This document shows positions 1 to 64,000 of a DNA stretch of 64,000 nucleotides, piece by piece. The notes beneath the pieces were generated by a model. It was not told the DNA's origin and did not search any database. It saw only the letters and a program-made list of their open reading frames with translations. Every line of letters begins with the position of its first letter. The stretch's first letter is position 1. Source of the stretch: Chryseobacterium sp. JJR-5R (GTDB taxonomy: Bacteria > Bacteroidota > Bacteroidia > Flavobacteriales > Weeksellaceae). Position numbers and translations under genes: made by a program. Location of the stretch: contig NZ_CP139137.1 in the NCBI RefSeq assembly GCF_034047335.1, positions 1 through 64,000 on the forward strand, in the 5' to 3' direction.

Positions 1-503
1 TTATTGAAAACAGCTTCCTCTTCCGTTATCTCATTGATATTTTTTTCTTCAGGGATTTTCCTTTCCGCATTTTCTTCGGCAAGATTAACCAATGTTTCAT
101 GAAGCTCTCCTTCGACAATTTCATTCAGCTGGTTATTAAAAATGGCCTCTTCTTCTGTAACGCCTATTGAAAAAGCTTCCTGCCTGCCTTCATCAATCTC
201 GTTCAGTCTGTTATTAAAGATTGCCTCTTCTTCGGTGACTTCATAGTGTTGATTCTGTTCTTCAGAAATCGCATTTGCTGATGGGAAGCCATCTCTATTT
301 TCAGGAACCGGAGGAAATTTTTCGTCTCCGGCATATTGGATGTTTTTTTCGAGCAAATGTAAACATAACATTTTTTCGGCAAGCTCGTCCACAAGATCTT
401 TCCCGGAAAGGAACTCATCAACGTGGTTTATTTTGTCCAGAATACGGATGATATTCTTGGATTCAAAAAAAATCTTTTCCTTTAAATCTTGGATGTTATG
501 CAT
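1..503 (-). CDS. Acidic repeat-containing hypothetical protein (partial, C-terminus off the left edge)
   Basis: An open frame runs from an ATG at 503 leftwards off the window, giving about 167 residues. I do not recognise the family. The first 60 residues look helical and charged. After that a unit reading VTEEEAIFNN-x-LNEI is repeated: two near-identical copies are followed by a third that starts ITEEEAVFN and reaches the edge. The protein is very acidic (Glu-rich) and has no signal peptide or membrane segment. It is divergent from tdk, with a 61-bp gap that must hold both promoters. The repeated acidic helices suggest a scaffold or interaction protein, but that is inference. The frame is free of stops over its whole visible length, which supports a real gene. 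Confidence 0.7.
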   Translation of the reverse strand, partial: MHNIQDLKEKIFFESKNIIRILDKINHVDEFLSGKDLVDELAEKMLCLHLLEKNIQYAGDEKFPPVPENRDGFPSANAISEEQNQHYEVTEEEAIFNNRLNEIDEGRQEAFSIGVTEEEAIFNNQLNEIVEGELHETLVNLAEENAERKIPEEKNINEITEEEAVFN

Positions 504-564
504 ATTAAGAATCTTATTAAAATTGCTTACTTTTGATCTTAAAAATATACGGCTAATTTAACAA

Positions 565-1158
565 ATGTTTTTAGAAAATACAATTAATCATTCCAAACAA
601 AGCGGTTGGATGGAAGTTATTTGTGGCTCAATGTTTTCCGGAAAAACCGAAGAGCTGATCCGGAGGCTGAGAAGGGCAGAAATGGCAGGCCAGAATGTGG
701 AAATTTTCAAACCGAGACTGGATACACGCTATTCCGAAGAAGATGTGATTTCCCATAACCAGAACAAGATCCGCAGTACACCCGTAGAAAACCCAAATGA
801 AATTCTTTTGCTGGCTTCCAATTGCGATGTGGTAGGAATTGATGAAGCGCAGTTTTTTGACGAAAGCATTGTCTATGTGGCCAATGAGCTGGCCAACAGC
901 GGAATAAGAGTGGTTATTGCAGGCTTGGATATGGATTTCCTAGGCCGGCCTTTCGGACCGATGCCAAACCTTATGGCCACTGCAGAATATGTTACGAAAG
1001 TACACGCCATCTGCAAAAGGACAGGGAATCTTGCCAACTATTCCATGAGGATTTCCCAAGGCAATAATCTGGTGGAACTGGGTGAAACGGAAAGCTATGA
1101 AGCGGTAAGCCGCCGTGTTTTCATCGATGAAGTGCTTTTGAAAAGAAAAAATAATTAA
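565..1158 (+). CDS. tdk: Thymidine kinase (type II)
   Basis: Phosphorylates thymidine to dTMP in the salvage pathway, in the cytoplasm. The Walker A motif GSMFSGKT spans residues 21-28 and the Walker B-like DEAQFF starts at residue 93, both diagnostic of bacterial/TK1-type kinases. The length of 197 aa is normal. The C-terminal lasso region carries only one of the usual zinc cysteines (AICKRTG), so the structural zinc seems to be lost; I believe this is common in Flavobacteriia. The ATG at 565 is the first in frame; the P-loop lies close enough behind it to leave no better start. No partner gene is obviously cotranscribed. Confidence 0.95.
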   Translation: MFLENTINHSKQSGWMEVICGSMFSGKTEELIRRLRRAEMAGQNVEIFKPRLDTRYSEEDVISHNQNKIRSTPVENPNEILLLASNCDVVGIDEAQFFDESIVYVANELANSGIRVVIAGLDMDFLGRPFGPMPNLMATAEYVTKVHAICKRTGNLANYSMRISQGNNLVELGETESYEAVSRRVFIDEVLLKRKNN

Positions 1159-1250
1159 ATTAGCTAAATTAAAGTATTATTTACCTGTCATATCAGAATA
1201 CGTTTAAAGGTAAATTGTTTTATACCGATATCTTAAAGAACAGATTTTAT

Positions 1251-1280
1251 TTCAATAAATTTACAGTAAATTTTATTGAA
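1251..1280 (+). terminator. Hairpin after tdk
   Basis: Arms TTCAATAAATTT and AAATTTTATTGAA pair around a 5-nt loop, with one bulged A. It lies 92 bp after the tdk stop. There is no clear T-run behind it, so termination is only possible. The rest of the 215-bp gap holds a short GGACC/GGTCC hairpin at 1322-1339 in the murF-alr leader and nothing else I can name. Confidence 0.3.
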
Positions 1281-1373
1281 AGACTTAATTTTCAGGCTAT
1301 AATCACATAATATAATTCTAAGGACCTTGAAACGGGTCCGGCAAAAAGAAAGCAACACAGCAGAGAGGTACCA

Positions 1374-3824
1374 ATGAACTATACAATACAACAGATTGCA
1401 GAGATCACCAGTGCAGAAGTTATTGGAGATAATAAATCAGTGATCAGAAATATCGCTTTTGACAGCAGGATTATTTATTCTATCCGGGATACAGCATTTA
1501 TTGCCATCAATACCCAGAAAAATTCCGGAGAAAAGTTCATAGAATCTGCTATTGCACGTGGAATTACCGTGATCATTTCCAAACGTCAGTATCCTCAGTT
1601 CGAGAATATCACCTGGATTATTGTTGAAGATCCTATTGCTTTTCTTCAGACGCTGGCCCGCTACCATTTTGAAAACAATCAGCTTAAGTCTGTAGGCATT
1701 ACGGGAAGCAATGGGAAAACCATTTTAAAAGAATGGCTCTATCAATGCCTCTGGAATGAATTTTCTACGGTAAAAAGCCCCAAAAGTTTTAATTCCCAGA
1801 TTGGTCTTCCGCTCTCTCTGCTCCAGATCAATCCTTCTCATGAACTGGGGATTTTTGAAGTCGGGATCTCGAAGCCTGAAGAAATGGAAAAACTGGAATC
1901 CATCTTTCATCCTCAGATCGGTCTGCTTACCCATATCGGAACTGCCCATCTTGCCAATTTTGAAAATGAAGAAGAACTGATCAATGAAAAGATCAGACTT
2001 TTTAAAACTTCTGAAGTAATTATTTACAACGGAGACAATCGGTTGGTTGACAGAAAACTAAAAGAACTGTATTCAGGTAAAAAATTAATCTCTTACGGCC
2101 TTAAAGAAAACAACCATGTACGTTTTAAAACGGACGTTCCCAGAAACGATAATGCCGTAGTTCTTTATTTTGATGAAGAGATCAGTTTTCCGGTTCATCA
2201 GCGGGATGAAGCTACTTTAACCAATGCTCTGGCCTTAATTGCCGTCCTGAAAGAACTGAATATTGAAAACCGGAAAATCATTGAAAAAATCAATTCATTA
2301 AAGGCCGTGGAAATGCGCCTTGAAGCTGTTGAAGGGATAAGGAACAATAGTATTATTAATGATTATTTCAATCTGGATCTGGATTCCCTGAAAACGGCTT
2401 TACAGTTCCTGAATGAATACAATAAGAAGAAGAAAAGGTCTCTTGTATTAACAGATATGATTGGGGTGAATGAAAACCATCACCAGCTGTATGAAGAAGT
2501 TTCCGAACTGGTCAATGAACAGAAATTTGATCATGTATTTCTTATCGGTGACGAAATATCAGATTTCAGCGGACTATTTGAAGCTGAAACTTTTACTTTT
2601 ATTGATACACAGGAATTAATTGAAAGCAGGCATCTTAATGAAATAGAAAATCAGATTATCCTGCTGAAGGGAGCCAGAAAATTTGAAATCGAACGGCTTA
2701 AAGAAATTCTTGAACTCAGAAAACACGACACGGTATTGGAAATTAACCTGAATGCCATCCTTCATAATATCAATTTCCATAAATCCCTGTTGAAACCCGC
2801 TACCAAAATGATGGCTATGGTAAAAGCCAATGCCTACGGATTGGGCAGCTATGAAATTTCAGAATTCCTGCAGCATCACCATATTGATTATTTAGGAGTA
2901 GCTTTCGCAGATGAAGGCGTGGAACTCCGGAAGAAAGGGATTACCGTCCCCATCATCGTGATGAATCCCGAGCAGCACAGCTATGAAACTGTAATCCGAT
3001 ATAACCTTGAACCTGAAATTTACAGTTTCCGGGTTCTGGAACTCTTTGATAAAGCAGTCCAGAAATCGGGTCATGATGCAAAATATCCTATCCATATCAA
3101 ACTGGAGACCGGGATGCACCGCCTGGGATTCAAAGGTGATGAATTAGACCGGTTGAGTGAAATTTTAAATCACAGGAATCTTCAGATTCAAAGTATTTTC
3201 AGCCATCTTTCGTCTTCAGATATACCGGATGAAAAGGAATTTACTTTGGCGCAGCTGAAAATGTTTGAGAAAAATTCTGCGTATCTGATAAAAAAACTGG
3301 ACTACACGCCGATGCGCCATATTCTAAATTCTTCCGGGATTACCGGTTATACAGATCATCAGTATGACATGGTAAGGATAGGCATCGGGATGCTTGGGGA
3401 ATCACCTAATTATGAGATACAGAAACAGCTTCACTCTGTGGTAAGTTTCAAAACGGTTATTTCACAGATCTCAATAGTAGAAAAGGATGAATCGGTTGGG
3501 TACAGCAGGCGGTTTAAGGCAGAACGTACGACAAGGATTGCCACCATCCCTGTAGGATATGCAGATGGTATCCCGAGGCTGATCGGAAATCAGGTCGGAA
3601 ACGTAGGAGTCAATAAAACGCTGGCACCTATTGTAGGAAGTATCTGCATGGATATGATGATGATTAATGTTGACCATATTTCGCATTTAAAAGAAGGTGA
3701 CCCTGTTACCCTGTTCAATGCAAAACCAAGCCTGAAAGAATTTGCGGACTACTGCAAAACCATTACCTACGAAGTATTAACCTCTATTTCGCCCCGGGTG
3801 AAAAGGATTTATATAAAAGATTAA
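1374..3824 (+). CDS. Bifunctional MurF (UDP-MurNAc-tripeptide:D-Ala-D-Ala ligase)/alanine racemase
   Basis: One 816-aa chain joins two successive steps of peptidoglycan precursor supply: racemisation of L-Ala to D-Ala and ligation of D-Ala-D-Ala onto the UDP-MurNAc-tripeptide. The N-terminal MurF half (about 1-440) has the ATP-binding GITGSNGKT motif. The C-terminal half (about 450-816) is a fold-III PLP alanine racemase with KANAYGLG (PLP lysine about K484) and VGYSRRF, whose Tyr (about Y710) matches the second catalytic base. This fusion is typical of Bacteroidota. The next gene follows after only 3 bp. The MurF half is more divergent than the racemase half; I did not trace all its catalytic residues. 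Confidence 0.93.
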   Translation: MNYTIQQIAEITSAEVIGDNKSVIRNIAFDSRIIYSIRDTAFIAINTQKNSGEKFIESAIARGITVIISKRQYPQFENITWIIVEDPIAFLQTLARYHFENNQLKSVGITGSNGKTILKEWLYQCLWNEFSTVKSPKSFNSQIGLPLSLLQINPSHELGIFEVGISKPEEMEKLESIFHPQIGLLTHIGTAHLANFENEEELINEKIRLFKTSEVIIYNGDNRLVDRKLKELYSGKKLISYGLKENNHVRFKTDVPRNDNAVVLYFDEEISFPVHQRDEATLTNALALIAVLKELNIENRKIIEKINSLKAVEMRLEAVEGIRNNSIINDYFNLDLDSLKTALQFLNEYNKKKKRSLVLTDMIGVNENHHQLYEEVSELVNEQKFDHVFLIGDEISDFSGLFEAETFTFIDTQELIESRHLNEIENQIILLKGARKFEIERLKEILELRKHDTVLEINLNAILHNINFHKSLLKPATKMMAMVKANAYGLGSYEISEFLQHHHIDYLGVAFADEGVELRKKGITVPIIVMNPEQHSYETVIRYNLEPEIYSFRVLELFDKAVQKSGHDAKYPIHIKLETGMHRLGFKGDELDRLSEILNHRNLQIQSIFSHLSSSDIPDEKEFTLAQLKMFEKNSAYLIKKLDYTPMRHILNSSGITGYTDHQYDMVRIGIGMLGESPNYEIQKQLHSVVSFKTVISQISIVEKDESVGYSRRFKAERTTRIATIPVGYADGIPRLIGNQVGNVGVNKTLAPIVGSICMDMMMINVDHISHLKEGDPVTLFNAKPSLKEFADYCKTITYEVLTSISPRVKRIYIKD

Positions 3825-3827
3825 CTT

Positions 3828-5987
3828 ATGAAAAAGCTCCTGGTCCTTTTATTTGCATTTCAAATACTTTTGATTCATTCTCAGGTAAAGAACGACCTGA
3901 AGATCCCAAATAATCCAAGGATCGGACTTTCACTTGCCGGTGGCGGAGCTAAAGGATTTTCCCATGTAGGCGTACTTAAAGTGCTGGATTCTTTAGGCGT
4001 AAAAGTAGATTACATTTCCGGGACGAGTATGGGCGCTATCGTCGGCGGCTTGTATGCTTCAGGATATTCCGGAAAGGAAATCGAGAAAATCGTCATGGAT
4101 ACAGATTTTTATTCTTTAATCCTGGATCCTAAAACGACCCGGCAGGAAACCACATTTTTTAATAAGTCCGTAGACAAATATCTTTTATCAATCCCTCTTA
4201 AAAACGGAAAGATTACCCTTCCCTCTTCCATCAGTACCGGACAGAAAAATGTTTACTTACTGAAAGAGCTTTTTAAAAATGTTTCCAATATTAATGATTT
4301 CTCAAAGCTCCCTATTCCATTCATGTGCATAGCCACCAATCTCGAAAGCGGGAACATGGAAATTTTTGAGAAAGGAGACCTCGTACAGTCTATTATGGCA
4401 AGCTCTGCCTTTCCTTCATTAATGGATCCCGTAAAGATCGGGGACAGTATTTATATTGACGGGGCCATGACGGTAAATTATCCTTCAAAACCGTTAAAGG
4501 ATAAAGGTATTGATATTGTAATCGGTGTGGACCTTAACCAGGACCTTTCAAAACGGGAAGACCTGAACAGCATTGTGGCCATATTAAATCAGGTCATTGA
4601 TTTCGGGATTAAAAAAGATACCCGCAGACAATATAAATATACTGACATCAATATCAAGCCGGATCTGAAAGGGATGACTGCCACAAGCTATGATGACAAG
4701 AAAAAAATTCTCGACAGCGGATATGCCGAAGGCCTTAAATATGCAGAGATCCTGAATGAACTCCCCAAACGGCCCTTTGACCGTCTCAGGCAGCATATAA
4801 ACCCGATTTATTCCAACGTCTATAAGATAGACAGTGTTTCTATAGAAGGCGGACGGATTTACGGTGAAAATTATGTCCTAGGAAAAATGGGACTACGCCT
4901 GCCTTCCCTTCAGACCTATGGAAGCATCAACAAAAAAATAGATAAGCTTGTTGCCACCAATAATTATAAATTCATCAACTATGACATCGTTACGGAAAAT
5001 AATGCCAATTATCTTAAGCTCTATGTCACCGAAGATAATTCCAGGCATTTCGTTAAATTCGGTCTGCATTATGACGAAATTTTCAAAACCGGCCTGCTGC
5101 TGAATTATTCAGCTAAAAGGCTTTTGTTCAGAAATTCCAACCTTTCCCTGGATGTCATTGTAGGAGATAAACCTAGGTATTACCTAAATTATTTCATCGA
5201 CAACGGCTATATTCCGGGTGTCGGAATCTATTCTTCCGGAATGAGCTTTGACCTGCGGGATGCCGATAATAACAATACTGAAAAATGGATGTGGCTGAGG
5301 AATGAGGTCTACATCCAATCCATATGGAAAGATAAGTTTGCTGTCGGCGGCGGGATCAGTAATGATTACTTTGAAGCAGAATCCAATGGCACCAATAAGC
5401 GATATAACCGTTTTTTAAATCCTTATATTTTCCTTAAAAGTGATACACAGGATGATAAGGACTTCCCTACCCGCGGAATCTATATTAATGCTGAAGGGAA
5501 AGTAATCGATCTTTTAAAGTCTGAAGTTGACAAAAGACTGGTACAGGTGAAAGCGGATATCAGGATCAATTTTCCTGTTACCAGACAGTTTGCCTATCGC
5601 CTTAACCTGTATGGCGGAATTACCATCGGAGAAAACCTTCCCCAATTTTACCAATACAGTCTGGGAGGAATTTTTGAACAGAATCTGGTTAATTTCAGGA
5701 GCTTCTCCGGATTTTATTTCGGGCAGCTCAGTACCAATAATGTGATCCTGATTTCAAACGATGTACAGTTTAAATTCAGCAAAAATTATTTTATCAGCGG
5801 AAACTTTTCTTTAGCCAATCTGTCTGATGATATCAGTTTTGAAGATGCCGTAAAGCTGAATTACAGTTCAGTCGGATTAACGGCAGGATACAAATCTCCT
5901 TTCGGGCAGATCAAGATCAACTTCAGTCACTCACTTAAAAATAACCAAAAAGGCATATTCAGTGTCATTCTGGGACACTGGTTTTAA
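3828..5987 (+). CDS. Patatin-like phospholipase with outer-membrane barrel
   Basis: A 719-aa secreted lipase of the PlpD type. A signal peptide (about 1-18) is followed by a patatin domain with the oxyanion loop GGGAKG (38-43), nucleophile GTSMG (Ser67) and the DGA motif (Asp211), so the Ser-Asp dyad is intact. A POTRA-like linker (about 320-400) and a C-terminal beta-barrel of the BamA/TamA surface-antigen family follow, ending in an aromatic residue (GHWF), as outer-membrane barrels do. It probably hydrolyses phospholipid at the cell surface or periplasm; substrate unknown. It starts 3 bp after murF-alr and is probably cotranscribed with it and ybeY. Confidence 0.9.
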   Translation: MKKLLVLLFAFQILLIHSQVKNDLKIPNNPRIGLSLAGGGAKGFSHVGVLKVLDSLGVKVDYISGTSMGAIVGGLYASGYSGKEIEKIVMDTDFYSLILDPKTTRQETTFFNKSVDKYLLSIPLKNGKITLPSSISTGQKNVYLLKELFKNVSNINDFSKLPIPFMCIATNLESGNMEIFEKGDLVQSIMASSAFPSLMDPVKIGDSIYIDGAMTVNYPSKPLKDKGIDIVIGVDLNQDLSKREDLNSIVAILNQVIDFGIKKDTRRQYKYTDINIKPDLKGMTATSYDDKKKILDSGYAEGLKYAEILNELPKRPFDRLRQHINPIYSNVYKIDSVSIEGGRIYGENYVLGKMGLRLPSLQTYGSINKKIDKLVATNNYKFINYDIVTENNANYLKLYVTEDNSRHFVKFGLHYDEIFKTGLLLNYSAKRLLFRNSNLSLDVIVGDKPRYYLNYFIDNGYIPGVGIYSSGMSFDLRDADNNNTEKWMWLRNEVYIQSIWKDKFAVGGGISNDYFEAESNGTNKRYNRFLNPYIFLKSDTQDDKDFPTRGIYINAEGKVIDLLKSEVDKRLVQVKADIRINFPVTRQFAYRLNLYGGITIGENLPQFYQYSLGGIFEQNLVNFRSFSGFYFGQLSTNNVILISNDVQFKFSKNYFISGNFSLANLSDDISFEDAVKLNYSSVGLTAGYKSPFGQIKINFSHSLKNNQKGIFSVILGHWF

Positions 5988-5994
5988 TTACATC

Positions 5995-6405
5995 ATGATA
6001 CAATTTTTTTATGAAAACGTACCGGAATCTGTAAGCACAGGGTACACGGCATGGCTGGAAGATATTATTATTTCAGAAGGAAAAAAACCCGGGGATATCA
6101 ATTATATATTCTGTGATGACGAATATTTATTGAAGGTAAACCAGGACTATTTACAGCATGATTACTATACAGACATCATTACCTTCGACTATGTAAAAGG
6201 CAAGACGATAAGCGGAGAGATTTTTGTATCTTTGCAGCGCATTTCAGATAATGCTTCTACCCTGCTCAAGGATTACGAAGAAGAACTCAGAAGAGTTTTG
6301 GCCCACGGAATCCTTCATCTTTCCGGATATAAGGATAAGACACAGCAAGAAGAAATGATAATGCGAAGCAAAGAAGATTTTTATTTAGCAAAATATGAGC
6401 ATTAA
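5995..6405 (+). CDS. ybeY: rRNA maturation RNase YbeY
   Basis: Zinc-dependent endoribonuclease for 16S rRNA 3'-end processing and ribosome quality control. The signature HGILHLSGYKDK holds His104 and His108; the third ligand of the classical HGxLHLxGYDH motif is Asp rather than His, as I recall for Bacteroidota. I prefer the ATG at 5995 (136 aa, MIQFFYEN) over an in-frame upstream start at 5962, because the latter would overlap the preceding gene and the family begins close to this point. Gap to the patatin gene is 7 bp. Confidence 0.93.
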   Translation: MIQFFYENVPESVSTGYTAWLEDIIISEGKKPGDINYIFCDDEYLLKVNQDYLQHDYYTDIITFDYVKGKTISGEIFVSLQRISDNASTLLKDYEEELRRVLAHGILHLSGYKDKTQQEEMIMRSKEDFYLAKYEH

Positions 6406-6431
6406 TAATTTAAGTGTGAAGCTTTAATTAA

Positions 6432-6518
6432 TAAGGAGCTTAATCCCGCTTTCCGCACTCGCTATTTTCTTTTCTGTAAAAAGAAAATGAGCTCAGACAA
6501 ATGCTGCAATCGGGGCTA
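6432..6518 (-). repeat. Intergenic repeat, copy 1 (TAGCCCCGAT type)
   Basis: Read on the minus strand, this begins TTAGCCCCGATTGCAGC and ends AAAGCGGGATTAAGCTCCT. The same outer blocks in the same order occur at 30210-30300 on the plus strand (TAGCCCCGATAGAAACGG ... GGATAGCGGGAACAGCTCCT), while the middle differs. It sits between ybeY and the first parS site. Elements of this kind look like a dispersed flavobacterial intergenic repeat; that is inference. Confidence 0.6.
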
Positions 6519-6562
6519 AAAGAACAGTAATACAGTCGATCAAATCATGTATTCCGGTAGAA

Positions 6563-6578
6563 TGTTTCACGTGAAACA
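6563..6578. promoter_or_regulatory. parS-type centromere site 1
   Basis: TGTTTCACGTGAAACA matches the bacterial parS consensus TGTTNCACGTGAAACA at every position. Flanking bases extend it to a 20-bp perfect palindrome (6561-6580). It lies 45 bp upstream of mnmG. ParB binding at such sites organises origin-proximal DNA for segregation. The match is direct; ParB binding is inferred. Confidence 0.88.
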
Positions 6579-6623
6579 TTGTAAAAAAAAATTTAAAACA
6601 TAAGGCTTAAAACAAGCATAAAA

Positions 6624-8486
6624 ATGATTTCAGAAACATATGATGTAATAGTGGTGGGAGCCGGACATGCAGGATGTGAAGCAGCAGCTGCCGCAGCCAA
6701 CCTGGGTTCTAAGACACTTCTGGTTACCATGAATATGCAGACCATCGGACAGATGAGCTGCAACCCTGCAATGGGAGGAATTGCTAAAGGACAGATTGTA
6801 CGGGAGATTGATGCAATGGGAGGCTACTCAGGAATTATTGCCGATAAATCTGCCATCCAGTTTAAGATGCTTAACCTTTCCAAAGGCCCTGCCATGTGGT
6901 CTCCGAGAACACAAAATGACAGGATGCTTTTTGCAGAAGAATGGCGTCTTGCCTTGGAGAATACGCCCAATCTTGATTTCTTTCAGGATATGGTAAAGCA
7001 GCTTATTATAGAAAACAATAAAGTTGCAGGTGTAGTTACTTCTTTAGGAATCGAGATAAAAGCCCATTCTGTTGTTCTGACGAACGGTACTTTCCTGAAC
7101 GGATTAATCCATGTAGGAGACAAACAATTGGGCGGCGGAAGAATGGGTGAACCAAGAGCTTTCGGAATTACAGAGCAGTTGGTTTCTTTAGGTTTTGAAG
7201 CAGGCAGAATGAAAACCGGTACTCCACCGAGAGTGGATGGAAGAAGCCTGGATTATTCTAAAATGGAAGAACAGAAAGGAGATGAAAATCCTCAAAAATT
7301 CAGCTACTTAGATACCCCTGTATTAACCAGACAATTAAGTTGTCATATTGTTTATACTAATGAAGCCGTACACGATATTTTGCGTGAAGGTTTTGACAGA
7401 AGCCCGATGTTCAACGGAACAATCCAAAGCTTAGGACCGAGATACTGCCCGAGTATTGAAGATAAAATCAACCGTTTTGCAGAGCGGAACAGGCATCAGC
7501 TTTTTGTGGAACCTGAAGGTTGGAAAACCGTAGAGATCTATGTTAACGGATTCAGTTCCTCATTACCGGAAGATGTACAGGTTAAAGCCATGAAACACAT
7601 TCCAGGATTTGAGAATGTAAAAGTATTCCGTCCAGGCTATGCCATTGAATATGACTACTTCCCCCCTACCCAGCTAAAACATACTTTAGAGACAAAGCTG
7701 ATTGAACATTTATATTTTGCAGGGCAGATCAACGGTACTACCGGTTATGAAGAAGCAGCAGGACAAGGGCTGATGGCAGGAATCAATGCGCACAATAAAG
7801 TTCATCAGAAAGATGAGTTTATCTTAAACAGAGATGAAGCATATATTGGAGTTCTTATTGATGACCTGATTACAAAAGGAACGGAAGAGCCGTACCGGAT
7901 GTTTACTTCAAGAGCAGAATACAGGCTTCTTCTTAGACAGGATAATGCAGATATCAGATTGACCCGGAAATCTTTTGAGTTAGGCTTAGCAAAAGAGGAA
8001 AGACTGGAAAAAGTTGAACAGAAAGTAGCTCATAGTGAAGAACTTGAAAGCTTTCTTCGCGAAACTTCTTTAAAGCCGGGAATGATTAACCCGATACTGG
8101 ACAGTATTGAAAGCAGTCCTGTAGATCAGGCATACAGAGCATCACAGATTCTTACAAGACCCAATATGACCCTTGAAAAACTGGAAAGTATTGAGGCTAT
8201 TAAAGAAAAAGCATCCCAATACAGTAATGAAGTGAAAGAACAGGCTGAAATCAACATTAAGTATAAAGGATACATAGAAAAGGAAAAGGAAAACGTAGCC
8301 AAACTGAACCGTCTTGAAAATATCAAGATTCCGGAGGATTTTGAATATGCTAAAATTTCCAGCCTTTCTGCAGAAGCAAGACAGAAAATGACCAATGTAA
8401 AACCTAAGACCATTGCACAGGCCGGAAGAATAAGTGGCGTTTCTCCTGCTGATATTAATGTTTTGCTGGTCTATCTAGGAAGATAA
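6624..8486 (+). CDS. mnmG: tRNA uridine-5-carboxymethylaminomethyl modification enzyme MnmG (GidA)
   Basis: FAD-dependent partner of MnmE in forming cmnm5U34 in tRNAs that read split codon boxes. The N-terminal Rossmann FAD motif GAGHAG is at residues 12-17, and the family blocks around residue 46 (SCNPAMGG) and FAGQINGTTGYEEAAGQG are present. The length of 620 aa is typical. It is a single gene with a terminator behind it and a parS site on each side. In many bacteria gidA lies near the origin, which agrees with the candidate oriC at about 11.2 kb. Confidence 0.97.
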   Translation: MISETYDVIVVGAGHAGCEAAAAAANLGSKTLLVTMNMQTIGQMSCNPAMGGIAKGQIVREIDAMGGYSGIIADKSAIQFKMLNLSKGPAMWSPRTQNDRMLFAEEWRLALENTPNLDFFQDMVKQLIIENNKVAGVVTSLGIEIKAHSVVLTNGTFLNGLIHVGDKQLGGGRMGEPRAFGITEQLVSLGFEAGRMKTGTPPRVDGRSLDYSKMEEQKGDENPQKFSYLDTPVLTRQLSCHIVYTNEAVHDILREGFDRSPMFNGTIQSLGPRYCPSIEDKINRFAERNRHQLFVEPEGWKTVEIYVNGFSSSLPEDVQVKAMKHIPGFENVKVFRPGYAIEYDYFPPTQLKHTLETKLIEHLYFAGQINGTTGYEEAAGQGLMAGINAHNKVHQKDEFILNRDEAYIGVLIDDLITKGTEEPYRMFTSRAEYRLLLRQDNADIRLTRKSFELGLAKEERLEKVEQKVAHSEELESFLRETSLKPGMINPILDSIESSPVDQAYRASQILTRPNMTLEKLESIEAIKEKASQYSNEVKEQAEINIKYKGYIEKEKENVAKLNRLENIKIPEDFEYAKISSLSAEARQKMTNVKPKTIAQAGRISGVSPADINVLLVYLGR

Positions 8487-8495
8487 TTAATAATA

Positions 8496-8511
8496 TGTTT
8501 CACGTGAAACA
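8496..8511. promoter_or_regulatory. parS-type centromere site 2
   Basis: A second exact match to TGTTNCACGTGAAACA, again with T at the variable position, 9 bp after the mnmG stop. It is part of an 18-bp perfect palindrome (8495-8512). The two sites are 1.9 kb apart. Confidence 0.88.
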
Positions 8512-8536
8512 TTAAAAATATTTTTAAAAATTATTT

Positions 8537-8577
8537 AAAATTTGAAGTTTACAAAAGCTTCAAATTTTATTTTTAAT
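8537..8577 (+). terminator. mnmG terminator
   Basis: An 11-bp stem (AAAATTTGAAG at 8537-8547 and CTTCAAATTTT at 8558-8568) with a 10-nt loop is followed by ATTTTTAAT. It ends just before the methyltransferase gene, so mnmG is probably monocistronic. Confidence 0.7.
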
Positions 8578-8588
8578 AATTATATACA

Positions 8589-9410
8589 ATGAAAATTAAA
8601 GATCATTTTCTTTCTCAGGAAATATTTGAAATTAAAGAAACCGATACACAGGGTATTTTTAAGACCTCTCCTATTCCATCCAATATTTCCAGATATTATG
8701 AAAGCGAAGATTATATTTCTCATCACCAGGATTCAGGAAGTTTAAAGGAAAAGCTGTATAAATTCCTGCAGTCTTTTAACCTGCAGTATAAAAAGACGAT
8801 CCTATTGGACAGAATAAAAAAAGGAGCTAAAGTGTTGGATTACGGTTGCGGTGCAGGAGAATTTGTAAAGTATATTGAGAATGATTTTGAAACATTTGGG
8901 TTTGAACCAGATGCTGATGCAAGGAAAGCAGCGCAGAATAAAATTTCCAAGGCAGCTATTTTAGATGATATTAATCTTATTCAGGATAAAAGCCTGGATG
9001 CCATAACCTTATGGCATGTTTTTGAGCACATTGAAAACCAGGATGAAATGCTTGAAATATTTAACAGGAAATTAAAAGATAAAGGATTGCTGATTATTGC
9101 AGTGCCCAATCCCACGTCATATGATGCCAGACATTACAGGGAATATTGGGCAGCCTACGATGTACCTCGGCATATCTATCATTTTTCAAAAAAAGGAATG
9201 GAAAACTTAATTTCCAAAAAACCGAACTGGAAAATGAGAAAAATCAAGCCTCTGATTTTAGATTCTTATTATATCTCCATGTTGAGCGAAAAATATAAAA
9301 AATCTTCCCTTTTTTGGATAAAAGCAATCATTTACGGAACCATTTCTAATGTAAATGCCCTTTCTTCGAACGAATTTTCAAGTTTGATATATGTTATCGA
9401 AAAAAAGTAG
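8589..9410 (+). CDS. Class I SAM-dependent methyltransferase
   Basis: A 273-aa protein with a standard Rossmann methyltransferase core. Motif I is VLDYGCGAGEF (from residue 82), followed by an acidic end of beta-2 (GFEPD) and a block AITLWHVFEHIENQDE typical of the Methyltransf_23/UbiG-like families. Sequence after the core (HYREYWAAYDVPRHIYHFS) is the kind seen in small-molecule or glycan methyltransferases of cell-surface clusters. The substrate cannot be read from the sequence or the neighbours. Confidence 0.85.
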   Translation: MKIKDHFLSQEIFEIKETDTQGIFKTSPIPSNISRYYESEDYISHHQDSGSLKEKLYKFLQSFNLQYKKTILLDRIKKGAKVLDYGCGAGEFVKYIENDFETFGFEPDADARKAAQNKISKAAILDDINLIQDKSLDAITLWHVFEHIENQDEMLEIFNRKLKDKGLLIIAVPNPTSYDARHYREYWAAYDVPRHIYHFSKKGMENLISKKPNWKMRKIKPLILDSYYISMLSEKYKKSSLFWIKAIIYGTISNVNALSSNEFSSLIYVIEKK

Positions 9411-9473
9411 AAACTCGGTTTTTGACCTATTTGTGAATGTCAATTTTCTTATATTCACGTAGAAAATGAGAAT

Positions 9474-9499
9474 CTTGGAAAATTTTTCCAGGGTTTTTT
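9474..9499 (+). terminator. Terminator of the methyltransferase gene
   Basis: Stem CTTGGAA/TTCCAGG (one wobble pair) with a 5-nt loop, followed directly by GTTTTTT. The 336-bp gap 9411-9746 otherwise holds only the pgk terminator. Confidence 0.55.
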
Positions 9500-9691
9500 A
9501 CTTGAAATTTTAAGCAGCCGGAGTAAATTTTTCTGATTCCATATCATGGCTACTCCTCTCCTACCCTGTTTACAATTTTATGACTGAAATAAAATGTATA
9601 TATTTTGCAATCTCTTAAGCTGCTGTCATCTGTGGTGGAATTCATAACTGTTCGCTAAATTTAACTTTCCTTTAAAAAGCCGGACAGATAC

Positions 9692-9725
9692 CAAAGCAAA
9701 AGTCCACTGTGATTCAGTGGACTTT
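9692..9725 (-). terminator. pgk terminator
   Basis: A perfect 11-bp stem (AAAGTCCACTG/CAGTGGACTTT, loop of 5) lies 22 bp after the pgk stop. On the minus strand it is followed by TTTTGCTTT. Confidence 0.8.
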
Positions 9726-9746
9726 ATAAATCGTATATGGAATATA

Positions 9747-10937
9747 TTATTTATTGATTGCGGCAACGCCGGGCAGTTCCAGTCCTTCCAGGCTTTCAAG
9801 CATTGCTCCCCCGCCGGTAGAAACATAACTCACTTTGTCATCATACCCGAACTGTTTTACAAAAGCCACACTGTCTCCCCCTCCTACTAAAGAAAAAGCG
9901 CCCAGCTTTGTAGCTTCAGCAATACTGTCACCTAATGCAACCGTTCCTGCAGCAAAATTCGACATTTCAAAAACCCCGATCGGGCCATTCCAAAGAATGG
10001 TTCTTGAATTTAAAAGGATATCATTGAACTGATCTCTGGACTTCGGACCTGCATCCATGCCCATCCATCCTTCCGGGATTGTATAAATATCCGATTCTTT
10101 TCTTTCTGCATCATTACTGAAATGCTCAGCGATGATTACATCAGAAGGCAGATATACCTTTACATTATTTTCTTTTGCTTTTCCTAAAATCTCAAGAGCC
10201 AGAGATAATTTATCTTCCTCCACCAGTGAAGTCCCGATTTTTCCGCCAAGCGCCTTGATAAAAGTAAAAGCCATTCCTCCGCCGATGATTAAATTATCTA
10301 CAGCCGGAAGTATATTTTCTATAATGGTAATTTTAGTTGAAACTTTAGATCCACCTAAAATAGCCGTTACAGGTTTTTCACCGCTTTTCAGAACCTTATC
10401 AATGGCCTCTAATTCATCAGCCATTAATAAACCGAAAAACTTAGTCGATGGAAAAAATTCAGCAATTACAGCTGTTGAAGCATGTGCTCTGTGTGCTGTA
10501 CCAAAAGCATCATTTACATAAGTATTAGCAAGTTGTGAAAGCTTTTCAGCAAAATCCCGGTCACCTTTCTCCTCTTCATTATGAAAACGCAGATTCTCCA
10601 GCAATAAAATTTCTCCCGGTTGAAGATCGGCAGCAGCCTGTACAGCTTTCTCTCCTACACAGTCTTCAACGAATTTCACTTCTGTCCCCAAAACTTTGGA
10701 AACCTCGTCTGTAATATGCTTGAGAGAGAACTCATCCTTTACTTCGCCCTTAGGTCTTCCCAGATGCGCCATCAGGATAACGGAACCTCCGTCTTTAAGA
10801 ATTTTATCTACGGTAGGCTTTACCGCAGTTATTCTTGTGTTGTCTGCAACTTTCAGCTGGTCGTCCTGCGGAACATTGAAATCTACTCTTACCAGAGCCT
10901 TCTTACCATTAAAATTGAAATCATTGATTGTTTTCAT
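9747..10937 (-). CDS. pgk: Phosphoglycerate kinase
   Basis: Glycolytic enzyme interconverting 1,3-bisphosphoglycerate + ADP and 3-phosphoglycerate + ATP. The N-terminal substrate motif [10 protein letters not shown], the HLGRPKG block, the nucleotide-binding GGSKVSTK and the C-terminal STGGGAMLE loop are all present. The length of 396 aa is standard. It is the only minus-strand gene between tdk and tsaB and has its own terminator. Upstream is the 566-bp candidate origin. Confidence 0.97.
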
Positions 10938-11388
10938 AAATAACCCAGAATTTTCTTTTCACAAATGTAAGATTTTAAAAATTTGGAAATGCTCCGGCCC
11001 ATTAAAAGTTTTCAGAAAAGTTTTTAAGAATGTTCTCCGCAAGCCCAACATCCACTAACCAACAATTTTTTCTTTATATAAAAAAATAATACGCTAGTGT
11101 TGTTGTGTGTTGTGAGTTTAGGGGATAACTTTTGTATAAAATCTTTATAACATGAAATTTCTGATCAATTCACAATTTATTTACAATATAATCTGCTGAA
11201 AATCTGATTTTTCAGGTACTTACTAACAATTATTAGTAACTTTTCCCCAATTTCGATTATGGATAACTGATTTCCGGAAAAACCGGTGACTTCGTGCAAA
11301 AAAGTTTTGCGAAGTTTATCGCTGATTTTTTGACTGTCCTTTCCATTACATATTTTTATAATAGTACGAAACATTTATTTTACCGGAG

Positions 11389-11407
11389 TTATCCACAGTT
11401 ATTCACA
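11389..11407 (+). promoter_or_regulatory. Pair of DnaA boxes
   Basis: TTATCCACA and TTATTCACA in the same orientation, separated by one base. Both fit TTATNCACA exactly. Confidence 0.6.
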
Positions 11408-11458
11408 TTGCTGTTCACAATTTACTCCCGAACGACTAACAGACTTTGTTATTATTCT

Positions 11459-11466
11459 TACCTTTG
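11459..11466 (+). promoter_or_regulatory. -7 box of the rpiB promoter
   Basis: TACCTTTG fits the Bacteroidota -7 consensus TAnnTTTG and lies 37 bp before the rpiB start. No good -33 TTG is visible at the expected distance. Confidence 0.45.
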
Positions 11467-11503
11467 TCCGGAAATACATCTAAAAAAGTTTAATACAGGT
11501 ATT

Positions 11504-11938
11504 ATGAAAAGAAAAATCGCTATTGCCGCAGACCATGCAGGGTTTGAATATAAAGAGATTGTTAAGAACTATTTATCAGAAAACTTTGAGGTTCAGGATT
11601 TTGGAACGTTTTCCACAGACAGTGTGGATTATCCTGACTTTGTGCACCCTGCTGCAGCTTCCGTTGAAAACGGAGAAAACGAACTCGGTATCTTAATATG
11701 CGGAAGCGGAAACGGAGTTCAGATCACGGCAAACAAGCATCAGAAAATCCGTTGCGCGCTTTGCTGGATGCCGGAGATTGCAGCATTGGCAAGACAGCAT
11801 AACAATGCCAATATGATTTCCATCCCGGCAAGGTTCATATCTAAGGAAGTGGCTATTGAAATTGCAGATAAATTCCTTTCAACAGATTTTGAGGGCGGAA
11901 GGCACCAGAACAGAGTAGATAAAATTGCATTTTGCTAA
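11504..11938 (+). CDS. rpiB: Ribose-5-phosphate isomerase B
   Basis: Interconverts ribose 5-phosphate and ribulose 5-phosphate in the pentose phosphate pathway. The start IAIAADHAGFEYK and the block ILICGSGNGVQITANK, containing the active-site loop, are diagnostic of the RpiB/LacA family; Asn/Ser variants of the classical catalytic Cys exist in the family and here the position reads S-G-N-G. The length is 144 aa. The frame is open 70 codons further upstream, but that would run through the DnaA boxes and promoter; the ATG at 11504 fits the family start. Confidence 0.93.
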   Translation: MKRKIAIAADHAGFEYKEIVKNYLSENFEVQDFGTFSTDSVDYPDFVHPAAASVENGENELGILICGSGNGVQITANKHQKIRCALCWMPEIAALARQHNNANMISIPARFISKEVAIEIADKFLSTDFEGGRHQNRVDKIAFC

Positions 11939-11943
11939 ACATA

Positions 11944-11979
11944 AAGGCTTATCAATTAACCGGTAAGCCTTATTTATTT
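11944..11979 (+). terminator. rpiB terminator
   Basis: Stem AAGGCTTA (11944-11951) with TAAGCCTT (11964-11971), then ATTTATTTTTTA. Confidence 0.7.
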
Positions 11980-12180
11980 TTTATTCTGTATATTTGCAGT
12001 GTTAAAGGAATATAATACGCAGACTATTCCTATACCGCCTCTATCACTTTAAAAGATATTTAAAAGAAGGTTTTCCTCTTTTCTTCTCCATATTTATATT
12101 AAATTTATAGAAACTAAAGCTCCCTGCCATCTATGACTGGTAGGAAAATTGATGCTGCTGATTATAAACGGTAAATTTAA

Positions 12181-12205
12181 ATGGTTTTAATATCATTAAA
12201 ACCAT
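12181..12205. promoter_or_regulatory. Perfect inverted repeat in the rnr leader
   Basis: ATGGTTTTAAT and ATTAAAACCAT form a perfect 11-bp inverted repeat around ATC, ending 23 bp before the rnr start. No T-run follows, so it is not a standard terminator. It could be an operator or an mRNA hairpin at the 5' end of rnr. A -7-like TATATTTG lies upstream at 11989-11996. The remainder of the 290-bp gap holds nothing else I recognise. Confidence 0.5.
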
Positions 12206-12228
12206 AATACTCATTAAATAATAATAAA

Positions 12229-14379
12229 ATGCCAAAAAAAAATAAATACATAAGTCAGAAAAATGACCATAAGCTGCAGGAAATCGGAAGACTGATCCTG
12301 CGTTTCATGAATCAGAACCAAACCAAAATATACAATTATAAACAGATTTCAGACGGAATTGATCACAAAAATCCGAGACAGCGCGAGATGGTGATTCAGT
12401 CTCTGCATAAGCTTTTATCAAACCAAAGAATCAAGGAAACTGAAAAAAGAAAATTCAGCATCAATCTCAACATTGAAGGGACCTTAACAGGAATTATCGA
12501 TTTTAACCAAAGCGGAAATGCTTATGTAACGGTTGAAAATTTAAAAGATGATGTTTTCATTCATGCAAAGAATGTGAAAGATGCATTACAGGGCGATAAA
12601 GTACTCATCGTTACCTATAATTTTAAAGGAAAAAAAATGGAAGGCTCTGTGCTTGAGGTTTTGGAAAGAAGCCGCACAGAATTTGTGGGAACTCTCCAAC
12701 TCGTTCCGCATAAAGAGTTCGGGTTTGTAGTTTGTGATAAGAAGACGATTAACACCGATATTTTTATACCAAAAGGTAAAATCAACGGTGCCGAAAACGG
12801 GGATAAAGTCGTTGTAAAAATGCTGGAATGGAAAGCTGGCGACAAAAACCCTGATGGTGAAATTATAAAAGTTCTTGGAGCTCCGGGAGAGCATGAAACA
12901 GAAATTCATTCAATTTTAGCTGAATACGGCTTGCCATACAGCTTCCCGGAGGAAGTGGAGGCGGATGCTGATAAAATCGATCGAAGGGTAACCGATGAAG
13001 AAGTGGCAAAGCGTAGGGATATGCGTAAAATCTGCACCTTCACGATTGACCCGAAAGATGCAAAAGACTTTGATGATGCATTATCTATTCAAAGATTAGA
13101 CAACGGGAATTGGGAAATCGGAGTACACATTGCCGACGTTTCTCATTACGTGGTTCCCGGAACAATGCTGGATGATGAAGCGTATGAAAGAGCTACTTCT
13201 GTATATTTGGTTGACCGTGTTGTCCCAATGTTGCCTGAAGTATTAAGTAATGATGTCTGTTCTCTTCGTCCGAATGAAGATAAATTCACATTCTCAGCAG
13301 TTTTTGAGATGAATGATAAAGCTGAAGTGGTGAATGAATGGTTTGGAAGAACTGCCATTCACTCAGACAGAAGATTCACTTACGAAGAAGCTCAGGAACG
13401 GATTGAGACTCAGGAAGGCGATTTAACGGAAGAAATTCTGACGCTCGACAGACTCGCAAAAATCATGCGTGAACAGAGAATTAGAAACGGTGCCATTACT
13501 TTTGACAGAAGTGAAGTTCGGTTTAATTTAAATGAAAAAAGCGAACCGATTGGCGTTTACTTTAAAGTCAGTAAAGATTCAAACCATTTGATTGAAGAAT
13601 TCATGCTTTTAGCGAACAAAAAAGTTTCTGAATTTGTTTCGCTTAAAAAAGAAAGGCCTAACGGGAATACTTTTATTTACAGGGTTCACGACGATCCGGA
13701 TCCAGCGAAATTGGTGGCTTTGAGAGATTTCGTTTCAACTTTCGGATATAAAATGGATTTGGCAAACAACAAAAAAGTTGCCGAATCTTTAAACAATTTG
13801 CTTCATGAAGTAAAAGGGAAAGGAGAAGAAAATATGATTGAGACTCTGGCCATGCGAAGTATGAGCAAAGCGGTCTACTCTACCGAACCGATTGGCCATT
13901 ACGGTCTTGGGTTTGATTATTATTCGCACTTTACCTCTCCTATCCGTCGTTATCCGGATTTACTGGCGCACAGATTACTTCAGCATTATCTGGATGGCGG
14001 AAAATCTCCTGATAGAAATGAACTGGAAGAAAAAGCTAAGCATTGCAGTGCCAGAGAACGTTTGGCGGCAGATGCAGAAAGAGATTCTATCAAATTTATG
14101 CAGGTGAAATTCATGGAAAAACATCTGGGAGAAACTTTCACAGGGGTAATTTCCGGAGTGGCAGAATTCGGATTCTGGGTTGAAATCCCTGAAAACGGTG
14201 CAGAAGGCCTGATTAAACTGAGAGATTTGATGGATGATTCTTACACCTATGATAAAGCTACCCATGCCGTTTACGGTTCCAGGACCGGCAACCGGTACCA
14301 GCTGGGAGATCAGGTGAAGATAAAAGTGGTAAAAGCCAATTTAATCCAGAAGCAGCTGGACTTTAAGATTGTTGAATAA
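12229..14379 (+). CDS. rnr: Ribonuclease R
   Basis: A 716-aa processive 3'-5' exoribonuclease of the RNB family that degrades structured RNA. Order of domains: N-terminal helix-turn-helix-like region (about 1-80), two cold-shock OB domains, the RNB catalytic domain with DPKDAKDFDDA (from residue 274, holding the metal-binding aspartates), and a C-terminal S1 domain (about 630-710). The Lys-rich tail found in Enterobacteria is missing; the protein stops soon after S1. The 11-bp inverted repeat in the leader hints at regulation. Confidence 0.95.
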   Translation: MPKKNKYISQKNDHKLQEIGRLILRFMNQNQTKIYNYKQISDGIDHKNPRQREMVIQSLHKLLSNQRIKETEKRKFSINLNIEGTLTGIIDFNQSGNAYVTVENLKDDVFIHAKNVKDALQGDKVLIVTYNFKGKKMEGSVLEVLERSRTEFVGTLQLVPHKEFGFVVCDKKTINTDIFIPKGKINGAENGDKVVVKMLEWKAGDKNPDGEIIKVLGAPGEHETEIHSILAEYGLPYSFPEEVEADADKIDRRVTDEEVAKRRDMRKICTFTIDPKDAKDFDDALSIQRLDNGNWEIGVHIADVSHYVVPGTMLDDEAYERATSVYLVDRVVPMLPEVLSNDVCSLRPNEDKFTFSAVFEMNDKAEVVNEWFGRTAIHSDRRFTYEEAQERIETQEGDLTEEILTLDRLAKIMREQRIRNGAITFDRSEVRFNLNEKSEPIGVYFKVSKDSNHLIEEFMLLANKKVSEFVSLKKERPNGNTFIYRVHDDPDPAKLVALRDFVSTFGYKMDLANNKKVAESLNNLLHEVKGKGEENMIETLAMRSMSKAVYSTEPIGHYGLGFDYYSHFTSPIRRYPDLLAHRLLQHYLDGGKSPDRNELEEKAKHCSARERLAADAERDSIKFMQVKFMEKHLGETFTGVISGVAEFGFWVEIPENGAEGLIKLRDLMDDSYTYDKATHAVYGSRTGNRYQLGDQVKIKVVKANLIQKQLDFKIVE

Positions 14380-14424
14380 TTGATTTTTAAAAATTTTGAA
14401 AAAAGCAGTCAATTTAATAGATAA

Positions 14425-14452
14425 AGATCACAATTTTGTGGTCTTTTTTTAT
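14425..14452 (+). terminator. rnr terminator
   Basis: 10-bp stem AAGATCACAA/TTGTGGTCTT with one G-U pair and a tight loop, then TTTTTT. Confidence 0.8.
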
Positions 14453-14570
14453 AGCTGATTACAGTGGTTTTATATCTTATGGAAGTCATAAAAATTGATT
14501 TCGTTTAATGAACTAAAGAATGTTTTTTTTAAACAATAGCCATTTTAAACCCAGATAAAAATATAATCTT

Positions 14571-14578
14571 TAAATTTG
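14571..14578 (+). promoter_or_regulatory. -7 box before the LysE-family gene
   Basis: TAAATTTG fits TAnnTTTG and lies 20 bp before the start codon. Confidence 0.4.
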
Positions 14579-14597
14579 GGTCTGAAACCCATAATCA

Positions 14598-15284
14598 ATG
14601 TTTGAACTTATAGTATCTGCCATCGCATTAGGATTTATGCTGAGCCTGGTTTTTATAGGACCTATTTTTTTTCTCCTCATTGAAACCAGCTTTTCCCGCG
14701 GACCGAAGCATGCTTTGGCCCTGGATATAGGAGTAATTTCTGCTGATTTGCTGTGTATTCTGGCTGCCTATTATGCAAGTGCAGATATTGTAACTTTAAT
14801 TGATAAGCATCCGGGCTTTTACAGGATTACGGCGATACTTATTTTTGCCTACGGCATTGTAATGATGTCTACCAAAACCAAGATGCATATGTCCGGTGAA
14901 GAGAAAATTATCAGCCAGAACTATTTTAAAACGTTCATCAACGGCTTTTTCTTTAATCTTTTAAATGTAGGGGTCATCCTTTTCTGGCTGGTAACGGTAA
15001 TTTCCGTAAGGAATCAGTATCCTGATACCGGCAATTTCATCTTATACATCGGTATTGTGATCGGCACATACCTGTTCATAGACCTTATTAAAATATTTCT
15101 GGCCAAACAGTTTCATGACAGGCTGACCCAGACCCTGGCGAACAGAATCAGGAAGATTGTCGGCGGAATACTCATCGGCTTCAGTTTCTTTATCTTTTTA
15201 CAGAGCTTTAAAAAATTCAATCAGTTTGATAAACGGCTCGAAGAGGCTGAAAAAACAGAAGTAAAATACAAAAAGCACAAATGA
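14598..15284 (+). CDS. LysE-family amino acid exporter
   Basis: A 228-aa inner-membrane protein with about six hydrophobic segments. The first helix contains the family block ALGFMLSLVFIGPIFFLLIETSFSRG in shortened form (G-P in helix 1, then a charged loop and a long helix). It is probably an amino acid or small metabolite exporter; the substrate is unknown. The stop overlaps the start of the LD-carboxypeptidase gene by 4 bp (ATGA), so the two are translationally coupled, which may link export to recycling of cell-wall amino acids (inference). Confidence 0.85.
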   Translation: MFELIVSAIALGFMLSLVFIGPIFFLLIETSFSRGPKHALALDIGVISADLLCILAAYYASADIVTLIDKHPGFYRITAILIFAYGIVMMSTKTKMHMSGEEKIISQNYFKTFINGFFFNLLNVGVILFWLVTVISVRNQYPDTGNFILYIGIVIGTYLFIDLIKIFLAKQFHDRLTQTLANRIRKIVGGILIGFSFFIFLQSFKKFNQFDKRLEEAEKTEVKYKKHK

Positions 15285-16210
15285 AAAAAATAACCTTCCC
15301 GGAATCTCTTAAAAAAGGAGATAAAATAGCAGTTATTTCTCCTGCAGGCGCGGTAGATGCATCTCAGCTGGAGAAAGGAATTGCCATGATTAAAAATCAA
15401 GGCTATGAACCTATTTTAGGAGCGCATCTGTACACCAAATTCTCTAACGGATACAATTATGCAGGAACTGAAAAGGAAAGAATAAAAGATCTTAACTGGG
15501 CTTTAAATGACAGTGAAATTTCTGCAGTCTGGGCCTCCAGAGGTGGTTACGGCTGTCAGCATCTGGTTGAGCATATAGAACTCAACGGTTTTAAAGACCG
15601 TCCCAAATGGTACATCGGATATTCCGATAATACGGTTGTCCAGAGTTATTTATTGAAAAAAGGATTTGCCTCTGTTCACGGACAGACTGTTAAAACTTCA
15701 GGTTTTGGAGTGACTGATGAAAGTTATGCTCTGATTTTCGATATTTTAGAAGGAAAAAAACCGGAATACAGTTTTGCATCGCATCACCTAAACAGCGCAG
15801 GCATCGTTGAAGGACAGCTTATCGGAGGAAATTTAGCTCTGATTTATGCGCTTCTGGGAACCAAATATTCATTTAAATTTAAAAATAGAGTTCTGTTCAT
15901 TGAAGATATTGGCGAGAGCTTTTATGCGCTTGACCGGATGATCATGAGCCTGGAACTGGCCGGGGTTTTTCATAAAATTTCAGGCTTGATTGTCGGTGGA
16001 ATGACCAATATGGGCGATGGGAAAGAGAATAACCAATATAACGAAAGTTTCGATGAATTTGCCTATCAGTTAATCTCAGAAAGGATTTCAAAATATGATT
16101 TTCCTGTAGTTTTCGGGTTTCCGAACGGCCATATCAAAGATAACCGGCCTTTGATGATCGGAAGCCCTATCAAGATAAAAATTGATGGTATGGTAAAGGT
16201 TGAATTTTAA
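15281..16210 (+). CDS. LD-carboxypeptidase (peptidase family S66)
   Basis: A 309-aa cytoplasmic serine carboxypeptidase of the LdcA/MccF family, expected to remove the terminal D-Ala from murein tetrapeptide during peptidoglycan recycling. The N-terminal GDKIAVISPAG, the block WASRGGYGCQ, the GYSDNT nucleophile loop (Ser) and the downstream FIEDIGESFYALDRM and GH-I-K-DNRPL blocks that carry the Glu and His of the triad are all visible. No signal peptide. Coupled to the LysE-type gene by ATGA. Confidence 0.9.
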   Translation: MKKITFPESLKKGDKIAVISPAGAVDASQLEKGIAMIKNQGYEPILGAHLYTKFSNGYNYAGTEKERIKDLNWALNDSEISAVWASRGGYGCQHLVEHIELNGFKDRPKWYIGYSDNTVVQSYLLKKGFASVHGQTVKTSGFGVTDESYALIFDILEGKKPEYSFASHHLNSAGIVEGQLIGGNLALIYALLGTKYSFKFKNRVLFIEDIGESFYALDRMIMSLELAGVFHKISGLIVGGMTNMGDGKENNQYNESFDEFAYQLISERISKYDFPVVFGFPNGHIKDNRPLMIGSPIKIKIDGMVKVEF

Positions 16211-16211
16211 A

Positions 16212-16700
16212 ATGGAAAATGTTCTGATACAATACAGTTATTATCCTTCAATAACAGGAATAATTAGAGTTGTTGACATTTGCATTTATGAAAATTTTGA
16301 TTTTAAATTTGAAATTTTCTATTATAAAAAACCAGATAAAACAATTTTTGACGAAGCATATTACAGGTCTTTAAGAAGGCATAAAAAATTAAATGATAAA
16401 CTTCCTTCAGCAATTCAAAATAATATTAAAAGGCTTTTATGTTTTAAAAGATTTGAAATAAAAAGGACATATCCTGAACTGACAGATAAAGAAAAACAAC
16501 AGTATGAACCCAGTGATATAGGAAATGAATTTTATACATTTTATATTTCTGGGAAAAAATATTCTGTAAATGTAAATCCTTGGTATTTTAACAAGGATCT
16601 GTTGAAAACAGAACAAGAGCTGTTTTTCTTAGAATTTCATAAAAGCATTTTAGATTGGATTGATGAAACCCACAATACTTTAATTAAATACGAAGATTAA
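16212..16700 (+). CDS. Hypothetical protein
   Basis: A 162-aa protein I do not recognise. It has no signal peptide or membrane helix, is rich in Lys, Tyr and Phe, and contains charged and aromatic stretches without clear repeats. The ATG at 16212 sits one base after the preceding stop and is better than a TTG four codons earlier. The gene is visibly more AT-rich than those on either side, which suggests a recent arrival, but it is packed tightly between two core genes. Confidence 0.6.
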   Translation: MENVLIQYSYYPSITGIIRVVDICIYENFDFKFEIFYYKKPDKTIFDEAYYRSLRRHKKLNDKLPSAIQNNIKRLLCFKRFEIKRTYPELTDKEKQQYEPSDIGNEFYTFYISGKKYSVNVNPWYFNKDLLKTEQELFFLEFHKSILDWIDETHNTLIKYED

Positions 16701-16721
16701 TCTTATTACTTAAACTCAAGC

Positions 16722-17093
16722 ATGGCCACACACAACGATTTCGGCAAAAAAGCAGAAGATTTAGCAGTGGAATTTTTACAGAAGAACGGCTACAAAATCC
16801 TGGTCAGAAACTTCCGTTTTCAGAAAGCGGAAATTGATATCATTGCTGAAGCAGATAACCAGATCATTATTGTGGAAGTAAAAGCAAGGTCTACAGATGC
16901 CTTTATGCTGCCACAGGAAGCAGTGACTAAGACAAAAATCAGGTCCATTGTCTCCGCAGCCAACCATTATATGGAAGAGTTTAACATACATCAGGAAGTA
17001 AGGTTCGATGTGATCACCATTCTTCCCGATGAGAGAAAAAATTTAGTCATTGAACATATAGTTGATGCTTTTGAAGCATTCGACGCCAACTGA
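16722..17093 (+). CDS. YraN/UPF0102 family nuclease-fold protein
   Basis: A 123-aa protein of the YraN family, which has the restriction-endonuclease-like fold. The core carries G-x-x-A-E near the N-terminus (FGKKAEDLA) and the PD-(D/E)xK-like pattern AEIDIIAEADNQIIIVEVKARS with Glu, Asp and EVK in order. No biochemical role is firmly known. It may be cotranscribed with the upstream unknown gene (21-bp gap). Confidence 0.9.
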   Translation: MATHNDFGKKAEDLAVEFLQKNGYKILVRNFRFQKAEIDIIAEADNQIIIVEVKARSTDAFMLPQEAVTKTKIRSIVSAANHYMEEFNIHQEVRFDVITILPDERKNLVIEHIVDAFEAFDAN

Positions 17094-17180
17094 AATAATA
17101 TAATACATCCGTTTAACAGTTTTACCCATGTGCGTTGCACTGATGAATTACCGGATGGTACATTAAAAAATTAAAATTTT

Positions 17181-17930
17181 ATGAAGACGATACTAATTAC
17201 CGGTGCTACTTCCGGGATAGGAAAATCTACTGCGCAGCTTCTGGCAAAGCAGAGAAACAGAGTTATTATCTGTGGGAGAAGGAAAGATGTACTAGAATCC
17301 TTGAAAACAGAGCTTTCATTAAATAACGAAATATTTAGTTTAGAATTTGATGTAAGAAACCTGGATGAGGTAGAAGCAGCCATCAGCTCACTTCCCCAGG
17401 AATGGAAGAATATTGATGTGCTGGTTAACAATGCAGGAAATGCCCACGGCCTTGACCCTTTATCTGCAGGTAAAACAGATGATTGGGATTCGATGATTGA
17501 CGGTAATGTAAAAGGACTGCTGTATGTGTCTAAAATGGTTATTCCGGGAATGAAGGAAAGAAATTCCGGTCATGTTATAAACATCAGTTCCGTAGCGGCA
17601 AGGCAGACGTATGCAAACGGTGTGGTTTATTGTGCAACTAAAAAAGCAGTTGATGTGATATCTGAAGGGATGAGGCTTGAACTTACCGAATTCGGAATTA
17701 AGATAACCAATATCCAGCCCGGTGCCGTGGAAACGGACTTCTCAATGGTACGATTTAAAGGTGATACTAAAAAAGCGGCAACCGTCTATTCAGGCTATGA
17801 GCCTTTAAAAGCCGAAGATATTGCAGATTCAATAGCCTATTGTATCAACGCACCAAAGCATGTTTGCATTGCTGATATGACCATCTACCCTACCGCACAG
17901 GCAGAGCCGCGGACTATTTACAGGAAATAA
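17181..17930 (+). CDS. SDR-family NAD(P)-dependent oxidoreductase (YdfG-like)
   Basis: A 249-aa classical short-chain dehydrogenase. Cofactor motif TGATSGIG near the N-terminus, NNAG in beta-4, the catalytic Ser in INISSVAA and the YxxxK pair in VYCATKK are all intact. The block IQPGAVETDFSMVRFKGD is typical of the YdfG/serine 3-dehydrogenase branch that acts on 3-hydroxy acids such as L-allo-threonine or 3-hydroxypropionate; that assignment is by memory of the family. Confidence 0.88.
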   Translation: MKTILITGATSGIGKSTAQLLAKQRNRVIICGRRKDVLESLKTELSLNNEIFSLEFDVRNLDEVEAAISSLPQEWKNIDVLVNNAGNAHGLDPLSAGKTDDWDSMIDGNVKGLLYVSKMVIPGMKERNSGHVINISSVAARQTYANGVVYCATKKAVDVISEGMRLELTEFGIKITNIQPGAVETDFSMVRFKGDTKKAATVYSGYEPLKAEDIADSIAYCINAPKHVCIADMTIYPTAQAEPRTIYRK

Positions 17931-17977
17931 AAATTTATCTGAATTTTTATTATATTTTTGTAATTCTATAATAATTT

Positions 17978-19063
17978 ATGTTTAATAAAAATAAACCATT
18001 TAACGAATTACCAGATTTACCTCCAAAAAATAATTTGGAAACTCCGGCAATTTTCAAATCGGTTATAAAGGCAAATAAATTATTGGCAGAGTTGAAAGGT
18101 TTTTGTCAAACATTACCACATCCTGAATTATTATTGAACACAATTGTTTTACAAGAAAGTAAAGAGTCTAATGCAATAGAAAATATTGTCACTACACAAG
18201 ATGAGCTATATAAAGCTACTTTAATGGGTAATGATATTAAGAATCAGTCTTCTAAAGAAGTTTTGCAGTATCGTGAAGCGATGTATTGGGGAAAAGAACA
18301 ATTAAAAAAAAATAATCTGATTACTACCAACCTTCTTATAGGCGTAATGCAAAGATTAAGAAATTCAAGTGAAGGAATAAGAAAGAATACAGGTACTAAA
18401 TTAGCGAATCCGGCTAATAATATAATTATATATACTCCGCCAGAAGGAGAACAAATTATAAGAGATAAACTTTCAAAGCTAGAATTATTTATTAATGATG
18501 AGAGTATGTCAGAATTGGATCCTCTAATCAAAATGGCTCTTATACATTACCAATTTGAAGCTATACATCCTTTTAGTGATGGTAACGGTAGAACCGGAAG
18601 AATATTAAATGTTCTTTATTTACTACAACAGGAACTTTTAGGTTTACCTGTTTTATATTTAAGTAGGTATATTATTGAAAACAAGTCAGATTATTATAGA
18701 CTTTTAAAAGAAGTAACAGAAACTGGAAATTGGGAAAATTGGGTATCTTTTGTAATAAATGGAGTGGCCTCAACATCTGAAATGACTTTAGTGAAAATAA
18801 AAGATATTCTAGAGTTAAAAAGTAAAGCTTACTATTCGATTAGAAATGAATTTAAAAAAGGTTTTTCTAAAGAATTGGTTGATTTACTTTTTAGCTATCC
18901 TTACATTAAGATTAGTATTTTAGAGCAGTATAATATAGCAAAAAGACAGACAGCATCTGAATATTTAAAGAAAATAGCAGAATTAGGATGGTTGCATCCT
19001 ATAAAAATAGGGAGAGACATCTATTATAGTAATTATAAATTAATAGATGTTTTATCTAGATAA
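17978..19063 (+). CDS. Fic-domain protein (adenylyltransferase)
   Basis: A 361-aa Fic protein. The catalytic motif HPFSDGNGRTGR starts at His197, so the nucleotide transferase is intact. The N-terminal inhibitory helix motif (S/T)xxxE(G/N) is visible as SNAIEN (Ser64, Glu68, Asn69), making this an autoinhibited class II Fic. The C-terminal 80 residues look like a winged helix (TASEYLKKIAELGWL). It would AMPylate a Ser/Thr/Tyr on an unknown target. The gene is much more AT-rich than its neighbours and is followed by a cluster of repeated motifs, suggesting horizontal transfer. No separate antitoxin gene is visible. Confidence 0.9.
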   Translation: MFNKNKPFNELPDLPPKNNLETPAIFKSVIKANKLLAELKGFCQTLPHPELLLNTIVLQESKESNAIENIVTTQDELYKATLMGNDIKNQSSKEVLQYREAMYWGKEQLKKNNLITTNLLIGVMQRLRNSSEGIRKNTGTKLANPANNIIIYTPPEGEQIIRDKLSKLELFINDESMSELDPLIKMALIHYQFEAIHPFSDGNGRTGRILNVLYLLQQELLGLPVLYLSRYIIENKSDYYRLLKEVTETGNWENWVSFVINGVASTSEMTLVKIKDILELKSKAYYSIRNEFKKGFSKELVDLLFSYPYIKISILEQYNIAKRQTASEYLKKIAELGWLHPIKIGRDIYYSNYKLIDVLSR

Positions 19064-19127
19064 TATGTCGATTCAATAAACATGATGGATTGTATATGTC
19101 GAAATTTTAGGTAAAAATCGACATATA
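19063..19127. repeat. Three ATATGTCGA motifs after fic
   Basis: ATATGTCGA occurs at 19063-19071 and 19094-19102 in plus orientation, and inverted at 19118-19126. The last two are the arms of a perfect 10-bp inverted repeat (TATATGTCGA at 19093-19102, TCGACATATA at 19118-19127). It could be an operator, a hairpin terminator for fic or a leftover insertion site. Confidence 0.55.
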
Positions 19128-19158
19128 ATTAATATCTTCTACTACATACATTTAAAAA

Positions 19159-19845
19159 ATGAAAATCTTATATCTTGAAACTTCTTCAAAAAACTGTTCG
19201 GTGGCCATTTCTGATAATGAAAAGCTGCTGTGCCTTACCGAAGAAGTTTCTGAAAACTATAAACAGTCGGAAAGCCTTCATACTTTTGTAGAATGGGCGC
19301 TGGAAGGTGCCGGAATTTCAGTACAGGATATTGAAGCCGTTTCTCTGGGAAAAGGCCCCGGCTCTTACACGGGCTTAAGGATTGGTTCGTCATCAGCAAA
19401 AGGGTTCTGTTACGGACTGAAGGTTCCTTTAATTGCCGTAAATTCACTGGAAAGCATGATAGCGCCTTTTTTAGGGCAGAACTATGATTTGGTTATTCCT
19501 CTGGTCGATGCAAGAAGAATGGAGGTATATACTGCTGTTTATGACGGAAAAACGGGTAATGAAGTTTCCGGTACGGAGGCAAAAATTTTAGATGAAACTT
19601 CTTTTACGGAATTTAAGAATAAAAAAGTAATATTTGTGGGAGACGGAGCCTTGAAAGCAAGAGAAATCCTGCAGCTTCCTGATGCGGAATTTAATGCAGG
19701 CATCTACCCTTCTGCACAATATCTTATCAAAAAAACCATGGAAAAAATCAGGGATAAAGCGTTTGAAGATATTGCCTATTTCGAGCCTTTTTATTTAAAA
19801 GATTTTCATGGCGTAAAGAAAAAGAAATCACAGGATCCGAATTAA
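19159..19845 (+). CDS. tsaB: tRNA threonylcarbamoyladenosine biosynthesis protein TsaB
   Basis: A 228-aa ASKHA-fold protein that pairs with TsaD in adding the t6A37 modification to ANN-decoding tRNAs. The N-terminal ILYLETSSKNCSVAIS and the block SLGKGPGSYTGLRIGSS are diagnostic. The catalytic metal site of TsaD is absent, as expected for the TsaB paralogue. It ends at a bidirectional terminator shared with the convergent lipoprotein gene. Confidence 0.93.
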   Translation: MKILYLETSSKNCSVAISDNEKLLCLTEEVSENYKQSESLHTFVEWALEGAGISVQDIEAVSLGKGPGSYTGLRIGSSSAKGFCYGLKVPLIAVNSLESMIAPFLGQNYDLVIPLVDARRMEVYTAVYDGKTGNEVSGTEAKILDETSFTEFKNKKVIFVGDGALKAREILQLPDAEFNAGIYPSAQYLIKKTMEKIRDKAFEDIAYFEPFYLKDFHGVKKKKSQDPN

Positions 19846-19868
19846 CCTGAATTGAGCCGGTATAAAGA

Positions 19869-19896
19869 AAGCGAAGAATTAAATTCTTCGCTTTTT
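19869..19896. terminator. Bidirectional terminator between tsaB and the porW-like gene
   Basis: A perfect 12-bp stem (AAGCGAAGAATT/AATTCTTCGCTT), T-run on the plus strand and AAAG (CTTT on minus) on the other. It lies between two convergent genes whose stops are 53 bp apart. Confidence 0.85.
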
Positions 19897-19898
19897 GT

Positions 19899-22529
19899 TT
19901 ATTGTGGTTTTGCAGGAACCGAATTCATATCTGCCGGTGACATCTGCTGATTGTTATTCTGTTTTCTTCTTGGCCTGTTGCCGTTCATGCCGTTTCCGGA
20001 CGGCTGCATGGGCTGAGGATTGCTCATCTGCACATTTCCCTGGTTCTGGGGAACTCCTGTAGCATTATTGAACTGCTGTCCAGGCTGCTGAACCGGAATA
20101 TTATTGCTCATGGCTCCGGGATTCTTGGGTAAAGCATTGCCTTTATTGTCTGTTGCCTGAAACGAAAGGTCCGTTTTCAGGTAATTCAGCATTTCCTTAG
20201 CCTTCTCCCCTTCAGGGGTTTTGGAATAATTTAAAGCGATCTGTTCCAGCTGCAGGATCATCACTTCTTTCCCGCTCGATTTTCCTGAGTTGAACGCATT
20301 TAATAAATACAGTTTCGGAACCAGTGCATCTTTCGGATATTTCTGAATGGTCTGTTCAATAATGTCTTTGCTCTCCCCGAATTTCTCGGATTCGTAGAGT
20401 GCAAACGCCTGTTTATACTGGCTTTCCACATCTGTTGAAGATTTTACAAATGTACTGCTCTTCGGGTTTCTTGCAAATTCTGCGTAAGATGTATAAGGAT
20501 AGTCTTTCAGTAAGATCTGTTTGGCTCTGTCGGCGATCTGAGGATTTTTAAGGTAATTCATGGCAAAAATCTCATAAAGTGCCTGTAGCATTACTTTTTC
20601 TTCAGGCTTTACGTCCACCAGGTCATACAGGGTTTTTGTAGCTAAAGGCGTATTGGTAAAATAATTCTGATACATCACCCCTAATCCTAATGAAGCGGTG
20701 TCTCTGTCTTTTTTCAACTGATCCAGCTTGGCCATATCCGTCGGGATCTGTTCGATATAAAAAGCAGGTTCGAAACGTCTGGGATTCGGTGCCGTTGTAG
20801 TTCCCAAAGCATCGCTCTTCATATCCTCGATCGTTGCCATTTTCTTTGAGGAACGCCAGTTATCAACCAAAGCCCTTTCTCCCCAGGTCTGTTTAAAGGT
20901 CTGGGACCCTTTCAGAACCGTTCCTGTATTGGAAAAATAAAACCCTCTGTTGGTAACTCCGAAATCTTCAAAAGCATTTGAACTGTTGGCAAAAATTGAA
21001 GCTGCATTATAATCTCCTCCGTCAAATCCTTTGCTGCGCTCAGCACGTCTTCTTTCCAGTTCCTCATTCTCTTCCCGTACTTTTATTTTAGCAATATATT
21101 TTGAGAAAAAATCGGTTTTCTGTTCCGGCGACATTTTGGCCAGGTTCAGAATACTGTCATTCTTCTTGATCATATAATAATTTTTAGAAATCTTTTTGAT
21201 GTAAACGGACTGGTCTGCCAGAAGAACCTTTGAAGGTTCATAAGTCATCACCGCTAAAGCCGAATCATAATAGGCCCCTGCCCCGATGTAGTCATTTTTA
21301 TCTAAATATCCTTTCCCGATTTCATAATATGCCAGTCCCCGGATCTGCCCGTCTGAAACCTTTTCTGCCAGGGATTTCCTGAAGTATTCCTGGGCTTCAT
21401 CCTTTTTACCGGCTTTGTTGGCCATAAGTCCCAATGCATAATAAAATTCATTCTTTCTGGAACCGTAGGTACCCTTTGTGCTGATGTCTTCCAGGTATTT
21501 CCTGGCTCCGCTGTAATCTCCGTTCCCATTGAAGGTTTTGGCAATTTCAATCTGGGATTTTACCTCAAATTCAAAATCATTGGCATACTTATAGGCGGCT
21601 ATAAAGCTTTCCCTGGCTTTCTCATTTTGGTTGAGGTTTTCTAAAACCTGCCCTCTCAGGTAAGCAATCCGGCTTTTCAGCTTTCTGTTGCTGTTAAGTT
21701 CAAAAGCATTATCCAGCTCCTTCACGGCCTCTTCTTTCTTTCCTGCATCCAGAAGCGATTCAGAATAGTAGATACTTAGCAGCTTTTCATATTGTTTGCT
21801 GATTTTTTCGCTTTTTAACTTCGCAAAAACTTCATGTGCCTTATGGTAATTTTTAATCTGGTCATAGGCCAGACCCTGATAAATTCTGGCCAGAGGGATT
21901 CGTTTGTCATCCTTCATATGGGTGAAAACATAGTTCAGGGCATCCAGTGCCTCCAAAGACTTTCCTCTGTAAATCCTGGCCTGTGCAAGGATCATGTACG
22001 CATCAAAAATCTGTTTATTCTGCTCTTCACCATGTTTGATCACAGAATATTTGTTAATCGCCTTTAATGCTTTTGCTTCAGCAATTTCCAGGGTGGTGGC
22101 TCCTTTCTGGTCCATTTGGTTCGGGTCTCCTCCTGTTCCTGCACCCGGTCCGCCGGACATGGCAGGATTTCCGGGCATTCCTGACGGCATCCCGGGCATC
22201 CCGCCTCTGCCGTTGCTGCTTTGCTGCGGCCTGTTGACTTCCGCCATTTTCATGGAGTTTTCTGCAAAAGCAGAAGACTGTCCCAGGTCACTTCCCAAAG
22301 GCTGGTCTTCATAAGTAAGAACAGGGATAAACGGCGCATAGAAATTGTCCTTATGTGCTTTGTCCCTGGTTTCAAACTCATTATTCAATGCATCCTTGGC
22401 ATTAAACAAGGTGTTGTAGTATGTGGTAAACCCTTTCATGAACTTCGATCGCTGTTCCGGCTTCTTGACTCTGGTAGAACACGAAGCAACAATACAAAGT
22501 ATCAAAAGGAATAAGATATTCTTTTTCAT
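19899..22529 (-). CDS. TPR lipoprotein of the PorW/SprE type (type IX secretion)
   Basis: An 876-aa outer-membrane-type lipoprotein with signal peptide and lipobox ending at Cys17 (VASC). The first part after it (YYNTLFNAKDAL) resembles the start of SprE/PorW, which is needed for type IX secretion and gliding in Flavobacterium and Porphyromonas. Several TPR-like helical pairs fill about residues 170-460, and a second helical repeat block covers 650-800. Two low-complexity inserts rich in Gly, Pro, Asn and Met lie at about 100-140 and 820-876. T9SS activity is supported by the T9SS cargo gene at 57-58.8 kb. The exact orthology should be tested; a generic TPR lipoprotein is the alternative. Confidence 0.75.
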   Translation of the reverse strand: MKKNILFLLILCIVASCSTRVKKPEQRSKFMKGFTTYYNTLFNAKDALNNEFETRDKAHKDNFYAPFIPVLTYEDQPLGSDLGQSSAFAENSMKMAEVNRPQQSSNGRGGMPGMPSGMPGNPAMSGGPGAGTGGDPNQMDQKGATTLEIAEAKALKAINKYSVIKHGEEQNKQIFDAYMILAQARIYRGKSLEALDALNYVFTHMKDDKRIPLARIYQGLAYDQIKNYHKAHEVFAKLKSEKISKQYEKLLSIYYSESLLDAGKKEEAVKELDNAFELNSNRKLKSRIAYLRGQVLENLNQNEKARESFIAAYKYANDFEFEVKSQIEIAKTFNGNGDYSGARKYLEDISTKGTYGSRKNEFYYALGLMANKAGKKDEAQEYFRKSLAEKVSDGQIRGLAYYEIGKGYLDKNDYIGAGAYYDSALAVMTYEPSKVLLADQSVYIKKISKNYYMIKKNDSILNLAKMSPEQKTDFFSKYIAKIKVREENEELERRRAERSKGFDGGDYNAASIFANSSNAFEDFGVTNRGFYFSNTGTVLKGSQTFKQTWGERALVDNWRSSKKMATIEDMKSDALGTTTAPNPRRFEPAFYIEQIPTDMAKLDQLKKDRDTASLGLGVMYQNYFTNTPLATKTLYDLVDVKPEEKVMLQALYEIFAMNYLKNPQIADRAKQILLKDYPYTSYAEFARNPKSSTFVKSSTDVESQYKQAFALYESEKFGESKDIIEQTIQKYPKDALVPKLYLLNAFNSGKSSGKEVMILQLEQIALNYSKTPEGEKAKEMLNYLKTDLSFQATDNKGNALPKNPGAMSNNIPVQQPGQQFNNATGVPQNQGNVQMSNPQPMQPSGNGMNGNRPRRKQNNNQQMSPADMNSVPAKPQ

Positions 22530-22614
22530 TATTTAATATAACTCGCTAATATACTTTTTATTATAAGTAGTTTGATGATTTTGTAAAAATAATAAAATTT
22601 TACAGGGAAACTGA

Positions 22615-23169
22615 TTATATTTCTTTCAGAATTTCGTAAACCAAATGGGTCGGAAGGCCCATAATGGTATAAAAACTCCCGTTTATTTTATTGATTTTTG
22701 CCATTCCGAGCCATTCCTGGATCCCATAGCTTCCCGCCTTATCAAAAGGCCGGTAATGCCGGATGTAATATTCAATTTCATCATCCGTAATGGTACTGAA
22801 TTCCACATCGGCCATATCGGTCTGTGTAATGGTCTTCTCTGAAGTTTTAACCGTGATCCCGGTAAAGACCTGATGGGTTTTTCCCGAAAGAAGCTTCAGT
22901 ATGTTCCTGGCATCATCTTCATCTTTCGGTTTCCCGAGAAATTGGTTATCAATTGCTACAACTGTATCTGCCGTTAGCAGGACTTCGCCTTCTTTAAGTT
23001 CACGGAAGGCTTTTGATTTCAGTTCAGACAGATAAGCTGCGGATTCCCCTGCTGTAATATGTGCGGGGACAATCTCTTCACAATCAATCTTCACTACTTC
23101 AAACTCAAACCCTAAACCGGATAACAGCTCTTTTCTCCTGGGAGACTGTGAGGCTAACAATAATTTCAT
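22615..23169 (-). CDS. maf: Maf-family nucleoside triphosphate pyrophosphatase
   Basis: A 184-aa house-cleaning pyrophosphatase that hydrolyses non-canonical or excess NTPs such as dTTP/UTP. The N-terminal LLLASQSPRRKELL and the later blocks LTADTVVAIDNQFLGKPKD and YGIQEW are the family signature. It follows the KdsC-type gene on the same strand after 10 bp and is likely in one operon with it and the DUF2520 gene. Confidence 0.93.
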   Translation of the reverse strand: MKLLLASQSPRRKELLSGLGFEFEVVKIDCEEIVPAHITAGESAAYLSELKSKAFRELKEGEVLLTADTVVAIDNQFLGKPKDEDDARNILKLLSGKTHQVFTGITVKTSEKTITQTDMADVEFSTITDDEIEYYIRHYRPFDKAGSYGIQEWLGMAKINKINGSFYTIMGLPTHLVYEILKEI

Positions 23170-23179
23170 TTGTAATTAA

Positions 23180-23698
23180 TTATACCGATTGTGTATGATC
23201 ATCATGCCAGTTTCCCTGCACTTTCATTACCTGTTCGATGACATCGCGAACGGCTCCGCTTCCCCCCTTTTTCGGCGAAATATAAGTGGCGATTTCCTTG
23301 ATTTCGGGAACAGCATTTTCCGGGCAGGCTGCAATGGCAGAATTTTTCATAATATGGAGATCCGGAATGTCGTCGCCCATTGTTAAAATCTCTTCATTAA
23401 CGAGATTGTATTTTGATTTAAAATCTTCGAAGTCAATCATCTTATCAGGCGATTTAGGGTAATAATCCTCAATACCGAGATAAGTGATCCTGTGTTTTAC
23501 CATTTCATCGTTTCCTCCGGTAATAACGCCGATCAGGTAGTTGTTTTTCAAAGCCTTTATGACAGCATATCCATCCAGGACATTCATCACCCGGCACATA
23601 TTTCCTCCGGGAAGAAGATAAACGCTTCCATCGGTGAAGACGCCGTCTACATCAAATACAAATGCTTTTATATTTTTTAATTTCTCTTTATAGCTCAT
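23180..23698 (-). CDS. KdsC-type HAD phosphatase (KDO 8-phosphate phosphatase-like)
   Basis: A 172-aa C0-type HAD hydrolase. Motif I is FDVDGVFTDG (nucleophile Asp16, general acid Asp18), motif II is the Thr in ITGG, and motif III/IV is MGDDIPD. The short cap-less form matches KdsC, which releases phosphate from KDO 8-phosphate in lipid A core synthesis. Overlaps the end of the DUF2520 gene by 11 bp. Other C0 phosphatases cannot be excluded. Confidence 0.85.
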   Translation of the reverse strand: MSYKEKLKNIKAFVFDVDGVFTDGSVYLLPGGNMCRVMNVLDGYAVIKALKNNYLIGVITGGNDEMVKHRITYLGIEDYYPKSPDKMIDFEDFKSKYNLVNEEILTMGDDIPDLHIMKNSAIAACPENAVPEIKEIATYISPKKGGSGAVRDVIEQVMKVQGNWHDDHTQSV

Positions 23699-24437
23699 AC
23701 AATTTTTGAATAGAATGGTTCATTGTTTTATAGATCTCCAGGCTTTCATCCTCCAATAATTCTTCATGCATTTCCAGAATCCTTTTATCATTTCTCACGG
23801 CAGGACCGGTCTGTGCGTATTTAGGATCAATCTCATGAATTTTTCCAACGGTCTCATCGATCAGCGGTAAAAAATAATCAAACGGGATTTTCTGCGAGTC
23901 TGAAATTTCTTTCGCCCTGGAGAAAAGATGGTTCACAAAATTACAGGCAAACACTGCAGTCAGGTGGATGTATTTCCTTTTTTCATACGTACTTTCCATC
24001 ACATTCTTAGAAATTGCAGAAGCCATGTCAGATAATAGCTTCCTATCCTCTTCGTTTTCAGCCTCAATAAAAAACGGAATATGCTGATAATCCAGCTTTT
24101 TGGATTTTGAAAAAGTCTGTAACGGATACAGGCTGGATTTCCGGTACTCCCCTGCCAAAATATCTATCGGGAGTGAACCTGAAGTATGTGCCACAAGGCA
24201 GTCCTTCCGGATAATGAGCCGGGAAACCTCTCCTACTGACTGATCGCTGACGCAGATAATGTACAGATCTGCATCACTGAGTTTTTTAGTTGAATAAGGG
24301 ATCTGCAGTTTCTCAGAAATTTTTTCCAGTTCCTGTTCATTCCTGCCGAAAATCTGGGCTACAGGAACAGCATTGAGCATAAAAGCTTTAGCCAGATGAT
24401 ACGCTACATTTCCGGAACCGATGATTACAGTTTGCAT
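23688..24437 (-). CDS. Rossmann-like/DUF2520 domain protein
   Basis: A 249-aa protein with an N-terminal NAD(P)-binding start TVIIGSGNVAYHLAKAF and a helical C-terminal domain (about 120-245), the layout of ProC-like reductases annotated DUF2520. The block VAHTSGSLPIDIL is typical. The substrate is unknown. It is first in the operon with the KdsC-type gene and maf. Confidence 0.85.
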   Translation of the reverse strand: MQTVIIGSGNVAYHLAKAFMLNAVPVAQIFGRNEQELEKISEKLQIPYSTKKLSDADLYIICVSDQSVGEVSRLIIRKDCLVAHTSGSLPIDILAGEYRKSSLYPLQTFSKSKKLDYQHIPFFIEAENEEDRKLLSDMASAISKNVMESTYEKRKYIHLTAVFACNFVNHLFSRAKEISDSQKIPFDYFLPLIDETVGKIHEIDPKYAQTGPAVRNDKRILEMHEELLEDESLEIYKTMNHSIQKLYEL

Positions 24438-24786
24438 AGGACAAAGATAAGGTTTTCGCTTTAGTTTCAGAAAAAAGCAGAAACATCAAAGCATGAAAGT
24501 TATTTTATCTGGAATAATGAACTTGCGGCTGCATAACCTTCTGACCTTAATAATCACAAGATAATTTAATTACTGAATTTCCCCGGATTCAATATTGGTT
24601 ATACTTTTGATTCTTAAGTGAATGCTGGTAAGGAACATGATCGCAAGATTTATTTTTCATCATTTTAAGTGGAGTAATACAAGGAAGAACAGGATATTTC
24701 TTATATTTAGCCTCTATTGGACTAAAAGTTGAATATCTGATTTAACTTTCAATAATTTTTGTAATCCAAAACAATGAAAGCATCTT
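24438..24786. other. 349-bp gap between divergent genes
   Basis: Contains the promoters of the DUF2520 operon (leftward) and the ECF sigma operon (rightward). A near -7 element TAATTTTTG, one base too long for TAnnTTTG, lies at about 24754-24762. I see no RNA gene or repeat. Confidence 0.4.
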
Positions 24787-25338
24787 ATGAAGATTAAGGA
24801 CGCGGAAATTATTTCGTTGATGCAAAACCCACGGACTCATGAAAAAGGAGTCCGGGCCCTAATGGATGCTTATCAAAGCAGATTGTATTGGCACATAAGA
24901 CGGATTATTGTGGACGGGGATCTTGCGCAGGATACTCTGCAGGAAACCTTCATTAAAGCTTATCAGAATTTTCATCAGTTTAAAAATGACAGTCAGCTGT
25001 ATACCTGGCTATACAGGATTGCAACCAACGAGGCTTTACAGCAGATCAATAAGCTGAAAAGGATGCAGAAAACAGATGAAGATCCGGAATATTATATGCA
25101 GAACCTGGTTGCCGATAATACGGAAGGAGACGCAGAAGAAATACAGATCTTACTACAGAACGCCATACAAAGCCTGCCGGAAAAGCAGAAACTGGTATTT
25201 ATGATGCGGTATTATGATGACCTGCCTTATGAAGAAATATCTAAGATTGTAGATATGTCAGTAGGCACGCTGAAAACAAATTATCATTATGCCAAACAAA
25301 AAATAGAAGAACATATTAAAGAAAATTTCGAAAGGTAA
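24787..25338 (+). CDS. ECF-type RNA polymerase sigma factor
   Basis: A 183-aa sigma-70 family factor with region 2 (LAQDTLQETFIKAYQNFHQF, TWLYRIATNEA) and region 4 (LPEKQKLVFMMRYYDDLPYEEISKIVDMSVGTLKTNYHYAKQKI) in shortened view, and nothing between them, as in ECF factors. It directs polymerase to an alternative promoter set. The two following genes, 17 and 4 bp apart, are a one-span membrane protein and a small secreted protein, the standard ECF operon layout. Confidence 0.92.
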   Translation: MKIKDAEIISLMQNPRTHEKGVRALMDAYQSRLYWHIRRIIVDGDLAQDTLQETFIKAYQNFHQFKNDSQLYTWLYRIATNEALQQINKLKRMQKTDEDPEYYMQNLVADNTEGDAEEIQILLQNAIQSLPEKQKLVFMMRYYDDLPYEEISKIVDMSVGTLKTNYHYAKQKIEEHIKENFER

Positions 25339-25355
25339 TTTTTGAAAAAAAAGAA

Positions 25356-25898
25356 ATGAAAGATTTTGATATAGAAAAACTGGAGCGCAAAAACATTTAC
25401 CGGATGCCTGATGATCTGTTTGAAAACATCCAGGAGAAAGTAATGAATGAGGTAAAGGCCAATAAAAAGGCACCGGTATTCAGATTGAACTGGGCGTATG
25501 CTGCAGCTGCATCACTGGCTTTGATTTTTGGAGCGACTTTTGTTTTCAATTCCTATAATAAAACATCAGAAGATCCTAAAGTTAACAAAACGGCTTATGT
25601 TGCTTATAATACAGAAAAGAAAACAGAAAGCCAGATTGCTTACGAAACATTGAAATCTGATTTAACTTCTGTTGAAAGTAATCATCAAACCAATGAAAGC
25701 GGACAGAGCAAAAAGTCTTTAGCAAAAGAAGATAAAACAGAAAAGGCTTCAGCAGGTATAAAAGCCAGGACGGCAAAGCCTGTTTTAAAAGAAAATGAAG
25801 CTCAGATGAATGCCTTTTTGGATTCCTTTACAAATTCTGAAATTTCAGAATTGGCAAGTAATTCTACACAGGATGTTTATTTGGATTTATATAATTAA
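25356..25898 (+). CDS. Putative anti-sigma factor, single-span membrane protein
   Basis: A 180-aa protein with a cytoplasmic N-terminus (about 1-46), one membrane helix (about 48-66, WAYAAAASLALIFGATFVF) and a Lys/Ser/Glu-rich extracytoplasmic tail. Its place directly after the ECF sigma gene and this topology suggest that it binds and holds the sigma factor. No zinc-binding anti-sigma motif is visible, so the assignment rests on context. Confidence 0.7.
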   Translation: MKDFDIEKLERKNIYRMPDDLFENIQEKVMNEVKANKKAPVFRLNWAYAAAASLALIFGATFVFNSYNKTSEDPKVNKTAYVAYNTEKKTESQIAYETLKSDLTSVESNHQTNESGQSKKSLAKEDKTEKASAGIKARTAKPVLKENEAQMNAFLDSFTNSEISELASNSTQDVYLDLYN

Positions 25899-25902
25899 TA
25901 GG

Positions 25903-26415
25903 ATGATGAAAAAGATATTATTTACGCTTTTTATGATGTATGCTTTTGGTCTGAATGCCCAGAAAACAGATTATGACTGGAAAAAGATGAATCCTAAACA
26001 GAGGAAGGAGGTGATTAATAATCTTTCTCCGGAAGAAAGGAAGGTACTTCTTAATGAGTTCAGGAATAATATGGTGATGGATAATCTGAACTTAGATCCA
26101 GGCGATAAAAAGGAATTTACGGATATTTACAATGAATATCTGGAAAGCCAGAAGCAGATTAAAAGTCAGTTTAATTCCAATTTCAATGCTGAAACGCTGT
26201 CTGATGAAGAGGCAAAAGCCAAGCTGCAGCAGAGTTTTGAAGTGGGACAGAAAATGTTAGATAATAGAAAAAAATATGCTGATAAAATGCAGCAGATTAT
26301 TCCTTGCCAGAAGGTATTGAAGCTGTTTCAGTCTGAGGGGATGATGAGAGATAAAATGAATGAAAGGAAACCCCGCGGAAATGATAACGCTGCGAAACAG
26401 AGGCAAAACCCATAA
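25903..26415 (+). CDS. Small secreted helical protein of the ECF operon
   Basis: A 170-aa protein with a signal peptide ending at NAQ (about residue 18) and a highly charged, helical mature part (Lys, Glu, Gln, Asn). The organisation recalls periplasmic Spy/CpxP-like or sensor proteins that accompany ECF systems, but there is no LTxxQ motif. I start it at the ATG at 25903 (MMKKIL), since the longer frame runs through the end of the previous gene. Role in sensing envelope stress is inference from context. Confidence 0.7.
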   Translation: MMKKILFTLFMMYAFGLNAQKTDYDWKKMNPKQRKEVINNLSPEERKVLLNEFRNNMVMDNLNLDPGDKKEFTDIYNEYLESQKQIKSQFNSNFNAETLSDEEAKAKLQQSFEVGQKMLDNRKKYADKMQQIIPCQKVLKLFQSEGMMRDKMNERKPRGNDNAAKQRQNP

Positions 26416-26438
26416 TAGTTTATTTTTTTTAATGTTGG

Positions 26439-26477
26439 ACGACCCTTGCAATTTATTTGTAAGGGTCGTTTAATTTT
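26439..26477 (+). terminator. Terminator of the ECF operon
   Basis: 9-bp perfect stem ACGACCCTT/AAGGGTCGT (26439-26447, 26461-26469), 13-nt loop, then TTAATTTT. Confidence 0.75.
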
Positions 26478-26497
26478 AAAACTAATGCTTAGTTTTG
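26474..26497 (+). promoter_or_regulatory. Palindromic promoter repeat, copy 1
   Basis: AAAACTAA-TGC-TTAGTTTT is a perfect 8-bp inverted repeat whose right end forms the -7 box TAGTTTTG (26490-26497). The 23-bp sequence recurs exactly at 27583-27605, and both copies lie 16 bp before an ATG and a signal-peptide start. Confidence 0.6.
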
Positions 26498-26513
26498 AGT
26501 AAACTAAAAAAAT

Positions 26514-27536
26514 ATGAAAAAGATCTTCTTCCCGGTTTTGTTTTCAGTTTTTGCATCTGCACAAAAAAACCAGCTTATAGAACTTAGAAACAGTATAAAA
26601 GATAAAGGCCATATAGCTAAATCCCTTACATTAATTGATCTGAGAGAAGACAAAAATATAGGAACGGTCTCTCACAGGGAAGAGCCGTATGAACTGAAAT
26701 TTGAAAGTGAGGATCTCGGAAAATTATTTGCAGACTGGTTTTCAGAAAATAATAAAGAGCAGGGGAGTATTGAATATTTCCTTATAATTGAAAGTTTAAA
26801 AGCGAATGATATCCCGACCGAGAGATCAGTTACAGGACATCTGGAAATGAAAATGGCTACTTTTTTAAAGAGAAACAATACATATTATTTTTTAAAAAAA
26901 TCAAAGATATCAAAAGACTATGCGCCGAAAGATCATGCTTACGTCACCAGGGTAATGGCTGCAGGAATCTCAGCGCAGATTGCCAACATAATTAAGGATT
27001 CTTATGACGAGAAAGGCCTGAATGTTCCCGTTTCTGAGACAGAGCTTGGAAACTATGAAAAAATAATATCAGAAAGGCTGCCGGTTTACAGCGGGCCTTT
27101 TACAGACGGTGTATATGCAGATTATAAATCTTTTGCAGAACAGAAACCGGATAAGGAACTTGTAGTAAAAAAGAATCCGGAAGGCACGATCAAAGGGGTA
27201 AAAAGAGCCGATGGTTATGATAATTTTAAAAGAGATGTTTTTGCAGTAGTTGATAACGGGATTGCATATAAAAGGACGCCGGTAAGCCTGATAGAAATTG
27301 AAAAGGACAATGAAGGGTTTTTTATAACCGCATCTGCAGAAGAAATTTTTCCGCCTGACAATACACTTCTCATTGCAGGCGCATCAAATGCAGGTGCAAT
27401 CGGAGGCCTGGTGGCAGCCGTAATAGATATTACCGCAGCAAAAATCCGCAGGCAGAACGCAAAATATTACCGGATAGGTATTGACGCGCTTACGGGTGAG
27501 TATATTTTACCTGAAGGTTTCGGCAAGTCCAGGTAA
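26514..27536 (+). CDS. Secreted hypothetical protein
   Basis: A 340-aa protein that I do not recognise. It has a signal peptide (cleavage near SAQ, residue 16), a mixed alpha/beta middle, and a Gly/Ala-rich hydrophobic stretch at about 290-312 (LLIAGASNAGAIGGLVAAVID) that may be a membrane segment or buried hairpin. No cysteine pattern or catalytic motif is evident. Its promoter and first 24 codons are duplicated downstream, which suggests that the locus once held tandem paralogues. Confidence 0.75.
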   Translation: MKKIFFPVLFSVFASAQKNQLIELRNSIKDKGHIAKSLTLIDLREDKNIGTVSHREEPYELKFESEDLGKLFADWFSENNKEQGSIEYFLIIESLKANDIPTERSVTGHLEMKMATFLKRNNTYYFLKKSKISKDYAPKDHAYVTRVMAAGISAQIANIIKDSYDEKGLNVPVSETELGNYEKIISERLPVYSGPFTDGVYADYKSFAEQKPDKELVVKKNPEGTIKGVKRADGYDNFKRDVFAVVDNGIAYKRTPVSLIEIEKDNEGFFITASAEEIFPPDNTLLIAGASNAGAIGGLVAAVIDITAAKIRRQNAKYYRIGIDALTGEYILPEGFGKSR

Positions 27537-27582
27537 TTTTTATGGCCGGGTATATCCGTCATTAAGCATGGAAGTCCTCTGA

Positions 27583-27605
27583 TTTAAAACTAATGCTTAG
27601 TTTTG
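27583..27605 (+). promoter_or_regulatory. Palindromic promoter repeat, copy 2
   Basis: Same 23-bp sequence as at 26475-26497, including the inverted repeat AAAACTAA-TGC-TTAGTTTT and the -7 box TAGTTTTG (27598-27605). Confidence 0.6.
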
Positions 27606-27621
27606 CAGGAAATTCTTAACG

Positions 27622-27729
27622 ATGAGAAAAATTATTTTATTTTTATTCCTTTCAGCATCCATGGCTGCACAGAAAGTGGAGTTTATCAAATTGAACCAGA
27701 ATTTATCTTTTATTATTTTTCGTCCGTAG
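27622..27729 (+). pseudogene. Truncated paralogue of the 26514 gene
   Basis: A 35-codon frame starting MRKIILFLFLSASMAAQK and then VEFIKL, which aligns with MKKIFFPVLFSVFASAQK and NQLIEL at the start of the 26514-27536 protein. It stops at 27727, after running into the 3' end of the convergent GH92 gene. It keeps the palindromic promoter at the identical 16-bp distance. It looks like the 5' end of a second gene copy whose body was deleted. Confidence 0.6.
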
Positions 27730-30001
27730 AATAGGAATAAGGAAAATCCTTTTCATCGGTCCCCCGGTTTTTATCAGGCTTATCATCCATATCAAATTTC
27801 AATATGGCTCCTTTCATTAATTCGGCATGGCTCAGCCAGTTTTTAGAGTAAACCTTTCCGTTCAATTTCAGTGCTTTCACATAACGGTTTTCGCTGCTGT
27901 TATTCCCCGCTTTAATCTCAATCTTCTTACCGTTTTCCAAATGGATGGTTGCTTTTTTAAATAACGGTGCTCCCAGGACATACTGATCTGTTGCCGGCGT
28001 AACAGGGTAAAAACCGAGCGCAGAAAAAATATACCATGCAGAAGTCTGCCCATTATCCTCATCGCCACAATATCCGTCCGGAGTGGGCTGATACAGGCGG
28101 TTCATTGTTTCGCGTGCCCAATACTGTGTTTTCCAGGGTTCTCCTGAATAATTGTACAGATAGATGATATGCTGTGCCGGCTGGTTTCCGTGTGCATACT
28201 GTCCCATATCTGCGTTTACCATTTCCTGGATTTCATGAATGGTAGAACCGTAATAACTGTTATCGAAAACAGGAGGCATTTCAAAAATCTGATCCAGTTT
28301 TTTTGAAAACTCTTTTCTTCCGCCCATAAGTTTTGCCAGCCCTTCAATATCCTGGAAAACCGACCACGTATAGTGCCAGGAATTTCCTTCCGTAAATGCA
28401 TCCCCCCATTTAAAAGGATTGAACGGAGCCTGGAAACTTCCGTCAAGATTTCTTCCTCTGGCTAATTTTGTTTCTGGATCAATCACATTCCGGAAGTTCT
28501 GGGAACGCCTGTAATATTCTTTCCATTCAGATTCGGGTTTTCCCAGCGCTCTTCCTAACCGGGCAATGGCAAAATCGTCGTACGCATATTCTAATGTCCG
28601 CGCAGCGTTTTCATTGATTTTTACATCGTAAGGAACATAGCCCAGCTTTTTATAATATTCAATTCCCAGCCTTCCCGTTGCCTGAGGGCCTTCATTGTTG
28701 GCCCCGTGGAGCAAAGCCTGGTACAGTGTTTCGATATCATAGCCCCGCAGCCCTTTAAGATAGGCATCGGCCACTACAGAAGCAGAATTATTTCCGATCA
28801 TAATGTCAGAATAGGAGGGGCTTGACCATTCCGGCAGCCAGCCGCCTTCTTTGTAATCATTGATCAGTCCTTGCTGCATTTCAACATTAATATCAGGATA
28901 AACCAGATTCAGGAAAGGGTAGAGTGCCCTGAAAGTGTCCCAGAAACCGGTTCCCGCAAAACGGTATCCCGCCTCCGTTTTCCCTGAATACGGACTGTAA
29001 TGGACTGCTTCTCCGGACTTGTTTATTTCATACATTTTATGCGGGAAGCAAAGCATTCTGTACAGGCAGGAATAAAAAGTCCGCATCTGGTCAGTTGTGC
29101 CGCCTGCCACTTCAACCTGTTTCAGCTTTTCATGCCATGCTGATTTTGCTTTTCTGAATGTATCTTCAAACGAATCCTTACTCAGTTCCCGCTGTAAATT
29201 TAATTCTGCCTGTTCCGGGCTGATGAAAGAAGAAGCAATTCTCAAGTTTACTTTTTCACCCTTCTCTGTGGCAAAGCCTACAACAGCTCCGCAGTGGTTT
29301 CCCGTGATCTGTAAACTGTCTTTTACAAAATCCTTGTCTTTCCACGTTGAATATTTCGTGAAAGGCTTATCAGCATAAATCACGAAATAATTTTTAAAGC
29401 CCACCAGTTTTCCGCGGGAATACCGGGTTGAATAGCCTGTGATTTTATTCTGGGACGGAATAATGGTAATGCCCGAACCTTTATCAAATGCATCAATAAC
29501 AAACCATGAATCAGGGGAATCGGGATAGGTCAGGCGCATCTGAGCGGCTCTTTCGGTAGGAGCAATTTCTGCCGTTACATTATGGTCAGCCAGGTAAACA
29601 CTGTAATAATAAGGCTTTGAAACTTCGGATTTATGGGAAAACCAGCTTGCCCGCTCATCTTCGTTAAACCGCATTTTCCCTGTTATCGGCATAATGGAAA
29701 ACATGCCATAGTCATTCATCCACGGGGAAGGCTGGTGTGTTTGTTTGATTCCGCGGATTTTATCGGCATCATATGTATATTGCCATCCGTTTCCGTTCTT
29801 TCCGGTCTGCGGTGTCCAGAGATTCATTCCGTGAGGAACTGCAACGGCAGGATAGGTATTGCCGTTGGAAAGGGAAGGTTTTGAAAGGGTGCCGATTAAT
29901 GGGTTGACCAATTCTTCAGGATTTTCAGGCGCTTTTTCAACCCACTGCGATTTCAGATGATTGAGTGAAATGATTAAAAGGAATAAAAGAACTTTTTTCA
30001 T
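27713..30001 (-). CDS. GH92 family alpha-mannosidase
   Basis: A 762-aa secreted calcium-dependent exo-alpha-1,2-mannosidase of glycoside hydrolase family 92, which trims mannose from N-glycans or yeast mannan. A signal peptide (ending about LKSQ) is followed by the family start VNPLIGT and NTYPAVAVPHGMNLWTPQ, the FWDTFRALYPF block, the GNEPAQH-like GNQPAQHIIYLYNYSG, and PDGYCGDEDNGQTSAWYIFSALGFYP with the catalytic acidic residues. I use the ATG at 30001 (MKKVLLF) because upstream in-frame codons are not part of a signal peptide. Confidence 0.95.
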   Translation of the reverse strand: MKKVLLFLLIISLNHLKSQWVEKAPENPEELVNPLIGTLSKPSLSNGNTYPAVAVPHGMNLWTPQTGKNGNGWQYTYDADKIRGIKQTHQPSPWMNDYGMFSIMPITGKMRFNEDERASWFSHKSEVSKPYYYSVYLADHNVTAEIAPTERAAQMRLTYPDSPDSWFVIDAFDKGSGITIIPSQNKITGYSTRYSRGKLVGFKNYFVIYADKPFTKYSTWKDKDFVKDSLQITGNHCGAVVGFATEKGEKVNLRIASSFISPEQAELNLQRELSKDSFEDTFRKAKSAWHEKLKQVEVAGGTTDQMRTFYSCLYRMLCFPHKMYEINKSGEAVHYSPYSGKTEAGYRFAGTGFWDTFRALYPFLNLVYPDINVEMQQGLINDYKEGGWLPEWSSPSYSDIMIGNNSASVVADAYLKGLRGYDIETLYQALLHGANNEGPQATGRLGIEYYKKLGYVPYDVKINENAARTLEYAYDDFAIARLGRALGKPESEWKEYYRRSQNFRNVIDPETKLARGRNLDGSFQAPFNPFKWGDAFTEGNSWHYTWSVFQDIEGLAKLMGGRKEFSKKLDQIFEMPPVFDNSYYGSTIHEIQEMVNADMGQYAHGNQPAQHIIYLYNYSGEPWKTQYWARETMNRLYQPTPDGYCGDEDNGQTSAWYIFSALGFYPVTPATDQYVLGAPLFKKATIHLENGKKIEIKAGNNSSENRYVKALKLNGKVYSKNWLSHAELMKGAILKFDMDDKPDKNRGTDEKDFPYSYSTDEK

Positions 30002-30375
30002 AAGTAAAACTAGATTTTGGCTTTCTGTAAAGTTTTTCAATGTGAAAAGTTAAAAATTTTATTTAGAATAGAAATGAACTTTGGTTTACCAAAATATACA
30101 ATCTGTCATTCTGAATAAAACTTCAGCGATAAGAATTTCCCTTCTGTGGAGAGGTGGCGAAAATTCTTTAGAATTTTTAACGGAGTGGTTTTTCAACAGT
30201 ATCGTTTCCTAGCCCCGATAGAAACGGTTACCCAACAGCAGGAATGGGATAAGCTTCGGCGCGAGGCGTAAAAGTGGATAGCGGGAACAGCTCCTGAAAA
30301 TTAATTTCACGCTATAAAATAACCGTAAGAAATTCTCTTGCATTTTCTTATCTTTGCCAATTACAAGGTTCTCAA
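30002..30375. other. 374-bp gap with repeat-like sequence
   Basis: Holds the GH92 promoter side, a degenerate repetitive stretch at about 30103-30200 (starts CTGTCATTCTGAAT), the TAGCCCCGAT repeat and the lepA promoter (TATCTTTG, fitting TAnnTTTG, at 30349-30356). No gene is seen. Confidence 0.5.
30210..30300 (+). repeat. Intergenic repeat, copy 2 (TAGCCCCGAT type)
   Basis: Begins TAGCCCCGATAGAAACGG and ends GGATAGCGGGAACAGCTCCT. Shares both outer blocks with the copy at 6432-6518 on the other strand; the core differs. Confidence 0.6.
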
Positions 30376-32172
30376 ATGAAAAACATACGAAATTTTTGCA
30401 TAATCGCCCATATTGACCACGGTAAAAGTACTTTGGCAGACCGCCTGCTGGAATATACCAATACGGTAACCCAGAGAGAGCTGCAGTCTCAGACACTGGA
30501 TGATATGGATCTGGAAAAAGAACGCGGGATTACCATCAAATCCCACGCAATCCAGATGGATTATGAATATAAAGGAGAAAAATATATCCTAAACCTGATC
30601 GATACTCCCGGACACGTAGATTTCTCTTACGAGGTTTCCCGTTCCATCGCAGCATGTGAAGGTGCGCTTCTTATTGTAGATGCTGCACAGAGCATTCAGG
30701 CGCAGACGATCAGTAATTTATATCTGGCACTGGAAAATGATCTGGAAATCATTCCTATCCTTAATAAAATCGATCTTCCTTCGGCAAATCCTGAAGAAGT
30801 AACTGACGAAATCGTTGGCCTTCTGGGATGTAAGCCGGAAGACGTGCTCAGGGTTTCCGGTAAAACAGGAGCAGGTGTTCATGATCTGTTAGAGCAGATT
30901 GTCAACAGGATTCCGGCTCCGGTAGGAAATCCCGACGGTCCTTTACAGGCCTTGATCTTTGACTCGGTTTATAATCCTTTCAGGGGAATTGAGGCGTATT
31001 TTAAAGTGGTTAACGGGAGCATTTCCAAAAATGAGAAAATTAAATTCTTTGCTACCGGAAAAGAATACGGAGCAGATGAAGTTGGTACCTTAAAACTTAA
31101 GCAGGTTCCGAAAAAGAAGATTGAATGCGGGGATGTAGGATACATTATTTCCGGGATCAAGGATGCAAGAGAAGTAAAAGTAGGGGATACGATTACTTCG
31201 TTTGAAAATCCTGCTACCGAAGCCATTGACGGATTTGAGGAAGTAAAACCGATGGTTTTCGCAGGGATTTACCCGATTGATTCTGAAGATTTCGAAGAGC
31301 TGAGGTTCTCTCTGGAAAAGCTGAGGTTGAATGATGCTTCCCTGGTTTTTGAACCGGAAAGTTCTGCAGCCCTTGGTTTTGGTTTCCGTTGCGGATTCCT
31401 GGGAATGCTTCACATGGAAATTGTGCAGGAACGTCTTGACAGGGAGTTCAATATGAACGTTATTACCACTGTACCCAACGTTTCGTACCACGGATACTCA
31501 AAAAGGGAGCCTGAGACCACAATTCTGATCAATAACCCATCTGAAATGATTGACCCGAATCTTTTAGACAGGGTAGAAGAACCGTTTATTAAAGCGTCCA
31601 TCATTACTAAATCTGATTTCGTTGGTGCCGTAATGACCCTCTGTATTGAGAAAAGAGGAGAAATTGTAAATCAAAGCTATCTGACAGCAGACAGAGTGGA
31701 ACTTACATTCAATATGCCGCTGGCAGAAGTTGTTTTCGACTTTTACGACCGCCTGAAATCAATTTCCAAGGGATATGCTTCATTTGACTATACGCCGATC
31801 GGGATGCGTGCTTCCAAACTGGTAAAAATGGATATCCTGATCAATGGGGACATGGTTGATGCATTATCTTCACTGATCCATGACAGCAATGCCTATTACA
31901 TCGGTAAGAAAATGTGTGAAAAGCTCCGTGAGCTGATCCCGAGACAGCAGTTTGATATTGCGGTTCAGGCAGCGTTAGGAGCCAAAGTGATCGCCAGGGA
32001 AACCATCAAGGCTTTGAGAAAAGACGTTACCGCAAAATGTTACGGAGGGGATATTTCCAGAAAACGTAAACTTTTGGAAAAGCAGAAAGAAGGTAAGAAG
32101 AAAATGAAGCAGATCGGAAGGGTAGAAGTCCCTCAATCGGCATTCATGGCTGTATTAAAGCTTAATGATTAA
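30376..32172 (+). CDS. lepA: Elongation factor 4 (LepA) GTPase
   Basis: A 598-aa translational GTPase that acts on stalled or misassembled ribosomes. G1 AHIDHGKST, switch [10 protein letters not shown] and G4 NKID are intact; domains II, III, V and the LepA-specific C-terminal domain ([22 protein letters not shown] in part) follow in the usual order. Has its own promoter and terminator. Confidence 0.97.
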
Positions 32173-32177
32173 AATAT

Positions 32178-32205
32178 AAACCGCTTCACTGAAGCGGTTT
32201 TTTTA
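32178..32205 (+). terminator. lepA terminator
   Basis: Perfect 10-bp stem AAACCGCTTC/GAAGCGGTTT with a 3-nt loop, then TTTT. Confidence 0.9.
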
Positions 32206-32250
32206 TGTTTATGATCTGAATTATTTTTTAAACAGAATCTAAGTCGTAAT

Positions 32251-32271
32251 TTTGTGTATTCACAACGCAAA
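32251..32271 (-). promoter_or_regulatory. NrtR-type operator A (nrtR promoter)
   Basis: On plus: TTTGTGT, 7 bases, ACGCAAA, which is the minus-strand form of TTTGCGT-N7-ACACAAA. It overlaps a -7 box TAATTTTG (32247-32254) and ends 8 bp before the regulator's ATG, the place for autorepression. Confidence 0.7.
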
Positions 32272-32279
32272 TTAAGACA

Positions 32280-32975
32280 ATGAAGCCTTCAAAGAAATTA
32301 CAGGATATAAAAGTAGCCGTAGATGCCGTAATTTTCGGATATTTTGATAAAAAGGATTTGCAGATCCTGCTGATCAAAAGGAAAATTGATCCTTTCAAAG
32401 GAGGCTGGGCACTTCCGGGAGGCCTGGTCCTGGATGATGAAAACCTGGATGATGCCGTAAAAAGAGAACTGTGTGAAGAAGCAGGTATAAAACCGGACTT
32501 TCTCGAGCAGCTGTATACCTTTGGCAATGTAGGCCGGGATCCCCGGAACCGGGTGGTTTCCATAGCATATCTGGGCCTCGTGAATCCTTCCTATCATGAG
32601 CTTTTTGCCGATTCAGATGCAGATGATGCCCAGTGGTTCAGTGTCAATCAGCTTCCCAAGCTGGCTTTTGACCATCAGTCTATTATTGATATTGCCCTGA
32701 AAAGGCTCCGCACTAAAATTCAGTATCAGCCGATCGGCTTCAATCTCCTGAATGAGGAATTTCCTTTTTCAGACCTGGAAAACCTTTATAAAACCATTAT
32801 CGGACAGGAAATCGACCGCCGGAATTTCCGTAAGAAAATAATGAGTTACGGACTTCTGAATGAGACGGCAAATGTTAAAAAAGAAGGCAGCGGAAGACCC
32901 GGCAAACTGTTTACTTTCAACCAGGAGAAATATCAGGAACTTGAAGAAGCAGGCTTTTATTTTGAGATTAAATAA
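32280..32975 (+). CDS. Nudix-winged-helix transcriptional regulator, NrtR type
   Basis: A 231-aa protein with an N-terminal Nudix domain (about 1-150) and a C-terminal winged helix (about 155-231, ending in GRPGKLFTF). This is the layout of NrtR, the ADP-ribose-responsive repressor of NAD metabolism genes. The Nudix box is complete (G-x5-E-x7-REL-C-EEAGI, from about residue 47), so unlike many NrtR proteins it may still hydrolyse ADP-ribose or a similar nucleotide. It stands before a block of NAD/ADP-ribose genes and a shared 21-bp motif occurs at its own promoter and theirs. The alternative is a sugar-responsive Nudix regulator (AraR type), but the neighbours favour NrtR. Confidence 0.85.
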   Translation: MKPSKKLQDIKVAVDAVIFGYFDKKDLQILLIKRKIDPFKGGWALPGGLVLDDENLDDAVKRELCEEAGIKPDFLEQLYTFGNVGRDPRNRVVSIAYLGLVNPSYHELFADSDADDAQWFSVNQLPKLAFDHQSIIDIALKRLRTKIQYQPIGFNLLNEEFPFSDLENLYKTIIGQEIDRRNFRKKIMSYGLLNETANVKKEGSGRPGKLFTFNQEKYQELEEAGFYFEIK

Positions 32976-33009
32976 ATTTTATATACTGAAAATCAATACA
33001 TTAATTTTA

Positions 33010-33030
33010 TTAGCGTAAAATAAACACAAA
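33010..33030 (+). promoter_or_regulatory. NrtR-type operator B (NADAR promoter, upstream)
   Basis: TTAGCGT-N7-ACACAAA. It directly abuts a -7 box TACATTTG at 33031-33038, so a bound protein would cover the promoter. Confidence 0.7.
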
Positions 33031-33038
33031 TACATTTG
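33031..33038 (+). promoter_or_regulatory. -7 box of the NADAR promoter
   Basis: TACATTTG fits TAnnTTTG and lies between operators B and C, 46 bp before the start codon. Confidence 0.5.
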
Positions 33039-33063
33039 GATGGTAAAAGTATATTCTTTTAAA

Positions 33064-33084
33064 TTTGTGTAAAAATAACGCAAT
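33064..33084 (-). promoter_or_regulatory. NrtR-type operator C (NADAR start)
   Basis: On plus: TTTGTGT-N7-ACGCAAT, the inverted form of the motif. It ends on the base just before the ATG of the NADAR gene. B and C face each other across the -7 box. Confidence 0.7.
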
Positions 33085-33639
33085 ATGAAATATACTCAAC
33101 AGGATATCATTAATTGTTTCCGGAATGATGAAAAATTCCCGTTTCTTTTCTTTTGGGGACACACGGTAAAAGATGAGGTAACGAAAGCCTGCTTCAGTCA
33201 GTGGTTTCCGGCGGCTTTTGAAGAAAAAGGGGTTATTTACAGAACTGCAGAACATTACATGATGGCAGGAAAAGCGGAATTGTTTGATGACCATGAAACT
33301 TTAAGGGAGATCATACATGCGGAAACTCCCGGTCAGGCAGAAAGTTTGGGAAGAAAAGTCAGAAATTTTGATCCTCAGGTTTGGGACAGGCACAAATATG
33401 AAATCGTAAAGCAGGGAAACCTTTTGAAGTTCTCACAGCATCAGCCTTTAAAAACATTTCTACTGTCAACGGAGAATAAGATTCTGGTAGAAGCCAGTCC
33501 GTATGACACCGTTTGGGGAATCGGGATGCCTGAAACTGATCCTAAAGCAGAAAACCCATTGCATTGGCAAGGCGAAAATCTTTTAGGGTTTGTTCTAATG
33601 GAAGTCAGGGATGAATTAAAGCTAAAATACAATACATAA
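33085..33639 (+). CDS. NADAR family protein (YbiA-like)
   Basis: A 184-aa protein of the NADAR/YbiA family. Members act on N-glycosidic bonds of riboflavin precursors or on ADP-ribose attached to guanine. Family blocks in order: FPFLFFWGH near residue 20, RTAEHYMMAGKA (about 53-64) with the conserved Glu and Lys, SPYDTVWGIG (about 137-147) and WQGENLLG near the C-terminus. All key residues seem present. Placed directly behind an NrtR-type regulator and two operators, it is more likely an ADP-ribose-directed enzyme than a riboflavin one. Confidence 0.92.
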   Translation: MKYTQQDIINCFRNDEKFPFLFFWGHTVKDEVTKACFSQWFPAAFEEKGVIYRTAEHYMMAGKAELFDDHETLREIIHAETPGQAESLGRKVRNFDPQVWDRHKYEIVKQGNLLKFSQHQPLKTFLLSTENKILVEASPYDTVWGIGMPETDPKAENPLHWQGENLLGFVLMEVRDELKLKYNT

Positions 33640-33722
33640 CCAAAAGTATGCAGTCATAACAAATCTAATGTACTGTAAAGCGCAAATTTATTAAACCAGG
33701 TGCAGAACTATGTCCTTTTTAA

Positions 33723-33743
33723 TTAGCGTAAATATAACACAAA
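33723..33743 (+). promoter_or_regulatory. NrtR-type operator D (SPFH promoter)
   Basis: TTAGCGT-N7-ACACAAA, 23 bp before the SPFH start, in the 127-bp gap after the NADAR gene. It suggests a second, coregulated transcript from here on. No clear TAnnTTTG box is visible next to it. Confidence 0.68.
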
Positions 33744-33766
33744 TATTAATTTAAAAACCTAAAGCT

Positions 33767-34771
33767 ATGTTCGGTTTCAGACACATCAAATTCGATTCAA
33801 TGACCTATGTGATCCATTTCAGCAACGGAAAAATCGTTAAAGAAGGAAGAGGATTGTCTTTCTTTTATTTCGCACCGGATTCTTCTATTGTCGCGATCCC
33901 GACGGGAAGCAATGACCTGCCGTTTATCTTTAATGAAAACACACTGGATTACCAGACGGTGAAAATACAGGGACAGATCAGCTATAAAATTACCGATCCG
34001 AAAGCACTCTCCAACACGCTTGACTTTACCGTAAATGAAGCCGGGGTATATAAGAAAAATGATATGGAAAAGCTGAACCAAAGGATCATTAACCTGGCAC
34101 AGACTTCCACCTCTTCTTTTATCCATGAACTGAGTTTAAAAGACGCTATCCGTTCTGCAAAGCAGATCGAAGCCAATATCCTGGCAGGACTGATGGCTTC
34201 AGAAGCCGTAAAAACCATGGGCATCGAAATTATGGGAGCCAATATCCTGGCGGTTCAGACAACTCCTGAAATGGCAAGGGCACTGGAAACCGAAACCCGG
34301 GAAAAGCTCCAGCAGCAGGCTGATGAAGCCATTTATGAGAGAAGGAATTTTGCAGTGGAGCAGGAAAGGAAAATCAAGGAATCTGAACTGAATACCGAAA
34401 TTGCCGTAGAGGAAAAACAGAAGCAGATTGAAGAAAAAAGGATGGAGACCGAAGTGCAGCAGGAAGAAAATAAAAAGATCCTTCGGGAAATGAAAATTGC
34501 TGCCGATATCTCTGTTGAAAACAGGAGAAAACAGCTGATCGGACAGAAAACCGAAAATGACAGGAAAGAAGCAGAAACCCAGGGGTATATTCTGGAGGCT
34601 TCTCTGAAACCGTACAAAGAGATCGACTGGAAAATACTGAATGCTTTAAGCGGAAAACAGGATGCAAAAAACAACATTGCCTTAGCCTTCAGGGAACTGG
34701 CAGAAAATGCAGGGAAAATAGGCAACCTTAACATCAGCCCTGACCTTTTGGAAACTATTCTGAAACACTAA
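33767..34771 (+). CDS. SPFH/band 7 domain protein
   Basis: A 334-aa protein with an SPFH core (about 10-170, including VPTGSNDLPFIF-like beta segments and the block KIQGQISYKITDPKAL) followed by a long charged coiled coil (about 175-275, rich in Glu, Lys, Gln and Arg). There is no signal peptide or membrane helix, so it is expected to form rings or scaffolds at the inner face of the membrane or in the cytoplasm. It is the first gene behind operator D in an NAD/ADP-ribose gene block; it could scaffold these enzymes (inference). Confidence 0.85.
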   Translation: MFGFRHIKFDSMTYVIHFSNGKIVKEGRGLSFFYFAPDSSIVAIPTGSNDLPFIFNENTLDYQTVKIQGQISYKITDPKALSNTLDFTVNEAGVYKKNDMEKLNQRIINLAQTSTSSFIHELSLKDAIRSAKQIEANILAGLMASEAVKTMGIEIMGANILAVQTTPEMARALETETREKLQQQADEAIYERRNFAVEQERKIKESELNTEIAVEEKQKQIEEKRMETEVQQEENKKILREMKIAADISVENRRKQLIGQKTENDRKEAETQGYILEASLKPYKEIDWKILNALSGKQDAKNNIALAFRELAENAGKIGNLNISPDLLETILKH

Positions 34772-34822
34772 GGAGAAAAGAGGCCGGAAACGATCAGTAT
34801 ACTGAATTAAAAAGAAAGAGTC

Positions 34823-35728
34823 ATGAAAATAGAATATGCCATCATCATCAAAAACAAAACCAGGCTTGAATCTCTGACGGAACGCTTCAACACCAAAGCA
34901 CAGGCTCAGTTTTATATTGAAAGTTCAGGAGGAAATTTCCAGGAATATATTGATGAACATGAACAGTTCTATCATTCGTTTCTTGAGATTCAGACCGGAC
35001 TTTCCAAAGTCATTAAAAATAAAGTGGTTGAAAAAGAATTTGTTCCCTCCTATATTTTTTCTGATCGTAACCTGATTGTTGTCATCGGGCAGGACGGATT
35101 GGTAGCCAACGTTGCCAAATATACCGGGACTATCCCGATAATTGCCATCAATCCTGATGAAAAAAGATATGACGGCGTCCTGCTTCCCTTCACGGTAAAG
35201 AACTTTATGAAAGGAGTAAATTCTGTAATTAACGAAAATTTTAGTTCAAGAAAAATGAGGTTCGCCGAAGCGGTACTGAATGACGGACAAAAACTATTGG
35301 CTGTGAATGACCTGTTCATCGGAATTTCCTCCCATGCTTCGGCAAGATACAGGATTACATTAAACGGAAAAGAAGAAACCCACTCTTCCAGCGGCATTAT
35401 TGTCTCTACGAAAACAGGAAGCACAGGCTGGCTGAGCTCTGTTTTTAATATGGCCTCCGGAATTTCAGGCATAGCCAATCCTGTATACCCGGAACTGAAT
35501 GAAGATGACCTGTATTTTGCGGTAAGGGAACCATTCAAAAGCATCCGTACGCAAACCGGGATCTGCGGCGGCATGCTGAAAAAAGGAAGTACATTAGTCA
35601 TAGAATCATTAATGCCAAATAATGGTTTTATATTTAGTGACGGAATTGAACAGGATTTCCTGCAGTTCAACAGCGGTTCCACAGCAGAAATAAAGCTTTC
35701 CGAAGAGGAAGCGGTTTTGGTAATATAA
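34823..35728 (+). CDS. NAD kinase-like protein
   Basis: A 301-aa protein related to NAD+/NADH kinases. The GGDG nucleotide motif reads GQDG (in VIGQDGLVA), keeping the key Asp and last Gly. The NDE-type substrate loop reads ND-LFIG-x3-HASARY, and the C-terminal signature VSTKTGSTGW matches the family's STPTGSTAY. It may phosphorylate NAD+ to NADP+ or a related dinucleotide. An N-terminal extension of about 80 residues is unlike housekeeping NadK. The altered motif makes it probable that this is a divergent, dedicated member of the island. Confidence 0.8.
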   Translation: MKIEYAIIIKNKTRLESLTERFNTKAQAQFYIESSGGNFQEYIDEHEQFYHSFLEIQTGLSKVIKNKVVEKEFVPSYIFSDRNLIVVIGQDGLVANVAKYTGTIPIIAINPDEKRYDGVLLPFTVKNFMKGVNSVINENFSSRKMRFAEAVLNDGQKLLAVNDLFIGISSHASARYRITLNGKEETHSSSGIIVSTKTGSTGWLSSVFNMASGISGIANPVYPELNEDDLYFAVREPFKSIRTQTGICGGMLKKGSTLVIESLMPNNGFIFSDGIEQDFLQFNSGSTAEIKLSEEEAVLVI

Positions 35729-35742
35729 AAATAATAATGACC

Positions 35743-36156
35743 ATGAAAACAATAACACTATACAGACCGGTTGGCGAAAAAGAAATGATGCTGATTATCG
35801 AAAATCAGTACAGGAAATTCCCTCCGAGACTGGAATGGCAGCCCATTTTCTATCCCGTTCTGGATGAAGGCTATGCGTCCGAAATTGCCGGAAAATGGAA
35901 TACCCGTGATGAAGCAGGAAATTATCTCGGCTTCGTAACCAGATTTGAAGTTTTGGAAGGTGAAGTAAATAAATACCAGGTCCAGAATGTCGGGGCAAGA
36001 AATCATAATGAACTCTGGGTTCCTTCAGAAGAACTGGAAACTTTTAATCAGGCCATTGTGGGAAATATTGAAGTGGTTAAAGTATTTATAGGGAAAGAAT
36101 TTAAAGAACCTGCCAATACTGAGGTAGAAAATTTATTATTAACATTAACAAATTAA
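35743..36156 (+). CDS. Small protein of the 'ADP-ribosylation/crystallin J1' group
   Basis: A 137-aa protein beginning MKTITLYRPVG, with conserved-looking blocks FPPRLEWQPIFYPVL, A-x2-IA-x-WN, FVTRFEV and ELWVPSEELETFN-x-AIVG. I recall such proteins carrying the loose database name ADP-ribosylation/crystallin J1, without a proven activity. The compact beta-rich layout would suit a small ADP-ribosyltransferase-like or ligand-binding fold (speculation). I use the second of two close ATGs (35743), which matches the family start. Gap to the next gene is 2 bp. Confidence 0.7.
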   Translation: MKTITLYRPVGEKEMMLIIENQYRKFPPRLEWQPIFYPVLDEGYASEIAGKWNTRDEAGNYLGFVTRFEVLEGEVNKYQVQNVGARNHNELWVPSEELETFNQAIVGNIEVVKVFIGKEFKEPANTEVENLLLTLTN

Positions 36157-36158
36157 CA

Positions 36159-36977
36159 ATGACAAACAAAGGAATGGCAAAAGATACCCTGGAAATCCTT
36201 GCCAGAAAATATTATATCAACGAAAACAAAGAAAAAATAAATATTGAAAGGGAACTTGAGAATGCTGCAAACGGAACTGTTTTGTTTTCATCAGAAGAAC
36301 TTTCGAAACTCATAGAAAACGAATTTCCAAAGACAAACTTTGAAACACAATTTGAAGTCAGGCAATGCAGTTCTTTAAAAGCCATTTTAACATTAGCTGA
36401 GGAAGAAAACCAGGAAAAAATGATGTGTCTGAATTTTGCATCCGCAAAAAATCCTGGTGGTGGTTTTATTAATGGCGCGGAAGCACAGGAAGAAAGCCTG
36501 GCAAGAACTTCGGGTTTGTACGAAACATTGCTTAAAGGTTGGAAGTATTATGAAACTCACCGGGCAATGGAGTCCTGTTTCTACACCGACATGATGATTT
36601 ACAGTCCGAAAGTTCCGGTTTTCAGGAAAGACAAAGGAGAACTTCTGGCAAAACCCGTTCTGTGCAATTTCATTACTTCTCCGGCAGTAAATGCAGGTGT
36701 GGTAAAACGCCAGGAACCGGAGAGAGCTCATGAAATTTTCAGAGCGATGGATATAAGGACTGATAAGATGCTGGCATTGGCCTTACATCAGGGAAATGAA
36801 ACCCTAATATTGGGAGCTTGGGGATGCGGCGTATTTAAAAATGACCCGGAAGAAATTGCTGAACTGTTTAAAAAGCATCTTCACGAAAAGTATAAAAATA
36901 AATTTAAAAGAGTGGTTTTTGCAATTCTGACTAAGAAGGAGGAAATGATAAAGCCTTTTGAAAAAGTTATTTTATAA
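36159..36977 (+). CDS. Microbial poly(ADP-ribose) glycohydrolase-like protein (TIGR02452)
   Basis: A 272-aa macrodomain protein of the bacterial PARG type. The PARG signature GGG-x6-8-QEE is seen as NPGGGFINGAEAQEE (about residues 96-110), with the catalytic Glu pair. A helical N-terminal part (1-60) precedes the macrodomain, and GAWGCGVFKNDP near the C-terminus forms the second diphosphate loop. Expected to remove ADP-ribose polymers or mono-ADP-ribose from targets. Packed 2 bp after the J1-type gene. Confidence 0.92.
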   Translation: MTNKGMAKDTLEILARKYYINENKEKINIERELENAANGTVLFSSEELSKLIENEFPKTNFETQFEVRQCSSLKAILTLAEEENQEKMMCLNFASAKNPGGGFINGAEAQEESLARTSGLYETLLKGWKYYETHRAMESCFYTDMMIYSPKVPVFRKDKGELLAKPVLCNFITSPAVNAGVVKRQEPERAHEIFRAMDIRTDKMLALALHQGNETLILGAWGCGVFKNDPEEIAELFKKHLHEKYKNKFKRVVFAILTKKEEMIKPFEKVIL

Positions 36978-36994
36978 GTTAAAAACTAATTGTC

Positions 36995-37756
36995 ATGAAA
37001 GTTTATAAATACAGATCAATAGATAAAGAAACCTTTGAAAGAGATTTTAAGACATTAAGTGAGAATTGTTTTTTTGCTTCTGGTTATATTAATTTGAATG
37101 ACCCATTCGATATTTATTTTAATGAACAAATTTCTCCATTAATAAAAATTTTAAAGACAGTATTTCTAAATAATAATGTATCAAATTTTGAAAATGAGTT
37201 TAAAAAAACTTTAGACTTTAAAGAGAAAGTTGGTATTTATTGTTTAAGTAAAGATTTTTTAAACGAACAGCTTTGGGCATACTATGCTAGTTCTTATTCA
37301 GGATATTGTATAGAGTATGATTTGAGTAAGTTAATAGATAAAAATCAAAATCCAGACTTTGAATATCAACTAGATATTGATTATGAAGATAATATTCCTA
37401 CAATTAATATTGAGGACATAAAAAATGCAAATAGTTTTATTAAGAAAATATATGCAATAAAAAAATCTACATGGAAGCATGAGGATGAATTGAGGTTAAT
37501 TTTTAATAATTATGGACTAAAAAAATTTCATTCTTCAGCAATTACAGGGATTTATTTTGGACATAGAACTGAAGACAAGGTAAAAGAATGTTTCTATGAT
37601 CTTTTTAAGAATAAGGATGTTAAATTTTATGAAATATTTCCATCAAATTTTAAATTAGATAGTAGATTGATTAATGAAACAAAAAGAAAATTATCACATG
37701 ATTTAGGTAGGTTTGAATTTGAAATCCTTAGATCCAGAGAAAATAGATGGGAATAA
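36995..37756 (+). CDS. DUF2971 protein, possibly split by an in-frame stop
   Basis: A 253-aa protein of the DUF2971 family (YKYRSID start, LNDPFD, GIYCLSKD, LWAYYASSYSGYCIEYD, W-x-HEDELRLIF). Function unknown. The TAA at 37754 is followed in the same frame by 72 further sense codons, ending at a stop at 37973-37975 that overlaps the next start. The tail reads like protein (FEIYYKGNSHNEYELNEFV), so the original product may have had about 326 residues. The gene is far more AT-rich than the rest of the island and is the likeliest late insertion. Confidence 0.75.
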   Translation: MKVYKYRSIDKETFERDFKTLSENCFFASGYINLNDPFDIYFNEQISPLIKILKTVFLNNNVSNFENEFKKTLDFKEKVGIYCLSKDFLNEQLWAYYASSYSGYCIEYDLSKLIDKNQNPDFEYQLDIDYEDNIPTINIEDIKNANSFIKKIYAIKKSTWKHEDELRLIFNNYGLKKFHSSAITGIYFGHRTEDKVKECFYDLFKNKDVKFYEIFPSNFKLDSRLINETKRKLSHDLGRFEFEILRSRENRWE

Positions 37757-37975
37757 ATTTTTGAAATATATTATAAAGGAAATAGTCATAATGAATATGA
37801 ATTAAATGAATTTGTTCAAGCATTCAGGGAGAGGTATTGTTTCAAAGAAAGCACTTTATATCTTTTTAATAACATAGAAGTTCTTCCTTTATTAGATATT
37901 TATCCTTTTAGTGAACAACAGCGTGTTCAATATGAAGAATCAACTATTAAAATTGTGTATGCAACAAATTCTTAA
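37757..37975 (+). pseudogene. In-frame continuation of the DUF2971 gene after a TAA
   Basis: 72 open codons in the same frame as DUF2971, with acidic and aromatic protein-like composition, then TAA at 37973. No ATG, GTG or TTG gives a convincing separate start. Most simply this is the former C-terminus after a nonsense change (CAA to TAA would do it); readthrough or a sequencing error are alternatives. Confidence 0.5.
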
Positions 37976-38600
37976 ACTTAAAAAATATAAAGAACAGCTA
38001 CAGGATTGGCCACAGCAAGGGCATCATATCATGGCTCAGTACGGTGATGAGAAAATCATTGTCTATCAGTCTTATCGGAAAGAAATTGGTGAATTTGCCG
38101 TTAAAAACCAATATTTTGGCGGGGCCTTCAGTCTGGAAAGAATGACCTGGATCAAACCGAACTTCCTTTGGATGATGTACCGGAACGGATGGGGAACAAA
38201 AGAAGGTCAGGAATATGTTCTGGCAATTCACTTAAAAATGGAAGCCTTTAAAAAATACCTTAAGAATGCCGTATATTCTTCATACAACAGCAGATTGGGA
38301 ATTTCCCGGGAAGAATGGAAGGATCAGGTAAAGGAATCTTCTGTAAGGCTGCAATGGGATCCGGATCACGATCCTTCCGGAAGGAAATTAGAAAGAAAAG
38401 CAATTCAGATCGGTTTGAGAAATGATTTTATTACATCTTTTGCTCAGGATGATATCGTTTCAATTGATGATATTTCAGATTTTGTGAAAGAGCAGCATCA
38501 GTTTGTGCTGAATAGTGATTTAGACCGTCTGATGCTGCCTGAAGAAAAACCGCTGCTTTTTGATGATGAAGATTTGAACAGGAAATTAAATTTAAACTAA
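37959..38600 (+). CDS. DUF4291 family protein
   Basis: A 213-aa protein with the family's blocks [66 protein letters not shown] and ISDFVKEQ. The function is not established. The start at 37959 ([10 protein letters not shown]) places the conserved region at the normal distance from the N-terminus. Its repeated presence next to NAD/ADP-ribose enzymes here suggests an ADP-ribose-related role, but nothing in the sequence proves it. Confidence 0.85.
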
Positions 38601-38607
38601 AAATAAA

Positions 38608-39117
38608 ATGATAAATATTGAATTGATCAAAGGTGACATCACCAAAATAAAAGCAGATGCATTGGTGAATGCAGCCAACTCCTCATTGCTTGGCGGAGGC
38701 GGCGTTGATGGTGCGATCCATCGGGCAGGAGGCCCGCAGATTCTTGAAGAATGCAGGGAAATCAGAAATAAACAGGGGAAATGCAGCACTGGAGAAGCCG
38801 TTGTAACAACAGCCGGAAACCTTTCGGCAAAATATGTGATTCATACGGTCGGCCCGGTCTGGAATGGTGATCAGGAGAAGTGTTCAGCATTACTGGCAGA
38901 TTGCTATAAAAAATCTCTGACACTGGCTGAAAGCCTGGGTATCAATACAATTGCTTTCCCCAACATCAGTACAGGAGTTTACGGGTTTCCGAAAGAACCG
39001 GCCGGGAAAATTGCTATCGATGAGGTAAAAAAATTCAGATCAGACGTCATAAAAAAAGTTATTTTCGTCTGTTTTGATGATGAAAATGAAGAGATTTATA
39101 AGAAATTATTAAGTTAA
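38608..39117 (+). CDS. MacroD-type macrodomain (O-acetyl-ADP-ribose deacetylase)
   Basis: A 169-aa single macrodomain. The N-terminal [26 protein letters not shown] holds the MacroD signature with the catalytic Asn and Asp, shown here only in part, and [12 protein letters not shown] forms the second loop. Such enzymes hydrolyse O-acetyl-ADP-ribose (the product of Sir2), mono-ADP-ribosyl-Glu/Asp and sometimes ADP-ribose 1''-phosphate. It lies 5 bp before sir2, so producer and consumer of O-acetyl-ADP-ribose are coupled. Confidence 0.95.
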
Positions 39118-39122
39118 AACAA

Positions 39123-39809
39123 ATGAAAAAACTAACCATACTCACAGGTGCAGGAATCAGTGCCGAAAGTGGAATACAAACTTTCAGAGACGGAAACGGG
39201 CTCTGGGAAAACCATAATGTAACAGATGTAGCAAGTCCGGAAGGATGGCAGAAAGACAGAGTCCTGGTCCTGGAATTTTATAACCAGAGACGGCAGCAGC
39301 TTCATGAAGTGGAGCCGAACAATGCCCATCGGTTACTTGCAGAACTGGAAAAATATTTCGAGGTACAAATCATTACCCAGAATATTGATGACCTGCACGA
39401 AAGGGCGGGATCTTCAAACATCCTTCACCTTCACGGAGAATTGTTTAAGTCATGTTCCTGCAACAATAAAAACCTGATTTACGAACAGAAAGAGGATATT
39501 AAGATCGGGGATAAAGCAGAAGACGGCGCCCAGCTGCGGCCTTTTATCGTATGGTTCGGGGAAGAGGTCCCGTTAATGAAAGAAGCGGCAAAACAGGCCA
39601 AGGAGGCCGATATTTTCCTGGTGATCGGAACATCGCTGCAGGTATATCCGGCAGCAGGACTGATCCATGACATTAAAGATGACTGCCTTCTTATTGTCAT
39701 CAACCCGAATGAAACCGGCTTCGGCTATGGCCAGAGAGCAGTGGTAATGAAAGAAACCGCCACGCAGGGAATGAAACTGTTATTTGATAAACTGGTAGAT
39801 CTCGCATAA
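39123..39809 (+). CDS. Sir2-family NAD-dependent protein deacylase
   Basis: A 228-aa sirtuin. GAGISAESGIQTFRDGNGLW, TQNIDDLHERAGS and the catalytic HLHGEL are intact. In the acyl pocket the pattern FYNQRR gives the YxxR pair of Sirt5/CobB-like enzymes that prefer succinyl or malonyl lysine. The zinc module is reduced: only CSC after the HGEL block, no second CxxC pair, so it may not bind zinc. It consumes NAD+ and releases nicotinamide and O-acyl-ADP-ribose, a substrate for the neighbouring macrodomain. Its last base overlaps the next start. Confidence 0.93.
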   Translation: MKKLTILTGAGISAESGIQTFRDGNGLWENHNVTDVASPEGWQKDRVLVLEFYNQRRQQLHEVEPNNAHRLLAELEKYFEVQIITQNIDDLHERAGSSNILHLHGELFKSCSCNNKNLIYEQKEDIKIGDKAEDGAQLRPFIVWFGEEVPLMKEAAKQAKEADIFLVIGTSLQVYPAAGLIHDIKDDCLLIVINPNETGFGYGQRAVVMKETATQGMKLLFDKLVDLA

Positions 39810-40759
39810 TGGAAAATGCAGTAAAAGCCGGGATCTTCGGCGTTTGTATCGGTGATGCCCTGGGTGTGCCGGTGGAATTCAAAAAGAGAGAAGACTTGAA
39901 AAAGGCCCCAGTTACAAAAATGCTGGAATATATGTCTTGGAACCAGCCAAAAGGAACATGGAGTGACGACAGCTCATTAACACTTTGTCTTGCCGACGAA
40001 CTAACGAAAGGTTATGATCTGGAAAAGATCGGGCAAAGTTTTGTGAAATGGAATAAATATGGACATTGGACAGCTCACGGAAGGCTTTTTGATATCGGCG
40101 GAACAACAAGACATTCCATTGCAAGACTGATTAAAGGTGAAAGTGCAAAATTTTCAGGAAATATTTTTGAAGAAGATAATGGGAATGGCTCTCTGATGAG
40201 AATACTGCCCTTAGCTTTTTATCTTAAAGGCGAGGAAGATATTGAAAAATTATACCAGACGGTAAAAGAAGTTTCATCCGTTACGCATGGCCATTTCCGT
40301 TCTGTTTTTGCATGTTTCATCTACATCATTTTTACTGTTGAACTGATTAAAGGAAAAAATAAAACAGAAGCATACAGTTATATAAAAGAAACAGCTTTGG
40401 AATTTGCACAAAATCAAGGTTTTAATCCGAATGAAATTATACTTTTTGAAAGAATTTTAAAAAATGATATTTCAAAATATTCTGAGGATGAAATTAAAAG
40501 CAGCGGCTATGTCCTCCATACCCTGGAAGCCTCTTTATGGTGCTTCCTAAACTCAGGAAGTTATGCAGAAGCGGTTTTGAAAGCCGTTAATTTAGGAGAA
40601 GATACCGATACCACCGGAGCTGTTACAGGCGGGCTTGCCGGAATTTATTACGGTTTTGAAAATATTCCTGAAGAGTGGGCGGCTGAGCTGGCAAGGAAAG
40701 ATGATATTGAAAAACTTTGTGAAAAGTTAAATGAAAAGTTGAAATGGAAAAAACAATAA
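39809..40759 (+). CDS. ADP-ribosylglycohydrolase (ARH/DraG family)
   Basis: A 316-aa all-helical dimetal hydrolase that cleaves ADP-ribose from Arg, Ser or O-acetyl-ADP-ribose. Metal-binding motifs: GDALGVPVEF near the N-terminus, SDDSSLTL in place of TDDT (about residue 51), and the C-terminal GEDTDTTGAVTGGLAG with the paired aspartates. ATG overlaps the sir2 stop by one base (TAATG), so translation is coupled. Confidence 0.95.
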   Translation: MENAVKAGIFGVCIGDALGVPVEFKKREDLKKAPVTKMLEYMSWNQPKGTWSDDSSLTLCLADELTKGYDLEKIGQSFVKWNKYGHWTAHGRLFDIGGTTRHSIARLIKGESAKFSGNIFEEDNGNGSLMRILPLAFYLKGEEDIEKLYQTVKEVSSVTHGHFRSVFACFIYIIFTVELIKGKNKTEAYSYIKETALEFAQNQGFNPNEIILFERILKNDISKYSEDEIKSSGYVLHTLEASLWCFLNSGSYAEAVLKAVNLGEDTDTTGAVTGGLAGIYYGFENIPEEWAAELARKDDIEKLCEKLNEKLKWKKQ

Positions 40760-41940
40760 AATTGTATCTTCTTTTGTACGAGGATGATATAGACTATTTA
40801 TCAAATAATAATTTCAGAGAGCTTCCAGTTATAGAAATTCCCGGAACTTCCAGTATGAAAGAAATAGAAAATCTTGCTGTAAGTATGACGAACTTTACCT
40901 ATGAGCCTTTAATAACAGTTGAAGTAATTTGTGACTTTGAAAAATATAAAGAATATAAAGATTCTCACCATACAGAAGAATATATTAATGAGAATGGAGA
41001 TTTTACTAAAATTGCGGTGGAAACGATTAACTATTCGGTAACAGATAAAATAAAAATCATTAATGTTTTTGGTAAAAAACTGCCAGCAGTACATAAGAAC
41101 ATCTATGATATTTTAGATGGTGAATGTAGCTTCTTCAAATTGAGATTGACACGATTTCTCCATTCAAATTCTCATGAGGTTATTCCTTACGATTATTTTG
41201 GGACAGCAACTGTTGAAAAAAACGGACCTCAGGATTTTACAGATGAAGAAATACAAAAACAGGTAAAAAAAGCCATTGAGGAACAAGAAAGTATTTTAAA
41301 AAAAGCAAAAGAAAGAATTGCCACTGTAAATTCTGTTGAAGAAGCAGTTGATTTTTTAATTAATGAGGATCTGGATGAGGAAGGGATAAAAGGGATAAAA
41401 AATAAATCCTGTGTTACAAGGCTCGGCTATTTTGAAGAAGATTCCGGTTTTCATTTCGGGTATGGGATGTATCTCCGGAACCTTTTTTTTCATGGAAATA
41501 AAAACCAGCGGTTTTCTGATGATGTTGAAAAGTGCAGATCAATTAGTTTTATAGATCAGGGAGAATTTGGCGAAGGAATTATCTATGATCTGCTATGGCG
41601 GAAATTAAACGGATGTGAAACCTCACATGAGAATATTGAAAAAATAGAAGAAATAAAAAGACAGTCTGAACATAATCCTGAAGATTATTCTTATTGGAAT
41701 TCCAATATAAGAATGAAACTGCTTTCCTATAATTTTACTGAAGATGAAATTAAAATACAGCTGGAATTAGAAGAGTTAATGGATCATGATCATGATTATG
41801 ATCATTTTGAAGAACATTATTTCCAGCAAAAAGCCTTTCTGGCAAGGTTAAATAAAAAAGAAAGAGAAACTTTTGAATATTTGAAACAGGATTATTTCAA
41901 TATAAAAAATGTAACAGATAAATTAAGTTACCCGCTATGA
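40744..41940 (+). CDS. Unknown protein with a DUF6794-like segment
   Basis: A 398-aa soluble acidic protein. I do not recognise the N-terminal 190 residues. The segment from about 195 (ATVNSVEEAVDFLINEDL, FHFGYGMYLRNLFF, EFGEGIIYDLLWRKLNG) resembles DUF6794, which has no known function. The last 100 residues are charged and helical, with a run of alternating Asp and His at about 340-350 that could bind metal. It overlaps the ARH gene by 16 bp and kptA by 4 bp, so it belongs to the same transcript. Confidence 0.65.
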   Translation: MEKTIKLYLLLYEDDIDYLSNNNFRELPVIEIPGTSSMKEIENLAVSMTNFTYEPLITVEVICDFEKYKEYKDSHHTEEYINENGDFTKIAVETINYSVTDKIKIINVFGKKLPAVHKNIYDILDGECSFFKLRLTRFLHSNSHEVIPYDYFGTATVEKNGPQDFTDEEIQKQVKKAIEEQESILKKAKERIATVNSVEEAVDFLINEDLDEEGIKGIKNKSCVTRLGYFEEDSGFHFGYGMYLRNLFFHGNKNQRFSDDVEKCRSISFIDQGEFGEGIIYDLLWRKLNGCETSHENIEKIEEIKRQSEHNPEDYSYWNSNIRMKLLSYNFTEDEIKIQLELEELMDHDHDYDHFEEHYFQQKAFLARLNKKERETFEYLKQDYFNIKNVTDKLSYPL

Positions 41941-42479
41941 ACGAAACCCAAAATAAAAAACTCAGCAAATTCCTGAGCCTTATTCTTCGGCATCATCCCG
42001 AGCTCATTGATTTGAGTCTGGATGAAAACGGCTGGGCAGATGTTGAAGAACTGATCACAAAATCCAGGAATGATTCCCAGGGTTTTACTTTTGAAGAGCT
42101 GGATGAAATTGTACAGACTAACAGTAAAAAAAGATTTGCTTTCAACGAAGACAAAACAAAAATCCGAGCCAGCCAGGGACATTCGGTCAATATAGACTTA
42201 GCCTTGGTCGCACAACGGCCGCCGGAATTTCTTTATCACGGAACATCCCAAAATAATGCAGCATCCATTTTAGAAAAAGGCATTGAAAGAAGAAGCCGGC
42301 AGCACGTTCATTTAAGCAGCGACAAGGGTACCGCTGTCAACGTTGGAATGCGCCATGGAAAGCCAACCATACTCACCATAAGCACAGGGAAAATGTTTGA
42401 AGACGGAATAAAATTTTATTTGTCAGAAAATGAAGTCTGGCTGACGGACTTTGTGGATCCTCAATATATTGTGAATTAG
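41937..42479 (+). CDS. kptA: RNA 2'-phosphotransferase (KptA/Tpt1)
   Basis: A 180-aa NAD+-dependent enzyme that removes an internal RNA 2'-phosphate, releasing nicotinamide and ADP-ribose 1''-2'' cyclic phosphate. N-terminal winged helix (LSKFLSLILRHHPE) and C-terminal ADP-ribosyltransferase fold with RASQGHS, LYHGTSQ and RQHVHLSSD, carrying the conserved Arg-His-Arg-Arg set. Bacteria lack the fungal splicing pathway, so the substrate would come from RNA repair or from ADP-ribosylated/phosphorylated RNA ends. ATG overlaps the upstream stop (ATGA). Confidence 0.95.
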   Translation: MNETQNKKLSKFLSLILRHHPELIDLSLDENGWADVEELITKSRNDSQGFTFEELDEIVQTNSKKRFAFNEDKTKIRASQGHSVNIDLALVAQRPPEFLYHGTSQNNAASILEKGIERRSRQHVHLSSDKGTAVNVGMRHGKPTILTISTGKMFEDGIKFYLSENEVWLTDFVDPQYIVN

Positions 42480-42484
42480 AAGAT

Positions 42485-43216
42485 ATGGGCAGGACATTGG
42501 CAATAGGGGATATTCACGGAGGCTTCGAGGCATTGATACAGGTTTTGGAAAGAGCCGGGGTTGCTGAAAATGATACCCTGATTTTCCTAGGGGATTATGT
42601 GGATGGCTGGAGCGGGTCGTCCAAGGTTATCCAGTTTTTGATGGAACTTTCCGGCAGGCAGAAGTGTATTTTTATCAAAGGGAACCACGATGCCTGGTGT
42701 GAAGACTGGCTGGCTTTCGGAAGAAGCGAAAATATATGGCTTTCCAACGGCGGAAAAAGTACGGTTAACAGCTATTCAGAATATAATTTGGAAGATCTGG
42801 ACCGGCATCTCGAATTTTTTCAGAACCTGAAAAATTATTACGTGGATGAGCATAACCGCCTGTTTATTCATGCAGGGTATTCCTCTGTGAATGGCCCTGA
42901 AAAAGAAATGTACACCAGCGGTTACCGGTGGGACAGAACCCTGTGGGAGACTGCCATTGCCATGGATGGGAAATTATCTAAAAACTCAGCACTCTATCCT
43001 AAGCGCCTGCTTCTCTACAGTGAAATATTCATCGGCCACACGCCGACCTTATATCTGGGAAGTACAAAACCGGTTAATAAAGCCAATGTCTGGAATCTGG
43101 ATACCGGTGCCGCTTTTACCGGTATGCTGTCCGTAATGGATATTGATACCAAGGAATGCTGGCAAAGTGATCCGCTGCCGGCTTTATACCCTGATGAAAA
43201 AGGAAGGAATAAATAG
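42485..43216 (+). CDS. Calcineurin-like metallophosphoesterase
   Basis: A 243-aa phosphatase of the PPP type (ApaH/PrpE-like). Metal motifs GDIHGG (Asp9, His11), GDYVDGWSGS, KGNHDAW and the C-terminal GHTP are all present. Candidate substrates in this setting are Ap4A-type dinucleotides, ADP-ribose cyclic phosphate or an RNA end made or used by KptA; this is inference from the 5-bp spacing to kptA. It closes the island; no clear terminator hairpin follows. Confidence 0.9.
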   Translation: MGRTLAIGDIHGGFEALIQVLERAGVAENDTLIFLGDYVDGWSGSSKVIQFLMELSGRQKCIFIKGNHDAWCEDWLAFGRSENIWLSNGGKSTVNSYSEYNLEDLDRHLEFFQNLKNYYVDEHNRLFIHAGYSSVNGPEKEMYTSGYRWDRTLWETAIAMDGKLSKNSALYPKRLLLYSEIFIGHTPTLYLGSTKPVNKANVWNLDTGAAFTGMLSVMDIDTKECWQSDPLPALYPDEKGRNK

Positions 43217-43263
43217 ACCATAAGCCATATTGTTAAACCGAAATAGTTCAACATACAGTCTGG

Positions 43264-43302
43264 TTCATTTGTCATTCTGGTGAAGAAAGAATCTCAAATG
43301 AA
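43264..43302. repeat. Small inverted-repeat element
   Basis: TTCATTTG and CAAATGAA form 8-bp perfect ends around an inner CATTCT...AGAATC hairpin. A related GTCATTCTG start occurs near 30107. Probably a dispersed non-coding repeat. The remaining gap up to 43427 contains a -7 box TAATTTTG (43400-43407) for the M14 gene. Confidence 0.4.
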
Positions 43303-43427
43303 AAGTTTTCGCTGAACTGTATTCATATACTTTCGGGTTATGTTCAGCGTTAAAACAAGAATAATCATTTCTCAATTTCATCGTTTTATAAAAACAGAGT
43401 AATTTTGAAGCCAGAAATATCACGTCG

Positions 43428-45152
43428 ATGAAACTCAATGTTTTCCTATGTACTTTTATATCCTGCTGGTGCTTTGCCCAGGCCCATTTTAAGACGCCTT
43501 TCGAAAAAGGAAACGGCAATCAGACCGTTACTTATGAAGAAATGAATGCTTACTATCAGGATTTAGCCAGAAATTTCAGCACCATTCAGTACCTGAAAAA
43601 AGGAGAGGATGACAATGGGAAACCGATTTACGTTGTGGTATATAATCCCTTTCCGGAAAAAGACCTGGATCAGTTAAGAAAGCAAAAAGCGGTTTTGTTC
43701 ATCAATAACGGGATTCATCCCGGCGAGCCTGACGGAATTGATGCCACCATGATGCTGATGAGAGATCTGGCAACAAAGAAAATCAAAACACCGCAGAATT
43801 TTATGGTGGCGGCCATTTCAGCGTATAATGTAAGCGGAATGCTGAACAGAGGGTCATTTTCAAGGGCCAATCAGAACGGGCCGGAGCAGTACGGCTTCAG
43901 GGGAAATGCCCGGAACTATGATCTGAACAGGGATTTTATTAAAGCCGATACTAAAAATGCCAGAAGTTTTCAGGAGATCTATCAGTGGCTGAAACCGGAT
44001 GTTTTTATTGATAACCATGTAAGCAACGGCGCAGACTACCAGTATACTTTTACCTACATCTCTACCTTCAAGGAACGGCTGGGAAATGTACTGGGCACCT
44101 ATTTCTATGATCATTTTCAGGCTGACAATCTTGAGGATTTAAAAAAGGCGGGATACGAAAGTACGCCGTATGTGAATATCCATGGCGATGTCCCGGAGAT
44201 CGGGTTTGCTGCTTTTGAAGACTCCCCGAGATATTCTACAGGCTATGCTTCCCTGTTCAATGCACTGGCCACCATGCCCGAAACCCATATGCTGAAGCCT
44301 TATGACAAGAGAGTGGAGGCAACTTACCGGTATTTGCTGGTTAATCTTGAGAATTTAGATAAGGATTATAAGAAAATAAAACAGTTCAGAATTGAAAACT
44401 TAAATCAGTACCAGGCCGGAAAGCAGTATGGCATCCGGTGGAAAATAGATTCTGCGAAGTATACGACCATGGATTTCAAAGGTTATGAAGGAAAGTATAA
44501 ACCGAGCGGAATCTCCGGGAAGCCGCGGTTGTATTATGACCGGAACAAACCTTTTACCAGAAAAATAAAGCTGTTTACTACGGCAGTTCCCACAGGATAT
44601 ATTACCATTCCTGCGTATTATGTGATTCCTAAGTCGCAGTATAAGGTTATTGAAGAACTTAAAAGAAACGGGATCCTGATGCAGCCGCTTCTGCGTGACA
44701 GCACAATCAAGGTAGAATCCTATGCCATCAGTGATTTTAAAACGGTTAAAAACCCATATGAAGGTCATTACCTTCATTATGAAACTGCAGTTGATGCATC
44801 CGGGAAAAGCATGGTTTTCTCAGCGGGGGATTACCTTGTCCCTGTTAAGCAGGAAGGCGTAAAATATATTATTGAGACGCTGGAACCGGCGGCTTTGGAC
44901 TCTTTCTTCAACTGGAATTTCTTTGACGGGATTTTAGCACAGAAAGAATATTACTCAGCCTATATCTTTGAAGATACCGCAACGGAATTGCTGAAAAAAG
45001 ATAAAGACCTGCAGCAGAGATTTGAAGCTAAAAAAGCAGCTGACAAAAAGTTTGCTGAAGATGGGGATGCTCAGCTGGACTGGATTTACAGAAACTCCCC
45101 TTATTTTGAACAGAATACATTCAGGCAGTATCCGGTATACAGGATTTTATAA
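43428..45152 (+). CDS. Secreted M14 family zinc carboxypeptidase
   Basis: A 574-aa protein with a signal peptide (ending near FAQ, residue 18) and an M14 domain. The first zinc ligands are in HPGEPDG (His97, Glu100) and the third is His197 in DNHVSNGADY. The C-terminal 200 residues form a beta-rich region I cannot name. Expected to remove C-terminal residues from exported peptides or cell-wall peptides. The catalytic Glu near the end of the domain (about PETHM) seems displaced or hard to see by eye. Confidence 0.9.
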   Translation: MKLNVFLCTFISCWCFAQAHFKTPFEKGNGNQTVTYEEMNAYYQDLARNFSTIQYLKKGEDDNGKPIYVVVYNPFPEKDLDQLRKQKAVLFINNGIHPGEPDGIDATMMLMRDLATKKIKTPQNFMVAAISAYNVSGMLNRGSFSRANQNGPEQYGFRGNARNYDLNRDFIKADTKNARSFQEIYQWLKPDVFIDNHVSNGADYQYTFTYISTFKERLGNVLGTYFYDHFQADNLEDLKKAGYESTPYVNIHGDVPEIGFAAFEDSPRYSTGYASLFNALATMPETHMLKPYDKRVEATYRYLLVNLENLDKDYKKIKQFRIENLNQYQAGKQYGIRWKIDSAKYTTMDFKGYEGKYKPSGISGKPRLYYDRNKPFTRKIKLFTTAVPTGYITIPAYYVIPKSQYKVIEELKRNGILMQPLLRDSTIKVESYAISDFKTVKNPYEGHYLHYETAVDASGKSMVFSAGDYLVPVKQEGVKYIIETLEPAALDSFFNWNFFDGILAQKEYYSAYIFEDTATELLKKDKDLQQRFEAKKAADKKFAEDGDAQLDWIYRNSPYFEQNTFRQYPVYRIL

Positions 45153-45199
45153 AATTGATTTTCTACGCTTGCCGGTTTCGGTAGGCTGTAATGTAAGAA

Positions 45200-45227
45200 A
45201 AAAGACGTTTCTGATGAAACGTCTTTT
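45200..45227. terminator. Bidirectional terminator
   Basis: Perfect 11-bp stem AAAGACGTTTC/GAAACGTCTTT with loop TGAT, T-runs on both strands, between the convergent M14 and cupin genes. Confidence 0.88.
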
Positions 45228-45239
45228 ATGTTTATCTGT

Positions 45240-46121
45240 TTATTTCGGGAGGCCTTTTTTCAATGCCAATTCTGCCCTTTTTACGGCAACTCTTTCTTTC
45301 CAGTCCATATACTTCTTTTTGAAATTCTTCTTCATAACATCATCAAATTTACGCTGAACCGTAAGGTTCCACAGGGAATGGGCTTTTACGCCCCAGGATT
45401 TATCCCACGCCCTTAAAGAAATAGAGAAACTTCCGTCCAGGTATTTCATCCAGTGCCACCATCCGGTAGGCATAAACAAAGTGTCACCGTGTTCCAGAAA
45501 ACATTCGATGCCTTCCACCCCGTTCAGGGCAGGAAATTTATTGAAGTCCGGATTTTCAATATCATAATCTTCCAGGGCATACGTCGCATACGGAAGCTGG
45601 TACAGCCTCTCTTTCCATTTTTGTTCGAAAAGCAGGACGTGTTTCCTTCCGTTGAAATGGGTATGGAAAATATGTGCCATGTCAATGTCATAGTGAAGAA
45701 ACGTTACAGAACCCCTGCCTCCGAAAAACATAGAAGGATATTTATCTAGAAAACCGCCCATCAGGTCTTTCGGGGATATATAATCTTCCAGTAATTTTTT
45801 AGCATGCTTTATCGGGTCAAAGAAAAAAATCCTTAGATCCGTTGGCTCTCTCTGGATCAGATCCATATAATCTTTGAACATCATTCTCGTAGTAGGCGTA
45901 TTAATGGGAGCAGCAGGATCGGCCTTGGCGCTGTCATACAAAGGAACTTCCACATCGCCCACGACCTCCTTCATATATTCCATGGTCCATTTCTGGTATG
46001 CCGGCCATTTTTTCGCCATGTTCTTGATAACCACCGGCTTTCTTGGCTTCAGATATTTTTTGATAAACTCTTCCTGGGTAATATCATCTACAATATCGAT
46101 CGGCTTTAAATTAATTCCCAT
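45240..46121 (-). CDS. Cupin-like/JmjC-type Fe(II)-2-oxoglutarate oxygenase
   Basis: A 293-aa cytoplasmic protein of the Cupin_8 (JmjC-like) family. The facial triad is HYD (His143, Asp145) and His223 in GWWHWM. The N-terminal PVVIKNMAKKWPAYQKW is typical of the asparaginyl/histidinyl hydroxylase group, so a protein hydroxylase role is likely; the target is unknown. Monocistronic. Confidence 0.88.
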   Translation of the reverse strand: MGINLKPIDIVDDITQEEFIKKYLKPRKPVVIKNMAKKWPAYQKWTMEYMKEVVGDVEVPLYDSAKADPAAPINTPTTRMMFKDYMDLIQREPTDLRIFFFDPIKHAKKLLEDYISPKDLMGGFLDKYPSMFFGGRGSVTFLHYDIDMAHIFHTHFNGRKHVLLFEQKWKERLYQLPYATYALEDYDIENPDFNKFPALNGVEGIECFLEHGDTLFMPTGWWHWMKYLDGSFSISLRAWDKSWGVKAHSLWNLTVQRKFDDVMKKNFKKKYMDWKERVAVKRAELALKKGLPK

Positions 46122-46617
46122 TTTTTTTAAAATTTAATGTTACAAAATTATTAAATAAAAAAGATATGTTAACGGGTTTAAGCTTTTTTTAATCTATGAT
46201 TCAAATCATTTTTAACGATTTGAGTTCAAGTAGAAGTATAATGAATAATTAAACAAAGTATTATACTATCTGCTACTTAAATTCATTACCGCATGATGCC
46301 GTTAAAAAACCTCATTAACTGAAGATAAAGATTTTAAAGTTAATAAAATATGACCAAAATGAGATATGCCGTTTTTTTTATTTAAAAAAATGATTAGGGC
46401 CTAAATAATTACAAGGCTTATGAGAAAAAGGATATAATAATTTGTCATGCGAGTGCACCTTTCTGAAAGAATTATAAATAAAATAAAAGGAAATATAACA
46501 AAAACATCACTATGTTTGTAGTGATAAAAAACGGGCTTTAACTTTTCCTTTAAAATAGCATCTTTAAAGGTGTAACAAAAAGCAGTAACCTCTAACTAAT
46601 TAATCAAATAATACATT
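46122..46617. other. 496-bp gap
   Basis: AT-rich region between divergent genes. A hairpin at about 46199-46229 (TTCAAATC/GATTTGAG arms) and a -7 box TATGTTTG (46511-46518) that probably serves the TonB-linked gene are visible. No gene or known RNA is seen; the leader of the next gene would be about 100 nt. Confidence 0.4.
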
Positions 46618-49317
46618 ATGAAAATGAAAATTTCCTTATTCCTGATGGTTTTTCTCTCTGTCCTTTCGTTTGCACAGAAGAGCGTTTCTGGGAAAATCAC
46701 GGATGAAGACGGTGTGGCGATCCCAAGCGCCAGCGTAACGATAGAGGAACCGGGCAAAGACGCGATCCTTGCATACGGAATTACCAACTCGAAAGGGGAA
46801 TACAAAGTAACCTTCACTTCCGCAGAACCTAATGTTGACCTGAAAGTGAAAGCATTCAACCAAAGGCCTTTGACCAGACAGATCAATAACAGCGACCAGA
46901 CCCTGAGCTTTAAGATGGAAAGTGAAGCTACGGAAATCAAGGAAGTACAGCTGAAAACAAAAATGATCACGGCAAGAGGGGATACCATTGCATACGACCT
47001 TAAAGCTTTTGACAGCAAAAGCGACAGGACACTGGCTGATGTGATGAGAAAAATCCCGGGAATTGAAGTGAATACCGACGGAACAATTCTCTACCAGGGA
47101 AATGCCATCAATAAATTTTATGTCAACGGAAAAGATTTAATGGAAGGCGGATACGGAACTATCAACAACTCGCTTCCGAAGGATGCCGTACAGAAAGTTG
47201 AGGTACTGGAAAACCACCAGCCCGTAAAAATACTTCAGAATAAAGTGCCTTCAGATCAGGCAGCCATCAATATCAAACTGAAAAACTCCGTAACCATGAC
47301 CGGCAGGGGAGAAGTAGGAGTAGGAGCCAGCCCTCTGCTCTGGAATATCAAGCTGACACCGATGTTCTTCGGGCAGAAGAGCCAGTGGGTAGTGAATTAC
47401 AAAACCAACAATGTGGGAGACCAGGTAGAAAACGAGGGGAATATCCTGGCATTCGGAAACCGTTTTGAAGGAAGAAGGATCAATGCTTCACAGAACGACT
47501 GGTTAAATGTAGAAAATGCAAGTACACCTAACCTTCCGGTAAGAAGATACCTGATGAACAGCGTACATTACCTGTCTGCCAACTACCTGACCAACATTGA
47601 CAAGAAAAAGGAATGGGAACTTAAAGCCAATGCCAATTATACCAATAATGCCGTGGAAAGGGAATCTTACAGCGAAACCGAATATTTTGCCAGCCCTAAA
47701 AGACCTCAATCAACAGTAATACAGAACATATTTAATAATTTTTATACGGATAAGGCAAAAGGAGAATTGATTTTTACAAAAAATGCAAAGAAAGGATTCT
47801 TTAAAAATACCACGAGTTTTTCCCAGTATTGGAATGCGGACCGCGGAATTGTGGACAGGACCGTCAACAGCGTGGTAAACTCCACAACACACGGGGAAGA
47901 AGCGATTGAATCTCCTACTACATCATTCCAGAACTCATTAAGCACCATTCTTCCGTGGAAAGAGAAAATGGTAAATGTACTGTCTTTTATAAGTTACCAG
48001 ACCGACCGGCAGACCCTGGATGTTTCTCCTGCATCCTATATTACCATCCCGGGATTCAATCCCGGCGCCTATGCAGAAACGGTGAGACAGAATTTAAGGC
48101 TTAAAACCTTTGAAGCCAACCATTCTGCCAATATCGGATTTTCAACCAAGGGATGGACGTTTACTCCGGAGGTCGGATTCAATTTTAAATCAACAGAGTT
48201 AAATACGGTTCTATCTAACCTGCAGGAAGGAACGTACTTCGGATACGGACAGGCTTATTATAATGACCTGAAGTATACAACAGCTACGCCTTACGGAAGT
48301 GTAGGGGTAAATTATAAAAATGATGCCTGGATGCTGTATGCCAACTTTCCGGTAAATTCCAATAATATCAAAGCGGAGGATCCGTTAAGGAATGTTTCAA
48401 AAGCAGTAAATAAAGTGACTTTTGAACCGAGTGTTTTTGCACAGTATACATTTGCTTCATTCTGGAAAGCCTCGGTAAATGCCAATGTCAATAATAATTT
48501 CGGTGAGATCAATACAGCGTATTCAGGACTTCTGATGACCTCACCTACGGGACTAAATGCAATGGATTTTAACAATCCTATTCCCCAGAATAATAACAAG
48601 TCTGCCGGAACAAGGTTAGAGTACAGAAACCCACTGAATAATTTATTTTTCAATATCAATTACAGGTTTTCGGATGCAAAGAGGAATCTTATTTCCAATC
48701 CTACAATTAATACTGCAGGGTTTACTGTAATGCAGTATATAGAACAGGATAACCATATATTAAATAACAGCTACAGTGCGGAAGTAGGAAAATATTTTCC
48801 GAAGTTTAAAACCAATGCTTCCGTAAATTACAGCAACAATACTTCTAAATCTGATGCTTTTTTAGATGATGCTTCTTTTACCAACAAAAATAACAGCCAG
48901 TCTGTAGGTTTTAAATTCAATAATACCTATTTCAGCTGGATGAGCATAGATTATAATGCCAGTCTGTCAAAAACTAAACAGACCAGTACAGGACAGGTAA
49001 TTTCCAATGCAGCAAGGAAAGGATTTAACCATAATTTAGGGCTTTTCTTCTACCCGATAGAAAATCATACCGTAGGATTTAGCTGGGATCAGGTCAATAC
49101 AAGTGCAACCGGACAGAAATACAATAATGGTTTCTATGATCTGTCTTATCAGTTCACCTGGGCTAAAAAGAAAATTGATTTTGAGGTTAAATGGATGAAT
49201 ATTGCTAATAAAAAAGTATTTGAAAATTATGAAATCAACACAAGTAATATTTCTTATACCAGAATTCAGCTCCGCCCGAGCCAGGTTATGTTTACGGTAA
49301 AATTCAATTTCAAATAA
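46618..49317 (+). CDS. TonB-linked outer-membrane beta-barrel protein
   Basis: An 899-aa protein with signal peptide (ending SFAQK), a carboxypeptidase-like regulatory domain (about 22-100, KSVSGKITDEDGVAIPSASV), a plug-like region with DVMRKIPGIEVNTDGTILYQG and NKFYVNGKDLMEGGYG (about 140-190), and a long C-terminal barrel ending in Phe-Lys. This is the outer membrane beta-barrel family common in Flavobacteriia, often found with GLPGLI proteins. Substrate unknown; no SusD partner is present. Confidence 0.9.
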   Translation: MKMKISLFLMVFLSVLSFAQKSVSGKITDEDGVAIPSASVTIEEPGKDAILAYGITNSKGEYKVTFTSAEPNVDLKVKAFNQRPLTRQINNSDQTLSFKMESEATEIKEVQLKTKMITARGDTIAYDLKAFDSKSDRTLADVMRKIPGIEVNTDGTILYQGNAINKFYVNGKDLMEGGYGTINNSLPKDAVQKVEVLENHQPVKILQNKVPSDQAAINIKLKNSVTMTGRGEVGVGASPLLWNIKLTPMFFGQKSQWVVNYKTNNVGDQVENEGNILAFGNRFEGRRINASQNDWLNVENASTPNLPVRRYLMNSVHYLSANYLTNIDKKKEWELKANANYTNNAVERESYSETEYFASPKRPQSTVIQNIFNNFYTDKAKGELIFTKNAKKGFFKNTTSFSQYWNADRGIVDRTVNSVVNSTTHGEEAIESPTTSFQNSLSTILPWKEKMVNVLSFISYQTDRQTLDVSPASYITIPGFNPGAYAETVRQNLRLKTFEANHSANIGFSTKGWTFTPEVGFNFKSTELNTVLSNLQEGTYFGYGQAYYNDLKYTTATPYGSVGVNYKNDAWMLYANFPVNSNNIKAEDPLRNVSKAVNKVTFEPSVFAQYTFASFWKASVNANVNNNFGEINTAYSGLLMTSPTGLNAMDFNNPIPQNNNKSAGTRLEYRNPLNNLFFNINYRFSDAKRNLISNPTINTAGFTVMQYIEQDNHILNNSYSAEVGKYFPKFKTNASVNYSNNTSKSDAFLDDASFTNKNNSQSVGFKFNNTYFSWMSIDYNASLSKTKQTSTGQVISNAARKGFNHNLGLFFYPIENHTVGFSWDQVNTSATGQKYNNGFYDLSYQFTWAKKKIDFEVKWMNIANKKVFENYEINTSNISYTRIQLRPSQVMFTVKFNFK

Positions 49318-49325
49318 TATAAACA

Positions 49326-49353
49326 AAACCAGCCTCACTGAGGTTGGTTTTTC
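49326..49353 (+). terminator. Terminator after the barrel gene
   Basis: 11-bp stem AAACCAGCCTC/GAGGTTGGTTT with one wobble pair and loop ACT, then TTTT. Confidence 0.85.
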
Positions 49354-49377
49354 ATTTCCGACAGTAGTGTTAGTGCA

Positions 49378-50793
49378 TCAGCTTTCTTTGATGTCCTGCT
49401 GCTGTGTCATATGGTAATAATTCGGGAACCTGAGCTGTACCGTTGTGCCCTGGTTTTCATTTGAGCTTACAATAAGTTCCCCCTGATGCATTCTTACGAT
49501 ATTCCTGGCCAGCGGAAGCCCGATACCGTATCCCTCATAGTTATGGGTATTCGAAGCCCTGAAAAACGGATCATAAATCTTTTTCATCTCCTCTCCCGGA
49601 ATACCGATGCCATTGTCTTTTACGATAAGGTAAACATCCGTATCCGTTGCGCCCAGCGAGACTTTTACCTGTGCAAAATCAGAGTATTTACAGCCGTTCT
49701 GGATGATATTGGCTACGGCCAGATGCAGCAGCTGCTCATTCCCCTGAACTTTCAGCTTCTTCGGGTTGTCGGGAAGCATGCTGGTGTCCAGGAAAATATT
49801 GTTCCTTGCATCAATTTTCCTCAGGGTTTCAATAACGTCCCACAGCAGCTGGTCAATTCTTACTTTGTCCATTTTCTGGATCTTCCCGTCGAAACCGGTC
49901 TGGGCAATCATCAGCAATGCCTTTATTTTCCTGTCCAGTTTCTCCGCTTCATCCAGGATAATACTCAGGGTTTCCTTGTACTCATCATTGGTCCTGGGAA
50001 TGGAAAGCGCAACATCCGCTTCACCCATAATAGAGGTCAGAGGGGTTCTCAGTTCATGGGAAACATTGCCGATCAGGTGATTCTGGGTTTCAAAAGACGT
50101 TTCAATACGGTTCAACATCCCGTTAAAGGTTTCAATCAGTTCATTCAGCTCCTTGTTATCGGGTTGGGGTTCGAGCCTCAGGTGGAGATTTTCGGAGCTT
50201 ATATCTTTTACCTTACCTGTAATTTTTAAAATGGGCCTGAATAATGTTTTGGATAAATAAAAAGAAAAAATCATACTGAAGAACAGCGAAAGAACGATAC
50301 AGGTAATCAATGTACGCTTCAGGAAGCCGAGGTAATAAACAACATAATGGTTTTTGGCAGAGGCAATGGCAATATACTTCTTGTCGTCATGCCGGAAGGT
50401 CTGGCCGATATAATAGAACTCCTTGTCATTATAATTAGATTCCCCTTTTCTCACAATGCTTTTGAAAAAGGAATCCGGAATATGGATTTCCTGTGAAATC
50501 TTCTTAAAATTGGTATCAGCAGGAACGGCAAAAACATAGTCGCGTTCCATTGGCAGCTCTTCGTCATTCAGGCCGTTCAGGATATAATTTTCCGGAATAT
50601 CGAGATCGTCTTTGCTTTTTTCGATCTGGATAATGGTGGTTGTCCGGATTTTAAGCAGTTCATAAAACCGCTGGTGAGAAAAGTTGACAATCGAAAAATA
50701 GACCAGTCCGCTGAACAGCAGGATGATGGCAGTAAAGACCAGCATCAGAAGTATCATCGTCTTGGTCTGGTTGGTGATAACTCTGTTGAACAT
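49378..50793 (-). CDS. Sensor histidine kinase
   Basis: A 471-aa two-span membrane kinase. Helices at about 13-35 and 160-182 enclose a periplasmic sensor of about 125 residues. A HAMP domain follows, then HisKA with NVSHELRTPL (His246) and HATPase_c with NGCKYSDFA, DNGIGIP and GYGIGLPLA. Pairs with the response regulator 3 bp upstream. The signal is unknown; neighbours suggest envelope or outer-membrane functions. Confidence 0.93.
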   Translation of the reverse strand: MFNRVITNQTKTMILLMLVFTAIILLFSGLVYFSIVNFSHQRFYELLKIRTTTIIQIEKSKDDLDIPENYILNGLNDEELPMERDYVFAVPADTNFKKISQEIHIPDSFFKSIVRKGESNYNDKEFYYIGQTFRHDDKKYIAIASAKNHYVVYYLGFLKRTLITCIVLSLFFSMIFSFYLSKTLFRPILKITGKVKDISSENLHLRLEPQPDNKELNELIETFNGMLNRIETSFETQNHLIGNVSHELRTPLTSIMGEADVALSIPRTNDEYKETLSIILDEAEKLDRKIKALLMIAQTGFDGKIQKMDKVRIDQLLWDVIETLRKIDARNNIFLDTSMLPDNPKKLKVQGNEQLLHLAVANIIQNGCKYSDFAQVKVSLGATDTDVYLIVKDNGIGIPGEEMKKIYDPFFRASNTHNYEGYGIGLPLARNIVRMHQGELIVSSNENQGTTVQLRFPNYYHMTQQQDIKES

Positions 50794-50796
50794 CCG

Positions 50797-51504
50797 TTAC
50801 GGTTTTTTCATTACATATCCCATACCGATCACCGTATGGATCAGTTTTTCATCTTCCTGATGATCCAGTTTTTTCCTCAGATAGTTGACATAGACATCCA
50901 CTACATTGGTTCCCAGGTCATAATTCACACCCCAGACGGCATCCAGGATTTCCGCCCTGGAAATCACCTTTTCCGGGTTATTCAGAAAATACAGCAACAG
51001 TTTATATTCTGTTGAAGTCAGCGGTATTTCTTCCCCTGCCCGGGTTACTTTTTTGGTATAATCATTCAGGATCAGGTCTGAAAACTGATGTAAATGTCCC
51101 TGATCGGTTTCGGACTCCGTAATTTCGGGTATGCTTCCGTTATTGCTTCTTCTTAGCAAAGATTTCACACGCGCTACCAGTTCAATAAACTTGAAAGGCT
51201 TTACCAGGTAATCATCGCCGCCACTTTCCAGTCCCAGTACAATATTTTCGGAGGTACCCAATGCCGTCAGGAACAGGATCGGGACATGCAGATTGGTTTT
51301 CCTGATTTCCTTGCAGGCATCCAGTCCGTTCATTTCAGGCATCATGATATCCAGGATCACCAGATCAAAATCATTCGACTGTACCAGCTGCACGCCTGTT
51401 TTCCCGTCAAAGGCTACAGAAACTTCATAGCCGTTTTCCTGCAGCCCTTTCTTGATAAAGGAGACCACGCTGGTTTCGTCTTCGATGAGGATAATTTTTT
51501 TCAT
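50797..51504 (-). CDS. OmpR/PhoB-type response regulator
   Basis: A 235-aa regulator with receiver domain (acidic pair at residues 8-10, phosphoacceptor Asp52 in LDIMMP, Thr/Lys at TAL and VKPF) and a C-terminal winged helix (LTSTEYKLLLYFLNNPEKVISRAEIL, in part). Cotranscribed with the kinase. Confidence 0.95.
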   Translation of the reverse strand: MKKIILIEDETSVVSFIKKGLQENGYEVSVAFDGKTGVQLVQSNDFDLVILDIMMPEMNGLDACKEIRKTNLHVPILFLTALGTSENIVLGLESGGDDYLVKPFKFIELVARVKSLLRRSNNGSIPEITESETDQGHLHQFSDLILNDYTKKVTRAGEEIPLTSTEYKLLLYFLNNPEKVISRAEILDAVWGVNYDLGTNVVDVYVNYLRKKLDHQEDEKLIHTVIGMGYVMKKP

Positions 51505-51529
51505 TGGAATAAGGAATTGTACAAAAATA

Positions 51530-51560
51530 AAAAAAGGATTAGAAAGACTCTAACCCTTTT
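51530..51560 (-). terminator. Terminator after the ABC permease gene
   Basis: Stem AAAAGGATTAGA / TCTAACCCTTTT with one mismatch; on the minus strand it ends in a run of T. It separates the ABC transporter operon from the two-component genes. Confidence 0.7.
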
Positions 51561-51582
51561 ATATTTATATCAATTAAATTAC

Positions 51583-52956
51583 TTAAAAAATCTGATACAC
51601 CGGAACCCCGGAAAAGTAGCTTGAAAAAATAATGATCATAATAATTTCTACCAGAAGGTAATCTTTTACATACGTGGTGTAAGCCAACTGAAATAAAAAC
51701 AGAAATAAAAGTTTACACAGAATGAATATACTTACGTCTAAAGAAGTATAATCAAGTACAGGAATGACAAGCACAACATAAACCAGAAAAAGCAAAAATT
51801 TTGTCAGGATAAATAGGGCTGACGGATATCCGGAAATCTTTTCAGCGTAGAATGTATTATTTGCATATTTCCCTGCAAGATAATTCTGGTTAAGAGGAAG
51901 CAGCGTTATAAATGCAGCTGCAATAAGCAGTATTTTTATTTCTCCATGTGCGAAAAATGCAAGCATCCATATAACCAGCGCTGTTAACTTCAGATTCCTG
52001 CTGATCGAATTGCTTAACAGAAAAAATTCGGCTTTCAACAAAGAGATAAAATTGAAGGATGCAATAGAAGCTGCAGGTTGGTATGTTTTTGTTTTTGTAT
52101 CAGCGGTATGTATTTCTTTTTGTGAAATGGGCTGGTTTTGTTCTGTTTTTCTGATAACGGCATATCTTTTAAATAAAACAGAAGCTATGAATACAATGAC
52201 CAGCGATATTGGAAATATGCAGATTTTATCCAGCCAGTTTTTAGGGCTGATAAACTTTTCAAAATTCACATACTGTACATCTTCGTATTTTATCTTTCCC
52301 AAAATAAAAGAGTCTTTATTTTTTGCATTGACATGGGAAAAATTATCCATCAGTTCCTGAATCCCGGTAATGTCTAACAGGTGCCTTATGCCGGTGTTAT
52401 AAATAAAAATGATGAGGCCGAAATACAAAATATATTTCAGAAACTTCAGGTCTACCAGATAGTCGATCAATACGCAGACCGATGACAGAAAAAATAAATA
52501 CGGAACCGTAAAATACAGAAAAGGAATCAGATATAATATAAAATTATAGCTTTGATAGTTGATCACAAGGATTATAATTTCAAGAATAAAAGCCAGTATG
52601 GTAAGATAAAAAAACAAAGAAACCACCTTATACATAAGCAACTGAAAGTTTGATTTCACGGATAATCTGAAATTGACGTAAGTATGGTTGATAATTTCTC
52701 TTCTTTTCAGATTCTGACTGATAAAAATTGTCAGTAAAGCAAAGATTGCATTAATATATACAGGGGTTAAATTACTGATCCATACCAGATTTAATTTCCC
52801 AGTATAATTTCCGACGGTAAAGGTGACATAGTCCGATGTAGAATTCGGGATAATAAAGAACCCTGAAATCAGGATAATGACTAAAATATATTTAAAATAA
52901 GAGTGTTTAAAAAATAATCTGAGGTTGTATAAGGATATCAATGGTAATGCTTTCAT
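51583..52956 (-). CDS. ABC transporter permease-like membrane protein
   Basis: A 457-aa integral membrane protein with about ten to twelve hydrophobic helices and a hydrophilic loop at about 225-300. No motif beyond an ABC-2-like layout. It starts 6 bp after the ATPase gene, so it is the likely permease partner. The number of helices is larger than in a simple ABC-2 half, suggesting two fused halves. Confidence 0.75.
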   Translation of the reverse strand: MKALPLISLYNLRLFFKHSYFKYILVIILISGFFIIPNSTSDYVTFTVGNYTGKLNLVWISNLTPVYINAIFALLTIFISQNLKRREIINHTYVNFRLSVKSNFQLLMYKVVSLFFYLTILAFILEIIILVINYQSYNFILYLIPFLYFTVPYLFFLSSVCVLIDYLVDLKFLKYILYFGLIIFIYNTGIRHLLDITGIQELMDNFSHVNAKNKDSFILGKIKYEDVQYVNFEKFISPKNWLDKICIFPISLVIVFIASVLFKRYAVIRKTEQNQPISQKEIHTADTKTKTYQPAASIASFNFISLLKAEFFLLSNSISRNLKLTALVIWMLAFFAHGEIKILLIAAAFITLLPLNQNYLAGKYANNTFYAEKISGYPSALFILTKFLLFLVYVVLVIPVLDYTSLDVSIFILCKLLFLFLFQLAYTTYVKDYLLVEIIMIIIFSSYFSGVPVYQIF

Positions 52957-52962
52957 AAAAAA

Positions 52963-53703
52963 TTATTTCGCGAAATATTCAAATGCTTTTTCGAGATTCA
53001 GTATGCTTTCCGGAACAGAATTTCCAAGCCCCGAAACAGCCTTGGGAATCATTTGATCTACAGTATCGGAAAAACTGATCTGCCCGTTTCGTAAGACAAT
53101 GATATGGTCAACGTATTTTTCTATTTCATAAATATTGTGAGAAGAAACAATTACAATGGAATGATCTGATATTTTTTTGATCAGTTCGTAAAAATTTATT
53201 CTTTCCATAGGATCCAGGGCACTTGTAGGCTCATCAAGAATTAAAACTTTAGGATCATTAACCAAGGCTAATGATAACGCAACCCTTTGCTGGGTGCCGC
53301 CGGAAAGGTTTTTCACATTTGTATCTTTCGTATGCTGAATATTAAAAAAAGCTAAAACATTCGGAATATTTTCCTTTAGGGTTTTTGAACTGACCCCTTT
53401 CAGCATTCCGAAATACATCAGGTTCTGAGTTACGGTCAGATCCGAAATAAGACCGAAATTCTGAGGCATATAACTCAGATCTTTTCTGAGCAGCAAAGGA
53501 TTCTTTACAATATCTGTGTTATGATAAGCCAAGCTTCCTTTTTGTGGTTTTGTAAGAGTGGATATCACATTCAGTAAGGTTGTTTTTCCTGCACCGTTTA
53601 GTCCTAAAATACCGTATATACCCTTATTCAGAGATAAGTTTATATTTTGCAGTATGGTTTTGTTATTAATTGTATAATTGATATTATTCAGTGATATACT
53701 CAT
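52963..53703 (-). CDS. ABC transporter ATP-binding protein
   Basis: A 246-aa ATPase with Walker A GLNGAGKTT, signature LSGGTQQRVALSLAL, Walker B VLILDEPTSALDP and the switch His in SSHNIYE. The closest family pattern is that of peptide/bacteriocin immunity or ABC-2 exporters. It overlaps the membrane protein gene upstream by 20 bp, so the two are coupled. Confidence 0.92.
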   Translation of the reverse strand: MSISLNNINYTINNKTILQNINLSLNKGIYGILGLNGAGKTTLLNVISTLTKPQKGSLAYHNTDIVKNPLLLRKDLSYMPQNFGLISDLTVTQNLMYFGMLKGVSSKTLKENIPNVLAFFNIQHTKDTNVKNLSGGTQQRVALSLALVNDPKVLILDEPTSALDPMERINFYELIKKISDHSIVIVSSHNIYEIEKYVDHIIVLRNGQISFSDTVDQMIPKAVSGLGNSVPESILNLEKAFEYFAK

Positions 53704-54571
53704 TTCTTTTAAAATATTTTAATTCTGTTATTATTTTTGGTTGAAAGGCTATTACATTAAGGATAATCATTATGGCTCCGAATGTATAGAGGTTAATAAT
53801 AAGGATAATGATTATGTGCGTGATGATGATATACAGTAAAGCTGCATTTTTTGTTATTTTATTATAAACAAGGACAGGATAAAAAAGCTCAATAATTACG
53901 ACACTGAGCGAAATGATTTTGAACAATACAGGGATTGTTGTGGCAACAAAGGCTGTTACAATATTAATATGGGTATAGGTGGATACCAGATACCAGATTG
54001 CATCCCCAGTGTACCAGTTGTTTCCCATCGCTTTCCCAAGCCCTGAAAAGAAATATATAATACAGAGCTGCAGCTGCAGCAGCCTAATGGCAAAAGAATA
54101 AATCACTTGGCTGTATTTTGAATTGATACACAAGATCATATTGATAAAAAGTGAAAAACTGATCATATAATCAGCTCCGTATGAAAATGAGTAACTGCTT
54201 GCCACCAGCGCATTATGTATAATAAGAACGATTATTGCAGACACCAGCCTGTAATAATTCATCAGGATGAATAAAAACGAGCAGATGTAAAGTGCGATGA
54301 TCATTGCCAGGGCGTATTCATACGGTAATCCGATTTTTTCAACAGCATCCGTTATGAATGTCAGCCTGAACTGGTCTTTTCTTATAAGAAAATCGTTAAT
54401 ACCGGAATTTATGATCCCTTGTTTACTGTATACATTATAAAGATCAGGCAAAATCAAAAGGATATTCAGCAGCCCAAAGGTGGAGATAGCGATAATAAAT
54501 ATATTTTTCTTTTCTATATTTCTTTCATAACCGAAAAAAAATACATTTACGGAATTTAAAACTGCTTTCAT
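53684..54571 (-). CDS. HTTM/SdpB-like polytopic membrane protein
   Basis: A 295-aa protein with about seven to nine helices. The block YFFSGLGKAMGNNWYTGDAIWYL is the characteristic start of the HTTM domain (vitamin K-dependent gamma-carboxylase-related), the family of SdpB, shown here in part. SdpB takes part in maturing the SDP peptide toxin in Bacillus. I choose the ATG at 54571, just after the upstream stop, over a TTG five codons earlier. A modifying or quinone-linked redox role on the small secreted peptide encoded nearby is plausible but unproved. Confidence 0.75.
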   Translation of the reverse strand: MKAVLNSVNVFFFGYERNIEKKNIFIIAISTFGLLNILLILPDLYNVYSKQGIINSGINDFLIRKDQFRLTFITDAVEKIGLPYEYALAMIIALYICSFLFILMNYYRLVSAIIVLIIHNALVASSYSFSYGADYMISFSLFINMILCINSKYSQVIYSFAIRLLQLQLCIIYFFSGLGKAMGNNWYTGDAIWYLVSTYTHINIVTAFVATTIPVLFKIISLSVVIIELFYPVLVYNKITKNAALLYIIITHIIIILIINLYTFGAIMIILNVIAFQPKIITELKYFKRNEYITE

Positions 54572-54572
54572 A

Positions 54573-55124
54573 TCAATTTTTATCAATAGTATAAACCGTA
54601 TTTTCCTGTATCCTGATGGGCTCTCCCTGCTGTATCTGTTCCAGAGAAGGAAAGTGTTTCTTCATAATAGAAATTTCCATATGACTGATATCGGGATGAA
54701 GTGTAAATAACCGTACAGACATAGACTGTATAACCCTGTTCCGGAAATCGTCATTTTCAAGCTGCCCTCCTAATATGGTGAATATACTGCGTATTTTAAA
54801 CGCTGATTCGAATGTTTTTCCAGGCAGATTTACAGGAGCCGCATTGTTTTTAAAAATAATTTCAGTCTGTCTGTTTGCTGCATTGGGAGAATAATATTCA
54901 TATCCCCTTTCGATACCGGTATAATAGGAATAGTTTCTCATGCCTGTCTGTACAATATCCGGAACATTAAAATACTCCAGGTTATCTATAATTTTTTTAC
55001 CATATGTATTTAAAGAAGAATAAGTAGAATTTTTCCATGTTTTAATGATCTGAATATTTATTATAGATGAAGAGAGGACATGAAAAAGCAGCAATGCTGT
55101 TAAAGATAATTTTAATGTTTTCAT
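54573..55124 (-). CDS. Membrane-anchored partner protein of the HTTM gene
   Basis: A 183-aa protein with an N-terminal signal anchor (about 5-25) and a soluble extracytoplasmic domain containing GYEYYSPNAANRQTEIIF. Short proteins with an aromatic-SPN motif next to HTTM genes are, as I recall, common in peptide-type loci; SdpA is the Bacillus analogue by position and size. No catalytic motif seen. Its stop sits one base before the HTTM start. Confidence 0.6.
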   Translation of the reverse strand: MKTLKLSLTALLLFHVLSSSIINIQIIKTWKNSTYSSLNTYGKKIIDNLEYFNVPDIVQTGMRNYSYYTGIERGYEYYSPNAANRQTEIIFKNNAAPVNLPGKTFESAFKIRSIFTILGGQLENDDFRNRVIQSMSVRLFTLHPDISHMEISIMKKHFPSLEQIQQGEPIRIQENTVYTIDKN

Positions 55125-55138
55125 GGGTTTATAAAAAA

Positions 55139-55161
55139 GAGGCTAATACACTATTAGCCTC
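55139..55161 (-). terminator. Terminator/attenuator behind the peptide gene
   Basis: Perfect 9-bp stem GAGGCTAAT/ATTAGCCTC with a 5-nt loop, followed on the minus strand by TTTTTTAT. It lies between the small peptide gene and its partner gene, so most transcripts would end here and give excess peptide mRNA. Confidence 0.85.
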
Positions 55162-55185
55162 GTAGATTGAATAATTCTGAAATAA

Positions 55186-55395
55186 TTACTTGGTAGTAGT
55201 TGTTCCTGTATAAACATATTCAGAAGAAACGAATGTCCATTCTTTTTCTTTTACCGGTACTTTTGCCGTTGCGGTTGAAACTGCCTGTACTGAAACTTTT
55301 TCAGAAGAGATGTTTTGTGGGTTAGCACTTGCTAAAGTGAAGGTACCTGCTGAGAATGCAACGATTAATGCTGCTGCTACTAAATGCTTTTTCAT
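55186..55395 (-). CDS. Small secreted peptide (possible peptide toxin/signal precursor)
   Basis: A 69-aa product with a clear Sec signal peptide (ends ASA at residue 24) and a 45-residue mature part rich in Val, Ser, Thr and Lys, with EKEWTFVSSEYVYTG near the C-terminus and TTTTK at the end. No cysteines. It precedes an HTTM/SdpB-like protein and an ABC transporter, with a strong hairpin directly behind it, as for precursor genes expressed above their processing genes. The family is unknown to me. Confidence 0.65.
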   Translation of the reverse strand: MKKHLVAAALIVAFSAGTFTLASANPQNISSEKVSVQAVSTATAKVPVKEKEWTFVSSEYVYTGTTTTK

Positions 55396-55468
55396 TTTAA
55401 TAATTTTTAATGGTTATTTTTCTAGTTTGTTTTTTCGGGTAGCCCCTTATGTTTTGTTTTTAGAGGTA

Positions 55469-55503
55469 CAAAATATCAAAATCTCTCATAAAAGCGCTTT
55501 TAT
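55469..55503 (-). promoter_or_regulatory. 16-bp palindrome and weak -7 box before the peptide gene
   Basis: ATAAAAGCGCTTTTAT (55488-55503) is a perfect palindrome. On the minus strand, 11 bases further on, lies ATATTTTG (55476-55469), one mismatch from TAnnTTTG. The palindrome is where an operator would cover the promoter; as it also lies just after the GLPGLI stop, it may instead be a terminator. Confidence 0.45.
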
Positions 55504-55508
55504 ATCTT

Positions 55509-56357
55509 TTATTGGACCAATTCTATGGATTGATTATTGGCTCCAATCATTTTTTTAATGGTTTCTTCCTGATCTCTTAGTTTTTGTCCCAGGGTTTTAC
55601 CGCCCTCATCTGCCTGGTTCAGTTGTTCCGAAGTATATTTACTCCTAATCTGGGCAAGCGGGCTTGTTTTAAATTCAGCAAACATTTGTGTAAACTTGTT
55701 TTTATTTACTACAAGAGCCTGCTTGTTCTTTAATCTTTCGTTCAGGCTTAGTTCATTATATTTTTCCAGGTTTTTAATACCTGCCAGCTGCCACGAAAAG
55801 TTCTGGTCCTGATCTTCGATTTTTACAATTAAGCCGGGTAATCCGTAAAATTTGTAAGGTCCGTCCTGAATGGGGATATCCGGAGTAAACCAGGCGGTCC
55901 AGTTTCTTCCCCATGCTGTTGCTGTTGCCTTCTGAATCTTATATTTTTCAAACGTGCTTACCCCTTTTTCATCAGAAATTTTCCAGTTTATCTTTCCGGT
56001 TTCAGGGTACGTTATAAAATCACTTAGTATTAAATCGGTATAGCTGGTTTCATAAGAAGGATAACTTTTTTGAACCTTGTACATAAACTTAGGGGTCTTG
56101 AGTAATTTTGCAAGATCAATCTGTACCCCTGTAGCTTTCATTTTCTCAATATTGCTTTCAATCATCGAATCCTGCGACACGGACAAATAATCCCTGTAAA
56201 TTGATTTTTGTTTGGTTACATCCAAAATAGTCATTTCTTTCTCTGCATGAGAAGAATCTTTACTGGGTTTATAAGAAAATTCATAAAAGAATCTGCGCGC
56301 CTGTGCATTGCTGAATATGTAAAGAATGATTAAAATTATTGAAAAGTTCTTCTTCAT
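55509..56357 (-). CDS. GLPGLI family protein
   Basis: A 282-aa secreted protein with a signal peptide (ending NAQA) and the family's name motif YGLPGLIVKIEDQ (about residue 175). Members are found in Bacteroidota next to TonB-dependent receptors or CarboxypepD-barrel genes; role unknown. It is the first gene of the minus-strand run but is separated from the peptide gene by 113 bp. Confidence 0.93.
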   Translation of the reverse strand: MKKNFSIILIILYIFSNAQARRFFYEFSYKPSKDSSHAEKEMTILDVTKQKSIYRDYLSVSQDSMIESNIEKMKATGVQIDLAKLLKTPKFMYKVQKSYPSYETSYTDLILSDFITYPETGKINWKISDEKGVSTFEKYKIQKATATAWGRNWTAWFTPDIPIQDGPYKFYGLPGLIVKIEDQDQNFSWQLAGIKNLEKYNELSLNERLKNKQALVVNKNKFTQMFAEFKTSPLAQIRSKYTSEQLNQADEGGKTLGQKLRDQEETIKKMIGANNQSIELVQ

Positions 56358-56988
56358 TTTAAGTGAGTAATTAATTTTTCCTTGATTCAGCTAAGCTATA
56401 TGATAATATTCACATACGCAAGAGATAAATCTCTTTTTTTTCAATTATTTTTTAAAATTATTAATTTATCTGAGTTTATAGTTCATTTATACGTGATTTA
56501 ATGGAATGAATCTGAAATAAAATATCGTTGTTTTAGAGCGTAAAACGTGTATTATATAAATAAAAGTTAATTTTTAATATCAAATAATTGTGAAAAATTT
56601 CAGCGTAAAAATTGTTTTATTTATTTTATGCACCAATATTAATCAATCAAAAGTGATTTTAAATGTGCAAAATTTAATTCTTATTCTGGTGAAATTAAAT
56701 CAAAAATGATCTTGTGATTATACTAAAAAGTTCGAAAACGGCAATCTGAATATTTTATAAAGAGAAGCTGGTGCCAGCAGTTCTTTGAAATGATTATTAA
56801 CCTGCACTAAATCCCATACATAAATTAAAGTCCAATAGCCTGAAATGATAGTCAAAAGCCCAATAACTTTACATTAAAACTGAATCCTCAGAGAATATAA
56901 ATAGCTTAATTCGAGTTGTTTAGAGTAAAAAGACTACCTTTGCTCCCGAAAAAATCAGTTGAAAAACAAATTAATATCCTTTAAATTT
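56358..56988. other. 631-bp gap
   Basis: Very AT-rich non-coding region between divergent genes. The only clear element is a promoter before the T9SS cargo gene: TTG at 56916-56918 and TACCTTTG at 56935-56942 (TAnnTTTG), 16 bp apart. I see no RNA gene, repeat or short coding frame. Confidence 0.4.
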
Positions 56989-58824
56989 ATGAGAAACTTC
57001 TATGCACTGTCCCTTGCATTCATAATATCTGTTGCATCCATACATATGGTACAGGCAGCTACGAGATATGTCAATCTTAACAATACATCCGGAGCTGCAC
57101 CTTATACATCATGGTCAACTGCAGGAAACACCATTCAGGCTGTAATTAATGAAAGCGTTGCCGGAGACGAAATCTGGGTTACGGCAGGAACTTACAAACC
57201 GAATTCCATTCCTCCGGGAGCAACGCCTTCCAATAATGGAAGCTTGACGGTTTTAAACGACAGAGATTATACATTTTTTGTAAAAGACGGAGTAAAAATC
57301 TATGGTGGGTTTACAGGGACAGAAACTTTATTCAGTCAACGGAATATTACTGTTAATGAAACCATTTTAAGCGGTGATATTGGCATTCCGGGAGACATGT
57401 CTGATAATTCTTATCATATCATTGTTTCCGCAGATGGAAACATTGGTACTGTAATAGACGGATTTACATTTGTTAAAGGAAATGCCGATAACTATTCAGG
57501 AGGAATGATGATTAACAACCATTTTATCTATAGAGCCTGTGGCGGCGGCGTTTACTCAGGATATGGTAGAAGTACGATTACAAACAGTAAATTTTATGAT
57601 ATTTACGGCGGCAGCGGCGGGGCAGTATACCTTCAATACGGATACAATACCGTTTCTAACAATTTGATGTATAACAATACCGCAAATTACGGTTCCGGAA
57701 TTCATACAGATCATGATACATCGGTGTTTTCCGGAAATGTAATCTATAACAGCAGTGCTTTAGTTGACGGTGGCGCTATTATAACTTATTACAGCAACAT
57801 TACGGTCAGTAACAATAAAATATATAATAATACGGCTTCCCGGGCAGGGGGTGTTATGGTCACCAGCGGAAGCAGTACATTTACGGGGAATATCATCTAT
57901 AAAAACAAATCAACCAGCGGCATTGCGGGAGGCATTTTCCTAAATTACGGAACGAATATCTTCTTGAACAATGTATTATATGAAAACAATGCATATTCTG
58001 CAGGAGGAGCGGTATATTCTGCCGGTAATAATACATTTACAAATACAATTGTCTACAAGAATTCATCATATACTGGCGGCGGCGGTTTTTTTTTAGGTGC
58101 AGGAACGCATATTCTCAATAACAATACATTATATAGCAATTCTGCCAGCGTTAATGGTGGCGGAATATACACCAGTAACGGAAACAGCATTTTAAAGAAC
58201 AACATCTTTTGGGATAATAAAAAAGGAACTTCAGCAAGCGTGGCAGGTGCTGATTATTTTAACCTCAGCAATTCAACTGCAGTAAGCTTCTCAAACAATC
58301 TTTTACAGCTTCCGAATGCTTCCTACACCACAGCAAGCTTCAATTCTTTAGGTTCGAATCCTCAGGGAAATATATTTGCACAAAATCCAGATTTCGGAAA
58401 TCCTGCCAGCCCTCTCAGAGCAGATGGTATTCCTCTTACGGCAGATGATGGCCTGGCACTGCAGAACAGCAGCATTTGCCGCAGCGCAGGAACTTCTTCC
58501 GGTACACCGGATTTTGATTGTACCGGTGCGCCCCGTACCGGAATTCCTAATATGGGTGCTTATGAAGTTGTTTTCACAACGCTTGACCTATCAGAAACCG
58601 GAACTGAAAGTACATTAAGGATATTCCCCAATCCTGCAAAAGAAATCCTTTATTTTTCGGAAGAATTGACTAATATACAGGTGTACTCTATGGAAGGCAG
58701 GGCATTAAACATTCCGGCCACCAAAAAGGATGCTGATCTTTCTCAACTGCAAAAAGGCTTATACATCATTACCGGAAAAGATAAAAACGGGAACAAGGTA
58801 TCTCAGAAAATTATAAAGGAGTAA
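56989..58824 (+). CDS. Parallel beta-helix surface protein with T9SS sorting domain
   Basis: A 611-aa secreted protein. Signal peptide (ends MVQA), a right-handed parallel beta-helix (about 110-480) made of repeats that alternate N-N-x-IYNN and GG-G-I/V-Y blocks, a choice-of-anchor-like end (RTGIPNMGAYEV), and a C-terminal type A sorting domain (from LRIFPNPAKEILYF to the terminal KIIKE). Exported by the type IX system and attached to the cell surface. Binds or degrades polysaccharide perhaps; no catalytic residues identified. The ATG at 56989 is better than a TTG ten codons earlier. Confidence 0.9.
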   Translation: MRNFYALSLAFIISVASIHMVQAATRYVNLNNTSGAAPYTSWSTAGNTIQAVINESVAGDEIWVTAGTYKPNSIPPGATPSNNGSLTVLNDRDYTFFVKDGVKIYGGFTGTETLFSQRNITVNETILSGDIGIPGDMSDNSYHIIVSADGNIGTVIDGFTFVKGNADNYSGGMMINNHFIYRACGGGVYSGYGRSTITNSKFYDIYGGSGGAVYLQYGYNTVSNNLMYNNTANYGSGIHTDHDTSVFSGNVIYNSSALVDGGAIITYYSNITVSNNKIYNNTASRAGGVMVTSGSSTFTGNIIYKNKSTSGIAGGIFLNYGTNIFLNNVLYENNAYSAGGAVYSAGNNTFTNTIVYKNSSYTGGGGFFLGAGTHILNNNTLYSNSASVNGGGIYTSNGNSILKNNIFWDNKKGTSASVAGADYFNLSNSTAVSFSNNLLQLPNASYTTASFNSLGSNPQGNIFAQNPDFGNPASPLRADGIPLTADDGLALQNSSICRSAGTSSGTPDFDCTGAPRTGIPNMGAYEVVFTTLDLSETGTESTLRIFPNPAKEILYFSEELTNIQVYSMEGRALNIPATKKDADLSQLQKGLYIITGKDKNGNKVSQKIIKE

Positions 58825-58850
58825 AATATCCTGTAATCAGATGATATTAG

Positions 58851-58884
58851 AGTATGTTGAATGCATTTTCAGCATACTTTTTTA
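58851..58884 (+). terminator. Terminator of the beta-helix gene
   Basis: 11-bp stem AGTATGTTGAA/TTCAGCATACT with one wobble, then TTTTTT. Confidence 0.8.
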
Positions 58885-58910
58885 TTTATCAGGGACGTGT
58901 CTGCTAAAAA

Positions 58911-58950
58911 ACAAAAACCTCTGTAATCAAATTAATTACAGAGGTTTTTT
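58911..58950. terminator. Terminator after tRNA-Leu(CAG)
   Basis: A 15-bp perfect stem (AAAAACCTCTGTAAT/ATTACAGAGGTTTTT) with a 7-nt loop and T-runs on both strands. It is closely similar to the hairpin at 59346-59382 behind the other tRNAs. Confidence 0.8.
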
Positions 58951-59009
58951 AAGTGCACTGGACATAACCTGAATCTACAGGTCTTTGTACACAAATTTCA
59001 AGTCCTTGC

Positions 59010-59075
59010 TGTCTGTTGGTACAATACCAGCTATATTACGGAGCGAAAAACAGAGCCCGGATAGCGGCCAACTTT
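59010..59075 (-). pseudogene. Possible decayed tRNA fragments
   Basis: GGAGCGAAAAAC at 59040-59051 is identical to the 3' end region of tRNA-Gly (59476-59487), and the following bases (GAGCCCGGATAGCGGCCAAC) follow that tRNA loosely. ACCAGCTATATTACG just before resembles a tRNA 5' end. No complete cloverleaf can be made. Confidence 0.3.
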
Positions 59076-59116
59076 AAAAGAGGTTGGTTGATCTGGCTGA
59101 ACTGTCTCGCAAATTG

Positions 59117-59198
59117 TGCGGATGAAGGGACTCGAACCCCCATGCCTTGCGGCACCAGATCCTGATTCTGGCGTGGCTACCAATTACACCACATCCGC
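59117..59198 (-). tRNA. tRNA-Leu (anticodon CAG)
   Basis: Acceptor GCGGATG/CATCCGC, D-loop with TAATTGGTAG, anticodon stem CCAGA/TCTGG with loop ATCAGGA (anticodon CAG), a long class II variable arm and T-loop TTCGAGT. 82 nt, no encoded CCA. Confidence 0.93.
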
Positions 59199-59345
59199 AG
59201 TTTAGATTATTTTGTAAGAACCTGCTTGCTTTATTAAGTACAAATATAAAATATTTCCGGATAATTTCATAGAGAGAAATAAAAAAATATTGTTTAATAC
59301 ACGTTATTTCCGGTAATGCATATGTAAATAATGATCAGACCGAAA

Positions 59346-59382
59346 ACAAAAAACCTCCGTAATCTGATTACGGAGGTTTTTA
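59346..59382. terminator. Terminator of the Leu-Gly-Leu tRNA unit
   Basis: Stem AAAAACCTCCGTAATC/GATTACGGAGGTTTTT with a minimal loop, 3 bp after the 3' end of tRNA-Leu(UAA). Confidence 0.8.
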
Positions 59383-59384
59383 AG

Positions 59385-59468
59385 TACCCCAGACGGGACT
59401 TGAACCCGTACGTCCTTACGGACACAGGATTTTAAGTCCTGCGTGTCTACCAGTTCCACCACCAGGGC
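59385..59468 (-). tRNA. tRNA-Leu (anticodon UAA)
   Basis: Anticodon stem CAGGA/TCCTG with loop CTTAAAA (anticodon TAA), long variable arm (GTCCGTAAGGACGT), T-loop TTCAAGT. The acceptor pairs GCCCTGG with CTGGGGT and so contains three G-U pairs, including 1-72, which is unusual. Confidence 0.85.
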
Positions 59469-59477
59469 ATGGAGTGG

Positions 59478-59550
59478 AGCGAAAAACGGGACTCGAACCC
59501 GCGACCCCAACCTTGGCAAGGTTGTGCTCTACCAGCTGAGCTATTTTCGC
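59478..59550 (-). tRNA. tRNA-Gly (anticodon GCC)
   Basis: Acceptor GCGAAAA/TTTTCGC, D-arm AGCTCAGCTGGTAGAGC, anticodon stem CAACC/GGTTG with loop TTGCCAA (anticodon GCC), T-loop TTCGAGT. 73 nt. Confidence 0.93.
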
Positions 59551-59556
59551 ATACAG

Positions 59557-59638
59557 TGCGGATGAAGGGACTCGAACCCCCACGCCTCTCGGCACCAGAT
59601 CCTAAGTCTGGCGTGGCTACCAATTACACCACATCCGC
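59557..59638 (-). tRNA. tRNA-Leu (anticodon UAG)
   Basis: Nearly identical to tRNA-Leu(CAG) at 59117 but with anticodon loop CTTAGGA (anticodon TAG) and a slightly different variable arm. 82 nt. First in a minus-strand unit with Gly and Leu(UAA). Confidence 0.93.
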
Positions 59639-59818
59639 GTTGTTTTTTTTGAAGTCGTATTTTAAAGAGCTTGCTTCGTTTTTGTGAGTGCAAATATAGG
59701 ACATTTTCCTTTACTTCCAAACTTTTCAGTAAAAAAAATTAAAAAAGTTATATTTTTTATTTCCGACCCTTTGTATTACGTTTCATTTTATTACTTTTAC
59801 ACCGTTAATTAATATGAT

Positions 59819-60202
59819 ATGGAATTACAAGGAACGGTAAAGAAACTTTTTGATGCTCAGACATTTGCGAGCGGTTTCCAAAAAAGAGAAATGGTTATCC
59901 TTACGCAGGAGCAGTATCCGCAGCCGATAAACATAGAATTTTTATCTGATAAGATCAGTTTATTGGATAATCTGAAAGAAGGCGAGAACGTAAAAATAGG
60001 AATCAACATCAGAGGGAGAGAATGGGTTTCTCCTCAGGGCGAAACAAAATACTTCAACTCAATTACCGGGTGGAGAGTGGAAAAGGTTTCCGACAATGCT
60101 TCTGAGCCTACCCAGGCAGCACCTTCCCAGTCTGCATCTTCTGCATCTGCATCCAACGAAAACCCTTTCGCAGGTGACGATGACGATGATCTGCCTTTTT
60201 AA
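59819..60202 (+). CDS. DUF3127 OB-fold protein with SSB-like acidic tail
   Basis: A 127-aa protein with a DUF3127 domain (about 1-90, beginning MELQGTVKKLF and including KEGENVKIGINIRGREW), which looks like an OB fold. A Ser/Ala-rich linker (95-115) leads to a C-terminal NPFAGDDDDDLPF, closely like the acidic tip (DDDIPF) by which SSB recruits repair and replication proteins. It may bind single-stranded DNA or mimic SSB; known only as DUF3127 to me. Confidence 0.88.
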   Translation: MELQGTVKKLFDAQTFASGFQKREMVILTQEQYPQPINIEFLSDKISLLDNLKEGENVKIGINIRGREWVSPQGETKYFNSITGWRVEKVSDNASEPTQAAPSQSASSASASNENPFAGDDDDDLPF

Positions 60203-60258
60203 TTAAACAACACTTACATATAAATCCTGCTTTTTAAGTGGGATTTTTTTTCCTGAAA

Positions 60259-60912
60259 ATGGTTAGGCTGGATAACAAAGAGATTTCATTTCCTGATCCT
60301 GAACTTTATGACGGTCATGAAGGTATTATTGCTTTCGGCGGAGACCTGTCGGTAGAGCGGATCTGGTTTGCTTATCAATTGGGTATCTTCCCCTGGTACA
60401 ATCCCGGGGAAGAAATTCTCTGGTGGTGCCCTGACCCGAGATTTGTCCTGGTTCCTGCAGAATTGAAGGTTTCAAAATCGATGCGGAAAATCCTTAACCG
60501 CAGTGATTTTACATTTTCGGAAAACCGGAATTTTACGGAAGTCATTAAAAACTGTCAGGAAATCAGCCGGAAAGGGCAGGAGGGAACGTGGCTTTCAGAC
60601 GAGCTGCTGGAATCCTTTATTCAGCTTCACAGGTACGGATTGGCAAAAAGTATCGAGGTCTGGCAGAATGATGAATTGGTAGGCGGGTTTTACGGCCTGC
60701 AGATCGGGAATATGTTCTGCGGCGAAAGCATGTTTGCCAAAGTAAGCAATGCCTCAAAAGCAGGGTTTATCCATTTTGTGGAAACACATAAAAATGAGCT
60801 GGAGCTTATCGACTGCCAGTCGCACACCGATCATCTGGAAAGCCTTGGCGCAAAAATGATTCCCAAAAGGGAGTTTCTGAACATTTTATACCGGAACAAT
60901 GAACGCGGATAA
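60259..60912 (+). CDS. aat: Leucyl/phenylalanyl-tRNA-protein transferase
   Basis: A 217-aa enzyme that adds Leu or Phe to N-terminal Lys/Arg of proteins and so marks them for ClpS/ClpAP decay (N-degron pathway). GIIAFGGDLSVERIWFAYQLGIFPWYNPGEEILWWCPDPR is the standard N-terminal part (shown in pieces), followed by GTWLSDELLE and GGFYGLQIGNMFCGESMF. The ATG at 60259 is preferred over a GTG seven codons before it. The end overlaps the next gene by 14 bp. Confidence 0.95.
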   Translation: MVRLDNKEISFPDPELYDGHEGIIAFGGDLSVERIWFAYQLGIFPWYNPGEEILWWCPDPRFVLVPAELKVSKSMRKILNRSDFTFSENRNFTEVIKNCQEISRKGQEGTWLSDELLESFIQLHRYGLAKSIEVWQNDELVGGFYGLQIGNMFCGESMFAKVSNASKAGFIHFVETHKNELELIDCQSHTDHLESLGAKMIPKREFLNILYRNNERG

Positions 60913-61789
60913 AGAAAAATGGGTTCTTTTGATTGTCCTGAGCCTGATCTGGGGATCATCATTTATTCTGATCAAAAAATCACTGGAACATTTCAACCCT
61001 TATCAGGTCGGAGCTTTAAGGGTTCTGATTGCCGGTATCATATTAATGCCGGTCGCTGTTTCAAAATATAAGCTATTTCCTAAAAGGCATCTGAAATGGC
61101 TGCTGCTGGCAGCATTTACAGGAAATTTTATCCCGATGTTCCTGTTTCCGATTGCAGAAACCGAAGTAAGCAGCAGCATTGCCGGAATCATTAATTCCAT
61201 GATGCCGATTTTCGTAATTGTCGTCGGTGCTCTGATCTGGAAATTTGAAACCACAAAACAGCAGGTTCTGGGTACCCTGATCAGTTTTGCCGGAGTTTGC
61301 CTGCTGGCTTTCGGAGGTGATGGTGAAGGTGGATCCTTTAAGCTGATCCCGATCCTTTTATTGTTAACTGCTACTTTATGTTATGCCATCAGTACAACAA
61401 CCGTAAAATCGAAATTAATGGAGGTTTCTTCCACGGTTTTATCGGCTTTTGTATTTGCCTTTGTCCTGTTTTTGCCTTCATTCTTTGCTTTAACGTGTAC
61501 CGGATTCTTTTCTACGTTCAGCTTTAACCGGGATACGATGCTCGGACTGATGTTTGTAAGCCTGTTATCTGTTTTCGGGACCGGACTGGCCATGATGATG
61601 AACTACAGGCTCCTGAAAGTCTCTTCGCCTCTTTTTGCCTCAACCGTTACTTTGCTGATGCCGGTTGTTGCCATTGCCTGGGGTACCCTGGATGGTGAAA
61701 AGCTGTCTGTGGTGCAGTTTGCAGGAACTGTGGTTATTATTGCCGGACTGGTCTTTCTGAGGGCTAAATCGGTTATAAAAGCCAGATAA
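60899..61789 (+). CDS. EamA/DMT family transporter
   Basis: A 296-aa inner-membrane protein with ten hydrophobic helices in two EamA repeats (LSLIWGSSFILIKKSLEHFNP at the start of the first, LLTATLCYAISTTTV at the second, both shortened). Probably exports amino acids or metabolites; substrate unknown. Translationally coupled to aat. Confidence 0.9.
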   Translation: MNADKEKWVLLIVLSLIWGSSFILIKKSLEHFNPYQVGALRVLIAGIILMPVAVSKYKLFPKRHLKWLLLAAFTGNFIPMFLFPIAETEVSSSIAGIINSMMPIFVIVVGALIWKFETTKQQVLGTLISFAGVCLLAFGGDGEGGSFKLIPILLLLTATLCYAISTTTVKSKLMEVSSTVLSAFVFAFVLFLPSFFALTCTGFFSTFSFNRDTMLGLMFVSLLSVFGTGLAMMMNYRLLKVSSPLFASTVTLLMPVVAIAWGTLDGEKLSVVQFAGTVVIIAGLVFLRAKSVIKAR

Positions 61790-61902
61790 TAATTTAATGG
61801 ACACGACCGATTTAACTGCTAAATTTGATAATGACCAGTTTTTTCCATACACAGTCGTAAAACAAGAATTTGAATGTATATCAGCAGAAAATATATGAAT
61901 AT

Positions 61903-61940
61903 AAACAAAAACAATCCTGCAGCCTGCAGGATTGTTTTAT
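61903..61940 (+). terminator. Terminator of the aat operon
   Basis: Long perfect stem AACAATCCTGCAG/CTGCAGGATTGTT followed by TTATT. Confidence 0.85.
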
Positions 61941-61965
61941 TATTCACCAAAGACAATGTAAGATC

Positions 61966-61993
61966 GGCCTGAATGTAGTTTCTACTTCAGGCC
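61966..61993 (-). terminator. Hairpin after the TPR gene
   Basis: GGCCTGAA/TTCAGGCC arms with a 12-nt loop, 11 bp after the TPR stop on the minus strand. No T-run, so the assignment is weak. Confidence 0.4.
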
Positions 61994-62003
61994 TCTTATT
62001 ATC

Positions 62004-63392
62004 TTATCCTTCTGAGTTCTTCTTTTTCGCCTTTGCCTTCACTTTTTTCACCTCATCCCTGATAAAAGGGTATTTCTTCTGCATATCAGATACAAGGGAA
62101 GGATCAAGTTCCAGGGCTTTAAGCAATGATTCTTTGCCTTTTTCCTGATCTTTAAGGTTGAGGTAACAGTTGCTAAGCTGGTAAAACAGTTCTGCCCTGT
62201 GATGGGCTTTTACCGCTTTATTCAATAAAATAATCGCTTCTTCATACTCGCCTAAAAGCATCAGTACTTCAGAATAGGCATACCAGTTGTAAAACCTTGT
62301 AGGCTCAGCTTCCACCAGCTTTTTCAGGCAGGAAAGGCTTTCTTCAAACTTCCCGGAATCAATAAATAAAAAGGCCAGTCTTTTCTGGTAATCCAGATTG
62401 CCTTCATTCAGGTGGGTTGCTTCTTTGGCAAAATGCAAAGCTTCCGTCATGCCGCCCATTTCTTCGTACAGGTAAGACTGTTCCATCATGGCAAGGTAAA
62501 ACTGAGGGTCTTCCCTTAATGATTTCTGGAACGCATTCAGTGCTATGATAGGCTGTTTTAATGCTTTATAACAAAGCCCGATTTTATAAAATGTAAACGC
62601 TTTGGTATATTCCAGCTCCAGCATTTCCTCATAGACTTCGATAGCTTTCTTATACTGTCCCAATGCTTCGTAGCAGGCTGCTTTATTCGCATACACCCCA
62701 ACGGAGCTTGAATTGATAGCCAACAGGTAATCATACCCTTTTATGGCTTCTTCATAATTTTTTCTGTTGAAATAGAACTGCCCGTACTCAAACCAGGCAA
62801 TTTCGGAATAAGCGTATTCATCCAGGTATTCATTAAGAAAGGCAATGGCCTCGTCATTCTTATTCAGATCCGAAAAACAGACCATGCAGTTTTCCAGCGA
62901 ATAATCATCGGTAGGATCTTCCGAAAGGGCTTTGCGGTAATGTTTAAGAGCGTTAAAAGGATCTCCGAGATTTACATATTCATCTGCAATAAAATTATGG
63001 AGGAAGTTCTCTTCTTCTTTCAGTTCCAGTGCTTTTTTACAGATATCTATCGCTTTTCTTGGGTTTCCTAAATTCGAATAATACTTTGCATAGCAAACCA
63101 GAAAGTCTGTGTTTTCCATAGAAGAACCTTTCAGCTCGCTGATCAGCTCTTTCGCCGTATTATAATCTTCCCATTCCAAAAGGATTTCAAGTTTTTTGAT
63201 CTTGATATCTAAAGAATTGGGATGAAGCTTTAGTCCGTAATTCACTGCCGTATCGGCATAATTAAAGTCTCCCAGCTCCAGATAGTAAACAATAATGTCT
63301 TCTAACTCTTCTGTATCAAAGTAGAATTCATCATTATTTTCCATCATTTCCTCGAACTTTTTTACAAGTTCATTTCCAAAATATTCTTCCAA
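62004..63392 (-). CDS. Tetratricopeptide repeat protein
   Basis: A 462-aa soluble protein made almost wholly of TPR units (about eleven), for example ALKHYRKALSEDPTDDYS and AIEVYEEMLELEYTKAFTFYKIG. The N-terminal 50 residues (EEYFGNELVKKFEEMMENNDEFYF) are strongly acidic and the C-terminus is Lys-rich. The start must be a TTG at 63392, as an in-frame stop lies 15 bases upstream and no ATG occurs before the first conserved block. No signal peptide; a scaffold role is likely. Confidence 0.88.
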   Translation of the reverse strand: MEEYFGNELVKKFEEMMENNDEFYFDTEELEDIIVYYLELGDFNYADTAVNYGLKLHPNSLDIKIKKLEILLEWEDYNTAKELISELKGSSMENTDFLVCYAKYYSNLGNPRKAIDICKKALELKEEENFLHNFIADEYVNLGDPFNALKHYRKALSEDPTDDYSLENCMVCFSDLNKNDEAIAFLNEYLDEYAYSEIAWFEYGQFYFNRKNYEEAIKGYDYLLAINSSSVGVYANKAACYEALGQYKKAIEVYEEMLELEYTKAFTFYKIGLCYKALKQPIIALNAFQKSLREDPQFYLAMMEQSYLYEEMGGMTEALHFAKEATHLNEGNLDYQKRLAFLFIDSGKFEESLSCLKKLVEAEPTRFYNWYAYSEVLMLLGEYEEAIILLNKAVKAHHRAELFYQLSNCYLNLKDQEKGKESLLKALELDPSLVSDMQKKYPFIRDEVKKVKAKAKKKNSEG

Positions 63393-63515
63393 TATAAAAC
63401 AGTTTTAAGATTAAAGACTTGAGATATGAGATATACAAATACTCGGTTCTGAAAATCTTAGTACTAAATTTAATAATAAATATGATTAAAACGGTAACAG
63501 GGATGTTAATATTTA

Positions 63516-64000
63516 TTAAATCAGGCTATTGATTTTAGCTATCATTTCATCTCCTAACTGGTCGGCTTCCTCCTGGGATTTAGCCTCTGTATAGATTCTG
63601 ATAATCGGTTCTGTATTAGACTTTCTAAGGTGAACCCAATTATTTTCAAAATCTATTTTTACGCCGTCTGCTGTAGAAACCTCTTCATTTTGATATGCTT
63701 TTTCCATTTTGGTTAAAAGGTCATCCACATTAATCTCCGGAGTCAGTTCAATTTTCTTTTTGCCCATGAAATAGCTTGGGTACCCTGCTCTCAGTACGGA
63801 AACCGTTTTGTCTTCCTTTGCCAGATGCGTTAGAAATAAAGCAATTCCTACCAGAGAATCTCTTCCGTAATGCAGGTCAGGATAGATAATCCCTCCGTTT
63901 CCTTCTCCGCCGATCACTGCATTTTTTTCTTTCATTAAGGTTACCACATTCACTTCTCCCACGGCACTTGCAAAATACTCGGAATGACGGGTGTGTGCTA
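63516..64000 (-). CDS. Phosphoglucosamine mutase/phosphohexomutase (partial, N-terminus off the right edge)
   Basis: The last 161 residues of an alpha-D-phosphohexomutase. GGEGNGGIIYPDLHYGRDSL is the sugar-binding loop of domain 3, in part, and RKSNTEPIIRIYTEA is the phosphate-binding loop of domain 4. The pattern best fits GlmM-type enzymes of Bacteroidota, which make glucosamine 1-phosphate for UDP-GlcNAc; a phosphomannomutase is the alternative. The nucleophilic Ser lies outside the window. Open to the edge, with the codons before GTG 63962 (HSEYFASA) still in frame. Confidence 0.85.
   Translation of the reverse strand, partial: AHTRHSEYFASAVGEVNVVTLMKEKNAVIGGEGNGGIIYPDLHYGRDSLVGIALFLTHLAKEDKTVSVLRAGYPSYFMGKKKIELTPEINVDDLLTKMEKAYQNEEVSTADGVKIDFENNWVHLRKSNTEPIIRIYTEAKSQEEADQLGDEMIAKINSLI

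Follow-up and report, generated by a model that had tools for sequence, protein, structure and literature searches.

Does the stretch between pgk and rpiB contain the replication origin of this Chryseobacterium chromosome, in which dnaA lies far away at 1,456,608 (1.456 Mb)? The question arose from a prediction that placed a candidate oriC in this intergenic region on the strength of DnaA boxes and a nearby parS site, within the window studied here, i.e., the 64-kb stretch covering positions 1–64000 of the 4,212,178-bp (4.21-Mb) chromosome. As that prediction described, the 566-bp gap is AT-rich (69.8% AT) and without an evident gene; it is bounded by pgk (9747–10937, minus strand) and rpiB (start 11504, plus strand), and an Rfam search of the gap returned zero known RNA families. 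Among named relatives, the top match to this rpiB is 98% identical. We conclude, with a probability of roughly 94%, that the region is the single chromosomal oriC of this Chryseobacterium, an origin not adjacent to dnaA. The candidate is supported by a skew switch, by genus-wide conservation of a box array and by a family-wide fixed spacing.

The first of these was obtained from 59 stretches of 20 kb sampled across the chromosome together with the window. A two-arm fit located the minus-to-plus GC-skew switch at contig 0–20 kb; the reverse change falls at ~2.16 Mb of the 4.21 Mb, half a chromosome from the origin switch. When the candidate was taken as the fixed origin, 0 of 2000 permutations fitted as well. 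In two complete relatives whose contigs are numbered differently, the switch fell at this locus too (p ~1e-4 for each by half-chromosome permutation); a switch lying elsewhere had been named in the original prediction as grounds for abandoning it, and none was found in the three genomes tested. Among other positions fitted as the origin, the dnaA neighborhood gave a poor skew fit (a TTWTNCACA box is also lacking from the 3.5 kb surrounding that gene), and both parAB (1.095 Mb) and a tandem-box site at 305.6 kb fitted clearly worse than the candidate. A second broad basin near 3.4–3.5 Mb fitted only slightly worse (SSE 1690 vs 1613). Over 144 kb, cumulative skew reaches its local minimum at position 597, which is 11 kb away from the boxes, and the resolution attainable from skew by itself is accordingly ~20 kb at best; the switch was not visible in AT skew, in gene-strand bias or in keto skew. 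The deposited contig starts ~11 kb from oriC, and in a single-contig relative (G166) the match to the left module described below is at contig position 87.

Within the gap, the case rests on a cluster of DnaA boxes, because single TTWTNCACA boxes are no commoner in the window than chance (9 observed vs 8.65 expected). Of the two adjacent boxes originally called perfect, TTATCCACA (11389–11397, plus strand) is so, with no other exact box of the E. coli type anywhere in the 64-kb window, whereas TTATTCACA (11399–11407, plus strand) matches TTWTNCACA and differs from TTATCCACA at one position. In our alignment of 89 distinct genus intergenic sequences, these sites are kept with ≤1 mismatch in 99 and 91%, respectively. 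A third box of this right array, CTGTTCACA (11411–11419, plus strand; genus CTTTTCACA, ≤2 mismatches in 99% of the 89), was not listed in the earlier description, nor was the left half of the region with its probable unwinding element; the triple array at 11389–11419 is genuine. The array boxes share one strand and are 10 and 12 bp apart, i.e., roughly one helical turn. Same-strand pairs of TTWTNCACA boxes within 12 bp of each other are found at two places genome-wide (here and at 305.6 kb), and the five sites with ≤1 mismatch per 500 bp are the maximum of the window; across the 89 sequences, each intergenic region holds a mean of 10.2 near-boxes (≤1 mismatch) vs 2.4 in shuffled sequence. The one-mismatch box originally listed as third (TTATCCATA, 11258, minus strand) is present, but it is conserved in just 6 of the 89 genus sequences and is for that reason probably not functional. 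Within the rpiB coding sequence, TTTTCCACA and an inverted TAATCCACA lie at window positions 11609–11631, and the rpiB genes of relatives contain similar boxes; these could reflect codon constraint or additional DnaA sites.

The oriC region is present in all 35 genus genomes compared, and the gap is conserved beyond the level of neighboring intergenic regions. The original prediction gave the whole of 10938–11503 as the candidate: the locus holds, but the full span does not, as the last ~70 bp resemble an rpiB promoter. The core origin—a left unwinding module, middle boxes and the right DnaA-box array, with no strand assigned—extends over ~11047–11420, and this core is kept in 35/35 genus genomes. 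In some relatives, rpiB is ~2.2 kb off, and there the block generally still adjoins pgk and ends just past the box array (in one of these, L219, the strict TTWTNCACA pair is not retained). Since this block, through to the right array, generally stays by pgk where rpiB is displaced, the rpiB promoter lies outside the origin. The Bacteroidota promoter −7 consensus is TAnnTTTG. The probable rpiB −7 element, TACCTTTG (11459–11466, plus strand), is conserved where rpiB is adjacent, and no such element followed the boxes in the sequences examined from rpiB-displaced relatives; the probable pgk −7 element, TACATTTG (10962–10969, minus strand), is near-invariant in the alignment. In L218, L219, L220, and L144, ~1.6 kb separates oriC from rpiB, and the insert in L218 encodes a 524-aa protein.

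Four elements make up the left core module (11047–11134, plus strand): a weak DnaA-like box, an AT-rich tract, a set of TTGT repeats and the invariant GGGGATAA. The weak DnaA-like site (11056–11064, plus strand) has the genus consensus TAATCAACA in the 89-sequence alignment. The AT tract (11061–11095, no strand), a probable DNA unwinding element, is the weakest helix of the region as a mean over the 89 sequences and ranks at the 99.8th percentile of the 64-kb window among 30-bp stretches. The TTGT repeats (TGTTGTTGTGTGTTGT, 11098–11113, plus strand) are, by their likeness to E. coli, a candidate single-strand DnaA contact, and the TGTTGTT within them is invariant across 19 aligned genus sequences. 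The module's left DnaA-box-like site, TTATCCCCT (11120–11128, minus strand; invariant TTATCCCC/GGGGATAA), departs in Chryseobacterium from a DnaA box at two positions, with TTATCCCC kept in 89/89 sequences. The predicted AT-rich unwinding element thus located at 11061–11095 adjoins this DnaA-box-like site at 11120. The middle DnaA-like sites are TTATTTACA (11177–11185, plus strand), TTACTAACA (11220–11228, plus strand; genus TTATTAACA), a minus-strand site at 11231–11239 (genus TTATCAACA) and TTTTCCGGA (11273–11281, minus strand; genus TTTTCCATA); the third of these is kept with ≤2 mismatches to TTWTNCACA in 97% of the sequences and the others in 89/89.

The left AT tract at 11061–11095 is, on balance, probably the site of unwinding. 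It is a credible, if less favored, possibility that the origin is correctly placed and that it unwinds instead in an AT-rich stretch between boxes (11160–11195, 11260–11280, or 11350–11375), as the weakest 30 bp in a single species is often at 11160–11180 or 11260–11280; averaged over the 89 sequences, however, the left tract is the weakest, and it is to this tract that the family-wide sequence conservation belongs.

That conservation was followed with a model built from the sequence of the left half alone (11047–11134) and searched in the strain's own genome, where it has one match, and in other genera. From 14 other genera of the family, 22 loci were fetched: pgk directly adjoins all 22, and rpiB is on the other side in 17. 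In 20 of these 22 non-genus loci, a plus-strand box of the form TTWTN(C/A)ACA lies 264–270 bp right of the left site (16 of the 20 fit strict TTWTNCACA), where chance would place one with a probability of 0.0024 per locus, a figure to be read knowing that the 22 loci share ancestry and hence are not independent trials. The remaining loci, L243 and L258, have no box at the fixed distance. A spacing of ~267 bp is kept in most examined loci while much of the sequence has changed. In four loci (L247, L248, L250, and L253) the left site is a perfect DnaA box, TGTGGATAA, and since this box occupies the same position, the Chryseobacterium GGGGATAA is its homologue. One speculative reading, which we hold only tentatively and think rather unlikely as a whole, is that the family origin is a rigid module with a fixed-length bridge, in which the Chryseobacterium GGGGATAA would contact DnaA, or else a second factor, in a way that has changed yet is under strict constraint. 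A minus-strand DnaA box lies ~140–152 bp right of the right-hand box in L241, L242, L246, L251, L252, L253, and L255, and L243 has one at a comparable place, though the right box itself is missing there; Chryseobacterium is without this extra box right of the array. Upstream of pgk in six genomes from other families of the order, we found no box cluster and one isolated TTTTTCACA (L213), so by that test the arrangement does not extend to other families. When the model was searched order-wide, its matches outside the family were weak (E 1e-4 or worse) and none of those fetched was beside pgk, and we therefore read them as chance.

The reported parS 2.9 kb away is confirmed as a perfect TGTTTCACGTGAAACA at 8496–8511, and a second perfect parS is at 6563–6578 (neither assigned a strand); even allowing ≤1 mismatch, these two are the only ones genome-wide, 2.9 and 4.8 kb from the origin. 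The coincidence of both parS sites and the skew switch with this locus counts against a very improbable reading, in which the region is not an origin but a DnaA-binding regulatory or titration site (datA/DARS-like, or one controlling pgk and rpiB). The promoters of both flanking genes inside the gap would suit such a site, as would the conserved DnaA-box pairs that these genomes carry at other places, such as upstream of parA, but the array keeps company with the AT tract where rpiB is displaced by ~2.2 kb, and the left module is without a second match anywhere in the genome. Just as improbable is an origin in another gap within ~20 kb, e.g., beside mnmG as in E. coli, where the limited skew resolution, the minimum at 597 and an AT-rich parS-bearing gap adjoining mnmG (8487–8588, among the window's weakest helices) are outweighed by the absence of box clusters elsewhere in the window and in the adjoining 60 kb on the left and by the much lower conservation of those other gaps.

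The pair upstream of parA consists of inverted perfect DnaA boxes (TTATCCACA and TGTGGATAA, separated by 12 nt) at C1:1095174–1095203 (L277:438–467), 110 bp from the gene. Inverted pairs with a 6–18 nt spacer occur in 59/59 Chryseobacterium genomes (reversed-pattern control, 0), and parA is just downstream in 15 of 16 loci with a 12–13 nt spacer, which suggests DnaA control of parAB; the literature searched yielded nothing on DnaA boxes in a parAB promoter. A second inverted pair, its boxes 6 nt apart (TTATCCACATTTTTTTGTGGATAA, for example), occurs in many genus genomes (L278, L280, L282, L283, L285, L290, L293, L299, and L302, at position 1501). Its gene context varies among the three inspected, and it may serve to titrate or reactivate DnaA.

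With the pgk–rpiB region as the origin, a conceptual model of its firing can be proposed. DnaA, encoded 1.45 Mb away, would bind the right array (11389, 11399, and 11411) and the weaker middle sites, from which an oligomer may span to the left site at 11120; this site points at the AT tract (11061–11095), which would melt. The TTGT-rich strand (11098–11113) would then be held by DnaA—that the strand held is the TTGT-bearing one is a guess by analogy—and helicase would be loaded, with ParB at the two parS sites moving new origins apart. The position and layout of the origin are computed; the DnaA-binding, unwinding, and helicase steps are inferred.

In this group, origins are not findable by looking beside dnaA. 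The sequence-only profile, always beside pgk, provides a convenient reference point from which Weeksellaceae genomes can be numbered, and it is usable for metagenome replication-rate estimates and the construction of replicating vectors. From the near-constant 267-bp spacing follows a simple prediction on the assembly of the DnaA complex, one that lends itself to testing.

The literature searched yielded no Bacteroidota origin that had been mapped experimentally. An origin far from dnaA is itself of an already known kind: in Elizabethkingia meningoseptica, a relative in the same family, the Ori-Finder-predicted origin is likewise far from dnaA and has the same general content (PMC8994065). That account, in the parts concerned with the origin, is a single-genome prediction in which flanking genes, comparative alignment, fixed spacing and a left module do not feature (PMC8994065). 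What is new here is the family-wide fixed spacing with its pgk anchor, of which we found no description in the limited literature searched. The tandem DnaA boxes resemble the Bacillus-type basal unwinding system of DnaA-box plus DnaA-trios (PMC8287927), but next to neither the right array nor the left box was a clearly conserved run of trios seen. With a conserved run of ≥3 DnaA-trios no further than 16 bp from a DnaA box as the criterion, the window has only a 3-trio run, by a loose rule; runs of ≥4 follow the weak 11056 site in 55/89 sequences, although T-rich sequence yields many by chance. In E. coli, DnaA requires TTGT and TTATT in the unwinding element (PMC5742627), and the conserved TTGT at 11098–11113 beside the left site may correspond to such an E. 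coli-type ssDUE motif. Like E. coli oriC, the Chryseobacterium origin has an AT-rich element at one edge, TTGT-type motifs, an adjacent first DnaA box and further boxes in both orientations; it differs in its neighbor genes, in its degenerate left box and in the placement of its TTGT repeats between the AT tract and that box (PMC5742627).
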